A stretch of 64,000 bases of DNA from Roseibium album (lineage in GTDB: Bacteria > Pseudomonadota > Alphaproteobacteria > Rhizobiales > Stappiaceae): positions 248,001 to 312,000 of the forward strand of contig NZ_CXWE01000007.1 in assembly GCF_001404515.1 (NCBI RefSeq). Reading direction: 5' to 3'. Position 1 is the first letter of the stretch; every line of letters begins with the position of its first letter. A program made the position numbers and the translations under genes. Shown here one piece after another: positions 1 to 64,000 of this stretch. The notes below the pieces were generated by a model. It had not been told where the DNA came from, did not search any database, and was given only the letters and a program-made list of their open reading frames with translations.

Positions 1-73
1 ATAGGCCACGGAGACAGCTGTCCGCTGCATGTGACGAAGCGTCATGTGCGGCGGATAGCATGTTGTTTTGAGT

Positions 74-814
74 TCAATCTTCTTCGGATGGCGGGTGAAA
101 TGCTCCCTCAAGTTCTGAAGTTGAAAAATTCTGACGTTCTTTAGCCATTGCCACATGCCATTCGGCACGCAGCAGATCCAGTCGTCTTGGCACGCTTTCT
201 TCGAGTATTTTCGCGCGTTTTATCCGTTCCGTCCGGAAATACCTAAAACCTTCCCGCAATTCACACCAGGCAGCGATGATCCGGCCCTGATCCCGGTATC
301 CGAGCAGAAGCGGCCAGATGATCCGGTCGGTTATCTCGCCCCTGTCGTCTCCGTACTCCAGCCGGATTTTCTTTTGTCGCCGGATGGCCGCTCTGATTTC
401 TGAGGAACATAGTATTTCCTCAGGCGGATCAACTGGCGCAACACCGGTTGCAGGACGTGCAAAGAAACTGTGCAGGTCGCCCGGCGCGATCGCCTCGATC
501 TTTGCAACGAGACTTTCCGCGGCTCGCTGCATGTCAGGTTCACCGCGTGTCCGCACCCATTGCGCTCCAAGGACTGCTGCTTCTATCTCGTCCTGGGTCA
601 GCATCAGCGGCGGCATGTGAAATCCGGCCTCCAGAACATATCCGACGCCCGCCTCTCCCCGGATCGGTACCCGCTGCGCAATGAGCGCTGCAACGTCGCG
701 GTAGACCGTTCGTTTGCAGACCTCCAGTTCCGACGCAATTGCAGAGGCAGAGATCGGTTGCCGCGCCCGCCGCAAGATCTCGATCAGTTCGAACAGCCGG
801 TCGCCGCGCCTCAT
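74..814 (-). CDS. WYL-domain transcriptional regulator (YafY type)
   Basis: A 246-residue regulator with an N-terminal winged helix-turn-helix of the HTH_11 type (about residues 1-60) followed by a WYL effector domain; the segment around RTERI near residue 200 fits the WYL core. I chose the ATG at 814 because it has GAGGG just upstream; a longer reading would need a GTG inside the inverted repeat at 837-872. It is divergent from the GFA-like gene at 913. The perfect inverted repeat between them suggests that it controls itself and that gene. The ligand is unknown. Confidence 0.85.
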   Translation of the reverse strand: MRRGDRLFELIEILRRARQPISASAIASELEVCKRTVYRDVAALIAQRVPIRGEAGVGYVLEAGFHMPPLMLTQDEIEAAVLGAQWVRTRGEPDMQRAAESLVAKIEAIAPGDLHSFFARPATGVAPVDPPEEILCSSEIRAAIRRQKKIRLEYGDDRGEITDRIIWPLLLGYRDQGRIIAAWCELREGFRYFRTERIKRAKILEESVPRRLDLLRAEWHVAMAKERQNFSTSELEGAFHPPSEED

Positions 815-836
815 ATACCCTCGCAAAAATACTGCT

Positions 837-872
837 GACACTATGCTGACAACACGCTGTCAGCATAGTGTC
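837..872. promoter_or_regulatory. Perfect 15-bp inverted repeat, probable operator
   Basis: The arms gacactatgctgaca (837-851) and tgtcagcatagtgtc (858-872) are perfect reverse complements separated by 6 bases. The site lies 22 bases upstream of the WYL regulator ATG and 40 bases upstream of the GFA-like ATG. This is the position expected of a shared operator. Binding by the WYL protein is inferred. Confidence 0.75.
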
Positions 873-912
873 GCTAAATGATCTGCAACGCCACCCCGCT
901 GGAGAACAGGTC

Positions 913-1314
913 ATGAAATTGTCAGGTAGTTGTTGTTGCGGTTCGGTCCGTTTCACCATTGAGGGAATGCCCGCGATGATGGGAACGTGTCATTGTTCCC
1001 GCTGCCGGAAACTGGGTGCAACACCCTTCGTATTCGTCAGTCGGGAGCAATTCGAACTGATAAGCGGCGAGGCGGACATTCAATGCTTGATGCCCGATGC
1101 GCCATTCACCTATGTCCGGTCCTTTTGCCGCCGGTGCGGGACCTCTCTGGGAGAACCGCTTTCTGCCGAAACGTCCTTTCCGATCAACGCGCATTGTCTG
1201 GATGACGACCTTATCGTTCGTAACGCCTTTCATGAGTTTGTTTCGGAAAAACCCGCCTGGTATGAAATCTGTGATGGTGCAAGACAATTCCCGGGGCATC
1301 CCGAGAAGTCCTGA
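913..1314 (+). CDS. GFA/CENP-V family glutathione-dependent formaldehyde-activating-like protein
   Basis: This 133-residue protein has the zinc-binding cysteine pattern of the GFA (Mss4-like) fold: SCCCGSV near the start, CHCSRC around residues 40-45, and FCRRCG around residue 75. The family includes S-(hydroxymethyl)glutathione synthase homologues, but most members have no proven substrate. The ATG at 913 follows a GGAG motif, so it is preferred over the GTG at 868, which falls inside the operator palindrome. It is divergent from the WYL regulator. Confidence 0.85.
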   Translation: MKLSGSCCCGSVRFTIEGMPAMMGTCHCSRCRKLGATPFVFVSREQFELISGEADIQCLMPDAPFTYVRSFCRRCGTSLGEPLSAETSFPINAHCLDDDLIVRNAFHEFVSEKPAWYEICDGARQFPGHPEKS

Positions 1315-1477
1315 GCGAACGCTGAAGGTCACTTCTTGCAAGTTGCCATGGACGAAAACCGTTTGCGCGGATAACACTGCGTGACGGCCCATTGATCGGA
1401 CCGGTCAATGGAGACGCGAGATCACAACCACATCAAGCACACGACAATCGGGCCCTGGGCCGGGGCATGCCGATACC

Positions 1478-2338
1478 ATGCGCGGTATCGCGCTGATGGC
1501 GACCGGCATGTTCATGTTTTCCGCCGTTGATACAATGGCGAAGTTTCTCACTGACACGATCCATCCGTTTCAGATCGTTTGGTGCCGCCAGTTGGGTTTG
1601 TTGATTGGGGTGTTTATTCTTGTCGGCCTGAGAGGCCGGTCCGTCCTTGTCTCAGCCAATCCGAAACTGCAGATTGGGCGCGGCGCGCTTGCGGCTGTTT
1701 CCGCGACCCTCTTCATTATCGGAGTTAAGTTCGTTCCGCTCGCCGATGCGGTGGCCATAACATTTGTTGCGCCTTTCATGGTGACCGTGTTGGGCGCACT
1801 GGTTCTGCGCGAGCCGGTCGGCATTCGCAGGTGGACGGCGGTCATTATCGGTTTTGTCGGTACCCTGATTGTGATCCGCCCCGGCCTCGGTGTCCTGCAT
1901 CCCGCCGCAGGCCTGCTGGTGATCGCCGCCTCCGCATTCGCACTCCGACAGATCCTGTCGCGCATTCTTGCCGGAGGAGACGGTGCGGCGACGACAGTCG
2001 CCTACACGGCCATCGTATCCTGCGCGCTGCTGACTGTGCCAATGCTGTTCGTCTGGGAGACGCCGGACACGGGCCTTGAAATCGCCCTGTTGGTCGCGAT
2101 GGCTGTCCTGGCAGCCTTTGGGGAAACCCTGGTCATCATGGCCCTCGATGCCGCCCAGGCCGTCGTTGTCGCTCCCCTGCAGTATTCGCTTTTGATCTGG
2201 GGCACGATCTACGGCTATCTCGTCTTCGGTCAGCTTCCCGATGCATGGACCTGGCTCGGAGCACTGGTCATTGTCGCGACGGGAATTTATACCTTAAACC
2301 GAGAACGGTTGGCCTTGAGGCGAGCTGGCAAGGTGTGA
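1478..2338 (+). CDS. DMT/EamA family transporter
   Basis: A 286-residue membrane protein with about ten hydrophobic segments arranged as two EamA halves. The repeated motif (around FVAPFMVTVLGALVLREP in the first half, and the corresponding YSLLIWGTIYGYLVFGQ segment in the second) is typical of drug/metabolite transporters. The substrate cannot be read from sequence. The frame stays open upstream of this ATG, which lacks a clear Shine-Dalgarno, so the true start may be a few codons earlier. It stands alone between the GFA-like gene and the convergent GGDEF-EAL gene. Confidence 0.85.
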   Translation: MRGIALMATGMFMFSAVDTMAKFLTDTIHPFQIVWCRQLGLLIGVFILVGLRGRSVLVSANPKLQIGRGALAAVSATLFIIGVKFVPLADAVAITFVAPFMVTVLGALVLREPVGIRRWTAVIIGFVGTLIVIRPGLGVLHPAAGLLVIAASAFALRQILSRILAGGDGAATTVAYTAIVSCALLTVPMLFVWETPDTGLEIALLVAMAVLAAFGETLVIMALDAAQAVVVAPLQYSLLIWGTIYGYLVFGQLPDAWTWLGALVIVATGIYTLNRERLALRRAGKV

Positions 2339-2363
2339 TGCAGGAAATTGCCAATAAACGAAT

Positions 2364-5348
2364 TCAGGTTGTTCGCGAAGATGCCTTTGCCTGGTGTTCG
2401 TCCCGAACGCTCGCCACGGAGCTGCGTTGAAGTTCCAGAAACCTGATCAAATCAGGAAACGCCATGGGCTTTGCGAAATGGAAGCCTTGCAGTCGATCAC
2501 ATCCCAGCTTGGCGAGGATCTCGGCCTGCTCTCGCGTTTCAACGCCTTCGGCCGTGACACCCATTTCAAGTGCATGACCAATCTCGATGATCGATCGGAG
2601 CAATCGAAGACCACCACTGCCCTCTGCGACGAGTGAAACAAGGCGGCGGTCGATCTTCAGCCGCTCCGGGTTGATCCGCTGCAACGCGACAACCGACGCC
2701 CGCCCGCTTCCAAAGTCGTCTACCTCGATACCGATCCCCAGGTCTCGCAGCTGATTGAGCCGGAAAAGGAATTCGTCATCCTGTTCCTCCAGGAAAATCG
2801 TTTCAAGAAGCTCGAAACTGATTTGGCCTGAATATGCCTGGACCTGCCGGCGGATCGCGTCGATTTCACCGTCATTGACCCGGTTTTCGCTGACATTGAA
2901 GGACAGCGACAGCGGATGAGGCATCGCGCCGAATGCATGCTCGCATTCTGCGATCGCCTTTTCAAAAATGATCCGATCTATATCGGCAGCGACATTCAGG
3001 TCCGTTGCAACCGACAAAAAGGCCGCCGGTGCCAAAACACCCTTGTCAGGATGACGCCATCGTGCCAGCGCTTCAATGCCGACAACCTGTCCGGTCACCG
3101 CATTTACCTGCGGCTGATAAAACGGTTCGAAATCACCGTTTTCAATGGCAAGAAGCAGATCATCTGCCACTTCCTTGGTGTGCTGCAAATCTTCAAGGTC
3201 CGATCGATCGAAAATTCCGAGCTGACCGCGACCACGCCGCTTTGCCTTGTAGAGTGCAACGTCGGAATTTGTCAGCAGTTGGTCGACTTCGGCGAGCGGT
3301 GTACGTGCCAAGCCGATTGACGCGCCCACACGGCACACCTTGTCTTTGATACGCATGGGGCGTGACAGTGTCGCGATCAGAATGTTTGCAAGTTTCTCCG
3401 GCCGGTCTCCGTCACCCGAAACACTCAGCAGGACAACAAATTCATCTCCTCCGATGCGCGCGACTATGTCTTCGGGGGCGGCTTGATCGCGAATGCGCAT
3501 CGAAATGTCCAGAAGCACCTCGTCTCCCGCCAGGTGGCCCATCGTGTCATTGATCTGCTTGAACCGGTCGAGGTCGATGTGAAGAGCTGCGATTTCTCCT
3601 CCGTCGACACTTCGTTTTCTGACCATCTCATCGAATTTCAAAGAAAGAAACCGACGGTTGCCAAGACCGGTCAGGTCGTCATGCAATGCCTTGTAGGTAA
3701 TTTCCTGGTTCGCGGTCTCCAGTTTTCGGGAATATTCCTCCACGGCACGGCGCTGTCGAACAAGTTCTGTTGTGTCGATACGTAAGATGACCAGATCGCC
3801 GTTTTCCACGCGCGACCGCAGAATTCTGTGATGAACATCTCCGGGAAGCTCGAGGTCCTGCATCGGTTTGCTGACATCAACGCTTTGGTGCTCGTTGGAC
3901 ATCCACTCTTCTTCGCGGCCCATCGCGTTGGCAATTTTTCCGGCGCGTATTGCAATACGGGCAACATGGGTGCGGTGCATTCCAACTTCCAGATCATCCG
4001 GATTGTTGGCCATCGACATGCGGTAGGCGTCATTGCAGACGACAAGGCAGTCGTCGGCGTCATATATGACGAATGGTGCCGGATATGCATTCAGGGCTGC
4101 AATCAGCCTTGCCTGCGTGGCTTCGGCCGCCCGTTTCTGACGCACGAGCTCCGTGGAGTTCAACCGGATCACGACGTAGTCGCCATTGGACGAACGGGAT
4201 CTGAGCAGGCGATGATGGATATCTCCGTCCAGTTCAACATCCTGCCAGTCACGGTCCAGCGCATCGGCCGCCATTATGCCCCTTACCCAGGCGTCCTCCT
4301 GTCCGATGGCATCAGGGTAACGCCCGTGGCGAATGGCCGTGTGAAGCACTTCCTTCAGATGCATCCCCTCGAAAAGATCAGCGGGATCATCCGTCATTGA
4401 AGCCGCATAACCGTCGTTCCAGCAGACCAGGTTCAGGTCCTTGTCATAGATCACGATCGGGTCCGGATAGGCATTCAGCGCTGCCACGAGGCGGGCATGA
4501 ACGCGGTCGGCAGCCATTCTTTGGCGAACGATTTCGGTGGTATCGAAGCGCATGACGAGCAAATCGCCGTTGTGTGCCCGGCTGCGCACAATACGCTGGT
4601 GAACGTTCCTGTCAATTTCCACATCCGAAGCTGGTACTGCTTCCGACAGGTCAGCAAGTTGTTGGTTCAGCCAGTCCTCTTCCTGGCCCCGGGCTGCTGG
4701 AAACTTCCCGTTTTTGAGACCGATCCTCAAAAGTTCCTCGACAGTCAATCCGCTTCCGATTTCGTTCGGACGGTCCGTCAGCGAGGCCGCGAACGCCTTG
4801 TTCCAAAAGCAAAGGCGCATGTCCTTGTCATAAACCGCCACCGGTTCGGAATAGTCATCTATCGCTGATAGCAAGCGGTTTGCGGATGCTTCGGTTTCGC
4901 CGGACGGGTAACTTGCTTTTTCGGTTGAAGCGACAGTTCCCACGGTGCCTGTCTTGGTCACTTTCGACTGTTCGTTGTCGGCAAGACTGCGGTAGGTTGC
5001 ACAGACAAGCAGCCCTCCCGCGTCCGGGTTCGGAAGGAGGATGATCGAAACACTCGTGCGGACCGGCGTGCCGTCAAAGTGCACAAAACTGATCTTTTTC
5101 AGAAAAGCCTGTCGATGGACGATTGTATCGGGATTGAAGCTCGCGCCGGGTGGAAGCAGGGTTTCACCATCGTGAAAGCTGTCCATTGTCCGCCCGAGAA
5201 TGTCTTTCGAGCTGTAGCCAAAGAGCTCAGTGAATGCCTCGTTTACATGGACAAGACACGCGGATTTTGTGCCGGGCGCGAGATGCCCGATGGCAATGGC
5301 GTCGCCGGTTAACTCAATGAAGTTTTTTGTAAGTACCGAGAAATCCAT
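2364..5348 (-). CDS. Four-PAS GGDEF-EAL cyclic-di-GMP protein
   Basis: A 994-residue soluble signalling protein. It has a PAS domain at about 1-120, three more PAS domains that are clear tandem copies (about 155-280, 285-405 and 410-535), then GGDEF (about 565-720) and EAL (about 735-975). The cyclase motif is intact as ARIGGDEF. The EAL domain keeps EAL, the DDFGSG loop, LKIDR and TAEGVET, so both activities look possible. The residues five before GGDEF read APED rather than RxxD, so the inhibitory I-site seems absent. The ATG at 5348 has GAGGC upstream and is preferred to the start 13 codons earlier. Confidence 0.9.
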   Translation of the reverse strand: MDFSVLTKNFIELTGDAIAIGHLAPGTKSACLVHVNEAFTELFGYSSKDILGRTMDSFHDGETLLPPGASFNPDTIVHRQAFLKKISFVHFDGTPVRTSVSIILLPNPDAGGLLVCATYRSLADNEQSKVTKTGTVGTVASTEKASYPSGETEASANRLLSAIDDYSEPVAVYDKDMRLCFWNKAFAASLTDRPNEIGSGLTVEELLRIGLKNGKFPAARGQEEDWLNQQLADLSEAVPASDVEIDRNVHQRIVRSRAHNGDLLVMRFDTTEIVRQRMAADRVHARLVAALNAYPDPIVIYDKDLNLVCWNDGYAASMTDDPADLFEGMHLKEVLHTAIRHGRYPDAIGQEDAWVRGIMAADALDRDWQDVELDGDIHHRLLRSRSSNGDYVVIRLNSTELVRQKRAAEATQARLIAALNAYPAPFVIYDADDCLVVCNDAYRMSMANNPDDLEVGMHRTHVARIAIRAGKIANAMGREEEWMSNEHQSVDVSKPMQDLELPGDVHHRILRSRVENGDLVILRIDTTELVRQRRAVEEYSRKLETANQEITYKALHDDLTGLGNRRFLSLKFDEMVRKRSVDGGEIAALHIDLDRFKQINDTMGHLAGDEVLLDISMRIRDQAAPEDIVARIGGDEFVVLLSVSGDGDRPEKLANILIATLSRPMRIKDKVCRVGASIGLARTPLAEVDQLLTNSDVALYKAKRRGRGQLGIFDRSDLEDLQHTKEVADDLLLAIENGDFEPFYQPQVNAVTGQVVGIEALARWRHPDKGVLAPAAFLSVATDLNVAADIDRIIFEKAIAECEHAFGAMPHPLSLSFNVSENRVNDGEIDAIRRQVQAYSGQISFELLETIFLEEQDDEFLFRLNQLRDLGIGIEVDDFGSGRASVVALQRINPERLKIDRRLVSLVAEGSGGLRLLRSIIEIGHALEMGVTAEGVETREQAEILAKLGCDRLQGFHFAKPMAFPDLIRFLELQRSSVASVRDEHQAKASSRTT

Positions 5349-5727
5349 TTTGCCTCGCAACCGTGTATTCGATTGTAAAGCGAACATGTTAGATAAACAT
5401 AAACAATCATCATTACGATGGTGAAAGCGTATATAGACTTTCAGTGAGATAAGTAATTATTACAATATGATCTCGATCAAGCGAGTTCGCAATTCGGGTT
5501 CTGGTAAAAAAATTTGGTTCATTTGCAATCATAGCGCGGTTTGAGCGAAAATACTCAACCAGCCGCAGTCGCGTTTCGTCGGGCAGGTGCTGTCGAGTTA
5601 GGCTGGTCATTGCCGTCGCTGCCGGACCCGGTTTGCGAAGAGTTCCCGTTTCACCCAGTCGATAATCGCGCCATGTCGATGCGAAGAACCCGAAGGCTCC
5701 CGAGCTGGGTGTGCCCGCAAAACGGGT
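5349..5727. other. Intergenic region upstream of the GGDEF-EAL gene
   Basis: A 379-base gap between two minus-strand genes. The part nearest the GGDEF-EAL gene (about 5385-5480) is strongly AT-rich and is the likely promoter. A 65-codon minus-strand reading frame at 5413-5610 has no recognisable domain and no good start, and I do not call it a gene. I see no terminator hairpin with a T-run. Confidence 0.5.
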
Positions 5728-8310
5728 TCAACCTCCCGCGTCGAAAATCCGGTTCACAGCTGTCAGGGTCTGTCTGCCGAAGGCTCCGTCAATCGCCCCG
5801 CTGTAGAACCCGGCGTTGAGCAATCGCTCCTGAAACGTTTTGCGAAAGTCCGAAGGCCAGGCTTGCGCATTGTCGGACAACTCGTTCAATGCCCGCTCAG
5901 AACCGGAACGAAGCGACATTTCCATCCAGAACGCAGCTATTTCATAGCTTTGTTCTTTGTACCGGGAGCCTGCGTAATATTCCGCAAGATTGTACATCGC
6001 GAGCGGAAAGCCTTCATCGGCGCTCTTTTGAAACCATTCGCGTGCCTTGACAAAATCCGGAGGCACACCTTCACCTTCACGATGCATGACGCCGATGTTG
6101 TTCATCGCCGCGCGGTTTCCAAGTGATGCGGCTTTTTGATACCAGTCCATTTCTTCTTTGGGGTCCGGATCTGTCCCCTTGCCCTCGTAGATCATGAGAC
6201 CGATATTGACCATTGCCGCGCTGTTGCCCTGTTCGGCGGCCTTCCGGTACCAGTCCAGAGCCTTGGCATAGTCGCGCTGTGTCCCGGTCCCGCTCTCGTA
6301 GAGATCGGCGGCGTTATACATTCCCTCCTCATTGCCGTCAGCTGCCGACTTCAGGAACCAGGACAGTGCCTCTGCGGGATCTTCTTTCACGCCAATACCG
6401 TCCCTGTAGAGGATCCCGATATTGTTGAGGCCATAGGAATTGCCGAGGTTCGCGGCTTTTTCGTACCAGATGAATGCCTGGGCGTTGTCCTGCGGAACGC
6501 CGGTTCCGTTCTCGTAAAGAATGCCGATGTCGACCATGGCATCCGTGCTGCCGTTGTCGGCAGCCAACCGGTACCATTTCAGTGCTTCCGCGGGGTTTGG
6601 CGGTATTCCTTCGCCGGACACATAAAGATCGGCGAGGTTTCTCATCGCCTTGGGAAAGTTCAGGTTTGCGGCCCGGGTGAACCATTTGGCCGCTTCTTCG
6701 GCATCTTGCGCCACGCCCTGTCCATCACGGTACATGACGCCTATGTTGTTGATTGCTGCCCTGTTGCCGAGATTTGCGGACTTGCGATACCAGTCGAACT
6801 CGTCAGCGCGCGTCATGTCCTCGGCCTGACCCCGGTCGTGCATCAATCCGAGCTCGACCATGGCATCACTATGACCGAGGGCCGCCGCCTGCGTGAACAG
6901 CTCTCTTGCCCTCACAAGATCCTTCACCGTTCCTTCGCCATTGAGGTACATCAGGCCCAGGTTGTTCATCGAGGCCGCCGATCCGGCCGCCGCCGCGCTG
7001 GCATAGAGATCAATAGCCTCCGCATCGCGATCCAGGTAGTCGAGTGCTCTGGCCTGCTGAAACAGGAACCGGGGTTTGTCCGGATGATCGGCAACGGCTT
7101 GCGAACATGCCTCTGCGGCTTCCGGGCCGTCGATATCGCCAAAATAGACACCAGCCACGCCGGCAGGGCGCATCGGGTCGTCGGGTGACGCGGCAAGGTG
7201 ATCGCACATCGTGATTTCTTCAGTCAGTTCTGCTTGTGACAGGCCTGCATCCTCGTTGCCAACGCATTGTTCGAACAGCTTGACAAAATCATGGTAGCCG
7301 CGGGTCGCTGCAGTGGTCTCCAGTCCGAATTCACGCGTTGCTTCCAGGAAACATGATTCTTCTTCCGGGTTTCGGATTGCAATCGCAGACGGAGAAGAAA
7401 TATCGGCAACATTGGTCTTTGTGGAAACACGGTCTTCCTGAACAACCGGTTGTGACTGAGCGACAGCAGGTTTTTGCCGCTGGTTCAGCTTAAACTCTCC
7501 GATCAGCTGATCATAATAGGCCGGTGTTTGTTTGTGGCGGACCTGGGAGGCTTCTTCGCGAACGACGGTCCTCAGCCGGAGCATCATGTCCCGAATGCCG
7601 AGTTGAGGTTCGTCCAGCAGTCTCAGGAAATGCCGGGTGAACAAGCCATTGGGATTGGCGTCGCCGGGACCGAGGTTATCCAGCGCAAGTTGATTGGCAC
7701 CGGCGGAATAAATCACGAACAGGCCGTCTGGGGGCGTGCCCAGATCTCCCATTCCACGCGCTGCTCCCAGGCTGCGCGTTCCGTTTGACTGGAAGGGATT
7801 TTCGCGGCAGGAATCAAGAATAACGAGGGACACGTTTGCGCCACTTGCCTCAAGATCCAGCAACAGGGTGGTCAGGTTTATGGCCCGGTGCCGCAGTTTC
7901 CTTTCTCCGTCCACGCTCAGCGCAGGCACGTCGACTGGAAGAAGGTAGTTGGATCCCTGGACCTCCAATCCGTGACCGGCATAGAAAACGACAACTTCGG
8001 AGCCGTCCTCAATCCGACTCAGGAAATTGTCGATCAGTTCGGACAGGCCAAAGATATCCAGATCCAGCCCGAGGTGAACGGTAAATCCCAACCCCCTGAG
8101 TTTTTCGCCGACAGATGTGGCATCGTTGATCGGGTTGTCGAGATCGGTAACGTACTCGTAGTCATTGTTGCCGATGACGAGCGCAATACGCGAGAGGTTC
8201 CCTTCCACGGGCTCCGGTCTCAGCACTTCAGTCGTTCCACCCAGCACCGAGGAAAGCTGTGTGAGCAGCAGAAGCACAGCAACAGGAATGGCAATACAGT
8301 GTCTTAGCAT
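5728..8310 (-). CDS. Secreted caspase-like protease with ten Sel1 repeats and a C-terminal peptidoglycan-binding-like segment
   Basis: An 860-residue protein with an N-terminal signal peptide (hydrophobic core about 6-24). A caspase/metacaspase-type p20 domain (about 40-270) carries the catalytic dyad: H113 in FYAGHG and C168 in LDSCRENPF. After a linker come ten Sel1-type TPR repeats (about 440-800). The end (about 825-860, NAGFYSGAIDGAFGRQT) resembles a peptidoglycan-binding domain 1 repeat. Sel1 repeats 2-4, 5-7 and 8-10 look like three copies of one three-repeat block. The architecture suggests a periplasmic protease with a protein-binding scaffold. Substrate and partner are unknown. Confidence 0.88.
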   Translation of the reverse strand: MLRHCIAIPVAVLLLLTQLSSVLGGTTEVLRPEPVEGNLSRIALVIGNNDYEYVTDLDNPINDATSVGEKLRGLGFTVHLGLDLDIFGLSELIDNFLSRIEDGSEVVVFYAGHGLEVQGSNYLLPVDVPALSVDGERKLRHRAINLTTLLLDLEASGANVSLVILDSCRENPFQSNGTRSLGAARGMGDLGTPPDGLFVIYSAGANQLALDNLGPGDANPNGLFTRHFLRLLDEPQLGIRDMMLRLRTVVREEASQVRHKQTPAYYDQLIGEFKLNQRQKPAVAQSQPVVQEDRVSTKTNVADISSPSAIAIRNPEEESCFLEATREFGLETTAATRGYHDFVKLFEQCVGNEDAGLSQAELTEEITMCDHLAASPDDPMRPAGVAGVYFGDIDGPEAAEACSQAVADHPDKPRFLFQQARALDYLDRDAEAIDLYASAAAAGSAASMNNLGLMYLNGEGTVKDLVRARELFTQAAALGHSDAMVELGLMHDRGQAEDMTRADEFDWYRKSANLGNRAAINNIGVMYRDGQGVAQDAEEAAKWFTRAANLNFPKAMRNLADLYVSGEGIPPNPAEALKWYRLAADNGSTDAMVDIGILYENGTGVPQDNAQAFIWYEKAANLGNSYGLNNIGILYRDGIGVKEDPAEALSWFLKSAADGNEEGMYNAADLYESGTGTQRDYAKALDWYRKAAEQGNSAAMVNIGLMIYEGKGTDPDPKEEMDWYQKAASLGNRAAMNNIGVMHREGEGVPPDFVKAREWFQKSADEGFPLAMYNLAEYYAGSRYKEQSYEIAAFWMEMSLRSGSERALNELSDNAQAWPSDFRKTFQERLLNAGFYSGAIDGAFGRQTLTAVNRIFDAGG

Positions 8311-8534
8311 TTCAAATGATTGCCCGTTTCGCGATATTAATTTTTTGAACTGAACTGCCTTGCAGGTGCGTTCGTTTTGATTTTTTCTTGTTTTCCCTTT
8401 GGTTAGGTCGATCCTAATATTGCTGCTCGGTCAATAGCGGTCAACATGCATCTTTGTGCATTTCATTCAACTTTACGAGCTTGACGGGTGGTCGAATCCT
8501 GCCAGTCGAAGGAGGAGGTTTTTGCAACAGTCCG

Positions 8535-9164
8535 CTATTCGGCGCTGTCCCGCACGGGCAGAACCATGTGCAAATGCGTTCCCACACCGTGTCGGTCCGC
8601 CAGTTCCGAAATCCGTGTCTCGACTGCAACATGCATTCCCATCCGTATGTAAAATTGCACCGCATCGTTGTCAGCCGCCACGTCGAGGCAAATGCGGTCG
8701 CAGTGCGCTTCCTTCGCCTTTGATGTCGCAACATCGAGCAATTGTCGACCGATTCCGAGACGGCGGGCTTTGGACGATACTTCAAGATCAAACACGAAAT
8801 AGGACCCTTCGAGCCCGTGCGGAAAAAGCTCAGCCATCAGGTCAAATGCATGGTTCAGATGCTTGCGAAACTCCGCACCTTCATTCCGGCCCTGCCGTTC
8901 GCGTGTGTGGATGAAATGTTCGTCGAATTCTTCCAGTGTGTGCGATGCCAGGACACCCAGAATTTCTTAAATTCGAACGGCAAGGGTCATCTGCTTGTGG
9001 CACACGATACCTTTGCTCTCCGGCCAGTTGCTGGCAAAGACGCGGCGCCAGCGGTTCCTGGTGCCGAAGAGAAATGTCATCAGCGGTTTGTCGACGGTCC
9101 AGATGAGATCGGCGATCGGCCCAGGCGGGTGTTCGGCTTGTGCATCGGCTATGCAAACGCTCAT
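8535..9164 (-). pseudogene. GNAT acetyltransferase interrupted by an in-frame TAA
   Basis: Reading from the ATG at 9164, which has an excellent GGGAGG site 8 bases upstream, the frame runs to an in-frame TAA at 8967-8969 and then continues open to 8535. The downstream half carries a clear GNAT acetyl-CoA motif (SSKARRLGIGRQLLD) and the following AADNDAVQFYIRMGM segment; the upstream half looks like the matching N-terminus. Together they give about 209 residues, the usual size of a GNAT enzyme. One nonsense change (or a sequencing error) explains the break. The distal part could restart at ATG 8837, but that would give only the C-terminal half. Confidence 0.75.
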
Positions 9165-9272
9165 TCTGGCGACCTCCCGCGAGTTTTCTTCACCTTGCAC
9201 CGGGTTTATAGGAACCGGTGTTTTCATGTCTGCCGCCCGCCATGAGATGTGAGCAGAACTGATCTGTTCGAG

Positions 9273-10295
9273 CTAGAGACTGCAATTGTATCTTGTGTGA
9301 ACAAGGATCTGTGTCGGCCGGACGTCCGTATCGACACCTTCGTGAAATGTCTTGATCCAGTGAGCCGCAGCCTGAACCTCTGCTTCGAAGTCGTGTGAAA
9401 TCACGTAGTCCATAATTCCTGACACGAGCAGTTGCTGAGAATTGACGGTCAGTTCGTGACCGACAAAAATGGTTGTTTCCGCACCCGCTGCCACTTCGAG
9501 CGCCTGTGCAACACCGCGGTTCGCACCGGCAACATTGTAAATGGCAGGTGGCAACCCGTGTGCTTCGAAATGTTGCAATAGCTGAGAACAGGTTGTCTCG
9601 GGTGCATCGTCGGCGATTACCCTTTCGTCGATACGCAGGTGAGGATAGGTCGATCTCAAGACGCGCCGAAAACCCATCTCCCGTTCTTGCTGACATCGGA
9701 AAGCGACACTCATCACGATGAGGATCATTTGCCGCGTTTTCGTCAGCGACTGACCGATCAATTGGGCCGCGACACTTCCGGCGGCGTATTGATCGTTTCC
9801 GACATAGGCACTTCGTCGTGAACTCGGAAGATCCGTGGTGAGGCAGACAACGGGTACTCCATCCCGGCAGACTGTCCGAACCGCGTGATTGATTGCCGGA
9901 TGCTCCCTGGCAATCAGGACAAGGCCATCGCTGTTTTTGCCGGCATCGATAATGCTGCCTGCCAGACTTTGAGGGTCGGACTGGTTGGTTTCGGCAAATA
10001 TGCCGGACACTGAAACACCAGGCTGGGATCGATTGGTAACGTTTACTGCATCGCTGACCGCACTGTTGAAGGTCTTTCCGGACTCGCACAGAAGCGTAAT
10101 GTTTAGATCGCCGGATGAACTGGCGGAGTGCTGAAGCTTGAAAAGCGCCGCTTGAACGCGCGCGCGGGTTTCATTCCGGACACCCGCCCGTCCATTCAAA
10201 ACCCTGTCTACAGTAGCAACTCCCAAACCGGAAAGATCGGCAATCTCCTTGATCGTCGGTCCTTTCCAGTTATGAGCCGATTTGGTTCGTGTCAT
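9273..10295 (-). CDS. LacI-family transcriptional regulator of the sugar locus
   Basis: A 340-residue regulator with an N-terminal LacI helix-turn-helix (TIKEIADLSGLGVATVDRVL) and a periplasmic-binding-protein-like effector domain from about residue 65 onward. It is divergent from the Gfo/Idh/MocA gene at 10499. Two near-identical 17-bp operator-like palindromes lie in the 203-base gap, so it very likely represses the downstream catabolic and transport operon and itself. I use the ATG at 10295; a GTG lies directly before it. The inducer is presumably the imported sugar or polyol. Confidence 0.9.
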   Translation of the reverse strand: MTRTKSAHNWKGPTIKEIADLSGLGVATVDRVLNGRAGVRNETRARVQAALFKLQHSASSSGDLNITLLCESGKTFNSAVSDAVNVTNRSQPGVSVSGIFAETNQSDPQSLAGSIIDAGKNSDGLVLIAREHPAINHAVRTVCRDGVPVVCLTTDLPSSRRSAYVGNDQYAAGSVAAQLIGQSLTKTRQMILIVMSVAFRCQQEREMGFRRVLRSTYPHLRIDERVIADDAPETTCSQLLQHFEAHGLPPAIYNVAGANRGVAQALEVAAGAETTIFVGHELTVNSQQLLVSGIMDYVISHDFEAEVQAAAHWIKTFHEGVDTDVRPTQILVHTRYNCSL

Positions 10296-10312
10296 CACTG
10301 TTCACCATTTTC

Positions 10313-10329
10313 TGATGTGAAATACATCA
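10313..10329. promoter_or_regulatory. LacI-type operator 1
   Basis: TGATGTGAAATACATCA has 6-bp inverted arms around a 5-base centre, extending to 7 bp with the flanking C and G. It sits 18 bases upstream of the regulator start. A second copy in opposite orientation, matching 16 of 17 bases, lies at 10384-10400. Confidence 0.75.
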
Positions 10330-10383
10330 GAACAAATTCTCAAATCCAATCTTTTGCCGAAATCGAGCGAAAATTCCAATCAA

Positions 10384-10400
10384 TGATGGATTTCACATCA
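10384..10400. promoter_or_regulatory. LacI-type operator 2
   Basis: On the minus strand this reads TGATGTGAAATCCATCA, differing from operator 1 in one base. Its centre is 71 bp from that of operator 1, close to seven helical turns, which would allow looping. It lies on the side of the sugar operon at 10499. Confidence 0.75.
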
Positions 10401-10498
10401 ATATTCATCGTTCAACACGCTTTAAAACCGGGTTTTCCACTCACATACTGACCGAAACAAAACGGGAGGACGTCACCTGTTGAGGTGGCGAAGAACAA

Positions 10499-11521
10499 GT
10501 GTCGGTTCGAGTCGCCTTGATTGGGGCCGGAGTGATGGGGGCGGATCATGCCAGCATCATTTCAGGTGATGTGCCCGGAGCAACGCTTCATGTCGTTTGC
10601 GACGCCTCGAAAGACACGGCAATTCGCATCGCGGACGCGTATTCGGCCAAGGACGTCAGCACGGACCCTCTAGACACGATCAGGCGCAAAGATGTCGATG
10701 CGGTGCTGATCGCCAGCCCCGACCCCACGCATGCGGAGCTGACACTTGCATCCCTTCATCAGCGCAAGCCCGTGCTTTGCGAAAAACCACTGGCACAGAC
10801 TGTGGATGAGGCTCTGATGGTTCTCGAGGCTGAATGCGCACTTGGTCAACAGCTGGTGCATGTCGGCTTTATGCGCCGTTTCGATCCATCATATGTCGAA
10901 ATGAAGTCGGCAATGCATGCGGGCCGGATCGGGACTGCAGTCATGATGCACAACTTTCATCGAAACGTTGCCGCACCGCCAAATTTCAGTGGACTGATGG
11001 CGGTTACAAATTCCGCGCCGCATGAGTTCGACATCATCAGATATGTTCTGGGCACGAATGTTGCGGCGATTTCGGCCTTTGAACCGGCGCTTGACACAGA
11101 CAGCGTCTGCAAGCCGGTTGTCATGATCATCGAAACAACATGCGGTCAGCTCGTTACCGTCGAGGTAAACAACAATGCAGGCTACGGTTATGACGTCAGG
11201 TGCGAGCTCGTAGGCACCGAGGGCTCCGTATCGCTTCAGACCCAATTCCAGACACGCATCGACCAGGACCTGTCGGCCGGAACGGTTTACGCCGCAGATT
11301 GGCGCCCTCGATTTCGCGAGGCCTATCGGCTGCAGAACAAGGCCTGGATTGCCTCGGTCAGTTCCAGTCGGCCTGTGGCCCAGGCTGCCGATGCCTGGGA
11401 TGGCTATTGCGCAACCGTGATTGCAGAGGCCGGAGCAAGTGCTCTCACTTCAGGCAACAAGGCCGCAGTCAAGCTGGTCGAGCGGCCGGCACTGTACGCC
11501 AAAACGGGAGACGCGGCATGA
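10499..11521 (+). CDS. Gfo/Idh/MocA family oxidoreductase (myo-inositol 2-dehydrogenase-like)
   Basis: A 340-residue NAD(P)-dependent dehydrogenase. The N-terminal Rossmann fold has GAGVMGADHA near residue 10, the family EKPLA motif sits around residue 96, and SAPHEFDIIRY (about 175-185) supplies the conserved Asp and His region of the IolG subfamily. The start is a GTG bounded by an upstream in-frame stop, with GAGGTGG ahead of it. The stop overlaps the ATG of the next gene (ATGA), so the two are translationally coupled. It probably oxidises or epimerises the sugar or cyclitol brought in by the adjacent importer; the exact substrate is unknown. Confidence 0.88.
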   Translation: MSVRVALIGAGVMGADHASIISGDVPGATLHVVCDASKDTAIRIADAYSAKDVSTDPLDTIRRKDVDAVLIASPDPTHAELTLASLHQRKPVLCEKPLAQTVDEALMVLEAECALGQQLVHVGFMRRFDPSYVEMKSAMHAGRIGTAVMMHNFHRNVAAPPNFSGLMAVTNSAPHEFDIIRYVLGTNVAAISAFEPALDTDSVCKPVVMIIETTCGQLVTVEVNNNAGYGYDVRCELVGTEGSVSLQTQFQTRIDQDLSAGTVYAADWRPRFREAYRLQNKAWIASVSSSRPVAQAADAWDGYCATVIAEAGASALTSGNKAAVKLVERPALYAKTGDAA

Positions 11522-12477
11522 AGCTCGGCTTTGTATCGGACAGCCTGGGCGGGTTGGGCTTCCAGGAGCTTCTCGATACGGCGGTTCGCCTTGGCGCGGA
11601 AGGTGTTGAAATAAACACAGGCGGCTGGTCAACAGCTCCTCATTTTGACCTGGATGCCATGAAATCCAGCACAGACGCCCGCAAGGCCTTTCGCAGGGCG
11701 TTTGACGACCGGGGGCTGGAAATCATCTGTCTTAATGCAAATGGCAATCCCTTGCATCCGGTGGACACGTCACAGGCCGAGTGCCTGAAGGATACGATCC
11801 GAATAGCTGGCGACCTGGGTATAACAACCATATGCGCCATGTCGGGATTGCCGGCGGGAGCACCGGACGACACGACGCCCAACTGGATCGTTTCCAGTTG
11901 GCCGCCTGAAACCCGAACCATCCTTGATTATCAGTGGAACGATGTTCTCATTCCATTCTGGGGTGAGATCGTTGACCTGGCTAAAGTGCATGGTGTGCGG
12001 CGTATCGCCCTTGAACTGCACGGCAACCAGTGTGTCTTCAATGTTTCCTCTGCTGAAAAACTGCGCGAAGCGGTCGGGCCCGTTATCGGGGTCAACCTCG
12101 ATCCTTCGCATCTTTTCTGGATGGGTGCCGATCCGCTCGTCGCGGCGGAAGCACTCAGGGACGCGATTTATCACGTGCATGCGAAAGACACGATGTTGAA
12201 CCCGCAGGTACAGGCCACAAGGAGCCTCCTTGAAAACGGCAGCCTTACGGATATCGTCTCCCGTAGCTGGAGTTACATAACGCTGGGATTTGGTCACGGG
12301 GAAGAGTGGTGGCGACAGTTTTGCTATCGATTGAGAATGGCAAAATATGATGGCTGGCTGAGTATTGAGCACGAAGATGTCTTGCTAAACTCTGAGGAAG
12401 GGCTTGTTAAATCGATTGAAATGCTCCGTAATGTCTTGCCTGTTGCGCCGTCCGACTATGTGCCGCAGGCAATTTGA
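11518..12477 (+). CDS. Sugar phosphate isomerase/epimerase-like TIM-barrel protein
   Basis: A 319-residue protein of the xylose-isomerase-like TIM-barrel superfamily (AP endonuclease 2 fold; IolE and IolH relatives). Metal-site candidates are the Glu in RRIALELHG, the NLDPSHLFW segment, YHVHAKDT and the final SIEHED. The order dehydrogenase then TIM-barrel protein is typical of inositol-like and rare-sugar pathways, where the second enzyme dehydrates or epimerises the keto-sugar. It overlaps the previous stop by ATGA and is followed 12 bases later by the ABC ATPase. Confidence 0.82.
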   Translation: MKLGFVSDSLGGLGFQELLDTAVRLGAEGVEINTGGWSTAPHFDLDAMKSSTDARKAFRRAFDDRGLEIICLNANGNPLHPVDTSQAECLKDTIRIAGDLGITTICAMSGLPAGAPDDTTPNWIVSSWPPETRTILDYQWNDVLIPFWGEIVDLAKVHGVRRIALELHGNQCVFNVSSAEKLREAVGPVIGVNLDPSHLFWMGADPLVAAEALRDAIYHVHAKDTMLNPQVQATRSLLENGSLTDIVSRSWSYITLGFGHGEEWWRQFCYRLRMAKYDGWLSIEHEDVLLNSEEGLVKSIEMLRNVLPVAPSDYVPQAI

Positions 12478-12489
12478 GGGAGGAAATCG

Positions 12490-13230
12490 TTGGGGCTTCT
12501 GAATCTGAACGGTATCACGAAAAGTTTTGGTGCAATCCACGCGCTGAACGGGGTGGACCTGTCGATCGATCCGGGGGAAGCGGTCGGCCTGATGGGAGAC
12601 AATGGTGCGGGCAAGTCGACCCTGATGAAAATCATCGCGGGAAATTTCAAACCGACGAGCGGTGAAATCCGGATCGAGGACAAGTCGGTCGAATTTCACA
12701 AACCGATTGATGCGAGACACGCGGGAATTGAGATCGTCTATCAGGATCTGGCGCTATGCGACAACCTGACGGCCGCGGCGAATGTGTTTCTCGGTCGGGA
12801 GGCGAAGAAGAGAATCGGGCCATTTTCGTGGCTCGACCACGGGGCAATGTACAAGCGCGCCGGGGAACTGTTTTCGGAGTTGAAATCGGAAACCCGGCCG
12901 AGAGATCTTGTTCGTCAGATGTCGGGTGGACAACGGCAGGCCGTTGCCATCGCCAGGACACGCTTGTCGGATCCGAAGCTGGTCCTGATGGATGAGCCCA
13001 CGGCCGCCATATCGGTTCGCCAGGTTGCGGAAGTTCTGGCGCTCATCAAACGCCTGAAGGATACCGGCCATGCCGTCATTCTGGTGTCTCACAGGATGCC
13101 GGATGTTTTCGATGTGTGCGACCGGGTTGCTGTTCTTCGCCGGGGTACGAAAGTTGCCGACAAGCACATCAAGGAAACAAGCCCCGAGGAAGTGACCGGG
13201 CTTATCACGGGGGCGATCGAAGCTGCATGA
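12490..13230 (+). CDS. Sugar ABC transporter ATP-binding protein (single domain, FrcA-like)
   Basis: A 246-residue ATPase with Walker A GDNGAGKST (about 36-44), signature MSGGQRQ (about 140) and Walker B LVLMDEPTAA. CUT2 sugar importers usually use a duplicated ATPase of about 500 residues; this has only one domain, like the fructose importer FrcA, so it must act as a homodimer. The start is TTG, preceded by a GGGAGG site. Its TGA overlaps the ATG of the permease. It energises import of the sugar bound by the protein at 14334. Confidence 0.9.
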   Translation: MGLLNLNGITKSFGAIHALNGVDLSIDPGEAVGLMGDNGAGKSTLMKIIAGNFKPTSGEIRIEDKSVEFHKPIDARHAGIEIVYQDLALCDNLTAAANVFLGREAKKRIGPFSWLDHGAMYKRAGELFSELKSETRPRDLVRQMSGGQRQAVAIARTRLSDPKLVLMDEPTAAISVRQVAEVLALIKRLKDTGHAVILVSHRMPDVFDVCDRVAVLRRGTKVADKHIKETSPEEVTGLITGAIEAA

Positions 13231-14297
13231 CCGAAGAACTGACAGATCAGAAACAACGTCGGCATCCGGGCCGTGGTCCGGTGGACACCTTGAACGAAAT
13301 GGATCATGCCGCCATTGACGAAAGCATCACGTCCCGCCAGGAAGTGTCCGGCTTCGGCTCGATGATCAGGACACAGCCGTTTTGGGTGTTCCTGGCGATC
13401 CTGGCAATCGGTATCGTGATGACCTTTGTCTCCGATGCGTTCATGACAGAACGCAACATGTTCAATATCACCCGTAACTTCGCCTTCTTCGGCATCATGG
13501 CTCTCGGGATGTCAGCGGTTATCTGTACGGCTGGTATCGACCTTTCCGTCGGGTCGCTGCTCGGTCTGTGTGCCATTACGCTGGGCCTGACCATGCAGGC
13601 TGGCTGGGGCATTGAGGTAGGCTTTGTCGTTTGCATGCTGACGGCAGCGGCCGTTGGCGCGATCAACGGCGTTCTGATTGCCTATCTGAAGATGGCGCCC
13701 TTCGTTGTCACGCTCGGCATGCTTGCTATGGCCAGATCCATTGCAATGGTCATTTCCAACAACAAGATGATCTACGAATTCGGTCCCGACATGGAGCTGT
13801 TCGAATGGATCGGTGGCGAAAGCATGCTGGGTGTCCCGAATGTGGTCTGGGTGCTGATACTGATGACGGCGGGTTTCTGGTGGGTCTGGAGATATTCCAC
13901 CTGGGGCAGATGGGTGATTGCCATCGGCGGAAACGCGCAAGCGGCAAAGCTCTCGGGCATTCCGGTCGAGCGGATGATCGTCTCGGTATACATGGTGTGT
14001 TCCATGTGCACGGGTCTCGCGGCATTCATGTTCATCGGCTACACCGGCTCGGCCACCAACGGCATGGGTGTGACCTATGAGCTCAATGTGATCGCCGCCA
14101 GCGTGATCGGTGGCGCCAATCTCATGGGCGGTGTCGTCTATGCCCTTGGTGCTCCAATCGGAGCCGCATTGGTCGAACTCATTCGCAATTCACTGCTTTT
14201 GGCCGGTATTCCGGCGCTCTGGCAGCAATTCTTCGTTGGCCTGTTCCTGATACTTGCAGTGCTCCTGGAACAGATCCGAAGCAGAGGGCGCAGTTAA
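13227..14297 (+). CDS. Sugar ABC transporter permease (CUT2, RbsC/FrcC-like)
   Basis: A 356-residue inner-membrane permease of the BPD_transp_2 type. A polar N-terminus of about 55 residues is followed by roughly nine to ten membrane segments with the family signature ICTAGIDLSVGSLLGL near residue 105. The later segment NVIAASVIGGANLMGG is the conserved loop that contacts the ATPase. The ATG lies in the ATGA overlap with the preceding gene. No second permease gene is present, so it probably forms a homodimer. Confidence 0.9.
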   Translation: MTEELTDQKQRRHPGRGPVDTLNEMDHAAIDESITSRQEVSGFGSMIRTQPFWVFLAILAIGIVMTFVSDAFMTERNMFNITRNFAFFGIMALGMSAVICTAGIDLSVGSLLGLCAITLGLTMQAGWGIEVGFVVCMLTAAAVGAINGVLIAYLKMAPFVVTLGMLAMARSIAMVISNNKMIYEFGPDMELFEWIGGESMLGVPNVVWVLILMTAGFWWVWRYSTWGRWVIAIGGNAQAAKLSGIPVERMIVSVYMVCSMCTGLAAFMFIGYTGSATNGMGVTYELNVIAASVIGGANLMGGVVYALGAPIGAALVELIRNSLLLAGIPALWQQFFVGLFLILAVLLEQIRSRGRS

Positions 14298-14333
14298 AGC
14301 CCCTCAATTTCTTCAAAATCCAGGGAGGAGAAT

Positions 14334-15317
14334 ATGAAGAAACTACTGACCTTAACCGCCATGGCGGCCATTCTGGCCCCCTCGATGGCAATGGCGGACT
14401 ATACATTCGCGCTCGTGCCAAAGGCGATGAACAATCCGTTCTTCGATCTCGCGCGTGATGGCTGCTACAAGGCCCAGGAAGAACTTGCCGACGTTACTTG
14501 TGAATATATTGGGCCGGGTGAACATACCGAGCTGGAACAGATCCAGATCGTGCAGGATCTCATAACCAAGGGTGTTGATGGAATTGCGGTTGCACCTTCG
14601 AATGCACCCGCCATGGCGAAGGTTCTCAAAGCTGCGGCCGACGCAGGCATACCCGTCATGACCTGGGACTCGGACCTTCTTGATAAGGACAAGAGCCTGC
14701 GCACAACCTATGTCGGAACAAACAACTACGATATCGGTGTGAACCTGGCGAAACTGATCCAGGCGCGGCATCCAGACGGTGGCACGGTCTGCCTGCAGAC
14801 GGGTGGGGCTGCTGCAGCAAACCACAACGAACGTCTGAAAGGTGCCCGCGATACACTGTCTGGCAAGGATACGGGGACACCTCCCGGGTCCGCTCTCGCT
14901 GGTGACGGTGGCTGGACCGAGATTTCCGGATGCCCGCTCATCACCAATGATGACGGCAATGTCGCTGTGCAAGGCATGACGGATATACTCGCGGCAAATC
15001 CGGATTTGACGGCATTCCTGTCGACGGGCGCCTTCACGCAGTGGTTCGACAATGCCTACCGCAAGGCGGCAGAGCCCTATAAGGCAAAGATGGATTCCGG
15101 TGACATGACGATCGTGGTTGCGGACACTCTGCCGATGCAGCTTGAGCAAACCAAGGACGGTCTTGGCAACGGTCTGGTTGGTCAGCGTCCTTACGAGATG
15201 GGCTACAAGGCCATGTATATCTTGAAGGATATTGCCGACGGCAAGTCGGTTGACGATCCGATTTTCACGGGCCTCGACGTTTGCGACAACAAAAACATCG
15301 ACAGCTGCGTCCAGTAG
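14334..15317 (+). CDS. Periplasmic sugar-binding protein (Peripla_BP_4, RbsB-like)
   Basis: A 327-residue secreted receptor with a Sec signal peptide cleaved after about residue 21 (SMAMA before DYTF). The mature part has the type I periplasmic-binding fold: the ribose-binding-type segments NNPFFDLARDGCYKA and VDGIAVAPSN are clear. It has several cysteines (GCYKA, DVTCEY, GTVCLQ, SGCPL, DVCDN and DSCVQ), which may form disulfides. An excellent GGGAGG site precedes the ATG. It feeds the permease and ATPase just upstream. Confidence 0.9.
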   Translation: MKKLLTLTAMAAILAPSMAMADYTFALVPKAMNNPFFDLARDGCYKAQEELADVTCEYIGPGEHTELEQIQIVQDLITKGVDGIAVAPSNAPAMAKVLKAAADAGIPVMTWDSDLLDKDKSLRTTYVGTNNYDIGVNLAKLIQARHPDGGTVCLQTGGAAAANHNERLKGARDTLSGKDTGTPPGSALAGDGGWTEISGCPLITNDDGNVAVQGMTDILAANPDLTAFLSTGAFTQWFDNAYRKAAEPYKAKMDSGDMTIVVADTLPMQLEQTKDGLGNGLVGQRPYEMGYKAMYILKDIADGKSVDDPIFTGLDVCDNKNIDSCVQ

Positions 15318-15340
15318 GGCCTGTCACGACAACAAGGATT

Positions 15341-15371
15341 GGGGCGGTGCGAACACTCGTATCGCCCCTTT
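15341..15371 (+). terminator. Weak stem-loop after the sugar importer operon
   Basis: GGGGCGGT (15341-15348) pairs with ATCGCCCC (15361-15368) over a 12-base loop and is followed by a short TTT. It lies 24 bases after the binding-protein stop. It could terminate or attenuate transcription before the aldo-keto reductase gene. Confidence 0.4.
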
Positions 15372-15560
15372 CGCTTGAAGCACATGGCGTGCACCGGCTA
15401 TCGGATGCGCGATGGTCGTGACCTTTGTCCGGCGAATGAACACGACCTGGCGGGTTTCTGGCTGTTGGACGGTTTCAGCGGTCCATTCTGTCAGCTACGG
15501 TTGGTTCGTAACCATCTTTCCACGGATATCACGGTCGCGATCCGGGGCACTGGAGGCATT

Positions 15561-16523
15561 ATGCAAAAACGATCTGTTGGCAAATCGGACCTGAGGGTCA
15601 CACCGCTATGTTTCGGCGCCTCCGGCCTGAGCAACATGCCCGATACCTACGGCTACGAAGTCGACGAAGCCCGTGCTCGTGACACCTTGAGAGCAATATT
15701 CGATGGTCCCGTGAATTTTCTGGACACATCAAACAATTATGGCTTCGGACGCAGTGAAGAACGGATAGGCGCAGCCTTGCGGGAACGCGGCGGCTTGCCT
15801 GAGGGGTTTGTTCTGTCGACCAAACTCGACCGCGACATGGAAACGGGACGTTTCGATGCAGCGCGCGTTCGCCGGTCGATCGATGAAAGCCTTTCGCGGC
15901 TGGGGTTGGACCATGTTCCCTTGCTCCATTTGCATGATCCGGAACATGCAAGAGACTTGGGTGAAATCACAGGAACGGGAGGCGCACTGGACGAATTGTT
16001 CAAGCTCAAGGAGGAAGGCATCGCATCGGCAGTGGGACTTGCCATGGGAAGAATCGACGTCATGTTGCCAATTCTCCGCGAACGGCCTTTTGATGCACTT
16101 ATCAGCCACAATCGCTTCACCGTGTTGAACCGTTCGGCGCATGAAATGTTCGACTACGCCCATTCCAGGGGGATCGCCATCTTGAACGCGGCTCCTTACG
16201 CGGGCGGCGTTCTCGCCAAGGGCAGCGCCCAGATGCCGCGCATCACCTACCAGCCTGCAACGGAGGCGACGATGAAGCCGGTGAAGGCGGTCGAGGATAT
16301 TTGTGCAAGTGCCGGAATTGACCCGGGTGCGCTGGCACTCCAGTTCTCGATGCGCGATCCGCGTGTCACATCGACGATCGTGGGTGTATCGAAAGCGGCG
16401 CGGGTCGCGCAGACGCTCAATTGGGCGAGCCAGGACATCGATCCGGCGGTCTGGACGCAGCTTGATACTCTGCCCTTCTCGTCGGAAGATCCGGAAGCAG
16501 ATCGGGACTACAAACCCGGCTGA
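15561..16523 (+). CDS. Aldo/keto reductase (sugar dehydrogenase-like)
   Basis: A 320-residue (beta/alpha)8 oxidoreductase. The AKR tetrad is visible: Asp and Tyr in FLDTSNNYG, Lys in LSTKLDRD and His in LLHLHDPE. It resembles the D-threo-aldose/L-fucose 1-dehydrogenase branch, which oxidises aldoses to lactones with NAD(P). The ATG at 15561 follows a TGGAGG site; longer frames upstream are spurious. It sits between the sugar importer and an SDR and probably takes part in the same pathway. Confidence 0.85.
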   Translation: MQKRSVGKSDLRVTPLCFGASGLSNMPDTYGYEVDEARARDTLRAIFDGPVNFLDTSNNYGFGRSEERIGAALRERGGLPEGFVLSTKLDRDMETGRFDAARVRRSIDESLSRLGLDHVPLLHLHDPEHARDLGEITGTGGALDELFKLKEEGIASAVGLAMGRIDVMLPILRERPFDALISHNRFTVLNRSAHEMFDYAHSRGIAILNAAPYAGGVLAKGSAQMPRITYQPATEATMKPVKAVEDICASAGIDPGALALQFSMRDPRVTSTIVGVSKAARVAQTLNWASQDIDPAVWTQLDTLPFSSEDPEADRDYKPG

Positions 16524-16548
16524 TTTCGCAAAACTTGAGGGATCCAAA

Positions 16549-17364
16549 ATGAACAGGCTTGACGGCAAGATCGCAATTGTCACGGGTGGAACGCAAGGCC
16601 TTGGCGCTGCGATTGGCCGATTGTTCGCGGACGCCGGTGTCTCCGGCCTGATAACATGTGGGCGCAATATTTCGAAAGGCGAAGCGGTCGCGGCCGACAT
16701 TACCCGTGACACCGGCGTTCCGGTCAGGTTCGTCCCTGCCGACCTCGCGGAAGTGTCCGATTGTGTTGCCGTCGTCAAGGCTGCAGATGACGTTTTCGGC
16801 CGGGCGGATATCCTGGTCAACGCCGCCGGCCTGACAGACCGTGGTAATCTGCTTGATACGTCCCCCGAATTGTTTGACCGGATTTTTGCCGTCAACGTCA
16901 GGGCGCCTTTCTTTCTCATGCAGGAGACCGTCAAGCTGATGATCCGCGAAAAGCTTGCCGGAAGCATTGTCAATATCGGATCGGCCTCGTCTCTTGCGGG
17001 ACAGCCTTTCATCGCGCCTTATTGTGCCTCCAAGGGAGCGCTTGCCACGCTCACCCGGAATGCCGGATTTGCCCTGATGAGAAACCGGATCCGGGTCAAT
17101 CAACTGGATATCGGCTGGATGAATTCCGACAATGAGCGTGCCTTGCAGGTGTCGGAGACCGGTGATCCCCACTTTATGGAAAAACAAGCCGCAACGTTGC
17201 CGTTCGAACGCTTGCTGGAGCCCGGCGAAGTGGCAAAGGCCGTAGCGTTTCTGGCATCGGAGGACAGCGGCATGATGACCGGTTCGGTCGTTCAGTTCGA
17301 TCAGTCTGTCTGGGGTGGCTACGACGGTCTGCCTCCCGTGCCGTCCAGACCAATGACACCCTGA
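16549..17364 (+). CDS. Short-chain dehydrogenase/reductase
   Basis: A 271-residue classical SDR with nucleotide-binding TGGTQGLGAAIG near residue 15, NAAG around residue 90, catalytic Ser in NIGSASS and the YCASK motif around residue 160. It follows the aldo-keto reductase by 25 bases with a GAGGGATCC ribosome site, which points to co-transcription and a second oxidation step in the same sugar pathway. A short hairpin (gacaccc/gggtgtc, 17355-17375) spans its stop codon and lacks a T-run. Confidence 0.87.
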   Translation: MNRLDGKIAIVTGGTQGLGAAIGRLFADAGVSGLITCGRNISKGEAVAADITRDTGVPVRFVPADLAEVSDCVAVVKAADDVFGRADILVNAAGLTDRGNLLDTSPELFDRIFAVNVRAPFFLMQETVKLMIREKLAGSIVNIGSASSLAGQPFIAPYCASKGALATLTRNAGFALMRNRIRVNQLDIGWMNSDNERALQVSETGDPHFMEKQAATLPFERLLEPGEVAKAVAFLASEDSGMMTGSVVQFDQSVWGGYDGLPPVPSRPMTP

Positions 17365-17472
17365 TGAAGGGTGTCGGAGGATGCGCGGTTTTCATTGCCG
17401 CGAAGCAGCTCTTTCGGTTGTTTTTGCAACCTGATCCATATCGTGCCGTGGTGACGTTCGAGGAGGTTGAAG

Positions 17473-18105
17473 ATGCCGGGTGGTGAAATTCTGCTTCCGT
17501 TCGTGGTCACAGTCCTGTTGCTCTCGATCACTCCGGGCCCCGGAATGCTCTACATCGCTGCCCAGACTGTCGGGCGAGGCCGGAATGCTGGCTGGTTCTC
17601 TGCTCTTGGAACACATTTGGCGAGCTATGTTCACATTATCGCAACGGCCTTCGGCCTGAGCTTTTTTCTTGAAGCCGTTCCAGTCGCCTATCTCGCGCTG
17701 AAGATTGTCGGTGCCCTGTTTCTTTTCTGGATGGGCATTCGCTTTCTTATGGCCGAAGAGATCTCTTCCGGTCCTGAAAGCCATTCTGAACCAGCAATGC
17801 ATTTCAAGGCGCTCCGAGAGAGCTTTGTTGTTGAAGTCACCAACCCCAAATCTGCTGTATTCTTTATTGCTTTCCTGCCGCAATTCACGGACCAGGGGGC
17901 GGCCTATCCGGTCTGGCTGCAGATCATTCTTTTGGGAGTAGCGGCCAATTTGTTCTTTTCATTCGCCGAGGCAGGCTGTGTGATTTTTGCGGACCAGATT
18001 GCTGGACTGTTTCAAAAATCCCGGTCAGCGGGCCGCTGGATGCGCAGGGCCGCCGGATCAGTGTTGATCGCTCTTGGTGCCAACTTGCTGATATCCGAGC
18101 GATAG
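17473..18105 (+). CDS. LysE/RhtB family amino-acid exporter
   Basis: A 210-residue inner-membrane protein with five to six hydrophobic segments and the family N-terminal motif TPGPGMLYIAAQTVGRG. The segment VEVTNPKSAVFFIAFLPQF is also a hallmark of RhtB-type exporters. An AGGAGG site lies 6 bases before the ATG at 17473. The exported amino acid or related metabolite cannot be predicted. It starts 108 bases after the SDR and may be a separate unit. Confidence 0.9.
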   Translation: MPGGEILLPFVVTVLLLSITPGPGMLYIAAQTVGRGRNAGWFSALGTHLASYVHIIATAFGLSFFLEAVPVAYLALKIVGALFLFWMGIRFLMAEEISSGPESHSEPAMHFKALRESFVVEVTNPKSAVFFIAFLPQFTDQGAAYPVWLQIILLGVAANLFFSFAEAGCVIFADQIAGLFQKSRSAGRWMRRAAGSVLIALGANLLISER

Positions 18106-18336
18106 ATAGCGATCAGGCACTCGTGTCCGCGTGCAGTCCGGCACAGACAAATGCCGATCGGGTCAAACCAGAATTCTTGGTCGGAGCTGCAACCTTTCTG
18201 CAATCAGGAGTTTTATTGTTGCCGGACAACTATCAACGCGATCGTCTGTGAGTTAATCTGAATTTTTCAACTGTTGTAACCGAAGACATTTTTGATTTTT
18301 CGGTCGATCCGTTCACGCATCCCAGTGGAGACGGTT

Positions 18337-20181
18337 ATGAAACAGATTATTTCTGCAATCGGCAGTCTCGATACCAGGACAATCCAACTGCGTGCTCTCA
18401 AGCTCGACAGGTTCGTCACCGAAGTCCTCCTGCCGTTTCTGGGGTTTCACGGCAGCATGATTGCCACACTTGTCCTGAGTCAGACGGATGAGACTGTTTT
18501 CCTGGTGGCAAGTGTCCTGCTGCCGGCAACAGCTTTCGTTCTGATCGCCTATTTCCGTTTCAGGGGAGATCGGCTGGAACTGGCGGATCGCACAAGATAC
18601 GCGGCGGCGATTTTCTGTTTTCTGATGGTCGGTATCCTAGGACTTGAAGCAGCGGGCTACAGTTGGCCGACGCCGTCAGCCTTCTTCCTCGTGTCCGGGT
18701 TCGTGCTGGTCCTCTGTGCCATTGAAGCAAAAATCTTTCCGCCTGGCTGCCTCAATGCCATCGGGATCTACCTCGCCTTGTTTCTTGTTGTCTTCTGGCA
18801 GGAAGAAGGAACGCTCCTTCCGGTCGTGGTCTATCTGATCTGTCTCGTGTCGGCTCTCATTTATCTGGCTCATCGCAAGGATCTTTCCAGCGCTGTTGGA
18901 TTGCTTGCCGGAGTCGCGATCGTGTTGTTTGGGGAGATCGATCGTGAAGACGGTCCCTCGGCACAGATCTACCTTGTGCTTGCCGTCATTGTGGGCGCCA
19001 TAATTGTTTATGAAGTCTGGGCCAGGCACGGACGTCAGTCGGATCAGCGCTTTTTCCTTGTGCAGGGGCTTGTTGTCGTCATCCTCGGCGTCTCGGCTTT
19101 TCTGCTGGATCCTCGCGACGGAGAGGTCGGTATGTCGTTGCGCTGGCTTGCCGCCGTGATCGCATATGCGGTCCTGATGCATTTCGTGCGCAAGGGTCAG
19201 GGCAATCCAACCCGGGTCAGCTGGGTTGCCATTGTTGCCACTTTTGCCGTGTGGATGAATTTCGATACGAGTTACCTGGTGTTTCACGAACTCTGGCTAC
19301 CCACGATTTTGACGGCAGCGATTGTCCTCGTTCTGGTCGGGTTTTCCGAGGCGATTGGCAATTCGTTTGTCAGGTTGGTTGCCGCTGTCATGACGGCGGG
19401 CCTGTGCTTCTATCTGCTGTTGGCCGTGGAAGACTTCAGTGGCCGTGTGCTGTACGAGGTCGAAAAATTCGCACCAGCAGGCAGATCAGATCTGGAAAAC
19501 CTTGAAAGCGGCTCCGACCTGGTGATCGACGATGTATTCGCACTGCATCAACTCAGCCTGCAGTTCCTGTTCGCGGTCGGATTTGGGGTTGCCGTCTCTG
19601 TTTCGCAAAGCCGGAGTTTCGAAAAAGGCCTTCCCTGGTGGCGCGGCCTAATCCGTGACCGGCACGTCGTGTACCTGAGAAGACTGTATCGACTCTCGGT
19701 GAATGCGGTTAAATCAATTCCGATCGTCGGCAATATTCTCTCTGTGGCGCAAACGGTGCTGAAATCCCTGAAATACATCAAGGGAGACGGCTCGAAACTC
19801 GATGCCGGTGATCTTCTGTTCGGAGTTGCAAACGTTCTGCTGGTCTTGTCGATCATCGCGTCGATGAAGGCCGTATTCGTTATGGATGGACTGGCGGCAG
19901 ATGGCGGGATTTCGGAGAAATTCAGCTTCTTGGTCACGATCGCCAGCTGGGCAATCTGGGGAAGCGTGATCTATCTTTGGGGCCGCCTGACAGGGTCGCT
20001 CTACTACGTCCTGCTCGGAGTGGTTTTTATTGTGTGTCCCATCGCCTTCAAGGATATCAGAACCTTGATTCTGGACGATGAAAGCATGGCGGCGATTTGG
20101 GTTCTGGCCTGCGGCGTGCCGCTGCTGTTTCTGAGTGTGTTCCGGACTCGAGCGGAACTGGATGAGGAAAACAATCCCTGA
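18337..20181 (+). CDS. Large polytopic membrane protein of unknown function
   Basis: I do not recognise this 614-residue protein. It begins with a polar stretch of about 25 residues, then has about ten hydrophobic segments to residue 350, a charged region (about 370-400) and further hydrophobic segments to the C-terminus. A basic soluble insert around YLRRLYRLSVNAVKS separates the last group. No transporter or enzyme motif is visible. The ATG at 18337 has GTGGAG 7 bases upstream. The downstream esterase begins 127 bases later on the same strand. Confidence 0.7.
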   Translation: MKQIISAIGSLDTRTIQLRALKLDRFVTEVLLPFLGFHGSMIATLVLSQTDETVFLVASVLLPATAFVLIAYFRFRGDRLELADRTRYAAAIFCFLMVGILGLEAAGYSWPTPSAFFLVSGFVLVLCAIEAKIFPPGCLNAIGIYLALFLVVFWQEEGTLLPVVVYLICLVSALIYLAHRKDLSSAVGLLAGVAIVLFGEIDREDGPSAQIYLVLAVIVGAIIVYEVWARHGRQSDQRFFLVQGLVVVILGVSAFLLDPRDGEVGMSLRWLAAVIAYAVLMHFVRKGQGNPTRVSWVAIVATFAVWMNFDTSYLVFHELWLPTILTAAIVLVLVGFSEAIGNSFVRLVAAVMTAGLCFYLLLAVEDFSGRVLYEVEKFAPAGRSDLENLESGSDLVIDDVFALHQLSLQFLFAVGFGVAVSVSQSRSFEKGLPWWRGLIRDRHVVYLRRLYRLSVNAVKSIPIVGNILSVAQTVLKSLKYIKGDGSKLDAGDLLFGVANVLLVLSIIASMKAVFVMDGLAADGGISEKFSFLVTIASWAIWGSVIYLWGRLTGSLYYVLLGVVFIVCPIAFKDIRTLILDDESMAAIWVLACGVPLLFLSVFRTRAELDEENNP

Positions 20182-20308
20182 TCTTGGTGGCCGGTTTGTC
20201 ATGCTGATCGCCCGGTCAGAAATTGCCTCGTGCGGCTTCACGCACATGTTCATTGCAGATGTGCGGGCGAGCGCAAATGATCGCGAAATCTGTTCGCGAG
20301 GTGTTTCG

Positions 20309-21118
20309 ATGCGTGTGGTTGCAATTATGCTCCTGCTATTTGCCATTCCTGCTGCGGCAAAGGCCTGCGGTCCTGAAACCAGGTGCGAGGTGCCGGGTGG
20401 ATACTATTTGGCAGCTGTGCCGGAGGATTGGGACCAAAAGAGACCGCTTTCGCTGGTGGTCTATTTTCATGGCTGGAACAGTTCGCCAGAGGCAACCTTC
20501 CGTAACCGGGTCATGGTGCGCGGCGCAACTGACCGGGGCGCCCTGTTTGTGGTCCCGTTCGCTGAAAAGGGATACTGGCGGCAGATCGGCCAGGGACGCG
20601 CGGAGCGCGGCCGGGACGAGGCAGCTTACATTCGCGCTGTCATGGAGGATGTCCGCAAACGCTGGCCGGTTGACGAAAGGCGGACCTTGGCCTCAGGTTT
20701 TTCGCGTGGCGCATCGATGGTGTGGAATGTTGCCTGCTATACCGGAGATCTGTTCCGCGCCTATGCGCCCATTGCAGGCGGTTTCTGGCGATCCAATCCC
20801 GAAGCCTGCCCGACAGGTGTTGTCAATCTGCGCCATATCCATGGGCTTTCCGACGGTGTTGTCGCGTTCGACGAGGTCGGCATCTACAACTCCATGCCGA
20901 TAGAGGAAGGATTTGACATACTTGCACAGGCAAACGGGGCTGCGCGCGCAAGCCGAAATGTGGAAAGCGGCGATAACCGTCTTTCCTGTGAGCGATGGGA
21001 TGAAAGCAAGAGCGGGCGGGTGCTTGAACTCTGTCTGCATCAGCGCGGTCATTCCATCCCCGCAGAATGGGTGGGCCAAGGTCTGGACTGGCTTGCAGCC
21101 CTGCCGGAAGGATCTTGA
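20309..21118 (+). CDS. Secreted PHB depolymerase/LpqC-like esterase
   Basis: A 269-residue protein with a signal peptide ending near the Ala-rich segment at residue 18. The mature alpha/beta hydrolase has the oxyanion segment VYFHGW, nucleophile Ser in ASGFSRGAS, Asp in GLSDGV and His in QRGHSIP. This fits polyhydroxybutyrate depolymerase-like and feruloyl-esterase-like enzymes. A paralogue lies at 52143-52994 and shares the cysteine-containing N-terminus, AYAPIAG(G/A)FW and the catalytic motifs. The natural ester is unknown. Confidence 0.82.
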   Translation: MRVVAIMLLLFAIPAAAKACGPETRCEVPGGYYLAAVPEDWDQKRPLSLVVYFHGWNSSPEATFRNRVMVRGATDRGALFVVPFAEKGYWRQIGQGRAERGRDEAAYIRAVMEDVRKRWPVDERRTLASGFSRGASMVWNVACYTGDLFRAYAPIAGGFWRSNPEACPTGVVNLRHIHGLSDGVVAFDEVGIYNSMPIEEGFDILAQANGAARASRNVESGDNRLSCERWDESKSGRVLELCLHQRGHSIPAEWVGQGLDWLAALPEGS

Positions 21119-21160
21119 TGCACCACGCATATGTTTTGCGTCCGGTGTCGGCCCGGACAG

Positions 21161-22555
21161 TCACACCGTCCAGACGTTAATCGAATTCTGGCGGCCGCGC
21201 AGTTTGATCGGGTCCCTTGCAGAAAAGGCCTTTTCGGGGTGGTCCTTGCCTTCGGAGCGCGCGGCCTGACGTATCAGTTCTTCGCTGACCACACATCTGC
21301 ATCCGAGTTCCCGGGTTGATGCTTCCAACCGGCTGGCGACGTTGACCGTGTCACCGACAACTGCAAATTCCAGGCGCCTGGAGGGGCCGATGTCGCCCAG
21401 GATGACCGGGCCGAAATGAACACCGATCGAAACGCTGATCGGTGTGATGCCGCGGGTCTCGAGTTCCTTGTTGAAGCTTTCGGTTTCCTCGATGAGTTGC
21501 ATGGCGGCTTTCAGCGCATTGGCGGCATCACCGGGTTTGGTTTCAGGTGTACCGAAAGTCGCCATGACGCCGTCTCCCAGATACTTGTCGAGCGTGCCGC
21601 CATTCTGGAAAATCGAGCGTTCGACAAAGGCGTGATAGTGGCGCAGCAGGTCCATCACTTCTTCCGGAGTATGCTGCTCCGCGAATTGCGTGAAACCGAC
21701 GATATCGGTGAACAGGACAGCCACTTCCTGGGTGCGCACGGCGCCGATATCACGGTCGGTCGCGGCCAGTACATCGACAAGACTGGAGGGAAAGTACCGT
21801 GACAGGTTTGCGCGTTCAGCGGCGATGTTTGCCTGCCGCATCACAAGCTGGTTGGAGCGCCAGCCCTTCAGAGCCAGAATGCCCGCAACGATCAGAAAGA
21901 CCAGAATTTCCTGGACACGGACACCGGCCTGGATGCTGTTCGGATCCATTTCCTCCCGAATAAGCGGATGGCCTTCGAATGCAATCGAAGCAGCTTCACT
22001 CAGGCCCGGAATCGTTTGACCGAGCCACGAGACGCCCCCTAGTCCAATCAGCCAAAGCAGGGCGACCCATGTGCCCATGGCCCAAACGGTCCGATAGGAA
22101 TAAGCCAGTGTACCAAGGGCAAGAAACATGAAGAAGTAGATGAAATTATCGAACCGGTACATGAAGGCGGTTGGGATGTTCTGGCTGAAGAACGGGTTCG
22201 GTGTGGTGAACAGGAGCGTCAGAAGACCAACATCGGCAAAGATCAGCAAAAGCTCCGCCTTTGAGTAGCCGACACTTGCCATGCGCAGCTGCAGCCAGCC
22301 GAGCGCGATGAAAAGCAAGAGTGTTGCTTCATAGTAAAGCACGCTCGGGCTGAAGTTCAGAAAGGGCAGCAGGAGGCCGACCAGACCCAGCGCGACCGTA
22401 CGGGCGATGATCGCAAGCCGATGGCCCTCTATTTTTTCCTTCTCGAGCGCCTGCGCCAGAAATGGATTTGAACGGGCTTGCTGCCTTTCCTCTTCCTGCA
22501 TCTTGCGCACGCGTTCCAGGAATCTGAGTGGTGGTGGGAGTCTTGGGATCGGCAT
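21161..22555 (-). CDS. Membrane-bound class III adenylate cyclase
   Basis: A 464-residue protein with about six membrane segments (residues about 50-245) and a C-terminal cyclase homology domain (about 275-464). Metal ligands D284 (LFTDIVGFT) and D328 (KYLGDG) are present. The substrate pair K324/D402 indicates ATP, and N405 and R409 (TVNVASR) supply the transition-state residues, so it should make cAMP. The ATG at 22555 follows GGAG by 5 bases. It is convergent with the esterase, 42 bases apart. Confidence 0.88.
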   Translation of the reverse strand: MPIPRLPPPLRFLERVRKMQEEERQQARSNPFLAQALEKEKIEGHRLAIIARTVALGLVGLLLPFLNFSPSVLYYEATLLLFIALGWLQLRMASVGYSKAELLLIFADVGLLTLLFTTPNPFFSQNIPTAFMYRFDNFIYFFMFLALGTLAYSYRTVWAMGTWVALLWLIGLGGVSWLGQTIPGLSEAASIAFEGHPLIREEMDPNSIQAGVRVQEILVFLIVAGILALKGWRSNQLVMRQANIAAERANLSRYFPSSLVDVLAATDRDIGAVRTQEVAVLFTDIVGFTQFAEQHTPEEVMDLLRHYHAFVERSIFQNGGTLDKYLGDGVMATFGTPETKPGDAANALKAAMQLIEETESFNKELETRGITPISVSIGVHFGPVILGDIGPSRRLEFAVVGDTVNVASRLEASTRELGCRCVVSEELIRQAARSEGKDHPEKAFSARDPIKLRGRQNSINVWTV

Positions 22556-22896
22556 GCTCACTCCGTTTCATTTCAGTATCGCTGGACGATACCATCGTCA
22601 TGTGAGCGACAAGAATGGAAATAGTGTCTCACGCAGCATGTGCACAGGGTGCGGGACCTGGAATGGCAAAAGTGTTCGCCGCACGCGCTGCACTGATAGA
22701 AAGAACAGGCCTGCATTGGCGTTTCGGTGAAGGTTTCCGGCAGCGCGCAATCAGGCCTGAGCCTCAACGCTGCTTTTCGCCTTCCGGTCCTTTGAGCGAG
22801 ACACCGTGTAGGTTGGCATGAGGTACATGTAAAAGTATAAAAAATATAAACATCTATTCTAGGTTGATTGCTCCTGTCATTTTTGGAGTGCTGTCA
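22556..22896. other. Intergenic region between divergent cyclase and CI-like regulator genes
   Basis: 341 bases. The part near the regulator (22822-22870) is AT-rich and likely holds its promoter. The minus strand contains a short Cys/His-rich reading frame ending at 22573 (CSACGEHFCHS, eight cysteines in about 47 codons from an ATG at 22716). It has no ribosome site, so I leave it uncalled. No terminator was seen. Confidence 0.4.
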
Positions 22897-23250
22897 ATGC
22901 CTTACACCGATGCGTCCGAAGAGCGCGGCAAGCGTATCCGATATGCGATCAAGATATCGGGGCAACCCAAACTCCTTTCGCTTGCCGAGGAACTCAAGGT
23001 GTCGCCGGGTGCGGTTTCAAAGTGGCGGTACGGGCGGAATTTTTCCATCGACAACATTTGCCGTTTCGCCACCGTGCTGGATACGTCTCTCGACTGGCTT
23101 TTGCTGGGGCGCGGTTTTCCCGAGGCACACAAGAACACCGGTCTTTCGGAATTGGAACAGGAACTCATCCTTCTGCTTCGCGTGCGACCCAAAAGGTTCA
23201 CAAGTGTCCTGCTCAGTCTGGTGCGTGAAGTGCCGGAGCGACCCAAATAG
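22897..23250 (+). CDS. CI-repressor-like helix-turn-helix protein
   Basis: A 117-residue protein whose first 75 residues form a helix-turn-helix of the bacteriophage CI type: LAEELKVSPGAVSKWRYG, then LDTSLDWLLLGRG, which closes this domain in its family. The remaining 40 residues are charged and helical, with no protease domain, so it is not a self-cleaving repressor. GGAG lies 9 bases before the ATG. It heads the accessory block of unknown genes that follows and may regulate it. Confidence 0.72.
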   Translation: MPYTDASEERGKRIRYAIKISGQPKLLSLAEELKVSPGAVSKWRYGRNFSIDNICRFATVLDTSLDWLLLGRGFPEAHKNTGLSELEQELILLLRVRPKRFTSVLLSLVREVPERPK

Positions 23251-23518
23251 CCGGCGTTTTCCTGGCATCGTCCTGAATGTGGATGATCTGCCCATTTCAC
23301 GAACGTCTGCCTGCTTCTGAAGAGAAATTTCCTGACGGTCAAAATCCGCGATTCTTTGATCGGCGGTCAACAACCTTAAATAGATAACGTTAAGGCAAAA
23401 ACCTATTATCGGTTGTGCGGCGGCTGACTGCCTTGGTCGAAATTTTCCCTCCAGGAAATCGTTGGCCGCTGCGTAGGCAAACGCAGTGCGCGTCAACAAA
23501 GCAACAGTGGAGCGTCAC

Positions 23519-24148
23519 ATGACCACATACACATTGGATATCTCGATTGATTCAACGGGGCTGGAGCAGATAAGGGGAGAAACCATCAGTATCGCCAAGA
23601 CAGTGACCGCTTCCATGGTCGGCGGCAATCTGGCGACTGCCTGGATTTCCTTTGAACCGGCGCAGCATATTACCGTGACCTGGACCGAAGACTACTACCT
23701 CTATGCGTCCACAAGTGAGGCCAAAGGTGGTGCGACCATCGACATGACCTCCTACACGGATTCAGCCATTCAATCCGGTCAGCTATATACATATGGGACC
23801 GCATCCACATTCAGTTCCGCGCCAGCCGACACCGGAACTGCATTTGAAACCAAGAATTTCCAGGAATCGCCAAAGCCCTGGACCATGGGACTGGCGCAAG
23901 AGGCAACGGTGGCTGGCAAGACCACCATGTCCGCTTTGAATGCGGTACGGGTGCCGTACAATCAGCATGCAAGTTTCACCGCAATCGAGAACATCTCGAT
24001 CTGGGTTTCCTCAATCCAGAACAATGGTGTGGTCCTGTCCCAGATTGCGGACACCGCCCTGGCGGTTCAGCTCACAAGTCAAAAGCCGACGGCGCTTCTG
24101 GGTTTCGATGATGCACTGAACGAATTCACTTTCACGAGCTTTGGCTGA
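23519..24148 (+). CDS. Unknown beta-rich protein, paralogue A of a tandem pair
   Basis: A 209-residue protein of no family I recognise. It is rich in Thr, Ser and beta-prone segments and has no signal peptide, cysteines or membrane segments. It aligns by eye with the next gene: WISFEPAQHITVTW here against WVTFAPVQNTTVTW there, followed by a Tyr-rich strand, a GLA(Q/R) segment, an (I/L)W/FV strand and an FTFT end. GGAG precedes the ATG at 23519. A lectin-like or membrane-binding beta-sandwich is a guess only. Confidence 0.68.
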   Translation: MTTYTLDISIDSTGLEQIRGETISIAKTVTASMVGGNLATAWISFEPAQHITVTWTEDYYLYASTSEAKGGATIDMTSYTDSAIQSGQLYTYGTASTFSSAPADTGTAFETKNFQESPKPWTMGLAQEATVAGKTTMSALNAVRVPYNQHASFTAIENISIWVSSIQNNGVVLSQIADTALAVQLTSQKPTALLGFDDALNEFTFTSFG

Positions 24149-24159
24149 AACCGCTGTAG

Positions 24160-24192
24160 CAGCGTCTTCGGGATGCAATCCCGAGGGCGCTG
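24160..24192 (+). other. Stem-loop between the tandem paralogues
   Basis: CAGCGTCTTCGGGAT and ATCCCGAGGGCGCTG pair with two mismatches around a GCA loop. There is no T-run. It may act as a processing or attenuation site that sets the ratio of the two paralogues. Confidence 0.45.
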
Positions 24193-24221
24193 ACTTCGCT
24201 CTCATAAGGTGAGGCCGGGCC

Positions 24222-24935
24222 ATGTACCAGCTTGATATCAGGATCGACATTCCGGACGTGAAGGCACTTGTTTCAGCCGGCCAGAAAGTGGCTCTGGTTC
24301 AGGAAGTGGCATCAGGTGCGTTTAGTGGAGGGGTGAAGGCCGAAGGCGAAACCGGCGAATTGGTCGAAGGTTCGGAGATTGCTCACGGAGACGGCGACGA
24401 CACGCCCGATATCGTCAACTTCCAGGCGGGAAAAGTTGTCTGGGTGACATTCGCACCGGTTCAGAACACCACCGTGACCTGGGAACGGGATGTCGCGATC
24501 TATCAATCCGGCCAACCTTCATCCGGAGCGGAAATCGTTCAGTCAAACTCGGTCCGTCCGGTCAGTCCGGGTGTTGTCTATCCCTATACGACGAGCGGCT
24601 TTGGAGCCGGTCAGCGACCGGCAGGCACGGATCTGAATTCCTATTACATGTGCAACAGCAACGCGCATTCGGGCCTGGCCTTTGGTCTGGCGCGCGATTG
24701 CACGGTGAATGGCAACAAATTGCCTGGCAGTCCGGTCGCCAATTCTATCCGGACCGTTTTGAACGGAGAAATTGGCTGTTTTCAGCTTGTCGACAGGATC
24801 CACCTTTTTGTCGGCACGCTCACGGGGGTGGGGGTTTTCCAGAATGTTGCCCTCATTCATCTCAGCACGACAGCCATATCCGAGGACACGCCGGTGACGG
24901 CGACCTATTCAGATGGAGGTTTCACCTTCACCTGA
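24222..24935 (+). CDS. Unknown beta-rich protein, paralogue B of a tandem pair
   Basis: A 237-residue protein homologous to paralogue A but with an extra acidic, Gly-rich stretch (about residues 35-65) and four cysteines. Shared blocks are WVTFAPVQNTTVTW, the VYPYTTSGFG segment, GLARDCTVNG, IHLFVGTL and the final FTFT. It has no signal peptide. It starts 73 bases after paralogue A, past the hairpin, with AAGGTGAGG ahead of the ATG. Two diverged copies side by side suggest a heteromeric assembly or a duplicated ligand-binding protein. Function unknown. Confidence 0.68.
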   Translation: MYQLDIRIDIPDVKALVSAGQKVALVQEVASGAFSGGVKAEGETGELVEGSEIAHGDGDDTPDIVNFQAGKVVWVTFAPVQNTTVTWERDVAIYQSGQPSSGAEIVQSNSVRPVSPGVVYPYTTSGFGAGQRPAGTDLNSYYMCNSNAHSGLAFGLARDCTVNGNKLPGSPVANSIRTVLNGEIGCFQLVDRIHLFVGTLTGVGVFQNVALIHLSTTAISEDTPVTATYSDGGFTFT

Positions 24936-24978
24936 CCATCCAACTCACCACTCACCCCTGGAGCCGAAGGAGGATTAG

Positions 24979-25326
24979 ATGAAGTATTCGGTTATGATGG
25001 CAATGGTGTTCCTGACTGGTTTTGGCGCTCCAGCGCCCGGGCTGGCCAGCTGCAATGACGTTAACCTGGATCTGTGTTCTGTCGCGGAATGCAGGCACAG
25101 GCAGTCGCATGTCCACCCGACTTGTGATGTCAAACGCTCCTGTGCCAGCGTGCTTCCGAGTCAGCGCGATACACTTCGGGAATACAGAGCACGCAACGAA
25201 AACTGCGCCGCAGCACGACAATATGTAACCGAATGTTTCGGCGGTGCTGATGCGGGTCATCAGGAAGCTATCGATTCAGCCCTGCGCGCTGCCAATGTCT
25301 GCGCTGTCAAACTTGGAGAGGAGTAA
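24979..25326 (+). CDS. Small secreted cysteine-rich protein
   Basis: A 115-residue protein with a Sec signal peptide (hydrophobic residues about 5-22, cleavage near LAS before CND). The mature part of about 91 residues has nine cysteines, so most could form disulfides in the periplasm or outside the cell. A perfect GGAGG site lies 6 bases before the ATG. It follows paralogue B by 43 bases on the same strand and is probably co-transcribed. No family recognised. Confidence 0.65.
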   Translation: MKYSVMMAMVFLTGFGAPAPGLASCNDVNLDLCSVAECRHRQSHVHPTCDVKRSCASVLPSQRDTLREYRARNENCAAARQYVTECFGGADAGHQEAIDSALRAANVCAVKLGEE

Positions 25327-25491
25327 AATGCTTCGAATTGTGGCTTCAAATTCCACTGACGCAGGAATTCCTGAACAGTGACATTTGGGCACGAACACCA
25401 ATCTTCGCTGCCTAGCAGCGTGGAGGGTCAAGCCGGCTGACCCGCGCATGGCAAGTATTGCCTGACTGTCAAACACATGGAATAAATCCGC

Positions 25492-26109
25492 ATGGAGTTT
25501 GCCCCCATGTCTCATCTGAATCCGACCTTTTTCGAATTGTTGTCCAGCGAGCCGACCCGGGAAGTTGCATTGCCGGAAGAGACGCTGTTGCAGGACGTTT
25601 CCGGCCTGCTGTCTGACCCGTCCGGCCTGGTTCGCTTTTGCGCACCGGAACCCGAACGCCTTGGATTTGCGACCTGGCGGTTTTGTGACAGCTCGAGTTC
25701 CGACTGTCTGCGCCTGCTGACTGATGCGGCCGTTCCGATTGAAACCCGGCTTTCGCTGACGGGCGGTTTGAAGACCCTATTTGCAGAGCTGTTCGATCCT
25801 CATTGTGATCCGGTTTTGCAGCATTCCCTGGAGCCGGGGCAATACCTGAATATGGCTTGTGCGATGTTCTGGGACATTGCACCGCTGGGACCGCATACGG
25901 CGGGGAAGGCGGGCATTGCACCGGCTTGCGCTGATGTCATGCGGTTTCAGCTGACGCTGGCCAATCCAGCCTGCCGTGAAAGTGCCCTGTCGGGTGTGGA
26001 GCAGTGGATCGGTGTTGAACCGGACCTGATGAAGAGCGTTCTGGAGACCTGTGACTTCAACGATGAACCGGTCGAGGCACTCAGGAAACGGGCATCTGGT
26101 CTGGCTTGA
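25492..26109 (+). CDS. Hypothetical protein
   Basis: A 205-residue soluble protein that I do not recognise. It is acidic and leucine-rich, appears alpha-helical and has ten cysteines. No signal peptide or catalytic motif is visible. The start is ambiguous: ATG at 25492 or ATG at 25507, which has GGAG 10 bases upstream. It closes the accessory block that begins at 22897 and is convergent with dnaE2. Confidence 0.6.
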   Translation: MEFAPMSHLNPTFFELLSSEPTREVALPEETLLQDVSGLLSDPSGLVRFCAPEPERLGFATWRFCDSSSSDCLRLLTDAAVPIETRLSLTGGLKTLFAELFDPHCDPVLQHSLEPGQYLNMACAMFWDIAPLGPHTAGKAGIAPACADVMRFQLTLANPACRESALSGVEQWIGVEPDLMKSVLETCDFNDEPVEALRKRASGLA

Positions 26110-26197
26110 TCGTTGACGCTGATCGGAGGTCTCGAGCGGTCCGGGAGCAGCCGTCTTCCAATAGGCTTCGTTGTATCAGGCCTCCATCTTGCTCTCC

Positions 26198-29100
26198 TCA
26201 ATGAAAATCCCGGCTCGGGAACAGTTTCTTCGCCTGGTCCCGCGGATGCATCGCTCTGGGTTTCGGCGCGTCTGACTTGAGGTGGACGGGAACCTCGTCG
26301 GTCTTGGCCGTCATCTGGCCCAGCACCTCGTCATTGGGATGGCCGAGCAGGGCGAGGCGGTTGGAACAGTCCTCGATATGATCGGCAATCAGGTGCACCA
26401 CGATGCCCTCACGCTCCAGCCGTCCGGTGACTTTCAACAGCCGCCCGCCGATGACGGCGGCGCGGTATTTTTCATACATCTTCGGCCAGACGACCACGTT
26501 GGAAACACCGGTCTCGTCCTCCAGCGTTATGAAGATGACGCCCGAGGCCGTGCCGGGGCGCTGGCGGGTGATGACGAGGCCCGAGACGGAGACGCGCCGT
26601 GCCTCGTATGGCGTGAGCCGTGCCAGCCGGTCGTGCGGTGTGAGACCTGGAATATGCGGACGCAACAGCTCCATCGGATGGGCACGCAGGGTGAGGCGGG
26701 TGGACAGATAATCCTCCACCACCTCCTGGCCGAGATGCATCTGTGGCAGAAGGACATCGGGTTCGAAGATCGCCTCGCCGTCGATCGGGTCGTTGAAAAG
26801 CGGCAGCGGCTTCGGACTGCGGATGGTCTTCACCTGCCAGAGCGCATCCCGGCGGCTGAGCCCCATGCCGGCAAAGGCGTCGGCTTCGGCAAGGCGCTCC
26901 AGCGTTGCGGGCGGTACGCCGGTTCGCAGCCACAGGGTTTCGGTATCGGGATAGCCGTTGCCGCGTGCTGCCACGATCCAGTCCGCGTCTTCCTCGCGCA
27001 TGCCCTTGATCTGGCGGAAGCCGAGCCGCAGCGCGAGCGCGCCGTCGCTGCGCCGTTCCAGCGTATTGTCCCAGCGGCTCGTGTTGACGCAGATTGGCCG
27101 GATCTCGACCTGATGTTCGCGCGCATCGCGCACAATCTGCGCCGGCGCATAAAAGCCCATCGGCTGCGAATTCAAAAGCGCACAGGCGAACTCGGCCGGG
27201 AAGTGGCATTTGAGATAGGCCGAGACGTAGGCAAGCATGGCAAAGGCGGCCGCATGGCTTTCCGGAAAACCGTATTCGCCGAAGCCTTCGATCTGGCTGA
27301 AGCAGTTCTGGGCGAATTCCAGCTCATAACCGCGCTCGAGCATGCCGGCGAGAAATTTCTCCCTGAGCTGGCCGATCGTGCCCATCCGCCGGAAGGTCGC
27401 CATGGAGCGGCGCAGCTTGTCGGCCTCCGACGGGGTGAAACCGGCGGCAACGACCGCGATCTGCATGGCCTGTTCCTGAAAAAGCGGCACACCGAGCGTC
27501 TTGCCGAGCACTTCCTCCAACTCTCTTGAAGGGAAGGAGACCGGCTCCTTGCCCTGGCGGCGGTTGATATAGGGGTGCACCATGCCGCCCTGGATCGGGC
27601 CGGGACGGACGATCGCCACCTCGATGACGAGATCGTAGAATTCGCGCGGGCGCATGCGCGGCAGGAAATTCATTTGCGCCCGGCTTTCCACCTGGAAGAC
27701 GCCGATCGCATCGGCCTTGCACAGCATGTCATAGGTGTCGGTGTCGTGCTGGGGCACGGTGCCGAGTGTGAATTCCTGGTCGTGATGGGTGTCGATCAGG
27801 TTGAAGCATTTGCGGATGCAGGTCAGCATGCCGAGGCTGAGCATGTCGACCTTGAGGATGCCGAGTGCGTCGATATCGTCCTTGTCCCACTCGATCACCG
27901 TGCGGTTTTCCATGGCTGCGTTCTCGATCGGGCAAAGCGCGTCGAGCCGCCCTTGCGTGATCACGAAACCACCGACATGCTGGCTGAGATGGCGGGGAAA
28001 ACCGATGATCTCGCGGATCAGCTCGATGGTCTGGATCACGCGCCGGTTGGTAAGATCCAGCCCCAGTTCCTTCATGCGCGCATCGTCCGGCCCGCTGTTG
28101 GAACTGCCCCAGATCTGGCCGGAAAGGGCGGCGGTGACATCGGCATTGAGCCCCATCACCTTGCCGACTTCGCGGATCGCCGCGCGGGTGCGGAAATGGA
28201 TCACCGTGGCGCAGAGCCCGGCCCGGTGGCGACCGTATTTCTCGTAGACATACTGGATCACCTCTTCGCGCCGCTCATGTTCGAAATCGACATCGATATC
28301 CGGCGGCTCGCCCCGGTGCTCGGAGATGAAGCGTTCCGACACCATGGTGATGGTCTCCGGACCTACATCGGTGATGCCGAGTGCATAGCAGATGATGGAA
28401 TTGGCTGCCGAACCGCGCCCCTGGCACAGGATATGCCGGCTGCGGGCAAAGCCGATGATGTCGTGAACGGTCAGGAAATAGGCGGCGAACTTGAGCTTTG
28501 CGATCAGCCTCAGTTCCTTTCGCGCCAGCTTTTGTGCATGTTCCGGAACACCGGCGGGATAACGCATCTCCAGACCCTCGAAGGTCAACCGCTCCAACCG
28601 GTCCTGCGGGTTCTCCCCGTCGGTGATCTCGTCCGGATATTCATAAGACAGCTCGGAAAGGTCGAAGCTGCAGCGGGTCGCGATCTCGACCGTCCGCCGG
28701 AGGGCCGCCGGATGATGGCGGTAGAGACGGGTCATGTCGGCAGCCGATTTCAGCCGCCGCTCGCCATTGGGCAGGGCGCGGGTACCGATCTCGTCGATGG
28801 TGCAGCCTTCGCGCAGGCAGGTCAGCACATCGGCAAGCCGCCGTCGTCCGGCATGGTGCATCAGGACATCACCGACCGCGACCATCGGCGTTGCCAGCGA
28901 ATGTGCAGCTTTCGCGCAGGTGTGGAACCAGGCCTGGTCGGTACCGTCATAGCGCGGCGCGGCACCCAGGAAAACATGGCCCGGAACTTCCTGGCGAAGG
29001 GTACGGATATGATCTTTAGCCGTCTCAGAAAATGCATTCCGTGTATGGTCTCCCTGGGGCAGCGCGATGAAGAGCAGGCCTTCGGAGAACTTCACGACGT

Positions 29101-29587
29101 CCTGAAATTCCAGATGGCAGTCGCCCTTTTCCGCTCGCCGCTTGCCGAGGGTGAGCAGTTGGCTGAGCCGTTCATAAGCCGCCCGGTTGGTCGGCAGGGC
29201 GACGAAATCGACAGGACTGTCCATAAGCACCAGGCGTGCGCCGACGATCAGCCGCGGCAGTTTCAGGACTTGCGGTACGGGCAGGGGCGGGATCCCGTTT
29301 ATCTGTTGCCGGGAAGAAGCATCGATCTGCGAGTGGGACCGTACCGGCACGCCTTCCTCGTTCGCCGCACGCCTGATCTCCTTCAGCGCCGAATAGGCCC
29401 GGACGACCCCTGCAAGCGAATTCCAGTCGGTGATGGCAATCGCCTCAAGTCCGAGCTCGGCAGCCCGCGTCACCAGTTCCTCCGGGTGGGACGCCCCGCG
29501 CAGGAAAGTGAAGTTGGAGGTAACGGTCAGCTCCGCATGACGGGGAATGTCCCAGTGCAGGCTGTCCGGCAGCACATGGGAGGTCAT
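26198..29587 (-). CDS. dnaE2: Error-prone DNA polymerase DnaE2 (ImuC)
   Basis: A 1129-residue C-family DNA polymerase of the DnaE2 branch. It has an N-terminal PHP domain (SNFTFLRGASHPEEL), the palm motif with catalytic aspartates in PPDIDVDFEHERREE, the finger region around FRRMGTIGQLREKF, and a C-terminal OB fold (RVSVSGLVITRQRPG). It performs translesion synthesis together with ImuA and ImuB during the SOS response. It follows imuB on the same strand, but a 196-base gap with palindromic repeats separates them, which is unusual for this cassette. Confidence 0.96.
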   Translation of the reverse strand: MTSHVLPDSLHWDIPRHAELTVTSNFTFLRGASHPEELVTRAAELGLEAIAITDWNSLAGVVRAYSALKEIRRAANEEGVPVRSHSQIDASSRQQINGIPPLPVPQVLKLPRLIVGARLVLMDSPVDFVALPTNRAAYERLSQLLTLGKRRAEKGDCHLEFQDVVKFSEGLLFIALPQGDHTRNAFSETAKDHIRTLRQEVPGHVFLGAAPRYDGTDQAWFHTCAKAAHSLATPMVAVGDVLMHHAGRRRLADVLTCLREGCTIDEIGTRALPNGERRLKSAADMTRLYRHHPAALRRTVEIATRCSFDLSELSYEYPDEITDGENPQDRLERLTFEGLEMRYPAGVPEHAQKLARKELRLIAKLKFAAYFLTVHDIIGFARSRHILCQGRGSAANSIICYALGITDVGPETITMVSERFISEHRGEPPDIDVDFEHERREEVIQYVYEKYGRHRAGLCATVIHFRTRAAIREVGKVMGLNADVTAALSGQIWGSSNSGPDDARMKELGLDLTNRRVIQTIELIREIIGFPRHLSQHVGGFVITQGRLDALCPIENAAMENRTVIEWDKDDIDALGILKVDMLSLGMLTCIRKCFNLIDTHHDQEFTLGTVPQHDTDTYDMLCKADAIGVFQVESRAQMNFLPRMRPREFYDLVIEVAIVRPGPIQGGMVHPYINRRQGKEPVSFPSRELEEVLGKTLGVPLFQEQAMQIAVVAAGFTPSEADKLRRSMATFRRMGTIGQLREKFLAGMLERGYELEFAQNCFSQIEGFGEYGFPESHAAAFAMLAYVSAYLKCHFPAEFACALLNSQPMGFYAPAQIVRDAREHQVEIRPICVNTSRWDNTLERRSDGALALRLGFRQIKGMREEDADWIVAARGNGYPDTETLWLRTGVPPATLERLAEADAFAGMGLSRRDALWQVKTIRSPKPLPLFNDPIDGEAIFEPDVLLPQMHLGQEVVEDYLSTRLTLRAHPMELLRPHIPGLTPHDRLARLTPYEARRVSVSGLVITRQRPGTASGVIFITLEDETGVSNVVVWPKMYEKYRAAVIGGRLLKVTGRLEREGIVVHLIADHIEDCSNRLALLGHPNDEVLGQMTAKTDEVPVHLKSDAPKPRAMHPRDQAKKLFPSRDFH

Positions 29588-29612
29588 CGGGCGGCCTCCA
29601 CGTTCTTTCCTG

Positions 29613-29755
29613 GGTCATCCACGACTTGATCGGGGCCCCACTCATTTTCAGAGAAGACCTCTTCGGGCAAAGGATCCACGGCTCGGTCGTCTCTTCTGGA
29701 ATGTGACTGTTTCGCGGACCCGCGGATTGGACCCCCGATCAAGCCGGGGCGGCGG
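29613..29755. repeat. Extragenic palindromic repeat pair between imuB and dnaE2
   Basis: CTTGATCGGGG (29625-29635) and CCCCGATCAAG (29733-29743) are inverted copies embedded in longer similar segments (ggtcatccacgacttgat and gatcaagccggggcgg). They resemble REP/BIME elements common between alphaproteobacterial genes. Confidence 0.6.
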
Positions 29756-29783
29756 TGTTTGTGCGGAGAAACATCAGCGGACA

Positions 29784-31250
29784 TCAGCCGAACTCCCCCT
29801 GTACGTACCAGCCCGGGTTCTGCGGCGTGTGGAACAGCCACAGACGCTGGCCCTGGCCGGTGGCAACGCGCCAGTAGTCGCGCAGGCCCCTTGTCCAGTC
29901 GTCGTCACCCTCCCACCAGGCGGGGGTGATGCGTTCCGGGCCTTCTGCCTGAAGTGTCGTCAGCGCCCGGCCGCGCCAGCGGAAGCGTCCGGGCGGAGTG
30001 GCGCCGGAACCGGTGATCGGCTCGGGTGGAAACAGGCGCAACGGACGCGGGCGCCGGTAGGGCCAGGTGCGGACCGGCATGCTGTAGGCGGCCGGTACCA
30101 GCTTGAAGCTGCGTTCGGGAATATGGCTGTCGACTGGAGAAAAACGCAGGATGTTTTCCAGCCCGATCCGGTTTCCGAGCTGGGTGATGAGGTCCGCGAG
30201 ACTGTCCTTTTCCAGCGTCTGCGACGGGGTCAGCTGGCGTGGGCCGAGCTCTTCCACCTGGGTGGCTTCCAGGCGGATCATGTCGATGCCGTAACCGGCA
30301 TCGATCGCGCTCACCCCGCGCTCGAAAAGAGTAAGGATCCGGTCGCCGTCACGCATCGGCCGGGCCAGGCGCAATTCGACCGACTGGTTCTCCTGATCCA
30401 CCCGGCGGAAGGTCAGTTTCAGGCTGCGCGCGCCCTTCTGGGCCGTGTCCAATCGCTCGCACAGATGACCGATCAGCCGTTCTGCCCCGGCCATCACGTC
30501 GTCGAGGAGGCCGACCGGCTCGGGCAAGGTCATGCGTACGGCGAAGCTGAGACCTTCCTTCAGGGGGGAAATCTGTTCCGCAATGGCGCCGAGCGCCTGA
30601 TCGAGACGGCGCAGCACTTCCGGATCGTAGCGCCTTGCAACGGTTGCCCGCGGCAGGTTGTAGAGATCGGAGATGGTGGCGATGCCCAGCCGTTCCAGAC
30701 TGGTGCAGGTCTGGTCGGCAAGGCGCAGTGCAGTCAGCGGCAGGGGGCCGATGCGGGTAAGGTTCTCGCCAGGCTGGGCAATGCCCTCGGCAAAACGGGC
30801 AAGCGCCCAGGCGGTCCCCGGCGTAGAGGCAAGACCCAGCCGGGCGGTGAGCCCGGCCCGGGCAAGGCGGGCGCGGATATCGTCCAGGAGCGGTTCCTCG
30901 CCACCCATGAGATGCGCAGAGCCGGTGATGTCGAGAAAGAGCCCGTTGGGCCCGTCGAGCCCGACCCAGGGGCAATAGCGGGTCGCCCACCGGGCAAGCA
31001 GGTGCAGGAACCGTTGGTCTGCCTTGGGATCGGCGGGCCGGGTCAGAAGACCGGGGCAGAAGCTCCTGGCATGGACCAGCGTCATGCCCCGGTTCAGACC
31101 GGCACCTTCCGCGCGCGGGCACAGGTCGTAGACGCGTTCCGAATTACGGTCGAAAAGGGTCAGGGCAAAGGGCGCGTCAACAGGATTGGCGCGGAGCGAA
31201 CGCTCAGCTGCCAGCCTCGGAAACCACAATGACACGACGCGCCGCTGCAT
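29784..31250 (-). CDS. imuB: ImuB, Y-family polymerase-like mutasome protein
   Basis: A 488-residue protein of the DinB/Y-family fold, the hub of the ImuA-ImuB-DnaE2 mutasome. The N-terminal region (VVSLWFPRLAAERSLR) and the FLDITGSAHLMGGEE segment are typical. ImuB proteins lack the full polymerase active site and instead bind the clamp and DnaE2. The ATG at 31250 overlaps the 3' end of imuA by 47 bases. A LexA-type motif lies about 27 bases upstream, inside imuA. Confidence 0.92.
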   Translation of the reverse strand: MQRRVVSLWFPRLAAERSLRANPVDAPFALTLFDRNSERVYDLCPRAEGAGLNRGMTLVHARSFCPGLLTRPADPKADQRFLHLLARWATRYCPWVGLDGPNGLFLDITGSAHLMGGEEPLLDDIRARLARAGLTARLGLASTPGTAWALARFAEGIAQPGENLTRIGPLPLTALRLADQTCTSLERLGIATISDLYNLPRATVARRYDPEVLRRLDQALGAIAEQISPLKEGLSFAVRMTLPEPVGLLDDVMAGAERLIGHLCERLDTAQKGARSLKLTFRRVDQENQSVELRLARPMRDGDRILTLFERGVSAIDAGYGIDMIRLEATQVEELGPRQLTPSQTLEKDSLADLITQLGNRIGLENILRFSPVDSHIPERSFKLVPAAYSMPVRTWPYRRPRPLRLFPPEPITGSGATPPGRFRWRGRALTTLQAEGPERITPAWWEGDDDWTRGLRDYWRVATGQGQRLWLFHTPQNPGWYVQGEFG

Positions 31251-31902
31251 CCCAACGGACCACCCATTCCGACAATGTTCCTATTTTGTTCTTTATAAGG
31301 GACCACCGCCAGCGAGTCGAGTCGTGGTCATTTTCACGAGGGTCATGCTGAGGAAGGCCATGCTGGGAAGGGACGGCAGGAATTGGGAAGCCTGTGCAGT
31401 GCCATCTGGTCTCCGCTGCGTTGCTGCCGCCACCTTCCGGGATCAGCAACAGCGCCGTGGTGCCACCGGTTTCGGCGGCAAGCTGCAGCCGCCTGCCTTC
31501 CGTCAGGCCGATGGGGCCGGCGATTTCGGCGACGACGAGGCCGACAGCGCCGGAGCGGAGCGCTGTTTCGGCACTGGCCAGAACATTCAGCTGACTGTCG
31601 GCCCGGGTGACAAGAAGCCGGCCCGGATCGCAAAAGGGCGCAAGGCCTTCAGGATTGACCACCGGACGCCAGCGTTCCGACACCCAGACCACCGGGCCAG
31701 TCGCCTGCCCGGCCATTATCGCGGCAAAGACCAGGCAGCTTTCACCGCACACCTCATGGGCACGGGCTCTTTTCAACGGAAAGACGGAGGAGAAGGACGT
31801 GGACATGGATTCAGGGGAGCTGCTCTGTCTCAAACATGATCGGAGCTCGAATATAGCGCCCCGCTGCAAAGGTGCAATGAAGGCCGGGTCAAAGACGGAC
31901 AT
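31204..31902 (-). CDS. imuA: ImuA, RecA-like SOS mutagenesis protein
   Basis: A 232-residue RecA/SulA-like protein that completes the SOS mutasome with ImuB and DnaE2. The C-terminal region RWRWSLIKNKIGTLSEW is characteristic of the ImuA family. The start at 31902 lacks a good ribosome site, so the N-terminus is uncertain. In this frame it overlaps imuB. I found no GTTC-N7-GTTC box in the 460 bases upstream; the only one nearby is at 31277-31291, within the gene. Confidence 0.85.
   Translation of the reverse strand: MSVFDPAFIAPLQRGAIFELRSCLRQSSSPESMSTSFSSVFPLKRARAHEVCGESCLVFAAIMAGQATGPVVWVSERWRPVVNPEGLAPFCDPGRLLVTRADSQLNVLASAETALRSGAVGLVVAEIAGPIGLTEGRRLQLAAETGGTTALLLIPEGGGSNAAETRWHCTGFPIPAVPSQHGLPQHDPRENDHDSTRWRWSLIKNKIGTLSEWVVRWDAAARRVIVVSEAGS
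31277..31291. promoter_or_regulatory. LexA-box-like GTTC-N7-GTTC motif
   Basis: GTTCCTATTTTGTTC fits the alphaproteobacterial SOS-box consensus exactly. It lies inside imuA and just upstream of imuB. About two such motifs are expected by chance in a window of this size when both strands are counted, so the call rests on location. Confidence 0.35.
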
Positions 31903-32365
31903 CGCGGCCCGAACGCCGCCACGATGAAGTCACGACTCGGAAAAACGCGCTAACTCGGGTAAAATCACGGAGTTCGTCGTGTGCCGCCACAATTCCATAT
32001 CGGTGACGTCGAAGCCAGACATGAGCCGACTAATCTTTCTCCGGGTTGCGGTGTGAAAAAGGGGGCATACAACCGCCCGGAACGCGCGAAGCTGAGAGTG
32101 CCGCAGGGGTACTTTACTCCGGAATGCCGACGAAAACTGTTCTCGCGGCCAGCGATCTGGTGAGTATCTGCAAAATAACATTATTCCTGTTTGCGGACGC
32201 GACTTAGGCGTGTTTAAATGTTCATATGAGCGTCATACAACGTTCATATGAAAACAATACGAAACGCAGGCGTTATCGTTTCAGGTGCCGGCCAAGCCAT
32301 TTCGGCACCAGGAAAACCAACTGCTGACCGGGGCACATAGCCCTTCGAGATGGGAGCAAATGAAC
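31903..32365. other. Divergent intergenic region between imuA and ugpB
   Basis: 463 bases with no convincing gene. The ugpB-proximal part holds the three-unit Pho-box-like array (32219-32251). The imuA-proximal part shows no LexA box in either orientation and no terminator. Small reading frames on both strands (for example 31930-32181) lack ribosome sites and domains. Confidence 0.6.
32219..32251 (+). promoter_or_regulatory. Pho-box-like array of three 11-bp direct repeats
   Basis: Three consecutive 11-mers read TGTTCATATGA, GCGTCATACAA and CGTTCATATGA. Each has a 7-base core near the PhoB consensus CTGTCAT followed by a 4-base AT-rich spacer, the known spacing of PhoB half-sites. The array ends 114 bases before the ugpB start, so phosphate starvation is the likely inducer. 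Confidence 0.7.
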
Positions 32366-33676
32366 ATGGCTTATCGTAAGACTGTCGCCAGCTTCGTCGC
32401 TGCGGCCGCCCTTCTGGGCACTTCCACCGCTTCTTATGCCGCAACCGACATTGCCTGGTGGCACGCAATGGGCGGACGTCTGGGCGAAGTCGTCGTCGAC
32501 ATCGCAAACGGCTACAACGCTGCCCAGGACGCTTGCAAGATCACACCGGTCTTCAAAGGTACCTACGAAGAGACACTGACGGCAGGCATCGCGGCATTCC
32601 GCGCCGGTGAACAGCCGAACATCCTGCAGGTTTTTGACGCCGGTGCAGCAACCATCATCGGTGCAAAGGGCGCCGTTATCCCGGCTCAGGACATCCTGGA
32701 AAACGCCGGTGTTGGTTTTGATATCGAAGACTACATCGACGGTGTTCGCTACTTCTATGCCGACAGCGACGGCAAGATGATCGGCATGCCGTTCAACTCT
32801 TCCACCCCGATCCTCTACTACAATGTCGACGCCCTGAAAAAGGCCGGTGTTGAAGCTCCGAAGACCTGGGAAGAGTTTCAGGAAATCGCTCCGAAGCTGA
32901 AGGAAGCCGGTTACGTACCGCTTGCGCAGTCTCACCTGCCATGGATCTTCACCGAAAACTTCAAGTCCCGTCACAACCTGCAATTCGCGACCAACAACAA
33001 CGGTTACGATGGTTCCAAGGACACCACGCTGGTATTCGGTGAGCCGATCAAGAACCACTTCTCCGCCGTCAAGGGCTGGCTGGATGACGGCCTGTTCGGT
33101 TATTACGGCACCGGCTGGGGCGACAATCAGACACCGTTCAACGAAGGCAAGGTCGCAATGTGGCTCGGCTCTTCCGGGTCCTTCGGTGGCATCTCCAAGA
33201 CCGTCGACTTCCCGTTCTCCGCAACCTATCTGCCTTACTGGGATGCAGTTGACGGCGCGGGTACCGGAACCTTCATCGGTGGTGCGGCGCTGTTCTCCAT
33301 GGCCGGCAAGTCGGACGACGAAAACAAATGCGTCGCGTCGTTCTTCGAGTACCTGACATCTCCGGAAGTCCAGTACATGTGGCACAAGGAAACCGGCTAT
33401 GTGCCGATCACCAACGCCGCTTACGACATGGCCAAGAAGGACGGTTACTACGAAAGCACCCCGGCTGCCGAAATCGGCATCAAGCAGCTGACCTTGCCGG
33501 GCGGCGAATGGACCAAGGGCTACCGCATGGGCTTCTACGTCCAGATCCGCGACGTCATGAACCGCGAATATGGTAAGCTCATGTCTGGCGAAACCACGGT
33601 TGAAGATGCTTTTGCAACCATCGAAGCGGACGGCAACAAGCTTCTGGAGCGGTTTTCAAAGACAACAGGCAACTAG
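32366..33676 (+). CDS. ugpB: sn-Glycerol-3-phosphate-binding periplasmic protein UgpB
   Basis: A 436-residue extracellular solute-binding protein (type 1) with a Sec signal peptide ending near STASYA. The N-terminal segments WWHAMGGRLGEVVVDIA and GIAAFRAGEQPNILQV match UgpB closely. It captures glycerol-3-phosphate and its diesters for UgpAEC. GGGAG lies 9 bases before this ATG; another ATG two codons upstream is too close to it. A hairpin with a T-run directly after the gene should favour excess binding protein over permease. Confidence 0.92.
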   Translation: MAYRKTVASFVAAAALLGTSTASYAATDIAWWHAMGGRLGEVVVDIANGYNAAQDACKITPVFKGTYEETLTAGIAAFRAGEQPNILQVFDAGAATIIGAKGAVIPAQDILENAGVGFDIEDYIDGVRYFYADSDGKMIGMPFNSSTPILYYNVDALKKAGVEAPKTWEEFQEIAPKLKEAGYVPLAQSHLPWIFTENFKSRHNLQFATNNNGYDGSKDTTLVFGEPIKNHFSAVKGWLDDGLFGYYGTGWGDNQTPFNEGKVAMWLGSSGSFGGISKTVDFPFSATYLPYWDAVDGAGTGTFIGGAALFSMAGKSDDENKCVASFFEYLTSPEVQYMWHKETGYVPITNAAYDMAKKDGYYESTPAAEIGIKQLTLPGGEWTKGYRMGFYVQIRDVMNREYGKLMSGETTVEDAFATIEADGNKLLERFSKTTGN

Positions 33677-33699
33677 GCCAGTCTGAAATACCCCTTATT

Positions 33700-33724
33700 G
33701 GGGGCGCGCCCTGCGCCCCCTTTT
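33700..33724 (+). terminator. Intrinsic terminator or attenuator between ugpB and ugpA
   Basis: GGGGGCGC (33700-33707) and GCGCCCCC (33713-33720) form a perfect 8-bp stem with a 5-base loop, followed by TTTT. It would reduce readthrough into ugpA, a common arrangement after binding-protein genes. Confidence 0.7.
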
Positions 33725-33787
33725 CCTTGTGAGGACGCGGGCCAGCTGTTTTACTGATGGTCCGCTTCCTCCTTTTCCGGTGACGCA

Positions 33788-34669
33788 ATGAAAAAAGTTC
33801 AGTTTCAGTCCCGAATGGTGCCGTACATGCTGTTGCTGCCGCAGCTCGCCATCGTGACGATCTTCTTCCTCTGGCCGGCTGCGGAAGCCATACAGTCATC
33901 CTTCTATCTGGAGGACCCGTTCGGCTTCGGTTCGACCTTTGTCGGACTGGACAATTTCACCGACATGCTGACCTCGACCGACTATGGCCGGGTGGCGCGT
34001 TTCACGGCTGTCTTCACTTTTTTCGTGACCTTCCTGTCACTCGGCTTTGCCTTGCTGCTGGCGGTCAAGGCGGACAAGGTCCTGCGCGGCGCGTCGACAT
34101 ACAAGACGCTGCTGATGTGGGTCTATGCGGTTGCGCCTCCGGTTGCCGGCCTGATCGGGGTTCTGCTGTTTGACCAGCATGTGGGCCCGATGGTCGATCT
34201 CTTCGCCATGTTCGGCTGGAAAATGCAGATCGGCGTGAATTATTTCGACACCAGTTTCGCGATGATCGTGACCGCGGTCTGGAAGCAGATTCCGGTCAAC
34301 TTCATCTTTTTCCTGTCAGGCCTGCAGGGCATTTCCAAGTCGGTTCAGGAAGCAGCGAGCATCGACTGCCGTTCCGGTTTCCGCCGGTTCTGGACAGTGA
34401 CCTTTCCTCTGCTTGCGCCGACCGGCTTCTTCCTGCTGATCATCAACATCACATACGCCTTCTTCGACACGTTCGGCATCGTCGACGTCATCGTGAAGAA
34501 CGAGCCGGGCAACAACCCGGTCACACTGGTCTACAAGGTCTATCTGGATGGTTTCCGGGGCAATGACCTTGGCGGGTCTTCCGCACAGTCCGTCATCCTG
34601 ATGGCGCTGGTGTTCATCCTCACAATCATTCAGTTCCGCCTCATCGAGCGGCGCGTGCACTACACGTAG
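33788..34669 (+). CDS. ugpA: Glycerol-3-phosphate ABC transporter permease UgpA
   Basis: A 293-residue inner-membrane permease with six predicted membrane segments and the MalF-type EAA loop (QEAASIDCRSGFRRFWTVTFP). It pairs with UgpE to form the channel. It lies 111 bases after ugpB, beyond the attenuator hairpin, and 9 bases before ugpE. The EAA loop has Cys-Arg-Ser where homologues usually have Gly-Ala, a small deviation. Confidence 0.92.
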   Translation: MKKVQFQSRMVPYMLLLPQLAIVTIFFLWPAAEAIQSSFYLEDPFGFGSTFVGLDNFTDMLTSTDYGRVARFTAVFTFFVTFLSLGFALLLAVKADKVLRGASTYKTLLMWVYAVAPPVAGLIGVLLFDQHVGPMVDLFAMFGWKMQIGVNYFDTSFAMIVTAVWKQIPVNFIFFLSGLQGISKSVQEAASIDCRSGFRRFWTVTFPLLAPTGFFLLIINITYAFFDTFGIVDVIVKNEPGNNPVTLVYKVYLDGFRGNDLGGSSAQSVILMALVFILTIIQFRLIERRVHYT

Positions 34670-34678
34670 GGGGCGGAT

Positions 34679-35521
34679 ATGTACAAACTCAAGATTACGG
34701 ACCATCTGATCCTTCTGACAGGTGTGTTCTTCATGGTTGCACCGGTGGTGCTGACCTTCATGACAAGCACGCACGACGCGATCGCGATCTACAAGGGCGG
34801 CGTTCAGTTTCTCCCGGGCGACAAGTTTCTTGAAAACTACGAAACCGTGCTGTTCCAGGCCGGAGGCTTCACCCAGGAAGTCAACGGTTTCGTGATGCTG
34901 AAAAACTCGATGATCCTCGGCTTCGGCTTTGCCATCGGCAAGATTGTCATTTCGATGCTCGCCGCCTATGCGATCGTCTATTTCCGTTTTCCGTTTGCCT
35001 CGGTCTGCTTCTGGATCATCTTCGCCACACTTCTGCTGCCGCTTGAGGTTCGCATTCTGCCGTCCTACGAGATCGTTCAGTCGCTTGGCATGGTGAACAC
35101 CTATTCCGGCCTGATCGTGCCATTGATCGCGTCAGCGACCGGTACGTTCTTCTTCCGGCAGTTTTTCATGTCCGTTCCCGATGAACTCCTGGAAGCGGCC
35201 CGTATCGATGGCGCAGGACCGTGGAAGTTCTTCAAGGACATTCTGGTGCCGCTGTCCAAGACAATGATCGCGGCCATCTTCATCATCATGTTCGTCTTTG
35301 GTTGGAACCAGTATCTCTGGCCCACCCTGATCACCACGGACGAAAGCCTGTTCACACTGGTTCGCGGCATCAAGCAGATCCTTCAGGTCTGGGTGGGTGC
35401 GCAGATCCCGGCTTTCAACGAGGCAATGGCGCTGGCGATTCTGGCCATGTTGCCACCTGTACTCATCGTGGTGATCTTCCAAAGCTGGTTCGTCAAAGGG
35501 CTCGTCGAGAGCGATAAGTGA
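34679..35521 (+). CDS. ugpE: Glycerol-3-phosphate ABC transporter permease UgpE
   Basis: A 280-residue permease with six membrane segments and a clean EAA loop (LEAARIDGAGPWKFFKDILVPL) that docks on UgpC. The N-terminal region FMTSTHDAIAIYKGG is typical of UgpE. A GGGGGCGG site precedes the ATG. It is separated by 8 bases from ugpC. Confidence 0.93.
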   Translation: MYKLKITDHLILLTGVFFMVAPVVLTFMTSTHDAIAIYKGGVQFLPGDKFLENYETVLFQAGGFTQEVNGFVMLKNSMILGFGFAIGKIVISMLAAYAIVYFRFPFASVCFWIIFATLLLPLEVRILPSYEIVQSLGMVNTYSGLIVPLIASATGTFFFRQFFMSVPDELLEAARIDGAGPWKFFKDILVPLSKTMIAAIFIIMFVFGWNQYLWPTLITTDESLFTLVRGIKQILQVWVGAQIPAFNEAMALAILAMLPPVLIVVIFQSWFVKGLVESDK

Positions 35522-35529
35522 GGTTATAA

Positions 35530-36606
35530 ATGGCAACGATTACTCTCGACACCGTCCGGAAGGTGTATGCCGGCGATGTGGAGGCGGTCAAAGGCGTCTC
35601 CATCGATATTGCCGACAGTGAATTCATTGTGCTGGTCGGCCCGTCCGGCTGCGGCAAGTCCACTCTGCTGCGCATGATCGCGGGACTGGAAGACATCACC
35701 ACCGGTGAAATCAAGATCGGTGACCGGCTCGTGAACAAGGTCGACCCGGCCGACCGCGATATCGCGATGGTGTTCCAGAACTACGCGCTCTATCCCCACA
35801 TGAGTGTCTACAACAACCTGGCCTACGGCTTGAAGAACCGGGGCATGGCGAAAGAGGAGATCGACCGCCGTGTGAAGGAAGCGGCCCGCATCCTGGAGAT
35901 CGGTGATTATCTCGACCGAAAGCCGAGGGCGCTGTCCGGAGGTCAGCGGCAGCGCGTCGCCATGGGCCGCGCGATCGTGCGCGAACCGGCCGCATTTCTG
36001 TTCGACGAACCGCTTTCCAACCTGGATGCCAAGCTTCGCGTCCAGATGCGTGTCGAAATCAAGCGTCTGCAGCAGTCGCTCGGCACCACGAGTGTCTATG
36101 TCACCCACGACCAGCTGGAAGCCATGACGCTTGCGGATCGGCTCGTGGTTCTCAACGGTGGCAATATCGAGCAGATCGGTGCGCCGATTGAAGTCTACGA
36201 CAAGCCGGCATCCACCTTTGTCGCGAGCTTCATCGGTTCACCGGCGATGAACCTTCTGAATGTCAAGGCAGATGGGGACGGACTGTCTCTTGAAAATGGA
36301 GCCGGATTGTCAGGTTCCAACGCGAAGGGCAAAGACAGCTATATTGTCGGCATTCGTCCTGAGCATCTGCAAGTGGTCGATGGTCCTTCGTCCGGTGACG
36401 GCGTCAACCTGGAAGTCAGTGTCGACGTGCTCGAGCCGGTCGGCGCGGAAAGCTTCGTCTATGCAAGCTTCCCGGACGGCGGGCCGGAAATTGTCGTCAG
36501 GGTGTCAAGCCACGCTCGCCATGAGCCGGGTGAAAAAATGCATCTGCACGCCGATGCAAAGGACGTTCATTTCTTCGATTCAAGCACGGGTCGTCGGATC
36601 GACTGA
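35530..36606 (+). CDS. ugpC: Glycerol-3-phosphate ABC transporter ATPase UgpC
   Basis: A 358-residue MalK-type ATPase: Walker [10 protein letters not shown] (about 38-46), Q-loop [13 protein letters not shown], signature LSGGQRQR, Walker [14 protein letters not shown] and switch His in VTHDQ. The C-terminal regulatory OB domain starts near residue 240 ([10 protein letters not shown]). It energises UgpAE. It ends the operon; a strong intrinsic terminator follows. Confidence 0.94.
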
Positions 36607-36660
36607 CAACCATGCTGAAAAGGGAAGGGCAGCAAATGTGGGGGCGGCCCTTCCCAAAGA

Positions 36661-36690
36661 GCCACTCCGGGCGACCGGAGTGGCTTTTTC
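36661..36690 (+). terminator. Intrinsic terminator of the ugp operon
   Basis: GCCACTCCGG (36661-36670) and CCGGAGTGGC (36675-36684) form a perfect 10-bp stem with a GCGA tetraloop followed by five T residues. Confidence 0.9.
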
Positions 36691-36693
36691 TTT

Positions 36694-36728
36694 GCCATCC
36701 TCCTGACAGTGCTTGTCAGGAGGATGGC
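36694..36728. repeat. Perfect 15-bp inverted repeat next to the ugp terminator
   Basis: GCCATCCTCCTGACA (36694-36708) and TGTCAGGAGGATGGC (36714-36728) pair perfectly around a 5-base loop. There is no T-run, so this is a separate palindrome placed 3 bases after the terminator. Confidence 0.7.
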
Positions 36729-36801
36729 AGGAACAGGCTAGGACCGGCACACCACAACTGGCACACAGGGGCAACGTTGAAGCAGGCACAGGGAATGACT
36801 G

Positions 36802-37926
36802 ATGGAACCTTTCAAAAACAAGATCTCGCCGGACCTCGTGCAGTGCCTCGGAATGCATATCGAACGCCATCTTGAGACTTTTGACCGCGCAGCATATGAA
36901 GCTGCAATTCTCTCCGCGCTTGATCAGCTTGAGCTGAAGCAGAGGGCCCGGCTGATCGCCGATGAAACCGGCAAAATTCTGCCGGAAACCCTCGATGCGA
37001 AGTTCCACATTTTGCGCTCCATTCTCCATCCGCTTGAAAATGAGGATGTGGATCGGGCGAGCGATGACAAGGGCATCCGCGGCTGGGGCATGATGCCGCT
37101 CGGGATGGTGGTTACCGATCATGGTCTTGGGGACTTCAAGAAGTCGTTTGCGCTTTTGAAGGAAATGACCAAGCGCGCGACCGCTGAATTCGAGGTGCGC
37201 CCGTTCCTCGACCAGGACCAGGACAAGGCCTTGTCAATCATGACGCCCTGGGTGAAGGACGACAGCGTCCATGTCCGCCGTCTTGTGTCCGAAGGCACGC
37301 GGCCGCGTCTGCCCTGGGGCATGCGGCTGAAGAAGCTGGTCAAGGATCCGTCTCCGACCCTGCCGCTTCTGGAGGCGCTGAAGGATGATCCCGAGGAATA
37401 TGTCCGCCGCTCGGTCGCCAATCACCTCAATGACATCGCCAAGGATCATCCTGATCTTGTCGCGGATATCGCAAGGCGCTGGCTGAAGGATGCGGACAGG
37501 AACCGCGAGAAGCTTGTGCGTCACGCCTGTCGATCCCTGGTCAAGCAGGGGCATCCGGGAACGCTGACAGCCTTCGGGCTCAAGCCGCCTGAGATCACAG
37601 TGGGTGGACCGAACGTCAAAACGCCCCGGGTGATCTATGGCGATGCGGTTTCATTTGATGTCGAACTAAGCTCGACAGGCAAGAAGGCTCAGGATCTCGT
37701 GATCGACTATCTTGTCCATTTCAAGAAAGCGAACGGGACGCTGGCGCCAAAGGTCTTCAAGTGGACGAAAGTGAAACTTGAACCCGGCGAGATGCTGTCC
37801 CTCTCCCGCGACCACGCCATCAGGCCGATCACGACACGGGTCTACTACGGCGGCACCCAGGCCATCGGCCTCAGGATTAACGGCAAGGATTTCGGGTTTT
37901 CGGAGTTTGAGCTGGTGATGGAGTAG
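36802..37926 (+). CDS. AlkC-like DNA alkylation repair glycosylase with Ig-like domain
   Basis: A 374-residue protein of the HEAT-like-repeat DNA glycosylase family, closest in plan to AlkC. Residues about 1-255 are helical HEAT repeats with DNA-facing basic segments (VRRLVSEGTRPRLPWG, EYVRRSVANHLNDIAKDHP, VRHACRSLVKQG). Residues about 265-374 form a beta-rich Ig-like domain, as in AlkC-beta type enzymes that excise 3-methylated bases. It stands alone downstream of ugp. Confidence is high for the family, moderate for AlkC over AlkD. Confidence 0.85.
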   Translation: MEPFKNKISPDLVQCLGMHIERHLETFDRAAYEAAILSALDQLELKQRARLIADETGKILPETLDAKFHILRSILHPLENEDVDRASDDKGIRGWGMMPLGMVVTDHGLGDFKKSFALLKEMTKRATAEFEVRPFLDQDQDKALSIMTPWVKDDSVHVRRLVSEGTRPRLPWGMRLKKLVKDPSPTLPLLEALKDDPEEYVRRSVANHLNDIAKDHPDLVADIARRWLKDADRNREKLVRHACRSLVKQGHPGTLTAFGLKPPEITVGGPNVKTPRVIYGDAVSFDVELSSTGKKAQDLVIDYLVHFKKANGTLAPKVFKWTKVKLEPGEMLSLSRDHAIRPITTRVYYGGTQAIGLRINGKDFGFSEFELVME

Positions 37927-38361
37927 ACGAGGAGTATGGACGCATCTCTTTCCGTGCCGGACGCAGCGCAACGAAATTCCGGGACCTGCTTGCCTGGTTG
38001 GCAATTTTGATTGAATAGATCCCGGCACGCACTGCGCTTGGCCGGGACAACGATGAAGAGGTACATTCGGAGATTTCATAGGGCCGGCGGCTGTCTCTTT
38101 TGTCATCCCTGCGCAGGCAGGGATGACAAGGAAAAGGAAAGATCCCGGTTTTCTGAAAGCTCAAGATTTCAACTTGCAACCGTCACCCCGGACGAACGCG
38201 AGTGAGATCCGGAACCGGGGAGCGACGGTATGAAACGAAGAGATGGCCGGCTGCTCGGAAAGTCTGCTGAATTGGTTCAGCAACCAGCTTCCCAGAACTG
38301 CTAGCGGTGGTAGCACATCGGGCAATACCACCCGATGGCCGAAACTCATGATATGAGCGAC
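37927..38361. repeat. Intergenic cluster of palindromic repeat elements
   Basis: 435 bases without a gene. It holds a perfect 13-bp inverted repeat with a 4-base loop at 38100-38129 (ttgtcatccctgc/gcagggatgacaa). A second imperfect palindrome lies at 38181-38227 (cgtcaccccgg ... ccggggagcgacg). Segments around 37958-38047 contain related ccgg-rich inverted sequences. These resemble REP-type extragenic elements. The genes on either side converge here. Confidence 0.6.
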
Positions 38362-38733
38362 CTAGAGTCGATCTTCTTCGCCTGCAATCTTGAGCATAAA
38401 CTTGGCAAAAAAGACCAGTCCCAAATAAATGGAAAAGAAGATTTGAAAACCGTAGGCGAACGTTAGAAATTTCTGTTCTGGAAATTGGTTCGAAAGCAAA
38501 AAATAAACAAGCCAGCCAGCCGCGCAAACAACAATTTCCAGCATATAAGAGCGATCGCCTCGTTTTCTTTTATTATTGAAGTAAACAAAAAAATAGTAAA
38601 GGGGTATCAATATTAAACCAAAACCCAATTTAGCAGTGTATCTGGATTCAATTTCTTGATTGATGAAAATAAAGTATGCGGCGACTAAAGCAACATAAAG
38701 CACTGCTGCCGCTTTGTGGTTCGTTTTGTTCAC
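38362..38733 (-). CDS. Small four-helix membrane protein, AT-rich
   Basis: A 123-residue protein with about four hydrophobic segments (residues about 9-25, 35-52, 64-82 and 90-114) and basic loops (NNKRKRGDRS). No family recognised. It begins with GTG one base after the TGA of the MFS gene, which suggests translational coupling. Its base composition is clearly more AT-rich than its neighbours, a sign of recent acquisition. Confidence 0.6.
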   Translation of the reverse strand: MNKTNHKAAAVLYVALVAAYFIFINQEIESRYTAKLGFGLILIPLYYFFVYFNNKRKRGDRSYMLEIVVCAAGWLVYFLLSNQFPEQKFLTFAYGFQIFFSIYLGLVFFAKFMLKIAGEEDRL

Positions 38734-38734
38734 T

Positions 38735-39922
38735 TCAACTGATCCGCTTCAGTCTCACCATCCCCGCGATCCCGAGTGCCGGACCAATCGCCATCAACGC
38801 AAAGACACCCGGCCAACCGATCAGCTCTGCCCCCAATGGCGTCAGTTGAACGGTGAAGAATGTGAGCGCGAAGCCGAGCGCAGTTTGGAAACTCATCAGG
38901 CTGCCGGCCTGTTCGGGCGGAGCATAATCGGCGACGAGCGCGGAGAACTGGGCTGAGTCCGGGAGGATCGCCGCGCCCCAGATCAAAACGCACAGGATCG
39001 TCAGCCAGACGGGGCCGCCGAATGTGATGGCTGATGCGATGGCGGCGGATCCGCTGACAATCATGGCGAGGATCGCGATGTTTGCCTTCCCGACCCGGTC
39101 GGCAACGATGCCGGCGATGACGCTGGCAACGCCCCCGGCAGCAATCGTCAGAAAGGCGATCAGGCGGGACAGGGAAACAGCATCGCTCTCGGGCATGTGT
39201 GCGGAGAACGACAGCGTCAGCGCAACGCCGATCCAGGCCCACATGGCATAGAGCTCCCACATGTGACCGAGATATCCTGCATAGGCGTAGCGGATTTTCC
39301 GGTCGGTCCAGGCGGTAAAGATCGCTTGGATTTTCATGCGCGGTGCCTTGGCATGAAAGGGACCGAGCGTTGCAAAGAGGCAGAGGGCCCCACCGGCAGC
39401 AGACGCAATGGAGGCAACGATCAGACTCCAGCGCCAGTCTGCACCACCCAGCAGTGCCAGCAGGTGCGGCGCGGCGGAGCCAAGGGTGAGGGCGCCGACA
39501 AGCGTGCCGACGAGAAAACCCCGGTCCTTCTGGCCCCAGCCGACGGCGATTTTCATGCCGACCGGATAGACACCGGCGAGCAGGGCACCTGTCGCGAACC
39601 GTGCAAAGATCGACACCAAGCCGCCGGGTTCAACAACCAGAAGACTCGCATTGAAAAGCGCTGCCGTGATTGCGCAAAAGGCAAACAGTCGCCGCGGGTC
39701 GATCCGGTCGGCAAGACCCAGGAGCGCCGACGCGAGTGCGCCGACGACAAACCCGATCTGGACAGCACTTGAAAGCGCTGCCTGCCGTGTTTCGGAGATT
39801 GCAAATTCCCGCGTGAGATCCGGCAGGATCGCAGCTGACATGAACCACAGGCTCATGCCGGCGACCTCGGCAATCATCAGGAATGACAGCGAGCGCCATT
39901 TTCCGGAGAAGTCAATCTGCAA
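38735..39922 (-). CDS. Major facilitator superfamily transporter
   Basis: About 395 residues with roughly twelve membrane segments. The first-half loop motif LGLADRIDPRRL and the second-half equivalent VADRVGKANI mark it as an MFS permease. Substrate unknown. There is no ATG near the expected N-terminus. The best candidate is TTG at 39922, overlapping the MmcQ-like stop by 11 bases; another TTG (39985) and an internal ATG (39877) are alternatives. It lies between the MmcQ-like gene and the small membrane gene. Confidence 0.78.
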   Translation of the reverse strand: MQIDFSGKWRSLSFLMIAEVAGMSLWFMSAAILPDLTREFAISETRQAALSSAVQIGFVVGALASALLGLADRIDPRRLFAFCAITAALFNASLLVVEPGGLVSIFARFATGALLAGVYPVGMKIAVGWGQKDRGFLVGTLVGALTLGSAAPHLLALLGGADWRWSLIVASIASAAGGALCLFATLGPFHAKAPRMKIQAIFTAWTDRKIRYAYAGYLGHMWELYAMWAWIGVALTLSFSAHMPESDAVSLSRLIAFLTIAAGGVASVIAGIVADRVGKANIAILAMIVSGSAAIASAITFGGPVWLTILCVLIWGAAILPDSAQFSALVADYAPPEQAGSLMSFQTALGFALTFFTVQLTPLGAELIGWPGVFALMAIGPALGIAGMVRLKRIS

Positions 39923-40271
39923 GGCCGAGTTCTTTCCGGGCTTTTTTCGTGAGCTTGCCCGCAATAATCTTGTGAGCGGCCACAATATAGGCCTTCAGAT
40001 CCTGATCCGGGAGTGCACCTGCCCGTTCCATTTGCACCCACTTCGCGCGCGCAAGATAGGGTGCCGGGATCATTCCTTCCTGCTGTATCAGGAGCGCATA
40101 GGAGATATCGGAACACTTGAAGCCGATCCGCTGATGGTCGCCGTCGCCCCAGCGGGAGCAGATCGCGAATATCTTGCCGCCGACTTTCCAGACAGAAGCG
40201 TTACCCCACTGGATCACATGGGAGGTGGCAGGCAATTCACTGCAAAAGACGTCAAATTCGTCGCGGGTCAT
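39912..40271 (-). CDS. MmcQ/YjbR family protein
   Basis: A 119-residue protein of the MmcQ/YjbR (CyaY-like fold) family: TRDEFDVFCSELPATSH, VWKVGGKIFAI and the terminal LTKKARKEL segment fit well. Members are small proteins, some with DNA-binding ability, and the function is not established. The ATG at 40271 is preferred to a longer reading that lacks a ribosome site. It is the first gene of the minus-strand set with the MFS and small membrane genes. Confidence 0.8.
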   Translation of the reverse strand: MTRDEFDVFCSELPATSHVIQWGNASVWKVGGKIFAICSRWGDGDHQRIGFKCSDISYALLIQQEGMIPAPYLARAKWVQMERAGALPDQDLKAYIVAAHKIIAGKLTKKARKELGLAD

Positions 40272-40426
40272 TTGAAACTCGTGTCTGAACAGCACGGGAA
40301 GACGGGATGCGCAACAGTGGCGTGTCAAATCCGATCGCGCAAGCTTCGGAGCGATTAAAAAAATATGTCACACATTCTGCTCCGGCCCCTCTAACACTAT
40401 GAAGTGTCAGATGACAGGAACATGAG

Positions 40427-41245
40427 ATGACAACAGGCAATGTATCCCTGGAGATGGTAACAGCCGCTCAGGAAGGTGACCGGCAAGCCCTTGAAAAGGT
40501 GCTTGTCGGCATACAGGACCGGATCTACAACCTCGCCCGGCGTGTGCTGGTGAACCCTGAGGATGCAAGCGAAGCCACACAGGAAATTCTGGTCCAGATC
40601 CTGACCAAGCTGTCGACATTTAGAGGTGAAAGCGCGTTTTCGACCTGGGCTTACCAGGTCGCCGTTCGCCATATTCTTTCGGCCAAAAAGCTGCGTGACC
40701 GCGATATGGGACTCACGTTCGGGATGTTTGCCGCCGACCTTGAAACGGGTCTCGTCGCTGATCCACCCGAAGCGCCTGACCAGGCGCTCCTGCTGAACGA
40801 GTTGAGGGTGTCCTGCACCATGGCGATGCTGCTTTGTCTTACGATGGACCTTCGCCTCGCCTATGTGTTGGGCGATGTATTCGAGTTGGACCACGGGGAA
40901 GCGACGGAAATACTGGAACTCGCGCCATCTGCCTATCGCAAACGGTTGTCCCGTGCCCGGTCGGAAGTTATTGCTTTCACGTCCCGTCACTGCGGACTTG
41001 TGAGTGCCGAGGCGAAGTGCAGCTGCCGCAGACGTCTTCCAGCTGCCATGAAGGCCGGACGGGTGGTACGAGGCAATCATCCCAATTCGATCGGGTCTTC
41101 CCTCAGTTACATTGAGACAAAGCAACAGGTCGAAGCCGTGATTGAGGATCTCAGGTCTTTCAAGCTTCAACGCGCCGTGCCGTATCACAAGTGCCCACAA
41201 GACATCCGCACACAATTGACCCGAATTCTGTCGCCGAGCCTCTAG
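40427..41245 (+). CDS. ECF-type RNA polymerase sigma factor with Cys-containing tail
   Basis: A 272-residue sigma-70 family factor. Region 2 spans about residues 20-90 (ILVQILTKLSTFRGESAFSTWAYQVAVR) and region 4 about 125-185 (TEILELAPSAYRKRLSRARSEV). A tail of about 85 residues carries HCGLVSAEAKCSCRRRL, which could bind metal or respond to redox state. No anti-sigma gene is adjacent; instead a SnoaL-like secreted protein follows 99 bases later. A short repeat (acact/agtgt, 40394-40407) lies upstream of the start. Confidence 0.8.
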   Translation: MTTGNVSLEMVTAAQEGDRQALEKVLVGIQDRIYNLARRVLVNPEDASEATQEILVQILTKLSTFRGESAFSTWAYQVAVRHILSAKKLRDRDMGLTFGMFAADLETGLVADPPEAPDQALLLNELRVSCTMAMLLCLTMDLRLAYVLGDVFELDHGEATEILELAPSAYRKRLSRARSEVIAFTSRHCGLVSAEAKCSCRRRLPAAMKAGRVVRGNHPNSIGSSLSYIETKQQVEAVIEDLRSFKLQRAVPYHKCPQDIRTQLTRILSPSL

Positions 41246-41344
41246 GCTTCTAAGCGAACAGATCCGCCAGACAACTAGATCGTTTAACCAGCTTGGCATC
41301 AAGCGGGACTGGCACCGCATTGCCTGAACATGAGGAATGGAAAC

Positions 41345-41824
41345 ATGCAACTACGAACGCGCGTTCTGACGGCCGTTTGCACGGCCGTTTTCTCAACCTT
41401 TTCGACGCTGACCTATGCAGAAGGATCTGAAAAAATGAACCAGGACCAGCAGGATGTTCTGACGCTTGTTCAGAAGATGACAAGCGCCTTCGAAGCCGGA
41501 GATCTTGAGACAGTCATGCGGACTTACGAGCCCAATCAGACCATCATGTTTGAGCCTGGAAATCCGGTGTCGGACGGTGAAACGGCAAAGACAGCCTTTG
41601 AACGATTCGCAGCCATCTCACCCAGGTTTTCCTACTCCGGACATGAGGTGATCGTGGAGGGAGACATCGCCATCCACATTGCGCCGTGGCAAATGTCGGG
41701 CACTGATCCCGATGGCAACGCGATCAAGGGCGAGGGCCTGTCCATCGCGGTTTTGCGCAGACAGCCGGATGGGTCCTGGAAAATGGTCATCGATAACCCG
41801 CACGGCAGTCATCTGCTGAAATAA
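41345..41824 (+). CDS. Secreted SnoaL/NTF2-like protein
   Basis: A 159-residue protein with an N-terminal signal peptide ending near LTYA and a mature NTF2-like (DUF4440/SnoaL) domain: VQKMTSAFEAGDLETVMRTY, then IAIHIAPWQMSG and WKMVIDNPHG. Such domains bind small ligands or act as isomerases. It sits right after an ECF sigma factor, recalling ECF41 factors that carry a SnoaL domain fused at the C-terminus; here it is separate and exported. GAGGA lies 8 bases before the ATG. Confidence 0.78.
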   Translation: MQLRTRVLTAVCTAVFSTFSTLTYAEGSEKMNQDQQDVLTLVQKMTSAFEAGDLETVMRTYEPNQTIMFEPGNPVSDGETAKTAFERFAAISPRFSYSGHEVIVEGDIAIHIAPWQMSGTDPDGNAIKGEGLSIAVLRRQPDGSWKMVIDNPHGSHLLK

Positions 41825-41915
41825 CGCCAAACGGGATGGAACCTCAGGCGGCGCGCCGACGCGCGCCGCTTGAAGAACAGAGCATTGCCTGGCTTGTTCC
41901 CGGGCATCAAGCTGC

Positions 41916-42230
41916 CTAGCGCCGTTTCGTGTCGTCGGGCCGCTTTTGCAGGTTCATGGGGTTTTCGAATATCGGCTTCGGCCACCGTGGATCTCTACAA
42001 AATGCAATTGCGGTCGATAGCCAGCGGAATCGGAAGAAGAAGCGCAGCCAATCTTTCTGTTTTTGCTTTCTGAGCTCGATCGCCTGCATTTCAAAGCAGA
42101 CATGCTCCGGGATCTCATCCGGCCAGAACTCGGCATGGTGCGGATAAAGTTTCCGGCGCGGATCGTTCCATGCGAGACCGGCGTCGCAGTCCGGTTCACC
42201 AACATTCAAAAGAGAATAGGGAATTGGCAT
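41916..42230 (-). CDS. Small hypothetical protein
   Basis: A 104-residue protein with no recognised family. It is rich in Trp, Pro, Phe and basic residues (DWLRFFFRFRW). The ATG at 42230 has AGAGGA 8 bases upstream. It is divergent from the LysR gene, which supports its being real and possibly controlled by it. The longer reading from 42314 has no ribosome site. Confidence 0.45.
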   Translation of the reverse strand: MPIPYSLLNVGEPDCDAGLAWNDPRRKLYPHHAEFWPDEIPEHVCFEMQAIELRKQKQKDWLRFFFRFRWLSTAIAFCRDPRWPKPIFENPMNLQKRPDDTKRR

Positions 42231-42334
42231 TTGCAATATCCTCTCATATTTGATTTTCATGAATGAGTTGACACGGAACTTCTCACGAGTTGAGTTTATC
42301 TGCATGTTTTTCAATTGAAATTAAGGTTTCAAAA

Positions 42335-43195
42335 ATGAAACAAAGTCTGGATTGGGAGGACCTGCGCCTGTTTCTCGCGGTGGCGAAAGCCGGTGGGCTT
42401 GCAGGCGCAGCAGAAAAAACCGGTCTCAGTTCAGCGACACTGGGCAGGCGGGTTTCGTCGTTGGAGCACAGCATGAATGTAAGGCTTGTGGAACGCGAGG
42501 CGCGCGGCTACCAGCTTACACCGGCAGGGCGGGAACTGGTGCTTCAGCTTGAGGACATGGACGAGGTGGCAAGGTCCATTTCCAAATGGCGGCAAAGTGG
42601 CAGGACCAAACGCCGCGTTCGCATTTCTGCGGGCGACTGGACCGCACGCTTGCTTCTGGACAATATCTCCGAATTCTGGTCTCCCGACGACCCCTGGGTG
42701 CCGGAGTTTCTGGCTGACCCCCGCAATCGGAATGTCGCCCGCCGACAGATCGATATCGGCATCAGGAGCCGGAGACCGAAACAGGAATGGTTGGCAGGCC
42801 GGAAGATCGGTACCGTCAGATATGCGGTCTATCAGTCTCAATCAATTGCCAAAGACGTAAATCCGGGCTGGATAGGCGTCGTCGAGGACGAGGCGCACTT
42901 TCCGACGGGAAGCTGGATCAGGGAAAACCATGGCGACCAGGTGGTCGTTACCGTGAACAGGGCGGCCCATGCTTTGTCGCTTGTCCGCCAGGGAACCGCA
43001 CGAATGCTGCTGCCGATGTTTGTCGGCGAGGCTTTTGCAGATTTGCAGCGGATTTCCGACCCGATCGACAGTCTGCAGACGGAGCGCTGGCTGGTCATGC
43101 ACCAGGACGAAAGGCATGAGCCGGCTGTGCGTCAGGCCTTGGCGGCACTGGCAAAACTGTTGAAAACTGACCCGATTTTATGTTCGGAGTTCTAG
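42335..43195 (+). CDS. LysR-family transcriptional regulator
   Basis: A 286-residue regulator. The N-terminal winged helix (DLRLFLAVAKAGGLAGAAEKTGLSSATLGRRVSSLE region) is a textbook LysR domain, followed by a substrate-binding domain of the type 2 periplasmic fold. It resembles the branch that begins with a DWEDLRLFL motif and regulates diverse genes. The divergent gene at 41916-42230 is the nearest candidate target. Effector unknown. Confidence 0.85.
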   Translation: MKQSLDWEDLRLFLAVAKAGGLAGAAEKTGLSSATLGRRVSSLEHSMNVRLVEREARGYQLTPAGRELVLQLEDMDEVARSISKWRQSGRTKRRVRISAGDWTARLLLDNISEFWSPDDPWVPEFLADPRNRNVARRQIDIGIRSRRPKQEWLAGRKIGTVRYAVYQSQSIAKDVNPGWIGVVEDEAHFPTGSWIRENHGDQVVVTVNRAAHALSLVRQGTARMLLPMFVGEAFADLQRISDPIDSLQTERWLVMHQDERHEPAVRQALAALAKLLKTDPILCSEF

Positions 43196-43240
43196 TTTTC
43201 CATCAAAACAACCTCGTAATTGGCGGAAAATTGCGCGCTC

Positions 43241-43269
43241 CTTGAATCAAAATTAACTAGGCTCCATAT
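43241..43269 (+). promoter_or_regulatory. RpoH-like heat-shock promoter of hsp20
   Basis: CTTGAA at 43241-43246, a 15-base spacer, then CTCCATAT from 43262 approximates the sigma-32 pattern CTTGAA-N13-17-CCCCAT-T. It lies about 87 bases upstream of the Hsp20 start. Confidence 0.45.
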
Positions 43270-43355
43270 TTAATCGTGAATGGAACCTCTTGGTTCCAGC
43301 CTGGATGCCTCTCTAAGGGTCCGGGTGCAAGGTCGCTTCGACAAGGACTTTGAGG

Positions 43356-43784
43356 ATGTCACGCATGTCAGCGTTTTCCAGCCCGTTTATGCTCGGGTTC
43401 GACGATATCGAACGTGTGCTCGATCGCGTTTCCAAGGCCGCCAATGACGGCTATCCGCCCTATAACATCGAAAGACTTCCGAAAGTGGAAGGCCAGGGCG
43501 ATGTAATCCGGATCACCCTTGCGGTCGCCGGATTTACCAGGGAACAGCTCGACGTTTCGGTGGAAGAGAGCCAACTGGTGATACGAGGCAGGCAGGTGGA
43601 CGACAAGTCTCGCGAATATCTGCACCGCGGCATCGCAGCCCGGCAGTTCCAGCGGGCCTTTGTTCTGGCTGAAGGAATTGATATTCTCGGCGCAGACCTG
43701 AAGGATGGGCTTCTGTCCATCGATCTGGCACGTCCGGAACCGGAGCGCGTGATAAGAAAAATAGAAATCTCCAGCGGCGAATAG
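43356..43784 (+). CDS. Hsp20/IbpA family small heat-shock protein
   Basis: A 142-residue alpha-crystallin-domain chaperone. After a short N-terminal arm (SPFMLGFDDIERVLDRVSK) the crystallin domain spans about residues 35-128: YPPYNIE, ITLAVAGFTREQLDV, and YLHRGIAARQFQRAFVLAEG. It holds unfolding proteins in the cytoplasm. The ATG at 43356 has AAGGA 8 bases upstream; ATG 43365 is an alternative. DUF1150 follows 33 bases later, a pairing usual in this class. Confidence 0.9.
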   Translation: MSRMSAFSSPFMLGFDDIERVLDRVSKAANDGYPPYNIERLPKVEGQGDVIRITLAVAGFTREQLDVSVEESQLVIRGRQVDDKSREYLHRGIAARQFQRAFVLAEGIDILGADLKDGLLSIDLARPEPERVIRKIEISSGE

Positions 43785-43817
43785 ACCCTCGTTGGCTACA
43801 AGAATGGAGAAAGACTG

Positions 43818-44102
43818 ATGCACGATCCCAATGGCCCTGACTGGGCTGACCAGACTATTTTGTCCGAATTCATGTCGGCGGACGAACTGACCGAACTCGG
43901 TACCGGTGATATCGCCTATATCAAGCCGATCAAGGCAGTCGATCTGAAGGAAATGTTTCCCGACGTCCCGCCCTTGCATGACAATGTGACGCTGTATGCC
44001 CTGCAAAATGCAGACGGCACGCCGATCCTGCTGGCAGACAGCCGCGAAGCCGCTGTCGCCAATGCCTTTGAGGCAGAGCTGGAAATGGCGTCATTACATT
44101 GA
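43818..44102 (+). CDS. DUF1150 family protein
   Basis: A 94-residue protein of the alphaproteobacterial DUF1150 family, with the typical LGTGDIAYIKP segment and the DGTPILLADSREAAVANAFE C-terminal part. These small proteins are usually encoded directly after Hsp20 and are presumed to work with it; their role is unproven. Co-transcribed with hsp20 and closed by an intrinsic terminator 18 bases downstream. Confidence 0.9.
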   Translation: MHDPNGPDWADQTILSEFMSADELTELGTGDIAYIKPIKAVDLKEMFPDVPPLHDNVTLYALQNADGTPILLADSREAAVANAFEAELEMASLH

Positions 44103-44120
44103 GCAGCATCGATAGACAGA

Positions 44121-44149
44121 AACACCGGTCCTTGGGCCGGTGTTTTTTT
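44121..44149 (+). terminator. Intrinsic terminator of hsp20-DUF1150
   Basis: AACACCGG (44121-44128) pairs with CCGGTGTT (44137-44144) around an 8-base loop and runs into a T-tract. Confidence 0.88.
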
Positions 44150-44399
44150 GTTCGCCAAGAAGTTCCTTGACCTGAACAGGGTCACGACTGGCTGTTAGGT
44201 GAGAGTTGCCGATGCTTTGAGCAGGAAAGTCGCACGCCTCAGCAGGTTATTTGTAAAATTCATAGAAGACAGATTTGAATTTTCCATTTTGAGAAATAGA
44301 ATATAAGAAAAATTCAGAAATTCCGTGATATTATTTGAATTAAGACGATCTATAGCCTGTTAGTTTTGACAATTAAACGAAGGTTTCGGTGGGCGCTAT

Positions 44400-45113
44400 A
44401 TGAAATCTGTCGCTTTGGTTGTATTTGTTCTGGTGTTGCTTTCGTCTCCATTGAGCGCAATGGAACAAATTGTTGTAATGGAGATTCCAAACGTCGCGGA
44501 ACGGGACAGTTCAGGCTTGTATGACCGTGTGCTCACAAGGGTGCTGGAAAAGTCTGAACTTGAGGTCCTTGTCGAATATTTGCCCATGAACAGGGCGATA
44601 AAGGAATTCGAACGCGGCAATTATTCCTGTGTCTACCCGATCGGATTTCGTGGGGTGACAGACGTCGGCACCTCGAGCGTGTTGGTAAATTATTTCAGTT
44701 ATCAATTTTTCTCGCTGAATTATCCCCGAATGGCAATTGAAGAGATTGTGGCGGGAGACTACGCGGTCGCTGCTCTGGATTTCGAGGAAACCAGACGTTT
44801 GGCGCAGCAGATGGGTCTGGATGTCGACATCTATGTTTCGTCAAACCGCAATTTGGCAAATATGCTGCGTATGGAGCGGGTCGATTTCATTTTTTCCATA
44901 AGCCCGGATTTTCCGCTTGAGTTCGAAGATCAGCATGCGCCCGCTGAACTGATACGAAACGGGGATGCCTTCGAACAAACGCCCGACGGTTTCATTTGTT
45001 CCGATGATCAGGCGGGAGAGCGGATTCTTCAGAGTTTCAACAGGGCCCTGGCAGAGATGACCAGTGTTGGAGAATTACGGAGCATTATGGGCCCCCTGTA
45101 TGAAGAACGTTGA
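44400..45113 (+). CDS. Orphan periplasmic solute-binding-like protein (SBP type 3)
   Basis: A 237-residue protein with a signal peptide ending near PLSA and a mature part shaped like a small bacterial extracellular solute-binding protein (family 3): SGLYDRVLTRVLEKS, YLPMNRAIKEFERGNYSCVYP and MLRMERVDFIFSISPDFPLEF. No ABC partner lies nearby, so it may serve a distant transporter or act as a sensor. The start and upstream 150 bases are AT-rich with a weak ribosome site. Confidence 0.7.
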   Translation: MKSVALVVFVLVLLSSPLSAMEQIVVMEIPNVAERDSSGLYDRVLTRVLEKSELEVLVEYLPMNRAIKEFERGNYSCVYPIGFRGVTDVGTSSVLVNYFSYQFFSLNYPRMAIEEIVAGDYAVAALDFEETRRLAQQMGLDVDIYVSSNRNLANMLRMERVDFIFSISPDFPLEFEDQHAPAELIRNGDAFEQTPDGFICSDDQAGERILQSFNRALAEMTSVGELRSIMGPLYEER

Positions 45114-45275
45114 GTAGCGGCGAACAGGAAACATGCCGATAAAACGCGGCATGAGTGTCTGCATCTATTGAGAACATCGGAACGCCCGACGGTTCGGTCT
45201 CCGTTGGTTCACTTTCCTGTCCGCCCATCCTGAGGGGACGCCTGGAGAACGGCTCTCAAGATAGGTGGGTTCTAT

Positions 45276-46559
45276 TCAGGTAAGGGCGGGCTCTTTTGCC
45301 TCCGACCGTGCCTGCTCGGTGGTTTGGTTGCCACCTTCCCCGGGTGAAGAACCCGGGACCGTGCTCGATGGAGGGTTGGAGATTGACGGCGGTTTCCGCC
45401 AGGGCTGGCTCTTGTACCAGGACACCACATAGGCGACCGCAATCAGCGCAAGGAAGCCGCCGAAATTGGTGAACACCTGCGCCAGCCACTCACCGCGGGC
45501 CCATGCCATGTCCCGCAGGATGGCCACGGTCTGTGCAATCACGAGGCTCGCCATGAAGACGGCAAGCGACTGCTGACCGACCTTCTGGACAACACGTACA
45601 AACCCGCCCCACAGCACGCCGTGTCCAAGAAGGCGTTTGCCATGTTCACCCGCGGCAACCCAGGCGACATAGGCAAGGGCAAGGAAATGCATGTAGCGAA
45701 GAATGCCGAATTCGGTCTTGACCCAGAGCGGTCTGATGGCCTCGCGAACTTCCTTTGCCCAGACGAGGTCCAGGTGGTTCGCGCTGTAGACGCGGAAATA
45801 TGCGAAAGGCACCGTGATCACGAGGATTGCAAGGGCAAACAGCACGAGATTTCGGCTGACAGGCGGTGCCGGGATCCAGCCGCGCATGAATGCAAATCCG
45901 GTGAAGAAGAGCATCTGCCATGCGAAGGGGTTGAAGAACCACTTGCGGTCCGACCAGGGTTCTGCCGGAAGGTCGAGCAAACCGAATTGTGAGGCCAGCC
46001 ACAGACCGATTGAAAAGGCGAATGCACCGGGCACCGAGTAACGTGAAATCAGCATGATGGCCGGCATCAGCGCCAGGATCACCACATACATTGGCAGGAT
46101 GTCGAAGTAGTTGGGTACCCAGGTCATCGTCATCAGACCCGGCAGGGCAATCTCCGTCTTGTTGTAAAGATGCCAGAGGTTCAGTGAATTGACATAGTCC
46201 TGCGTCAGGCCGCAGCAGTCGTTCAGGAACCCGCTTTCGTGGACCATCACCAGTCCGACCGCAACGACCAGAAACTGTCCGATAAATGCCCAGTAGACCT
46301 GCCACATCCTTTGCGCGATCCTGGCAGCGCCAATACCCCATCCGTAGACATCGAATGTTTTTCCAAATGCCAGGGCGGAGGCCATCCCGGAACAGAATAC
46401 GAAAATTTCAGTCGCGTCTGAAAAACCGAAACGTGCCGGGATCCACAGCGTCCACCAGTTCCAGGGCACGTGGGCGATGAATATGATGAACATGCCGATG
46501 CCGCGAAAGAAGTCGAGTCGCGGGTCGCGCGGACGTTTCGTTTGAGTATGTACGTTCAC
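45276..46559 (-). CDS. OpgC-domain acyltransferase-like membrane protein
   Basis: A 427-residue protein with about ten membrane segments. The N-terminal DPRLDFFRGIGMFIIFIAHVPWN motif region carries the Arg and His of the OpgC/acyltransferase-3 superfamily. OpgC succinylates osmoregulated periplasmic glucans. The C-terminal 40 residues are polar and low-complexity (Pro, Ser, Gly, Glu). No glucan-synthesis genes are adjacent, so the acceptor is uncertain. Confidence 0.85.
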   Translation of the reverse strand: MNVHTQTKRPRDPRLDFFRGIGMFIIFIAHVPWNWWTLWIPARFGFSDATEIFVFCSGMASALAFGKTFDVYGWGIGAARIAQRMWQVYWAFIGQFLVVAVGLVMVHESGFLNDCCGLTQDYVNSLNLWHLYNKTEIALPGLMTMTWVPNYFDILPMYVVILALMPAIMLISRYSVPGAFAFSIGLWLASQFGLLDLPAEPWSDRKWFFNPFAWQMLFFTGFAFMRGWIPAPPVSRNLVLFALAILVITVPFAYFRVYSANHLDLVWAKEVREAIRPLWVKTEFGILRYMHFLALAYVAWVAAGEHGKRLLGHGVLWGGFVRVVQKVGQQSLAVFMASLVIAQTVAILRDMAWARGEWLAQVFTNFGGFLALIAVAYVVSWYKSQPWRKPPSISNPPSSTVPGSSPGEGGNQTTEQARSEAKEPALT

Positions 46560-46604
46560 GTCAAATCCAGAGTATTTCGGTCAAACAGATCCCGGGTGAT
46601 GCGT

Positions 46605-47990
46605 CTAGACCGAGTTCGCAGCTCTCAGGTTCTCGTCTTCCATCACCTGCTCGGCGCGCCGCATCTTTCCGCAGATCTCAAGCCGCTGTTCGGCAAAACG
46701 GTCAAGTGCGCCGCGCTTGCTGCTACGGCTCTTGATCAGCGTTTCAGCTTCTGACGAAAAGCCTGCCCGCAAGCCGGCGTCAATGGTGATGCGTTCGAAA
46801 ACATCCCGCTGTGCATGTGAGCCGCCGATCGTGTGAAGATTGTCACGGGCAGACGTCAACAGCGAAAACGCTGAGGCGTAGTTGCCTTTGCGGTATTGCT
46901 CCAGGCCGAGGCCCGTCGGCAATCCGGCTTCGGCGGAAATCCGGCCGATATCCGTTTCACTCTGCGCGCGTTCTTTCAGGCCGTTCAGCAGCCTGTCGGA
47001 GCCCATTCGGCGTCCACCGTTCAGCAGCGCCAGCAGGTAGTGGAGGTCGGCAAACACATTGCAGCCGTCTTCGGCGCGTTTGTCGGAGAGTTGGGCAATT
47101 TCTTCCCAGCGGGCGCCGACATCGACCCCTTCCAGTTCAAGACGAACCAGCAGCGAAGCCGCATTGGAAATATCCCGGTAGTCGTCTGTCTTGTCTTTGC
47201 GAATGTCTGCATCATAGAGTGCAAGCGCCTTGTCGGCTTCGCCCTGGTCCAGATACATCAGCGCGAGATGCCACCAGACGTGATAACCGAAATTGTTGCA
47301 GTGAGCCCAGCCATCCGGATGGTTTTCAAGCCAGCCGGCACCTTCTTCGGAGCGGCCGGTCATGTCGTGAACGTGCGCGACCGCATGCAGGCCCCAGGCA
47401 TCGTCACGAGCGAATTCCAATCCCTTGCGACCCGAAGCCTCTGCCAGGCGGTAATCGCCGGTCTCCTCAAGGGAAAACGCACTGCAGCCAAGCAGGTAGC
47501 CATAGGCCGGATGCTTTTCGTCGTATGCCGAAAAGACGCGTTCAATGGACTGGCGCATCCCGACGGCATCGCCGAGCACAAAACGGATGGCGTGAATGAC
47601 TTTCATGAGGAACGCGTCTTCGGGAGCGCGCACAAGCATCGCGTCGAGGATGTCCGCGGACCGCGAGGGAAAGCCCTGCATCCAGGTGTCCAGCGCATCG
47701 ATAAAGGCCTGCTCGCGCTCGGTGACCGGAGTGTGTTGTGCCGAGGTCTTGGCAATCGCCAGGCATTCCTGCGATGTTCCCAGGAGTTCCTTGCGACCTA
47801 GCAAAAGACAGAACAGTCCGCGGGCCGCATGGCCAAGAGCGAAATCCGGACTGAGGCTCAGGCATCTTTCAAGATGTTCCGGCGTTGTTTTACCGTGCGC
47901 CAGAAAGGCCAGGACAGTCGCGTTCCAGGCCGCCAAAGCGTCTTGGTCGGAAAGAGTGAGATCATACCCAAATTGATCGCTGAGACGCAT
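46605..47990 (-). CDS. TTC38-like tetratricopeptide repeat protein
   Basis: A 461-residue protein that resembles the eukaryotic TTC38 family and its bacterial homologues. The conserved DAWGLHAVAHVHDMTGR and CNNFGYHVWWHLALMYLDQG segments at about residues 195-250 are the signature. Helical TPR-like repeats cover most of the length. Function unknown. The ATG at 47990 is chosen because the longer reading begins with unrelated residues. It lies 45 bases upstream of the OpgC-like gene on the same strand. Confidence 0.8.
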   Translation of the reverse strand: MRLSDQFGYDLTLSDQDALAAWNATVLAFLAHGKTTPEHLERCLSLSPDFALGHAARGLFCLLLGRKELLGTSQECLAIAKTSAQHTPVTEREQAFIDALDTWMQGFPSRSADILDAMLVRAPEDAFLMKVIHAIRFVLGDAVGMRQSIERVFSAYDEKHPAYGYLLGCSAFSLEETGDYRLAEASGRKGLEFARDDAWGLHAVAHVHDMTGRSEEGAGWLENHPDGWAHCNNFGYHVWWHLALMYLDQGEADKALALYDADIRKDKTDDYRDISNAASLLVRLELEGVDVGARWEEIAQLSDKRAEDGCNVFADLHYLLALLNGGRRMGSDRLLNGLKERAQSETDIGRISAEAGLPTGLGLEQYRKGNYASAFSLLTSARDNLHTIGGSHAQRDVFERITIDAGLRAGFSSEAETLIKSRSSKRGALDRFAEQRLEICGKMRRAEQVMEDENLRAANSV

Positions 47991-48260
47991 GTCTGGCCTT
48001 TTTGTTTCCCATGCTGGCGACTGTCGCACATCGCACTTTCTGAAGCGGATGGCGGCAGTCAACCGAATGAATACTTACCGCTAAAAATCCGCAGCATTCT
48101 CATGAACTGCAAAACACAAAAAGGTGTTGGCAATGTGTAGTGCGCCAAACGACCCTTGGATTGTGAACATATGGCGGTTAATGCAAGGGTAAAGGTCAAA
48201 ATTTCGGCAGTCAGGCACAGTCGACGAAACCGGTATCGGACCGGACAGGAAGCGGAAATA

Positions 48261-49412
48261 ATGGCGGTTACCATTGCGAAGTCTCAAGGCACGGTCATAG
48301 CGGTTGCGACCGGTCTTTTGGCCGTGATCGCAATCGGTGCATATAACGAAGCCGGCATGCGACAGGCTGTCGCAGTGTTGATCGGCGGTGTCGCGGGGCT
48401 CTCTCTTTACCACGCGAGTTTCGGTTTTACGGCTGCCTGGCGCAGGATCGTGACCGAAAAACGTGGCGCGGGCCTCCGGGCGCAATTCGTTCTCATTCTT
48501 CTGACGAGCGTGGTCTCCTTTCCGTTGATTGCCTGGGGCAGTCAGCTTGGCTGGCCCACCGGTGGTTTCGTGTTTCCATTCGGTGTGGCGGCCGCCATTG
48601 GAGCTTTCATGTTCGGACTGGGCATGCAGCTTGGTGGTGGTTGCGGATCCGGTACGCTCTTTACGGCAGGTGGCGGCTCCACCCGCATGATGATCACGCT
48701 TGCAGCCTTTGTCCTGGGGTCTGTTCTGGCAACGGCGCATCTGCACCTCTGGGGACGTCTGCCGAAGTTGCCCGCCATCTCTCTGATAAGGGAATTGGGG
48801 CCTCACGGAGCCTTTCTGCTAACGGCCTGCGTACTTGGTGTGCTGGCCATCGTCACGATCCGGATCGAACGAGGTGCGCATGGCGACCTTGCCACATCAC
48901 GAGCGACGGGATCGTTCCTGACAGGGCCGTGGTCACCGATGCTGGGTGCAGTCATGCTGGCGGTCGTCGGCATCGCAACATTTGTCGTGGTCGGCCGGCC
49001 CTGGGGGATCACGTCGGCCTTTGCGCTTTGGGGTGGCAAGTTCTTCCATGCGATCGGCGTTCCTGTCGATACCTGGCCCTACTGGACGTGGCAACGCAGT
49101 GCACTTGAAAACTCGGTCCTCAGGGACACGACGTCCGTTATGGATTTCGGCGTCATTCTCGGGGCCATGGTCGCTGCAGCGCTGGCGGGCCGGTTTGCTC
49201 CGGTCTGGCGCCTCAGCCGCCGAGACCTGTGGACTGCGATCGCAGGTGGACTGCTCATGGGCTACGGCGCACGTCTTGCCTATGGCTGCAACATCGGTGC
49301 GTATCTGGGCGGGCTTGTCTCCGGATCCCTTCATGGCTGGCTTTGGTTGCTTTTCGGGTTTCTCGGCAGTCTGCTGGGAACCCGATTGAGACTTAAGCTC
49401 GGCATGGGATGA
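48261..49412 (+). CDS. YeeE/YedE (TsuA-like) sulfur-compound transporter
   Basis: A 383-residue membrane protein with about ten segments and the two pseudo-symmetric YeeE motifs: LGGGCGSGTLF near residue 135 and YGCNIGAYLGG near residue 345. The conserved cysteines in these motifs conduct thiosulfate in TsuA. It probably imports thiosulfate or a related sulfur species. AGGAAG precedes the ATG at 48261. A DUF302 gene follows 98 bases later on the same strand. Confidence 0.85.
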   Translation: MAVTIAKSQGTVIAVATGLLAVIAIGAYNEAGMRQAVAVLIGGVAGLSLYHASFGFTAAWRRIVTEKRGAGLRAQFVLILLTSVVSFPLIAWGSQLGWPTGGFVFPFGVAAAIGAFMFGLGMQLGGGCGSGTLFTAGGGSTRMMITLAAFVLGSVLATAHLHLWGRLPKLPAISLIRELGPHGAFLLTACVLGVLAIVTIRIERGAHGDLATSRATGSFLTGPWSPMLGAVMLAVVGIATFVVVGRPWGITSAFALWGGKFFHAIGVPVDTWPYWTWQRSALENSVLRDTTSVMDFGVILGAMVAAALAGRFAPVWRLSRRDLWTAIAGGLLMGYGARLAYGCNIGAYLGGLVSGSLHGWLWLLFGFLGSLLGTRLRLKLGMG

Positions 49413-49510
49413 TCTGAAGACCTCGGACAAACACCCGATTGTGAGGGCCGCGTGAGTTCGTCTGCGGTAACTTGCGGCTCATTTCACTGCCTGGTCACGG
49501 GAGACAGGAC

Positions 49511-49990
49511 ATGCGGGTGCTGGTTGGTTGCGTTTTTCTATTGTTGTGTATGACCGGAATGGTTTTGTCCGACAGCGTCCCTGTCCGGGATGGCTGGCGG
49601 GTGATGCCCACGGAAAAGCCGTATCAGACGCTCGTCGACGATCTGAAGTCGGCCATCAAGGCGGAAAAGATGCTTCTGGTCACCCAGGCTAGCGCTTCCG
49701 GTGGCGCGAAGGGCCGCGGTCTTACGATCCCGGGCAACAGGGTGATGGGTGTCTATCGCAATGATTATGCGATCAGAATGCTCGAAGCTTCCGTTGCCGC
49801 CGGTATTGAAGCACCGATACGATTTTACGTGACGGAGAACAGTGATGGCACGGCAACCCTGTCATGGAAAACGCCCGGCTTCGTTTTCGCGCCTTACATG
49901 GATGAGGGGGGCGAAGCGCTCCGCGAACTCGCGGCAGAGCTCGATGGTGTTTTCCGGACCATCGCTGAAAACGCTGTTGCATCACGGTAA
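49511..49990 (+). CDS. Secreted DUF302 domain protein
   Basis: A 159-residue protein with an N-terminal hydrophobic signal (about residues 3-22) and a DUF302 domain (YQTLVDDLKSAIKAEKMLLVTQ, later VMGVYRNDYAIRMLEASVAAG). DUF302 proteins are small alpha/beta proteins of unproven role that often sit near sulfur-handling or metal genes. The position after the YeeE transporter suggests a linked role. Confidence 0.8.
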   Translation: MRVLVGCVFLLLCMTGMVLSDSVPVRDGWRVMPTEKPYQTLVDDLKSAIKAEKMLLVTQASASGGAKGRGLTIPGNRVMGVYRNDYAIRMLEASVAAGIEAPIRFYVTENSDGTATLSWKTPGFVFAPYMDEGGEALRELAAELDGVFRTIAENAVASR

Positions 49991-50104
49991 CACACTGCAT
50001 TGAATTTGCGTTTCTTTTTGGGGATGAAGCGCGTTTAACCTTGTGATGCCACATTTCAGGCGCGACACTGTTCATGTCGTTAACAACCGAAAGGAGGTGT
50101 GCCC

Positions 50105-50200
50105 ATGTCTAATGAGTATCGGAACGTGGCCCGGGGATCTGGGTGGAATCGAACGGTGCTGGAGCAGCCTCTGGTATCGGACAGTTTCGCCGGGATTTGA
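50105..50200 (+). CDS. Small ORF of 31 codons with a perfect ribosome site
   Basis: ATG at 50105 is preceded by AAAGGAGGT (50090-50098), an exact match to the anti-Shine-Dalgarno sequence, with 6-base spacing. The product is 31 residues, starting MSNEYRNVARGSG and ending SDSFAGI, with no membrane segment. A strong intrinsic terminator follows 31 bases later, giving a short self-contained transcript. It may be a real microprotein or a leader peptide. No homologue is recognised. Confidence 0.5.
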   Translation: MSNEYRNVARGSGWNRTVLEQPLVSDSFAGI

Positions 50201-50231
50201 TCCGGACCTGGGGTCTACGTCGATCTCATGG

Positions 50232-50256
50232 GAGGGCCGCTATGCGGCCCTCTTTT
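50232..50256 (+). terminator. Intrinsic terminator after the small ORF
   Basis: GAGGGCCGC (50232-50240) and GCGGCCCTC (50244-50252) form a perfect 9-bp stem with a 3-base loop followed by TTTT. The mirrored sequence may also serve the convergent SDR gene. Confidence 0.85.
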
Positions 50257-50284
50257 GTTTTGCGGGCAGCCGGAAACAGGCGTG

Positions 50285-51046
50285 TCAGACCAGTCCGGCG
50301 GCTTTGCGCACATCTTCGTCCCGCAAGGAACAGTCGATACCGCGATAGGTGTCGCCAGCCTCCGTGCTGAGCCAGCAGATGGCTTCACCGACCCATTCGG
50401 CGGGGATATGAACGGAAGGGTCCAGCTGGCTGACCGGATTGATGCCGGACGCCTTGATGTCGACCTGCATCTGGGTTGCGACTGTGCCGGGGCTGAGGCC
50501 GATGACACGCAAACCCTTTTCTCCGAATTCCTTTTCCCCGCAGCGGGTCAGCGAGAGCGCTGCTGCCTTTGACGAACAATAGTGGCTCCAACCCTCCAAA
50601 GCGCCGGTTGCAGCACCCGAACTGATATTGATGATCGTGCCTGCGCCTTTTTCAAGCATATGCGGAGCGGCGGCGCGAAGTCCGTGGTAGACACCCTTCA
50701 CATTGACGTCGATCACCGTGCCCCACGCGTCGGGGTCGGACGCCTCAATTCTGGTGATGGGTTCGATGACGCCGGCGTTGTTGACGAGGATGTCGATTGT
50801 GCCGAATGTCTCCACGCATTGCGCGATCGAGCTTTCCACGTCGCGATAGTCGGCAACATTGCATGTGATGGCAATTGCTTCGCCGCCGTTTTCGTTGATA
50901 TCCGCCGCGATCCGCTCGATATCGTCACCTGACCGTGCCGCCAGGGCGACCTTGGCACCGTATCTTGCCAAACTCCGTGCCGCAGCTTCACCGATACCGC
51001 GGCTGGCACCTGTCACCATGGCAACCTGTCCTGACAAATCAAACAT
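50285..51046 (-). CDS. Short-chain dehydrogenase/reductase
   Basis: A 253-residue classical SDR: cofactor site TGASRGIGEAAA near residue 15, NNAGV near 88, Ser in INISSGAATG and the Tyr and Lys of HYCSSKAAA near 155. ARSG after the second strand points to NADP(H) preference. Substrate unknown. The ATG at 51046 gives the usual SDR N-terminus. It is divergent from the ion-channel gene, and the 190 bases between should hold both promoters. Confidence 0.87.
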   Translation of the reverse strand: MFDLSGQVAMVTGASRGIGEAAARSLARYGAKVALAARSGDDIERIAADINENGGEAIAITCNVADYRDVESSIAQCVETFGTIDILVNNAGVIEPITRIEASDPDAWGTVIDVNVKGVYHGLRAAAPHMLEKGAGTIINISSGAATGALEGWSHYCSSKAAALSLTRCGEKEFGEKGLRVIGLSPGTVATQMQVDIKASGINPVSQLDPSVHIPAEWVGEAICWLSTEAGDTYRGIDCSLRDEDVRKAAGLV

Positions 51047-51236
51047 AGAGTGTTCCCGAGTTATATGGACCCGACCGGTCCTTGTTGAACCTGGCGCAAA
51101 CTTAGTGGCAGAAAGCATCGGAATAAACAGCTTGTTTGCAGCAACTTCGTGTAAGAATTACACGAATGCTTGAAAACTGTATTTTAGCGATTTGATGTTG
51201 CGTGCAACATTCCGACTGAAAGACGAGGCACAATTG

Positions 51237-52022
51237 ATGGCGGCTGATAAACCGGTTCTGCAGACTTTGTTTCGTCAGCTCTATTTTGGTCACTCAACCA
51301 GGGCACGGGTGTTCAGATATGTACTCCTGGCCTTCGATCTGATCACGATCGGCTATTTCATCGTGTCTTCCGTGATGGATCCCGAGCGGCACTTTCATAC
51401 GCTTGATTACGCAATTGCCGCTGTTCTCGCGCTGGACTACGTTGCCCGGTTGATTGCCTCCGCGACGCCGGCCAGGTACATATTCAGCTTCACGTCGGTC
51501 GCGGACCTGGTTGTGATTGCTTCTCTTGTTGCCCCGGTTTTTCTGGAGAATTTTGCCTTCCTGCGTATCGTCCGGATGCTCAGGTTGCTGCGGTCCTACC
51601 ATCTGCTGAAAGAGTTGCGTGAAGCGTCGAGCTGGTTCCGCCGAAACGAAGACATTCTGCAGTCAGCTGTCAATTTGGTTGTGTTCATTTTTGTCGTCAC
51701 GGCCATCGTCTTTGTCGTTGAGGATGACCGCAATCCGAACATCAACAACTATCTGGATGCGCTCTACTTCACAGTGACCACGTTGACGACGACAGGCTTT
51801 GGCGACATCACGATGACGGACAGTGTCGGACGCCTGATGACAGTCCTCATCATGATATTCGGCGTTGCCCTGTTCTTGCGGCTGGTGCAGACGATTTTCC
51901 GTCCCTCGAAGGCACAGCTTGCCTGCCCGGACTGCGGCTTGAACCGCCACGACACCGATGCCATCCACTGCAAGCACTGTGGTCGCATGTTGAACATTCC
52001 AACGGAAGGCGCCTGGGATTAG
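51237..52022 (+). CDS. Voltage-sensor potassium channel-like protein with C-terminal zinc ribbon
   Basis: A 261-residue membrane protein with six segments. S4 has regularly spaced arginines (FLRIVRMLRLLRSYH, about residues 108-122). The pore loop has the selectivity filter TTTGFGD near residue 190 between two long hydrophobic helices, as in tetrameric K+ channels. The C-terminal 45 residues hold two cysteine pairs (CPDCG and CKHCG) of a zinc ribbon, which could sense metal or redox or aid assembly. GAGG precedes the ATG at 51237; an earlier ATG (51195) is possible. Confidence 0.85.
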   Translation: MAADKPVLQTLFRQLYFGHSTRARVFRYVLLAFDLITIGYFIVSSVMDPERHFHTLDYAIAAVLALDYVARLIASATPARYIFSFTSVADLVVIASLVAPVFLENFAFLRIVRMLRLLRSYHLLKELREASSWFRRNEDILQSAVNLVVFIFVVTAIVFVVEDDRNPNINNYLDALYFTVTTLTTTGFGDITMTDSVGRLMTVLIMIFGVALFLRLVQTIFRPSKAQLACPDCGLNRHDTDAIHCKHCGRMLNIPTEGAWD

Positions 52023-52142
52023 GTGTTTGTGTCTCGCTGACTTGTGATGACGCCAAGCTGGACAAACGGACCGGAAAAACCATTCTCTTCTGGCAGTCTT
52101 TCCGCGCTGGGCAGACGAAGAAGCGTGTCACAGGAGCCGGTC

Positions 52143-52994
52143 TTGTTTTTTGAAAAGTATCCATCTGCGGTCCGCGCCGCCCTTTTGGCCTCCGCGCTTG
52201 TGGCAGGCCCCGCGTCGGCTGATGACCAGTCCGGGTGTGGCGAAGAGATCCCGTGCAACGTCGACAACGGGGAATATTACATCCACCTGCCTGAAAACCT
52301 GGACGACAGTTCACCGCTCGGTGCGATTTTTTACCTGCACGGCCACCGTGGCAAGGCAGTCAATGCTATCCGCAACAAGGGCTTCCAGCGCATGGCGGAC
52401 GACCTCGGGGTGGCCTTTGTGGCGGTTCAAGGTGTCAACGGTACATGGTCGTTTCCAACCGCTCCCAGAAATCTGCGTGACGAGCCGGTGTTTTTTGACA
52501 CGGTCCTGTCTGACCTGGAAAACCGCTTCGGTATCGACAGGGACCGGACGATGCTTTCGGGATTTTCTTCCGGCGGCTTCATGACCTGGTATATTGCCTG
52601 CGAAGATTCCGATCGTTTTTCGGGTTACGCGCCGATCGCCGGCGCATTCTGGGAACCGCTCCCGGACACTTGCCCCGCAGAAAATCCGTACCTTTTCCAC
52701 GTTCACGGAACCAGCGACACGGTTGTTCCGCTCGCGGGACGCTGGCTGGGAGGAGGCAAGTGGAAACAGGGGGACGTATTTGAAAGCTTCGATGTCTGGC
52801 GGCGCCAGAACGGGCTCGTGGAAGAGCAATCTCAAAAGCTTTCCGACGGCAATCTGGAATGCGAGCGCTGGGCACCGGAAGAAGGGCTTTTCGAGCTATG
52901 CCTTCATACCGGGGGACACAGCGTGGAAGCCAAGTGGATCAAGCGTGCCTGGAACGAACTCGGTACCATCAAGGGCTGGGATCGGAAAAGTTGA
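52143..52994 (+). CDS. Secreted PHB depolymerase/LpqC-like esterase, second copy
   Basis: A 283-residue protein. The start is TTG at 52143, with AGGAG 6 bases upstream; it gives a clean signal peptide ending at PASA. The mature alpha/beta hydrolase has FYLHGH, nucleophile Ser in SGFSSGGF, Asp in GTSDTVVP and His in TGGHSVE. It is homologous to the esterase at 20309-21118 and shares the EI/ET-C-(N/E)V N-terminal cysteine segment, YAPIAGAFW and CERW. Likely a periplasmic or secreted ester hydrolase of unknown substrate. Confidence 0.82.
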   Translation: MFFEKYPSAVRAALLASALVAGPASADDQSGCGEEIPCNVDNGEYYIHLPENLDDSSPLGAIFYLHGHRGKAVNAIRNKGFQRMADDLGVAFVAVQGVNGTWSFPTAPRNLRDEPVFFDTVLSDLENRFGIDRDRTMLSGFSSGGFMTWYIACEDSDRFSGYAPIAGAFWEPLPDTCPAENPYLFHVHGTSDTVVPLAGRWLGGGKWKQGDVFESFDVWRRQNGLVEEQSQKLSDGNLECERWAPEEGLFELCLHTGGHSVEAKWIKRAWNELGTIKGWDRKS

Positions 52995-53114
52995 GTTTTC
53001 ACATTGCCTTAACAGGAATGTGAGGCAAGGTGTTCATCGTGCATGCAGACCGGAGTTGACGGGAAAGGGGCTATGTGCCCATTTCCCCGGATCTTGTCAG
53101 TCTGAAGGTGTTGC

Positions 53115-54395
53115 GTGTCCCAGCCCACCAGCGCATCCGGAGCCCTTTCCGGTCTCGTTGTCCTCGATTTGTCCCGTATTTTGGCCGGGCCAACCTGTTC
53201 GCAGGTCCTTGGTGATCTCGGTGCGGAGATCATCAAGATCGAACGGCCAGGCCGCGGTGACGACACACGTGGCTGGGGTCCGCCGTTTTTGAAGGATACG
53301 GATGGGAACGAGACCGCCGAAAGCGCCTACTATCTGTCGTCCAACCGGAACAAGTCGTCAGTCGCCATCGATCTCGCCAGTGCGGACGGCCAGAAACTTA
53401 TCGCGGATCTCGCAGCCAGGGCGGACATCCTTCTTGAGAATTTCAAGGTGGGCGATCTGAAGCGGCGAGGGCTCGACTACGACACGCTCCGGAAAATCAA
53501 TCCTGGTTTGATCTATTGTTCGATCACCGGCTTCGGGCAAACCGGACCCTATGCGCATCGCGCCGGGTACGACTTTCTGATCCAGGGCATGGGCGGGATC
53601 ATGTCTCTGACCGGATTTCCGGACGATGAAGGCGGCACGGAGACCAAATGCGGGGTCGGCATTGCGGATGTGATGTGCGGCATGTATGCGGCGGTTTCCA
53701 TCCTTGCCGCCCTCAATCACCGGAATGGGTCGGGTGAAGGCCAGCATATCGATATCTCGCTCCTGGACGCGCAGGTTTCCTGGCTGATCAATCAGGGGGC
53801 CGGATATCTTGTCTCTGGTGATGTGCCAGGCCGGCTTGGCAACGGGCATCCGACTATTGTTCCCTACGAAACGTTTCCCGCAAGCGATCAGTCATTCATC
53901 ATTGCCGTTGGCAATGACACCCAATTCAGGAAGTTCTGCGAAGTTGCCGGAGCGCCTGAACTGGCGGATGACCCGCTCTATGCACGGAATGCTGACCGGG
54001 TCCGCAACCGGAAGCAGCTGGTGCCATTGATCCGCCGCCTGACGATCGAAAGGACTGCCGCAGAGTGGATCGCGCTCCTGCAGGCGGCGAGCGTGCCTTG
54101 CGGACCTGTAAACGATCTCGGTCAGGTGTTTTCCGATCCGCATATCCTGGAAAGGAACATGCGGATCACGCTGCCGCACCCGCTCAGCGGTTCTGTCGAT
54201 CTGATCGGATCGCCCATCAATCTGGAAAAGACACCGGTCAGCTATGACAGGGCTCCACCGATGCTCGGAGCCGACACTGCGGACGTTCTTCAGCGGCATC
54301 TCGGCTTGACCGAAGAAGCTTTGAAAGACCTTTGTGCCAAGGGCATTCTGGATCTTGGAAATTCATCAGACAAAAAGGACCAAACAGCCAAATGA
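53115..54395 (+). CDS. CaiB/BaiF family CoA transferase
   Basis: A 426-residue class III CoA transferase. The N-terminal LVVLDLSRILAGPTCSQVLGD segment binds CoA, and D153 in GYDFLIQ is the predicted catalytic aspartate. The family moves CoA between carboxylic acids (formyl, succinyl, itaconyl and others). It starts with GTG. Its TGA overlaps the ATG of the ThDP enzyme, so the two are made together; this recalls the frc-oxc oxalate pair, but the partner here is not an oxalyl-CoA decarboxylase by its motifs. Confidence 0.88.
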   Translation: MSQPTSASGALSGLVVLDLSRILAGPTCSQVLGDLGAEIIKIERPGRGDDTRGWGPPFLKDTDGNETAESAYYLSSNRNKSSVAIDLASADGQKLIADLAARADILLENFKVGDLKRRGLDYDTLRKINPGLIYCSITGFGQTGPYAHRAGYDFLIQGMGGIMSLTGFPDDEGGTETKCGVGIADVMCGMYAAVSILAALNHRNGSGEGQHIDISLLDAQVSWLINQGAGYLVSGDVPGRLGNGHPTIVPYETFPASDQSFIIAVGNDTQFRKFCEVAGAPELADDPLYARNADRVRNRKQLVPLIRRLTIERTAAEWIALLQAASVPCGPVNDLGQVFSDPHILERNMRITLPHPLSGSVDLIGSPINLEKTPVSYDRAPPMLGADTADVLQRHLGLTEEALKDLCAKGILDLGNSSDKKDQTAK

Positions 54396-56008
54396 CAACC
54401 GGCGCAGACATTATTGCCGGCAAGCTATTTGCCGCCGGCTGCCGACATGCTTTCGGAATTCCCGGTGGCGAGGTTCTGGCCCTGATGCAGTCCCTGGACC
54501 AGGTTGGTATGAATTTCGTGCTGGTTAAACACGAAAACGCCGGTGGGTTCATGGCCGAAGGCGGCTGGCACGCCGATGGCGCACCGGGTGTGCTTCTGGC
54601 GACGCTCGGTCCGGGTGCGGCGAATGCCGTCAATGTCATTGCCAATGCATGGCAGGACCGTGTTCCCCTGGTCTTCCTGACGGGGTGTGTGGATCAAGGC
54701 GAGGCGGAGAGCTATACCCACCAGGTGTTCGACCATCAGCAGCTGTTGCGCCCGATCGTCAAGGCGAGTTTTTCTGCGCGTCTCGGTGCGCTGGATGTGA
54801 TGATGGAAAAGGCGCTTGCCATCGCGCTCGATGGACAGCCGGGTCCGGTTCATATCGATGTCCCGATCCGGGTCGCCGAGATGGAAACCGAAGAAAAATG
54901 GTCAAACACCTTCCGATCAGCACCGGTCGGATCCGCGCCCGCTGCGGGATCCGAACTTGAAACGGCCATCGATCTGTTTGCAAAGGCGGAACGGCCGATC
55001 GCGATTGCCGGTGTTGATGCGGTCAATGAAGGCGCTTCAGCCGGGATCAGCGAGTTCTGCCGGAAGTTCCGTGTGCCTTTGGTCACGAGTTACAAGGGCA
55101 AGGGTCTGCTCGACGAAAACCATTCGCTTGCACTCGGCGGTGCGGGGCTTTCACCGAAGGCAGACGGACATCTGCTGCCGTTGATAAACGCAAGCGACTG
55201 CATTCTGCTGCTTGGCTATGATCCGATCGAGATGCGTATCAACTGGCGCGATCCCTGGAACGCGGACGCAAATGTGATCGATGTGACCCCGGTTCTCAGA
55301 ACGCACGGCATGCATAGCGTATCGGCAACATTGCGAAGCGCCACGATGCCGGTTCTGAACGTTCTGGGCGAAGCAAGAGCCCCGGAGCACCGCTCATGGG
55401 AAAATGGTGAACCGGCGAAGGTCCGACAGGAACTGGACGCTGCATTTGCGCCGGAGCAGGACGGCTGGGGACCGGGAACCGTCTTTCACACCCTTCGCGG
55501 TGTGATGCCGGCCGACACCGTGGCAACGGCGGACAGCGGAGCGCACAGGATCCTGGCCAGCCAGATCTGGCGATGCCCGTTGCCGCGTCAGATGCTGCAG
55601 TCCTCCGCCTTGTGCACAATGGGATGTGCTGTCCCGCTGGCCATGGGGCATCGGCTTGTCGAAGGCGTTTCGCCCGTCATCGCCTTCGTTGGCGATGCCG
55701 GGCTGGAGATGTGCCTGGGCGAGCTTTCGACCCTTCGGGATCTCAAGATTCCGGTCATCATCTGCGTGCTCGTCGATACCAGCCTGGCTCTGATTGAATT
55801 GAAACAGCGTGGCAGCCAGCGTCCGAACGTGGGTGTCGATTTCGGTGAGACCGATTTCCCCGCCGTTGCTCAAGCCTATGGGGGTCACGGTGTCTGGATC
55901 GACAGTGCCGACGACTTGCAGCGGGAAGCCGCGCAAGCTCTGGAACGGGATGGCTTCACGGTACTCGCCTGCCGCATTTCACGCCGGGCTTACGACGGAG
56001 CCTTTTGA
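54392..56008 (+). CDS. Thiamine diphosphate-dependent enzyme (acetolactate-synthase-like)
   Basis: A 538-residue protein with the three ThDP domains of the acetolactate synthase/benzoylformate decarboxylase superfamily: Pyr domain with catalytic E48 in KHEN, middle domain about 190-330, and PP domain about 370-538. The metal motif begins GDAG (434-437); the position of the expected Asn ligand is D462, in VDTSLALIE. It is fused by an ATGA overlap to the CoA-transferase, so it probably cleaves or condenses a 2-oxo acid or acyl-CoA made or used by that partner. The reaction is unknown. Confidence 0.85.
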   Translation: MTTGADIIAGKLFAAGCRHAFGIPGGEVLALMQSLDQVGMNFVLVKHENAGGFMAEGGWHADGAPGVLLATLGPGAANAVNVIANAWQDRVPLVFLTGCVDQGEAESYTHQVFDHQQLLRPIVKASFSARLGALDVMMEKALAIALDGQPGPVHIDVPIRVAEMETEEKWSNTFRSAPVGSAPAAGSELETAIDLFAKAERPIAIAGVDAVNEGASAGISEFCRKFRVPLVTSYKGKGLLDENHSLALGGAGLSPKADGHLLPLINASDCILLLGYDPIEMRINWRDPWNADANVIDVTPVLRTHGMHSVSATLRSATMPVLNVLGEARAPEHRSWENGEPAKVRQELDAAFAPEQDGWGPGTVFHTLRGVMPADTVATADSGAHRILASQIWRCPLPRQMLQSSALCTMGCAVPLAMGHRLVEGVSPVIAFVGDAGLEMCLGELSTLRDLKIPVIICVLVDTSLALIELKQRGSQRPNVGVDFGETDFPAVAQAYGGHGVWIDSADDLQREAAQALERDGFTVLACRISRRAYDGAF

Positions 56009-56167
56009 TGTAGACGGGGCAAGTGCGGCCGGCTAACCGGCCTGCACTGTTTCAAGACGGCTGCCATGTGCGAGCAGTTCCGGTGTTGTGACCCGAAAGG
56101 TCAGGTGCTGGGACCGCGTCCCGGACACAATCAATGCCGTCCTCCGGCGCCAAATCGCGAGTGTCGG

Positions 56168-57058
56168 TCATGCTCTGGCTTCGCGTTCCATGCGGTCTGC
56201 CCAGGCATCGGCAAGATCGGCGAGCACCGCCTTGAACTGGCGCTTTGCCGCTGTTTTGAACAATGTCCTCATGAGAAGATTGCCCTTTGGCGTGGCTTCG
56301 ATGTCGATCGTGAAGGTCGAGCCATTCTCCTGTGGCACGACCGACCATGCGCCGTGGAGTTTCGAGATCGGATAGGGGTAATCGTCCGCCTCTGTGTGAA
56401 TACGAAATCCGAACGCGTGACCTTCGTCGAACAGATCGCAGGTTTCGAGCCAGTTTTCTCCCTTTGGGCCGTAACACCTGCGCTGCATGCCTTCACCATT
56501 GCCTGCGACAACCTCGACCTTGGATATGTTGTCCGCCACATCGGCGTAACGGGGATGGTCTGTCATGACTTTCCAGACAACATTCCTGGGGGCATCAACT
56601 GTGCGACTGACTTTGGCGAGAAGTTTGTCGCCGGAGGACTTCACGGTGGCCTGGCTGAGAGGAACAACAATATCGCGGGCGCCCAGATATTGGCCGATCG
56701 CAAAAACTGCGACGAAAACAGCAACAGCGACAATCACCGCCTGTCCAGTCCCTGAAAACAGTTGGCTGCCGAACGCCAGCAGCAAGATGCTGGCCAGAAC
56801 CCAGCCGGTATCCATTGCGGTTATCAGCAGCACCTGACCCTTGGCGACGAAGCGGTCGGTCGCCATCAGTGTCAGATCGAGTGCGAACACGATCAATCCC
56901 GCACCCAGAATACACAAGGAGAGGTTCTGCCATCCGGCGGTGTCAAGAAACAGGATTTCAGCGGAAAAGCCCGGCAGGAATAGCAGGTTAGCTCCGGTAA
57001 TCAGCGAAAAGGCCGCGTTGAGCCCGAGAAAGATGCGGGCAGTTCCGGAATTTTTCAT
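56168..57058 (-). CDS. Membrane protein with C-terminal SRPBCC domain
   Basis: A 296-residue protein with four membrane segments (about residues 8-130) fused to a cytoplasmic SRPBCC (polyketide cyclase/START-like) domain (about 145-290): VSRTVDAPRNVVWKVMTDHPRYADV is the start of this fold. The domain binds hydrophobic ligands. No named subfamily is recognised. It is divergent from the MmyB-like regulator at 57174, which may control it. Confidence 0.75.
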   Translation of the reverse strand: MKNSGTARIFLGLNAAFSLITGANLLFLPGFSAEILFLDTAGWQNLSLCILGAGLIVFALDLTLMATDRFVAKGQVLLITAMDTGWVLASILLLAFGSQLFSGTGQAVIVAVAVFVAVFAIGQYLGARDIVVPLSQATVKSSGDKLLAKVSRTVDAPRNVVWKVMTDHPRYADVADNISKVEVVAGNGEGMQRRCYGPKGENWLETCDLFDEGHAFGFRIHTEADDYPYPISKLHGAWSVVPQENGSTFTIDIEATPKGNLLMRTLFKTAAKRQFKAVLADLADAWADRMEREARA

Positions 57059-57173
57059 GGTGAAGTCTCGCTCGTCAGTTATCGATCGCCGGCAATCCTG
57101 CTGCTGAAGAAAATTCTTCTCAATTACATTGGAGGTAATAGACCTGTGTGCAGTTTTCGGTCAGGAAAGGAAA

Positions 57174-57974
57174 ATGAGCTACAATCCGAACATGGACGAA
57201 CCGACATTTCCTGGGTTCTTGAAGAATTGGCGACTGCGGCGCAGACTTTCGCAATTGGAGCTGTCGCTGCAATCTGGCATGTCGCAACGACACATTAGCT
57301 TTCTGGAAACCGGAAGATCCAATCCCAGTCGTTTTGCAATTGTGCAATTGGCAGAAGCGTTGCAAATGCCCGCGGCAGAAGTCGATGCCATGCTGCTCTC
57401 GGCGGGATTCGCTGCCAAGTCCTCGCGCAATGGCTGGAACGGCTCTATTCAGAGAGCTGTTGAGGCTTCCGTCGATCACGTGCTCAAAGGGCATGAACCC
57501 TTTCCGGCAGTTTCAATCGACCGGATCTGGAATTTGTTGAAAGCGAATGAAGCCGCACAAAGGTTCTTTGCGCTCGCCGGCGCGCGCGGCGACAGCAATC
57601 TATTGCGCGAGATTCTCGCGGCCGGGCCATTGCGAGAGCGAATCGTGAATTGGCAAGAGACCGCCCGAGCCCTGTTGAGGTTGCTGGAACTGGAAATCAC
57701 ACGCCGTCCCCATGACCGTGAGGCACATGCGCTTTTCGCCGAGCTAAGGTCGTTCGATGGAGTGGATGAACTTTTGTCTCACCCCAGTTCAGGTGTGAGC
57801 GCGCCTGTGATGACGATCCGGTTTCGGATCGAAGAAACCGAGTTGGAGTTGTTTTCACTCATCGCGACGATCGGCATGAGCGCCGACGCGACGCTTGATG
57901 ATTTACGGATCGAAACTCTTTTGCCGGCAAATGATGTAACGCGTGACTGGTTCCAAAGCCGCTTCCTGCAATGA
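57174..57974 (+). CDS. MmyB-like helix-turn-helix regulator
   Basis: A 266-residue regulator. Residues about 12-70 form an XRE helix-turn-helix (LKNWRLRRRLSQLELSLQSGMSQRHISFLETGR region) and residues about 95-260 a MmyB-like PAS-type ligand domain (LLRLLELEITRRPHDREAHALFAEL; the end TLDDLRIETLLPAND is characteristic). Such regulators bind fatty acids or similar ligands. AGGAAA precedes the ATG. The divergent SRPBCC membrane gene is the probable target. Confidence 0.83.
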   Translation: MSYNPNMDEPTFPGFLKNWRLRRRLSQLELSLQSGMSQRHISFLETGRSNPSRFAIVQLAEALQMPAAEVDAMLLSAGFAAKSSRNGWNGSIQRAVEASVDHVLKGHEPFPAVSIDRIWNLLKANEAAQRFFALAGARGDSNLLREILAAGPLRERIVNWQETARALLRLLELEITRRPHDREAHALFAELRSFDGVDELLSHPSSGVSAPVMTIRFRIEETELELFSLIATIGMSADATLDDLRIETLLPANDVTRDWFQSRFLQ

Positions 57975-58114
57975 CCGCCGATGGTTGCGGGCTCGCTGGT
58001 TGCGAATTCGGGTGTTGGGAAGACAGAGCTGAAAACGCCAGGGCCTGAATTTGCGCAGGCTGCAGCGTTTTCAGTCGGTGCGTACGAGGCGAACTGGAAA
58101 CCTGAGAGTATCGC

Positions 58115-58516
58115 TTACGGCAACACCGCCGTGCCTTCGATTTCGACCAGAAATTCGGGCAGCGCCAGGGACTGCACACCAAGCCAGGTATTGGGAGCCG
58201 GTGTGACCTCTCCCCAGAATTCTCCAAGGGCCATGCCAACCGGTTCGAGTTTTTCCGGCGTGTGGTTCACGACATAGGTCCGAAGACGGATAAGGTGCTG
58301 CGGACCGAGGCCCTGGTCGGCGAGCACGGCCTTGAGATTTGCCAGACACTGCCGGGCCTGAGCGTTCAAATCATCGCCGCCCACAAGTTGACAATCCTTG
58401 TCCCAGGCTACTTGTCCGGCGAGATGCAGCAGGCGTCCGGGTTCAGAGACAGCAGCATGGGAAAATCCCCATTGAACGCTGTTATAGAGAGTGTCGGGAT
58501 TTATGCGGTCGGACAT
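58115..58516 (-). CDS. RidA/YER057c/UK114 family protein
   Basis: A 133-residue Rid-family protein of the type found with diverse enamine/imine deaminases: HLAGQVAWDKDCQLV, DLNAQARQCLANLKAVL, RLRTYVV and FLVEIEGTAVLP. The Arg that binds the substrate carboxylate in RidA is found in RLRTYV; here the neighbouring residues differ from classic RidA, so activity may differ. AGAGGT lies 5 bases before the ATG. It stands alone. Confidence 0.83.
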   Translation of the reverse strand: MSDRINPDTLYNSVQWGFSHAAVSEPGRLLHLAGQVAWDKDCQLVGGDDLNAQARQCLANLKAVLADQGLGPQHLIRLRTYVVNHTPEKLEPVGMALGEFWGEVTPAPNTWLGVQSLALPEFLVEIEGTAVLP

Positions 58517-58874
58517 GGGAACCTCTTGTTTGAACCAATGCGGCGTTGCCTTTCGGCAGCTGTTTGACCGGCTGGGCGTTGGCGATCCTGATCGCAAAGT
58601 CCAATTCGTGTGTCAGAACCAGTGTTCGCACTTGGATGTTGTTCTGCCGGTCGTGCGACTATTCTTGACCGCCGCAACGCATTTGACCAGACCCCCGGTT
58701 CCGGATGTCAGGCAATCCTGTCCTGAACCTGAATCGCGTGATGAGTGGAATGGGAGCGGCAAAGCTGTCCAGGTGCTGTCGCCGCTCCCACGATCTTGCT
58801 GTTTCCGGTTGACGATGTGCCATGGGAAGATGTCCGAAAATTCAGATCAACCTATCGGCATTTGATTGTCCCGG
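58517..58874. other. Intergenic region with an inverted repeat
   Basis: 358 bases between two minus-strand genes, without a convincing gene. TGGGAGCGGC (58751-58760) and GCCGCTCCCA (58781-58790) form a perfect 10-bp inverted repeat with a 20-base loop and no T-run. It lies downstream of the VPLPA-CTERM gene and could be a weak terminator for that operon. Confidence 0.5.
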
Positions 58875-59456
58875 CTAACCGCGTCGGGTTTTGCCGGCCC
58901 GGAAGCCGAATAGACCTGCGACGGCTCCTGCCAACAGGAAGCCGGCAGCTGGCAGCGGTACGGTGGTTGGTGTCATGACGGCATAAAATTCATCCACACG
59001 CGCCTGCCGCAGAATGCCGACTTTGCCAACAAACTCTGTGCCGAACAGAGAAAGGGAAGAGACATCAAATGATCCCGCAAGGCCTGTAACATCGACGAAG
59101 CCGGTGCGGGGTATCCTTGCCGGGTCGCTTGGTCCAAGTACACCCGGAAGGAAATCCGAGAGACTGACCGGGATTCCGATTGTTGGATCAAGCGCGGTTC
59201 CGCTCGCATTTAAGGTCGTGAAAAGCAGCGGATTGAGGCCTTCGTCCAGGATGCGAATCCCGACCGCGTCGGCACCACCAAACAAGTCGGCGGAGAACAG
59301 CCTGAGCAGAAACGAGGTCGGCTCCAGTTCCGTTGCTCCGTATGTGGGAAATGCATAACTGCCACGAATCGTGTCACCCGGATTGACTGGAATCGCGTGG
59401 GCAACGCCGGAGCAAAGCATCAAGATCGAGGCAAAGGTTATAAGTCGGTTGAACAT
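58875..59456 (-). CDS. Secreted VPLPA-CTERM sorting-signal protein
   Basis: A 193-residue protein with a signal peptide ending near GVAHA and, at the C-terminus, VPLPAAGFLLAGAVAGLFGF followed by a basic tail: the sorting signal recognised by exosortase D. The middle is beta-rich with no known domain and no cysteine pairs. It is presumably exported, cleaved by an exosortase encoded elsewhere and put on the cell surface or in matrix. AAAGGA lies 8 bases before the ATG. It is the last gene of a three-gene operon. Confidence 0.85.
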   Translation of the reverse strand: MFNRLITFASILMLCSGVAHAIPVNPGDTIRGSYAFPTYGATELEPTSFLLRLFSADLFGGADAVGIRILDEGLNPLLFTTLNASGTALDPTIGIPVSLSDFLPGVLGPSDPARIPRTGFVDVTGLAGSFDVSSLSLFGTEFVGKVGILRQARVDEFYAVMTPTTVPLPAAGFLLAGAVAGLFGFRAGKTRRG

Positions 59457-59484
59457 GGGTAAATTCCTTTCGTGAAAATGACGG

Positions 59485-60150
59485 CTAATTTGCGCGGGAT
59501 GCCGGTGCCGAAAAAATGGCATCCTGGATCAGGCGACACTCGTTGGGTCCCTCAATCCCGTCAGCCTTTGCAGTGTCGGGAAAGGGAGGCGGCAGGCTGT
59601 CGCCTCTGCACCCGCCGCGATAACTTGTCAGCATCGATGCCGAAATCTCTGGGATCAGCGGACCGTGGTCATTCAGTACCAGGTGAATCTCCGCATTTGA
59701 CGGCGCGTCGAAACTCTGTTCGAACCACCCGTTTTTGACATCACCAGCAGCGAGAAACGCCGCAAAGGCAGCGGTTCCGTCCGGCTGGTTGACGACCCCG
59801 TCCGCGTAAACAATCTGCGTTCCGACCTCTTCGGCCCGGCCGATGACATCTTCCGCTGTGCAGGGAGACGCCGAACAGTTCTCCGGCTGCGTCATGATCA
59901 CCCACCACGCAGTGGTCACGTGGCCCGGCGTGAGTTCGGAGGTACGCAGGGTCATTGTTGCTCCTTCGGTGCTCCGCAACAGCCGCGCTTCTGCACCAAG
60001 GATGTGCACCGCCGGAGTTTCCGCCGTCGCCATGTGTTCGACAGGTCGCGAAGCAATTGCTCCGTCTGCGGCAAGGGAAGGGGATCCAAGGCAAGCGGCA
60101 CTGGTGCCGACCAAAAAGATCTGCCGGAAAAGTCTGAAGCTTTTGGCCAT
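59485..60150 (-). CDS. Secreted protein of unknown function
   Basis: A 221-residue protein with a Sec signal peptide ending near SPSLAADG. The mature part begins with HILGAEARLLRSTEGATMTLRTSELTPGH-like strands and has four to six cysteines, which may be paired. It ends 28 bases before the VPLPA-CTERM start and begins 50 bases after the FAD oxidoreductase stop, so the three form an operon. No family recognised; a CHRD-like beta fold is possible but unproven. Confidence 0.7.
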   Translation of the reverse strand: MAKSFRLFRQIFLVGTSAACLGSPSLAADGAIASRPVEHMATAETPAVHILGAEARLLRSTEGATMTLRTSELTPGHVTTAWWVIMTQPENCSASPCTAEDVIGRAEEVGTQIVYADGVVNQPDGTAAFAAFLAAGDVKNGWFEQSFDAPSNAEIHLVLNDHGPLIPEISASMLTSYRGGCRGDSLPPPFPDTAKADGIEGPNECRLIQDAIFSAPASRAN

Positions 60151-60199
60151 GGTGTGATTCCTTTCTTTTACGGTTGATTTCTCTTTGACTTCCCGGTTC

Positions 60200-61606
60200 T
60201 CACGGCTCATCGGTCGAAGCGTTCGGCGCAATATTCTGGTTGGAGCTGAACAGGTTATGCGGGTCGTACCGACGCTTGATCGACGTGAGACGATCGAGGT
60301 TGCCGCCATATGCGCTGGAAATGTCCCCGGAGCGCTCGGCAATGAAATTCACGTAGGAGCCGGGAACTGCATGGTCAGCGATCCGTCTCGAGGCGGATTT
60401 CAGCCATCCGGTCATGGCGGTGTCTGCCGACGGGTCGCGCCAGCGAACACCCGGTGTTGAAACGAAGGAAACATCGCGATGAGGAAACGCGGTCGTGTCG
60501 TTATCGACGTCCGCGACAGCACCTCCCAGAAGGCAGATCAGCAGTTCGGATTCGGCTGTCGGCAGTTCTGGTGCCATATCGACCAGTGTGTCGATCAACG
60601 AGGGTGTCAGCGCACGATGATTGTGTGTGCGCCAGTAGTTTCGCGCACCAAAATCATAGGCCTGGTCGAGAAAACTTTGCGCCTCCGTGTAAGCGCGTGG
60701 CGCAAGGGCGCTGCCGACCGGCTCGACTCCACCGTAAAGATGCCGCACGACGCTGTATCCCGCGTCCGGTGGTCCTGCGAAGAACTGCATCAGTGTCAGC
60801 ACTTTCGCCCCATGAAGATTGTCCGGTAGGGCAGGGGTTGCGGGTGCCGTCATCAGGTTGGCCCAGACACAGGATTCGCGGGGCAGCATCGGGGCGTGTT
60901 CGGCGTAGGTTGCCAGAACCGTCCTTGCATCTTTCAGGGCAAAGAAAGTGGGTCCGAAAAGGACAGTGGGGTCGAGTGCGTGAAGCTGGAACGTGAATTC
61001 GGTGACGACCCCAAAATTGCCCCCACCACCGCGAATGGCCCAGAAGAGGTCGGTGTTCTCGTCGTCTGAACACATCACGATTGATCCGTCGGCAAGAACG
61101 ATTTCGGCGGACAGAAGATTGTCGACGGCCAGCCCGTGCAGTCTGGCCAACCAGCCAAAGCCACCGCCAAGGGTAAGTCCGGCAACGCCGGTCGACGAGA
61201 CAACACCTCCGGGTGTCGCCATGCCCTGTGTTTGCGCAGCTGCATCAAACTGCCTCCATGTGGCACCGCCACCCACACGCGCAGTCCGGTTAACTGAATT
61301 GATCCGGACACTGTTCAGCGCCGACATGTCGATCATCAGCGCGCCATTTGCTACCGCCGAACCCGCGATATTGTGTCCACCGCCTTTCACACATAAGGCC
61401 AATCCCCGCTCCGCTGCCGTTTTGACAGCACTGGAGACATCTTCCGGGTGGCGCGCCGGCAGAATTGCTATCGGTTTGCGGTCAATTGCGGCGTTCCAGA
61501 CCTGTCGTCTTTCATCAAATTCCGGATTGCCTGGAAAAACGGCATCGGAGCCGAGACGCGCTGCCAGCAAGTTCAGTCGAGTTTCTTCCATGATGCCATC
61601 TGCCAT
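60200..61606 (-). CDS. FAD-binding oxidoreductase of the berberine-bridge-enzyme type
   Basis: A 468-residue PCMH/BBE flavoprotein. H78 in KGGGHNIAG is the usual site of covalent FAD attachment. IRGGGGNFGVVTEF lacks the cysteine of bicovalent family members. The C-terminal YDPHNLFSSNQNI is the BBE motif. It probably oxidises a sugar or other alcohol with oxygen or a cytochrome as acceptor. It heads an operon with two secreted proteins and is divergent from the HxlR regulator at 61755. Confidence 0.88.
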   Translation of the reverse strand: MADGIMEETRLNLLAARLGSDAVFPGNPEFDERRQVWNAAIDRKPIAILPARHPEDVSSAVKTAAERGLALCVKGGGHNIAGSAVANGALMIDMSALNSVRINSVNRTARVGGGATWRQFDAAAQTQGMATPGGVVSSTGVAGLTLGGGFGWLARLHGLAVDNLLSAEIVLADGSIVMCSDDENTDLFWAIRGGGGNFGVVTEFTFQLHALDPTVLFGPTFFALKDARTVLATYAEHAPMLPRESCVWANLMTAPATPALPDNLHGAKVLTLMQFFAGPPDAGYSVVRHLYGGVEPVGSALAPRAYTEAQSFLDQAYDFGARNYWRTHNHRALTPSLIDTLVDMAPELPTAESELLICLLGGAVADVDNDTTAFPHRDVSFVSTPGVRWRDPSADTAMTGWLKSASRRIADHAVPGSYVNFIAERSGDISSAYGGNLDRLTSIKRRYDPHNLFSSNQNIAPNASTDEP

Positions 61607-61754
61607 TCGTTGCCATTTACTGTCGGCAGAAGTCTGTCGCGAGTTTCCGGCACAAAAAACTCATGAATGTGAAGTAACTACAGATTCCGGAGTTGTCCGA
61701 ATTCGGGGTGCACCGTACTCTTTCAGTTCTGTTGCAAGATGTGAGGAGTGTCGG

Positions 61755-62486
61755 ATGCCGTACAAAGGTTATGGACAATACTGCCCGCTCGCCCTGGCTG
61801 CTGAAGTCCTCTGTGAACGCTGGACTTTGCTGGTGATTAGCCGGGTGATCGACGGGTGCACACGCTTCAATGAAATTCATCGCGGCGTTCCGAAGATCTC
61901 GGCCACTTTGCTCAGTCAGCGGTTGTCCAGTCTGGAGCATGCCGGCTTGATTACGCGCCGGGCCCTGGAAAACGGCCGGGGATTTTCATACGAATTGACG
62001 GATGCCGGGCGTGAACTCGATCCGATCATCATGAGCCTTGCCGTTTGGGGTCAGAAATGGTCGCGGGATATGGAAACCGAAGATCTTGATCCGGCATTCC
62101 TGGCGTGGAGCATGCACACAAGGCTGAATGTCGAGGCCATGCCCGCGCACCGTATTGTCATGGAATTTGCCTTTTCCGGGACGCACAAGGGCTTGAGCCG
62201 CTTCTGGCTTGTGGTTGAAGACGGTCGCGTCGACATGTGCCTTAAGTATCCCGGTCTGGAGGTGGATGTCGCCATCTCTTCGGATATCAGGTGTTTTTTT
62301 CAAGCAGAAGACGGCATACGAGATCTGCGCAGCGAAATTGCCAGCGGTCAGGTGTCCGTGTCTGGCTCGACGGCCTATCGCAGGGCACTGCCCGACTGGT
62401 TGATGTTGAGCGCATTGGCACAATTTCCCAGACAAACCGGTAACGAGGCAGGTGCCGGCGAACCGCATATTGCGCGGACGGGTTAA
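61755..62486 (+). CDS. HxlR-family regulator, sequence corrupted by sequencing adapter
   Basis: About 243 residues as assembled. The N-terminal domain (about 10-100) is a clear HxlR winged helix: YCPLALAAEVLCERWTLLVI and TLLSQRLSSLEHAGLI. The C-terminal part is a SCP2-like or ligand domain. Residues about 179-192 (RCFFQAEDGIRD) are encoded by T7 plus the Illumina P7 adapter at 62294-62324, so the native residues there are lost. GAGGAG precedes the ATG. It is divergent from the FAD oxidoreductase operon and is its likely regulator. Confidence 0.85.
   Translation: MPYKGYGQYCPLALAAEVLCERWTLLVISRVIDGCTRFNEIHRGVPKISATLLSQRLSSLEHAGLITRRALENGRGFSYELTDAGRELDPIIMSLAVWGQKWSRDMETEDLDPAFLAWSMHTRLNVEAMPAHRIVMEFAFSGTHKGLSRFWLVVEDGRVDMCLKYPGLEVDVAISSDIRCFFQAEDGIRDLRSEIASGQVSVSGSTAYRRALPDWLMLSALAQFPRQTGNEAGAGEPHIARTG
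62294..62324 (+). other. Illumina P7 adapter with T-linker embedded in the assembly
   Basis: Seven T residues (62294-62300) are followed by a 24-base exact match to the Illumina P7 flow-cell oligonucleotide (62301-62324; begins caagcagaagacgg, ends tacgagat). In the forward frame it encodes FFQAEDGIRD, in another FFKQKTAYEI, both known contamination peptides. It is not biological sequence. Confidence 0.97.
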
Positions 62487-62558
62487 CAATAGCCGGATGG
62501 CGCGTACCAATGCGTCATTGTGCCATCGGTCTCCGTTGTCACTCATGTCGCGCCCATT

Positions 62559-62603
62559 GCAGCGGACCGGAGTGCAGCGGACCGGAGTGCTGCAGACCGG
62601 CGT
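62559..62603. repeat. 15-bp tandem repeat, three units
   Basis: Two identical units GCAGCGGACCGGAGT and a third with three changes lie head to tail between the HxlR and DHFR-like genes. Confidence 0.75.
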
Positions 62604-62768
62604 GCGGGGATCGCGCGATCCCGATAGCAACATGATGTGTCGATCAATTGTTGTCGTCGTCCGCAAGGATGCGATTGTCCGGCACCGCAATTCGGCATCC
62701 TCACCAGGCTAAAGAGAATGGATGAAACAACCTTTCGGAGTGCGGTTGACGATTGTCGCCACAATAAT

Positions 62769-62781
62769 TATACACTGTATA
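62769..62781. promoter_or_regulatory. Palindromic operator for the DHFR-like/TetR pair
   Basis: TATACACTGTATA has 5-bp inverted arms around ACT. It ends 16 bases before the GTG start of the DHFR-like gene, over the expected promoter. TetR-family regulators bind such short palindromes; the adjacent TetR gene is the candidate. Confidence 0.6.
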
Positions 62782-62797
62782 AAAAGAGGAGGAAATC

Positions 62798-63331
62798 GTG
62801 CCGACCGGTCACACGATGATGGCAATGTCGCTTGATGGTTTTGTCGCGCGAAAGGATCACACCCTCGATTGGTTGATGAAGCTCGACACCGAGGGTGAAG
62901 ACTACGGATTTGCCGCTTTTCAGAACAGCATCGATGTCATCGTGATGGGCTCCGGCTCCTTCAGGACGGTCCTGGGATTTGGCGAATGGCCGTATCGGAA
63001 ACCGGTCATCGTAATGAGCAGGTCACTTGCCGATGATGAGATCCCCAAAGACGTGAAGTCCAAGGTCGAGCTGAGCCGGCTCTCACCGGCCGAACTCATG
63101 TCGCGTCTCGGTGAGCGTGGTATTGGCCGGGTCTATGTGGACGGCGGCGCTATCATCCGATCGTTCATGCGCGAAGGCCTGATTGCAGACATGCGGGTTG
63201 CGATTGCTCCTGTTCTCATTGGTGAAGGTATCCGCATGTTCGGAGAACTGGATCGTGACATCGACCTGAGACTCGAAAGCGTGGACCGGTTCAAGTCGGG
63301 ACTGATCCATATGTACTACGTGGTGATTTGA
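62798..63331 (+). CDS. Dihydrofolate reductase family (RibD C-terminal-like) protein
   Basis: A 177-residue protein of the RibD-C/DHFR fold: MAMSLDGFVARKDHTLDWL at the start, VIVMGSGSFRTVL around residue 50, and VYVDGGAIIRSFMREGLI around residue 115. Such stand-alone members are NADPH-dependent reductases of unknown substrate. It starts with GTG after GAGGAGG. It ends 3 bases before the TetR gene, so the two are one operon. Confidence 0.87.
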   Translation: MPTGHTMMAMSLDGFVARKDHTLDWLMKLDTEGEDYGFAAFQNSIDVIVMGSGSFRTVLGFGEWPYRKPVIVMSRSLADDEIPKDVKSKVELSRLSPAELMSRLGERGIGRVYVDGGAIIRSFMREGLIADMRVAIAPVLIGEGIRMFGELDRDIDLRLESVDRFKSGLIHMYYVVI

Positions 63332-63334
63332 GTC

Positions 63335-63910
63335 ATGTCGTCAGGCAGGCTCATAGGGCGTCCGCAGAAGGGCAGTCGCTCCATTTCCAGGGAACATATA
63401 CTTTCAACCGCACTTCCGTTGCTCAATGAGCAAGGTTTGGAAGCAGTGTCTTTTCGGCGTTTGGCCGATGCGCTGAACGTGACCGCGATGGCGATCAAAT
63501 ACCATGTCGGCAGCCACAGGAGTTTGATTGCCGCGCTGATACGAACCGCTTTCGAGGGTACCCTTACTCATATCGAAGGCAACACCCCGGAAGAACGTCT
63601 CAGACACATACTCTCAACTTACTGCACCCGGGCCTTGGAAAATGCGAACGTTGTGCGCTGCATCCTGAACGATCCATCCTTGATGAGCGGCGAGGTCGTT
63701 ACGGTCACGGAAGAGATCCGGAAAAACACCAGAATGCTTAACGATGGCGACGAGCAGGACGTGCTGCTCAATCTGCTGGTCGACTACACACATGGCTTTG
63801 TTTTTTCCGCAGTTGCAGCGCCGTCAAATCATGGTCTGACCCTGGACGATTATCTGCGGAGTGTCGATTGGGTGCTGAAAGCAGGTCAGTCCGCACAAGT
63901 TTCAAATTGA
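63335..63910 (+). CDS. TetR-family transcriptional regulator
   Basis: A 191-residue regulator with an N-terminal TetR helix-turn-helix (ISREHILSTALPLLNEQGLEAVSFRRLADALNV region, residues about 18-60) and a helical ligand domain. It lies directly after the DHFR-like gene and probably represses both through the TATACACTGTATA palindrome. Effector unknown. Nothing recognisable follows to the window end. Confidence 0.88.
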   Translation: MSSGRLIGRPQKGSRSISREHILSTALPLLNEQGLEAVSFRRLADALNVTAMAIKYHVGSHRSLIAALIRTAFEGTLTHIEGNTPEERLRHILSTYCTRALENANVVRCILNDPSLMSGEVVTVTEEIRKNTRMLNDGDEQDVLLNLLVDYTHGFVFSAVAAPSNHGLTLDDYLRSVDWVLKAGQSAQVSN

Positions 63911-64000
63911 AGTTCCGAGCGGATCGTTCGTGTCTGTTTTCTGAATGTATTCCGGGACTGGCCGCTGTCCGGACCGGCTCGTATTGGCTTTTGCATCCGG

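Follow-up and report, generated by a model that had tools for sequence, protein, structure and literature searches.

An Illumina P7 sequence written in register into an HxlR-family gene of Roseibium album, a probable product of oligonucleotide mispriming

A P7 sequence within a regulator gene

The deposited assembly of Roseibium album carries, within a gene encoding an HxlR-family regulator, a perfect copy of an Illumina flow-cell oligonucleotide that replaces native bases in register, and the nearest orthologous gene holds the last 13 bases of the same oligonucleotide at exactly that place. This stretch is almost certainly a laboratory artefact of one kind or another and not biology, and mispriming by an oligonucleotide, at whatever step it took place, very probably produced it.

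The gene lies on the forward strand at 61755-62486 of the window, by which we mean the whole stretch of 64,000 bases that was analysed. Its product of 243 amino acids was assigned to the helix-turn-helix regulators of the HxlR family on the basis of PF01638 (residues 18-104, E = 7.6e-22, 77.4 bits against a Pfam cut-off of 20.8) and of seven orthologs (L003-L009) with 71-97% identity. Positions 62301-62324 of the same strand are identical in 24 of 24 bases, with no mismatch, to the Illumina P7 sequence (CAAGCAGAAGACGGCATACGAGAT), and a run of seven T (62294-62300) stands directly 5' of them. The initial annotation was therefore right in reporting an exact P7 match of 24 bases after a T-run inside an HxlR-family coding sequence, as it was in stating that the reading frame stays open. 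The neighbouring genes are ordinary, encoding a FAD-binding/berberine-type protein (60200-61606, on the opposite strand to the HxlR gene), a RibD_C-domain protein (62798-63331) and a TetR-type regulator (63335-63910). Between the HxlR and RibD_C genes, inspection by eye showed two tandem copies of gcagcggaccggagt (62559-62588).

No second match to P7 was found in the window with up to three mismatches, nor any match in 100 shuffles, and in the complete assembly of 6,901,692 bases this site (G000:C7:310301-310324) is the only one with up to two mismatches; on these results chance was rejected as the source of the match. The site is far from the ends of its contig of 413,408 bases. Native coding sequence follows P7 at once, with neither an index nor a read-2 primer site, while the whole assembly contains no copy of P5 (22 bases, up to three mismatches) and lacks the TruSeq core 13-mer AGATCGGAAGAGC.

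Extent of the overwritten stretch

Orthologs were sought in 101 genomes, that of the window included, and 89 of them gave a match. The nearest ortholog (L003, from genome G030 of the same genus, with 97% protein and 95% DNA identity) contains no P7 and aligns with all 732 bases of the gene without a gap. Its 34 mismatches are distributed unevenly, 10 of them falling within the 31 bases of 62294-62324 and 24 within the 701 bases elsewhere (Fisher P = 2.7e-7), and the patch positions that differ run from 62292 through 62311. Such a comparison had been named as a check by the initial annotation, whose view that the native codons were probably replaced is borne out: they were replaced and not interrupted, the native version being of equal length and differing over 62292-62311; the residues 3' of the patch align with the orthologs, in agreement with the statement that the protein resumes sensibly there.

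At 62312-62324 the sequence of L003 is CGGCATACGAGAT, identical to the window and, in register, to the 13 bases at the 3' end of P7. Because this adapter-free ortholog is identical over the segment, we regard 62312-62324 and the GIRD residues as native-like and restrict the overwrite to approximately 62292-62311; judged by this alignment, about half of the apparent adapter is native-like. The extent first proposed for the artefact, 62294-62324, was correct in that adapter sequence is present there, but the departure from L003 spans 62292-62311 and the last 13 bases are native-like. Similarly, the supposed false peptide FFQAEDGIRD is false only in part: five residues differ at the patch (RCFFQAEDGIRD in the window and RRFVEAWRGIRD in L003, or more widely RCFFQAEDGIRDL and RRFVEAWRGIRDL), but GIRD is found in L003 too. 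The warning that any claim about the C-terminal domain would be artefactual is too broad, since only 24 of 701 bases differ outside 62294-62324.

Three segments can be distinguished in this region, all on the forward strand. The eleven bases at 62301-62311 correspond to the 5' part of P7 and differ from L003 at seven positions, and they would be the overwritten part of the oligonucleotide; CGGCATACGAGAT at 62312-62324, at once the 3' end of P7 and ortholog sequence, is the proposed mispriming site. We interpret the seven T at 62294-62300 as what is left of the T linker at the 5' end of a surface-bound P7 oligonucleotide, considering the sequence and the lengths of T-runs elsewhere. Illumina grafted oligonucleotides carry a spacer of ten T, so that ten would be expected here in place of the seven found plus a lone T at 62292 flanked by G at 62291 and 62293. 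The edge of the patch is uncertain at these three positions, 62291-62293, where the alignment places G-T-G against G-C-G in L003: the T at 62292 may have been left behind by the T linker or may reflect divergence between strains, and the G-T-G would suit either a fading T10 signal or divergence.

Could the stretch be genuine DNA of this strain, arisen by chance or by engineering? The open frame agrees with such an origin, and a natural-looking sequence close to P7 does exist in an E. coli gene annotated asnB (L293), which from its reading looks like a native P7 lookalike and which matches, within E. coli, only its own record. Nevertheless, we consider this origin extremely improbable, given the 24/24 identity together with the T-run, and given that drift is an implausible source of eleven further exact bases beside a match of 13. 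The replaced residues, moreover, include a Trp that occurs in 21 of 25 aligned homologs (counted by hand). Six other close orthologs (L004-L009) read RRFVE[AS]WRG[MLF]RD at the same place, and genuine divergence of the gene is disfavoured by the seven orthologs at 71-97% identity.

Proposed mispriming on native DNA that resembles P7

Scored against the last 13 bases of P7, the native site stands alone among 7434 positions in L003 in reaching 13/13, the next best reaching 10. The 11-mer GCATACGAGAT, contained in this 13-base match, has a single copy in the R. album assembly and a single copy in G030, in both cases at the HxlR gene. Since GCATACGAGAT is single in the assembly, the oligonucleotide sits on the sole place with a match of at least 11 bases to its 3' end. 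By simple arithmetic, about 0.2 matches of 13 bases are expected in 6.9 Mb, counting both strands and assuming uniform base composition.

We propose that the native HxlR-family gene contained, by chance, 13 bases identical to the 3' end of P7, at which the P7 oligonucleotide may have primed during cluster amplification, both the priming and its place on the flow cell being inferred. Truncated molecules so formed would carry P7 and the T linker instead of the native bases upstream, and clusters containing truncated and full-length molecules together could be read as native sequence, P7, linker, and native sequence again in register. A mixed cluster is proposed because a molecule that ends at the oligonucleotide cannot resume native sequence in register. 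The assembler or a polisher would then have taken the mixed version, overwriting 62292-62311 base for base and keeping length and frame. Mispriming at a native 3' match would explain the position, the register and the open frame, and we judge the whole chain, from flow-cell P7 mispriming through the mixed cluster to an in-register overwrite in the consensus, to be likely.

Mispriming by P7 could also have occurred in library PCR and not on the flow cell, the in-register join being made by the assembler or polisher. A P7 PCR primer would be served equally by the identical 3'-end match, the assembler could supply the join, and the T-run does not separate the two settings, given that it also precedes P7 at ordinary read-through sites. 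Copies of such a PCR product, however, all end at the oligonucleotide, so that native sequence resuming in register after the T-run is unexpected, and this resumption was observed in the window and at five other sites (L110, L199, L168, L174 and L286). For this reason we find priming in PCR rather unlikely and prefer mispriming on the flow cell.

P7 sites in other genomes and phages

Ordinary read-through contamination has a different form. P7 preceded by at least seven T was found at no fewer than 122 sites in genome_contigs, at least 114 of them followed by an index and the read-2 primer site and at least 8 not, and at no fewer than 121 sites in viral_contigs (at least 115 and at least 6, respectively). 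Altogether, index and read-2 site follow P7 in 229 of the 243 sites among the matches listed in these two sets. The 8 other genome_contigs sites among the matches listed include three index-free ones at the beginning of a contig (L061, L083, L093) and one that is internal (L110); L043, L055 and L072, with a damaged index or read-2 site, and L092, which ends early, were not counted as index-free. Before P7, runs of 10 or 11 T were the commonest (53 of 122 genome_contigs sites among the matches listed, with a survey pattern that required at least seven T), lengths that suit a ten-T spacer on the surface oligonucleotide. Among genomes of the same order, 4 of 397 carry P7, with 13 sites in all, and at 12 of these P7 is followed by an index or by paired-end adapter sequence, the window's site being the sole exception. 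One of these genomes (G408) has ten P7 sites (L155, L157-L165), none of them more than 11 bases from a contig end, and several different indexes follow them.

The initial annotation took the stretch for plain adapter assembled into the gene, a reading that does not agree with the missing index and read-2 site or with native DNA that matches the 3' end of the oligonucleotide. A random join of adapter is disfavoured on the same grounds and by the register. In its more general form, with ordinary adapter contamination joined by the assembler and equal length and open frame due to luck, this explanation can draw on the documented contamination of assemblies by adapters (in the available text of PMC11536531) and on the 229 of 243 sites of the ordinary kind among the matches listed. 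It would nevertheless leave the in-register replacement and the missing index or read-2 primer site after P7 unaccounted for, it would make a coincidence of a 13-base native 3' match, of which about 0.2 are expected in 6.9 Mb, and it suits poorly a site that is not near a contig end. We hold it to be very unlikely.

Among 5,426 E. coli genomes there are nine P7-like places, of which L287, L288, L290, L291, L292 and L294 have index or read-2 sequence, damaged in part, and the others are L286, L289 and L293. Five of the index-bearing places served as controls, L290 (index present and damaged), for which there is no K-12 alignment, being left out; in these controls the native gap has a best exact 3' match of 3-5 bases and a best 13-base score of 7-9. 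Several of these remnants coincide with irregular annotations: in NZ_AP046542.1 (L288) a library adapter remnant lies between cheB and cheY, the latter annotated with 342 bases against 390 in K-12; in NZ_CP054388.1 (L294) a library adapter remnant lies at the start of kdpE, annotated with 756 bases against 678 in K-12; and in NZ_AP040990.1 (L287) an adapter lies between phoU and bglG, with bglG annotated as N-terminally incomplete.

Among the matches listed, index-free P7 sites number 13, namely the window, L061, L083, L093, L110, L168, L174, L196, L199, L212, L219, L286 and L289. A native counterpart was sought for 8 of them, the window, L110, L168, L174, L199, L219, L286 and L289, and was found for all but L219; a P7-like native site is present in 6 of these 7, the window included.

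In Paenibacillus sp. GM2 (L110, NZ_LN831279.1) native and overwritten copies lie 128 bases apart, both with CGGCATACGAGAT; 27 overwritten bases, 15 of them T, correspond to 27 native ones, native-like sequence is found again upstream, and the assembly appears to contain a false tandem duplication here. Over 1500 of 1500 bases, Klebsiella phage Marfa (L199) can be aligned with phage HMGUkp2 (L302) without a gap, the native site ending in CGGCATACGAGAT, in a comparison with 2 of 1437 matching phage records. The annotation of the Marfa RefSeq entry (L564, NC_048798.1 97071-101570, reverse complement) lacks a portal CDS between its prohead and tail genes, at 1976-3540. The index-free P7 overwrite falls within this stretch, for which a portal gene is annotated in two relatives.

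For L168 and L174 the phage matches listed cover only the adapter, and relatives were drawn from viral_contigs. The closest relative of L168 (L305) has 7 exact bases and a score of 10/13, others being weaker (L306 8/13, L307 9/13). Of the 11 relatives of L174, 6 were compared and 4 span the site. L310 and L311 have a 12-base 3' match, whereas in L309 and L313 the match is of 8 bases; DNA identity is approximately 62%, and small gaps close to the site offset one another. A prophage gene of E. coli 2024CK-00535 (L286) and its counterpart L301 are of equal length, with ten T in the former. The native site is P7-like over 22 alignment columns with one 1-base gap, a similarity reached by none of 1951 other windows, whereas without a gap the exact 3' match is 2 bases and the 13-base score of 8 is reached by 14 of 2038 positions.

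The kdpA gene of E. coli NZ_LR882052.1 (L289) has a 13-base insertion relative to K-12, with an index-free P7 missing its final two bases. The native kdpA counterpart has no site resembling P7, and this case does not fit the in-register pattern. In the record (L289, 501-531) kdpA is annotated as frameshifted, and the insertion holds the T-run and most of P7. For the viral contig L219, the best 6 of 37 phage matches cover the adapter only, and a search of viral_contigs returned only the contig itself.

P5 sites

On the proposed mechanism P5 would be expected to behave like P7, and P5 sites were tested as well. In viral_contigs there are 82 sites with at least seven T followed by P5, 73 of which continue into the read-1 primer site and 9 of which do not. 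The closest relatives of L338 (L484 and L485) align without a gap over 1092 and 1089 bases, and their sequence at the site includes GATCTACAC, identical to the nine bases with which P5 ends. Their 14-base score of 10/14 is attained at 4 of 3346 positions in L484 and at 3 of 3346 in L485. More distant relatives have exact 3' matches of 0-6 bases among the matches listed (14 rows, from the best 16 of 79 relatives compared). The single relative of L377 (L482, 78%) also has GATCTACAC at the site, with two alignment gaps nearby and a score of 9/14 that 9 of 1858 positions reach. Relatives of L335 are too distant, with at most 65% protein identity, and 4 of the 18 compared, out of 79, span the site. 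For L332 and L349 none of the phage matches listed covers the site, apart from the record of L332 itself. The search for counterparts covered these five among P5 sites that also include L328, L330, L372 and L398. On these sequences, the P5 evidence is supportive of mispriming but weaker than that from P7.

Taken with the P7 sites, these cases give reasonable grounds to think that some assembly errors form a class of their own, in which surface P7 and P5 oligonucleotides misprime at native matches to their 3' ends and finished genomes are overwritten base for base with the oligonucleotide and its T spacer. Two features expected of this class are seen in the window, a native 3' match of 13/13 in L003 and a replacement in register that is flanked by native sequence on both sides.

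Significance and comparison with known systems

As biology there is nothing new here, since a regulator gene has merely been misread over one stretch, and the importance of the finding lies in data quality. An in-frame error of this kind would pass checks of length and frame, and similar events are seen in unrelated genomes and phages. If the proposed class is real, such errors can survive those checks because length is kept, and false peptides would recur in proteins that are not related to one another, at places that could be predicted from nothing more than the genome sequence. The positions of the overwrites seem to follow a simple rule, namely that native DNA matches P7 or P5 at the 3' end. 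Recurring peptides are FFFQAEDGIRD in L168 and DLGGRRIIKKK in L335, L330 and L377. Term searches of the open-licence literature found no paper evidently devoted to mispriming by flow-cell oligonucleotides written into assemblies, and we do not claim that the phenomenon is unpublished.

Contamination of microbial assemblies by sequencing adapters is described, in the available text of PMC11536531, from counts of the TruSeq core AGATCGGAAGAG, which is concentrated at contig ends. The window resembles those cases in that Illumina oligonucleotide sequence is present in a deposited assembly, and it differs from what that text describes in that the site is deep within a 413-kb contig, P7 has no index, AGATCGGAAGAGC is absent and the overwrite is in register. 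A screen based on the TruSeq core only would miss this site, because the core is absent from the assembly.

Distinct sequences that lie at small distances can merge in one flow-cell cluster and give a mixed read, according to the accessible part of PMC3163567. The clusters proposed here would likewise hold two sequence populations, but, unlike those described there, both would come from a single template, one of them through internal priming by the surface oligonucleotide. Finally, the portion of PMC11123353 at hand describes immobilised bridge primers that consist of T10 plus a P7-like or a P5-like sequence, a spacer that matches what the T-run in the window would require, although on a research surface and not on an Illumina flow cell.
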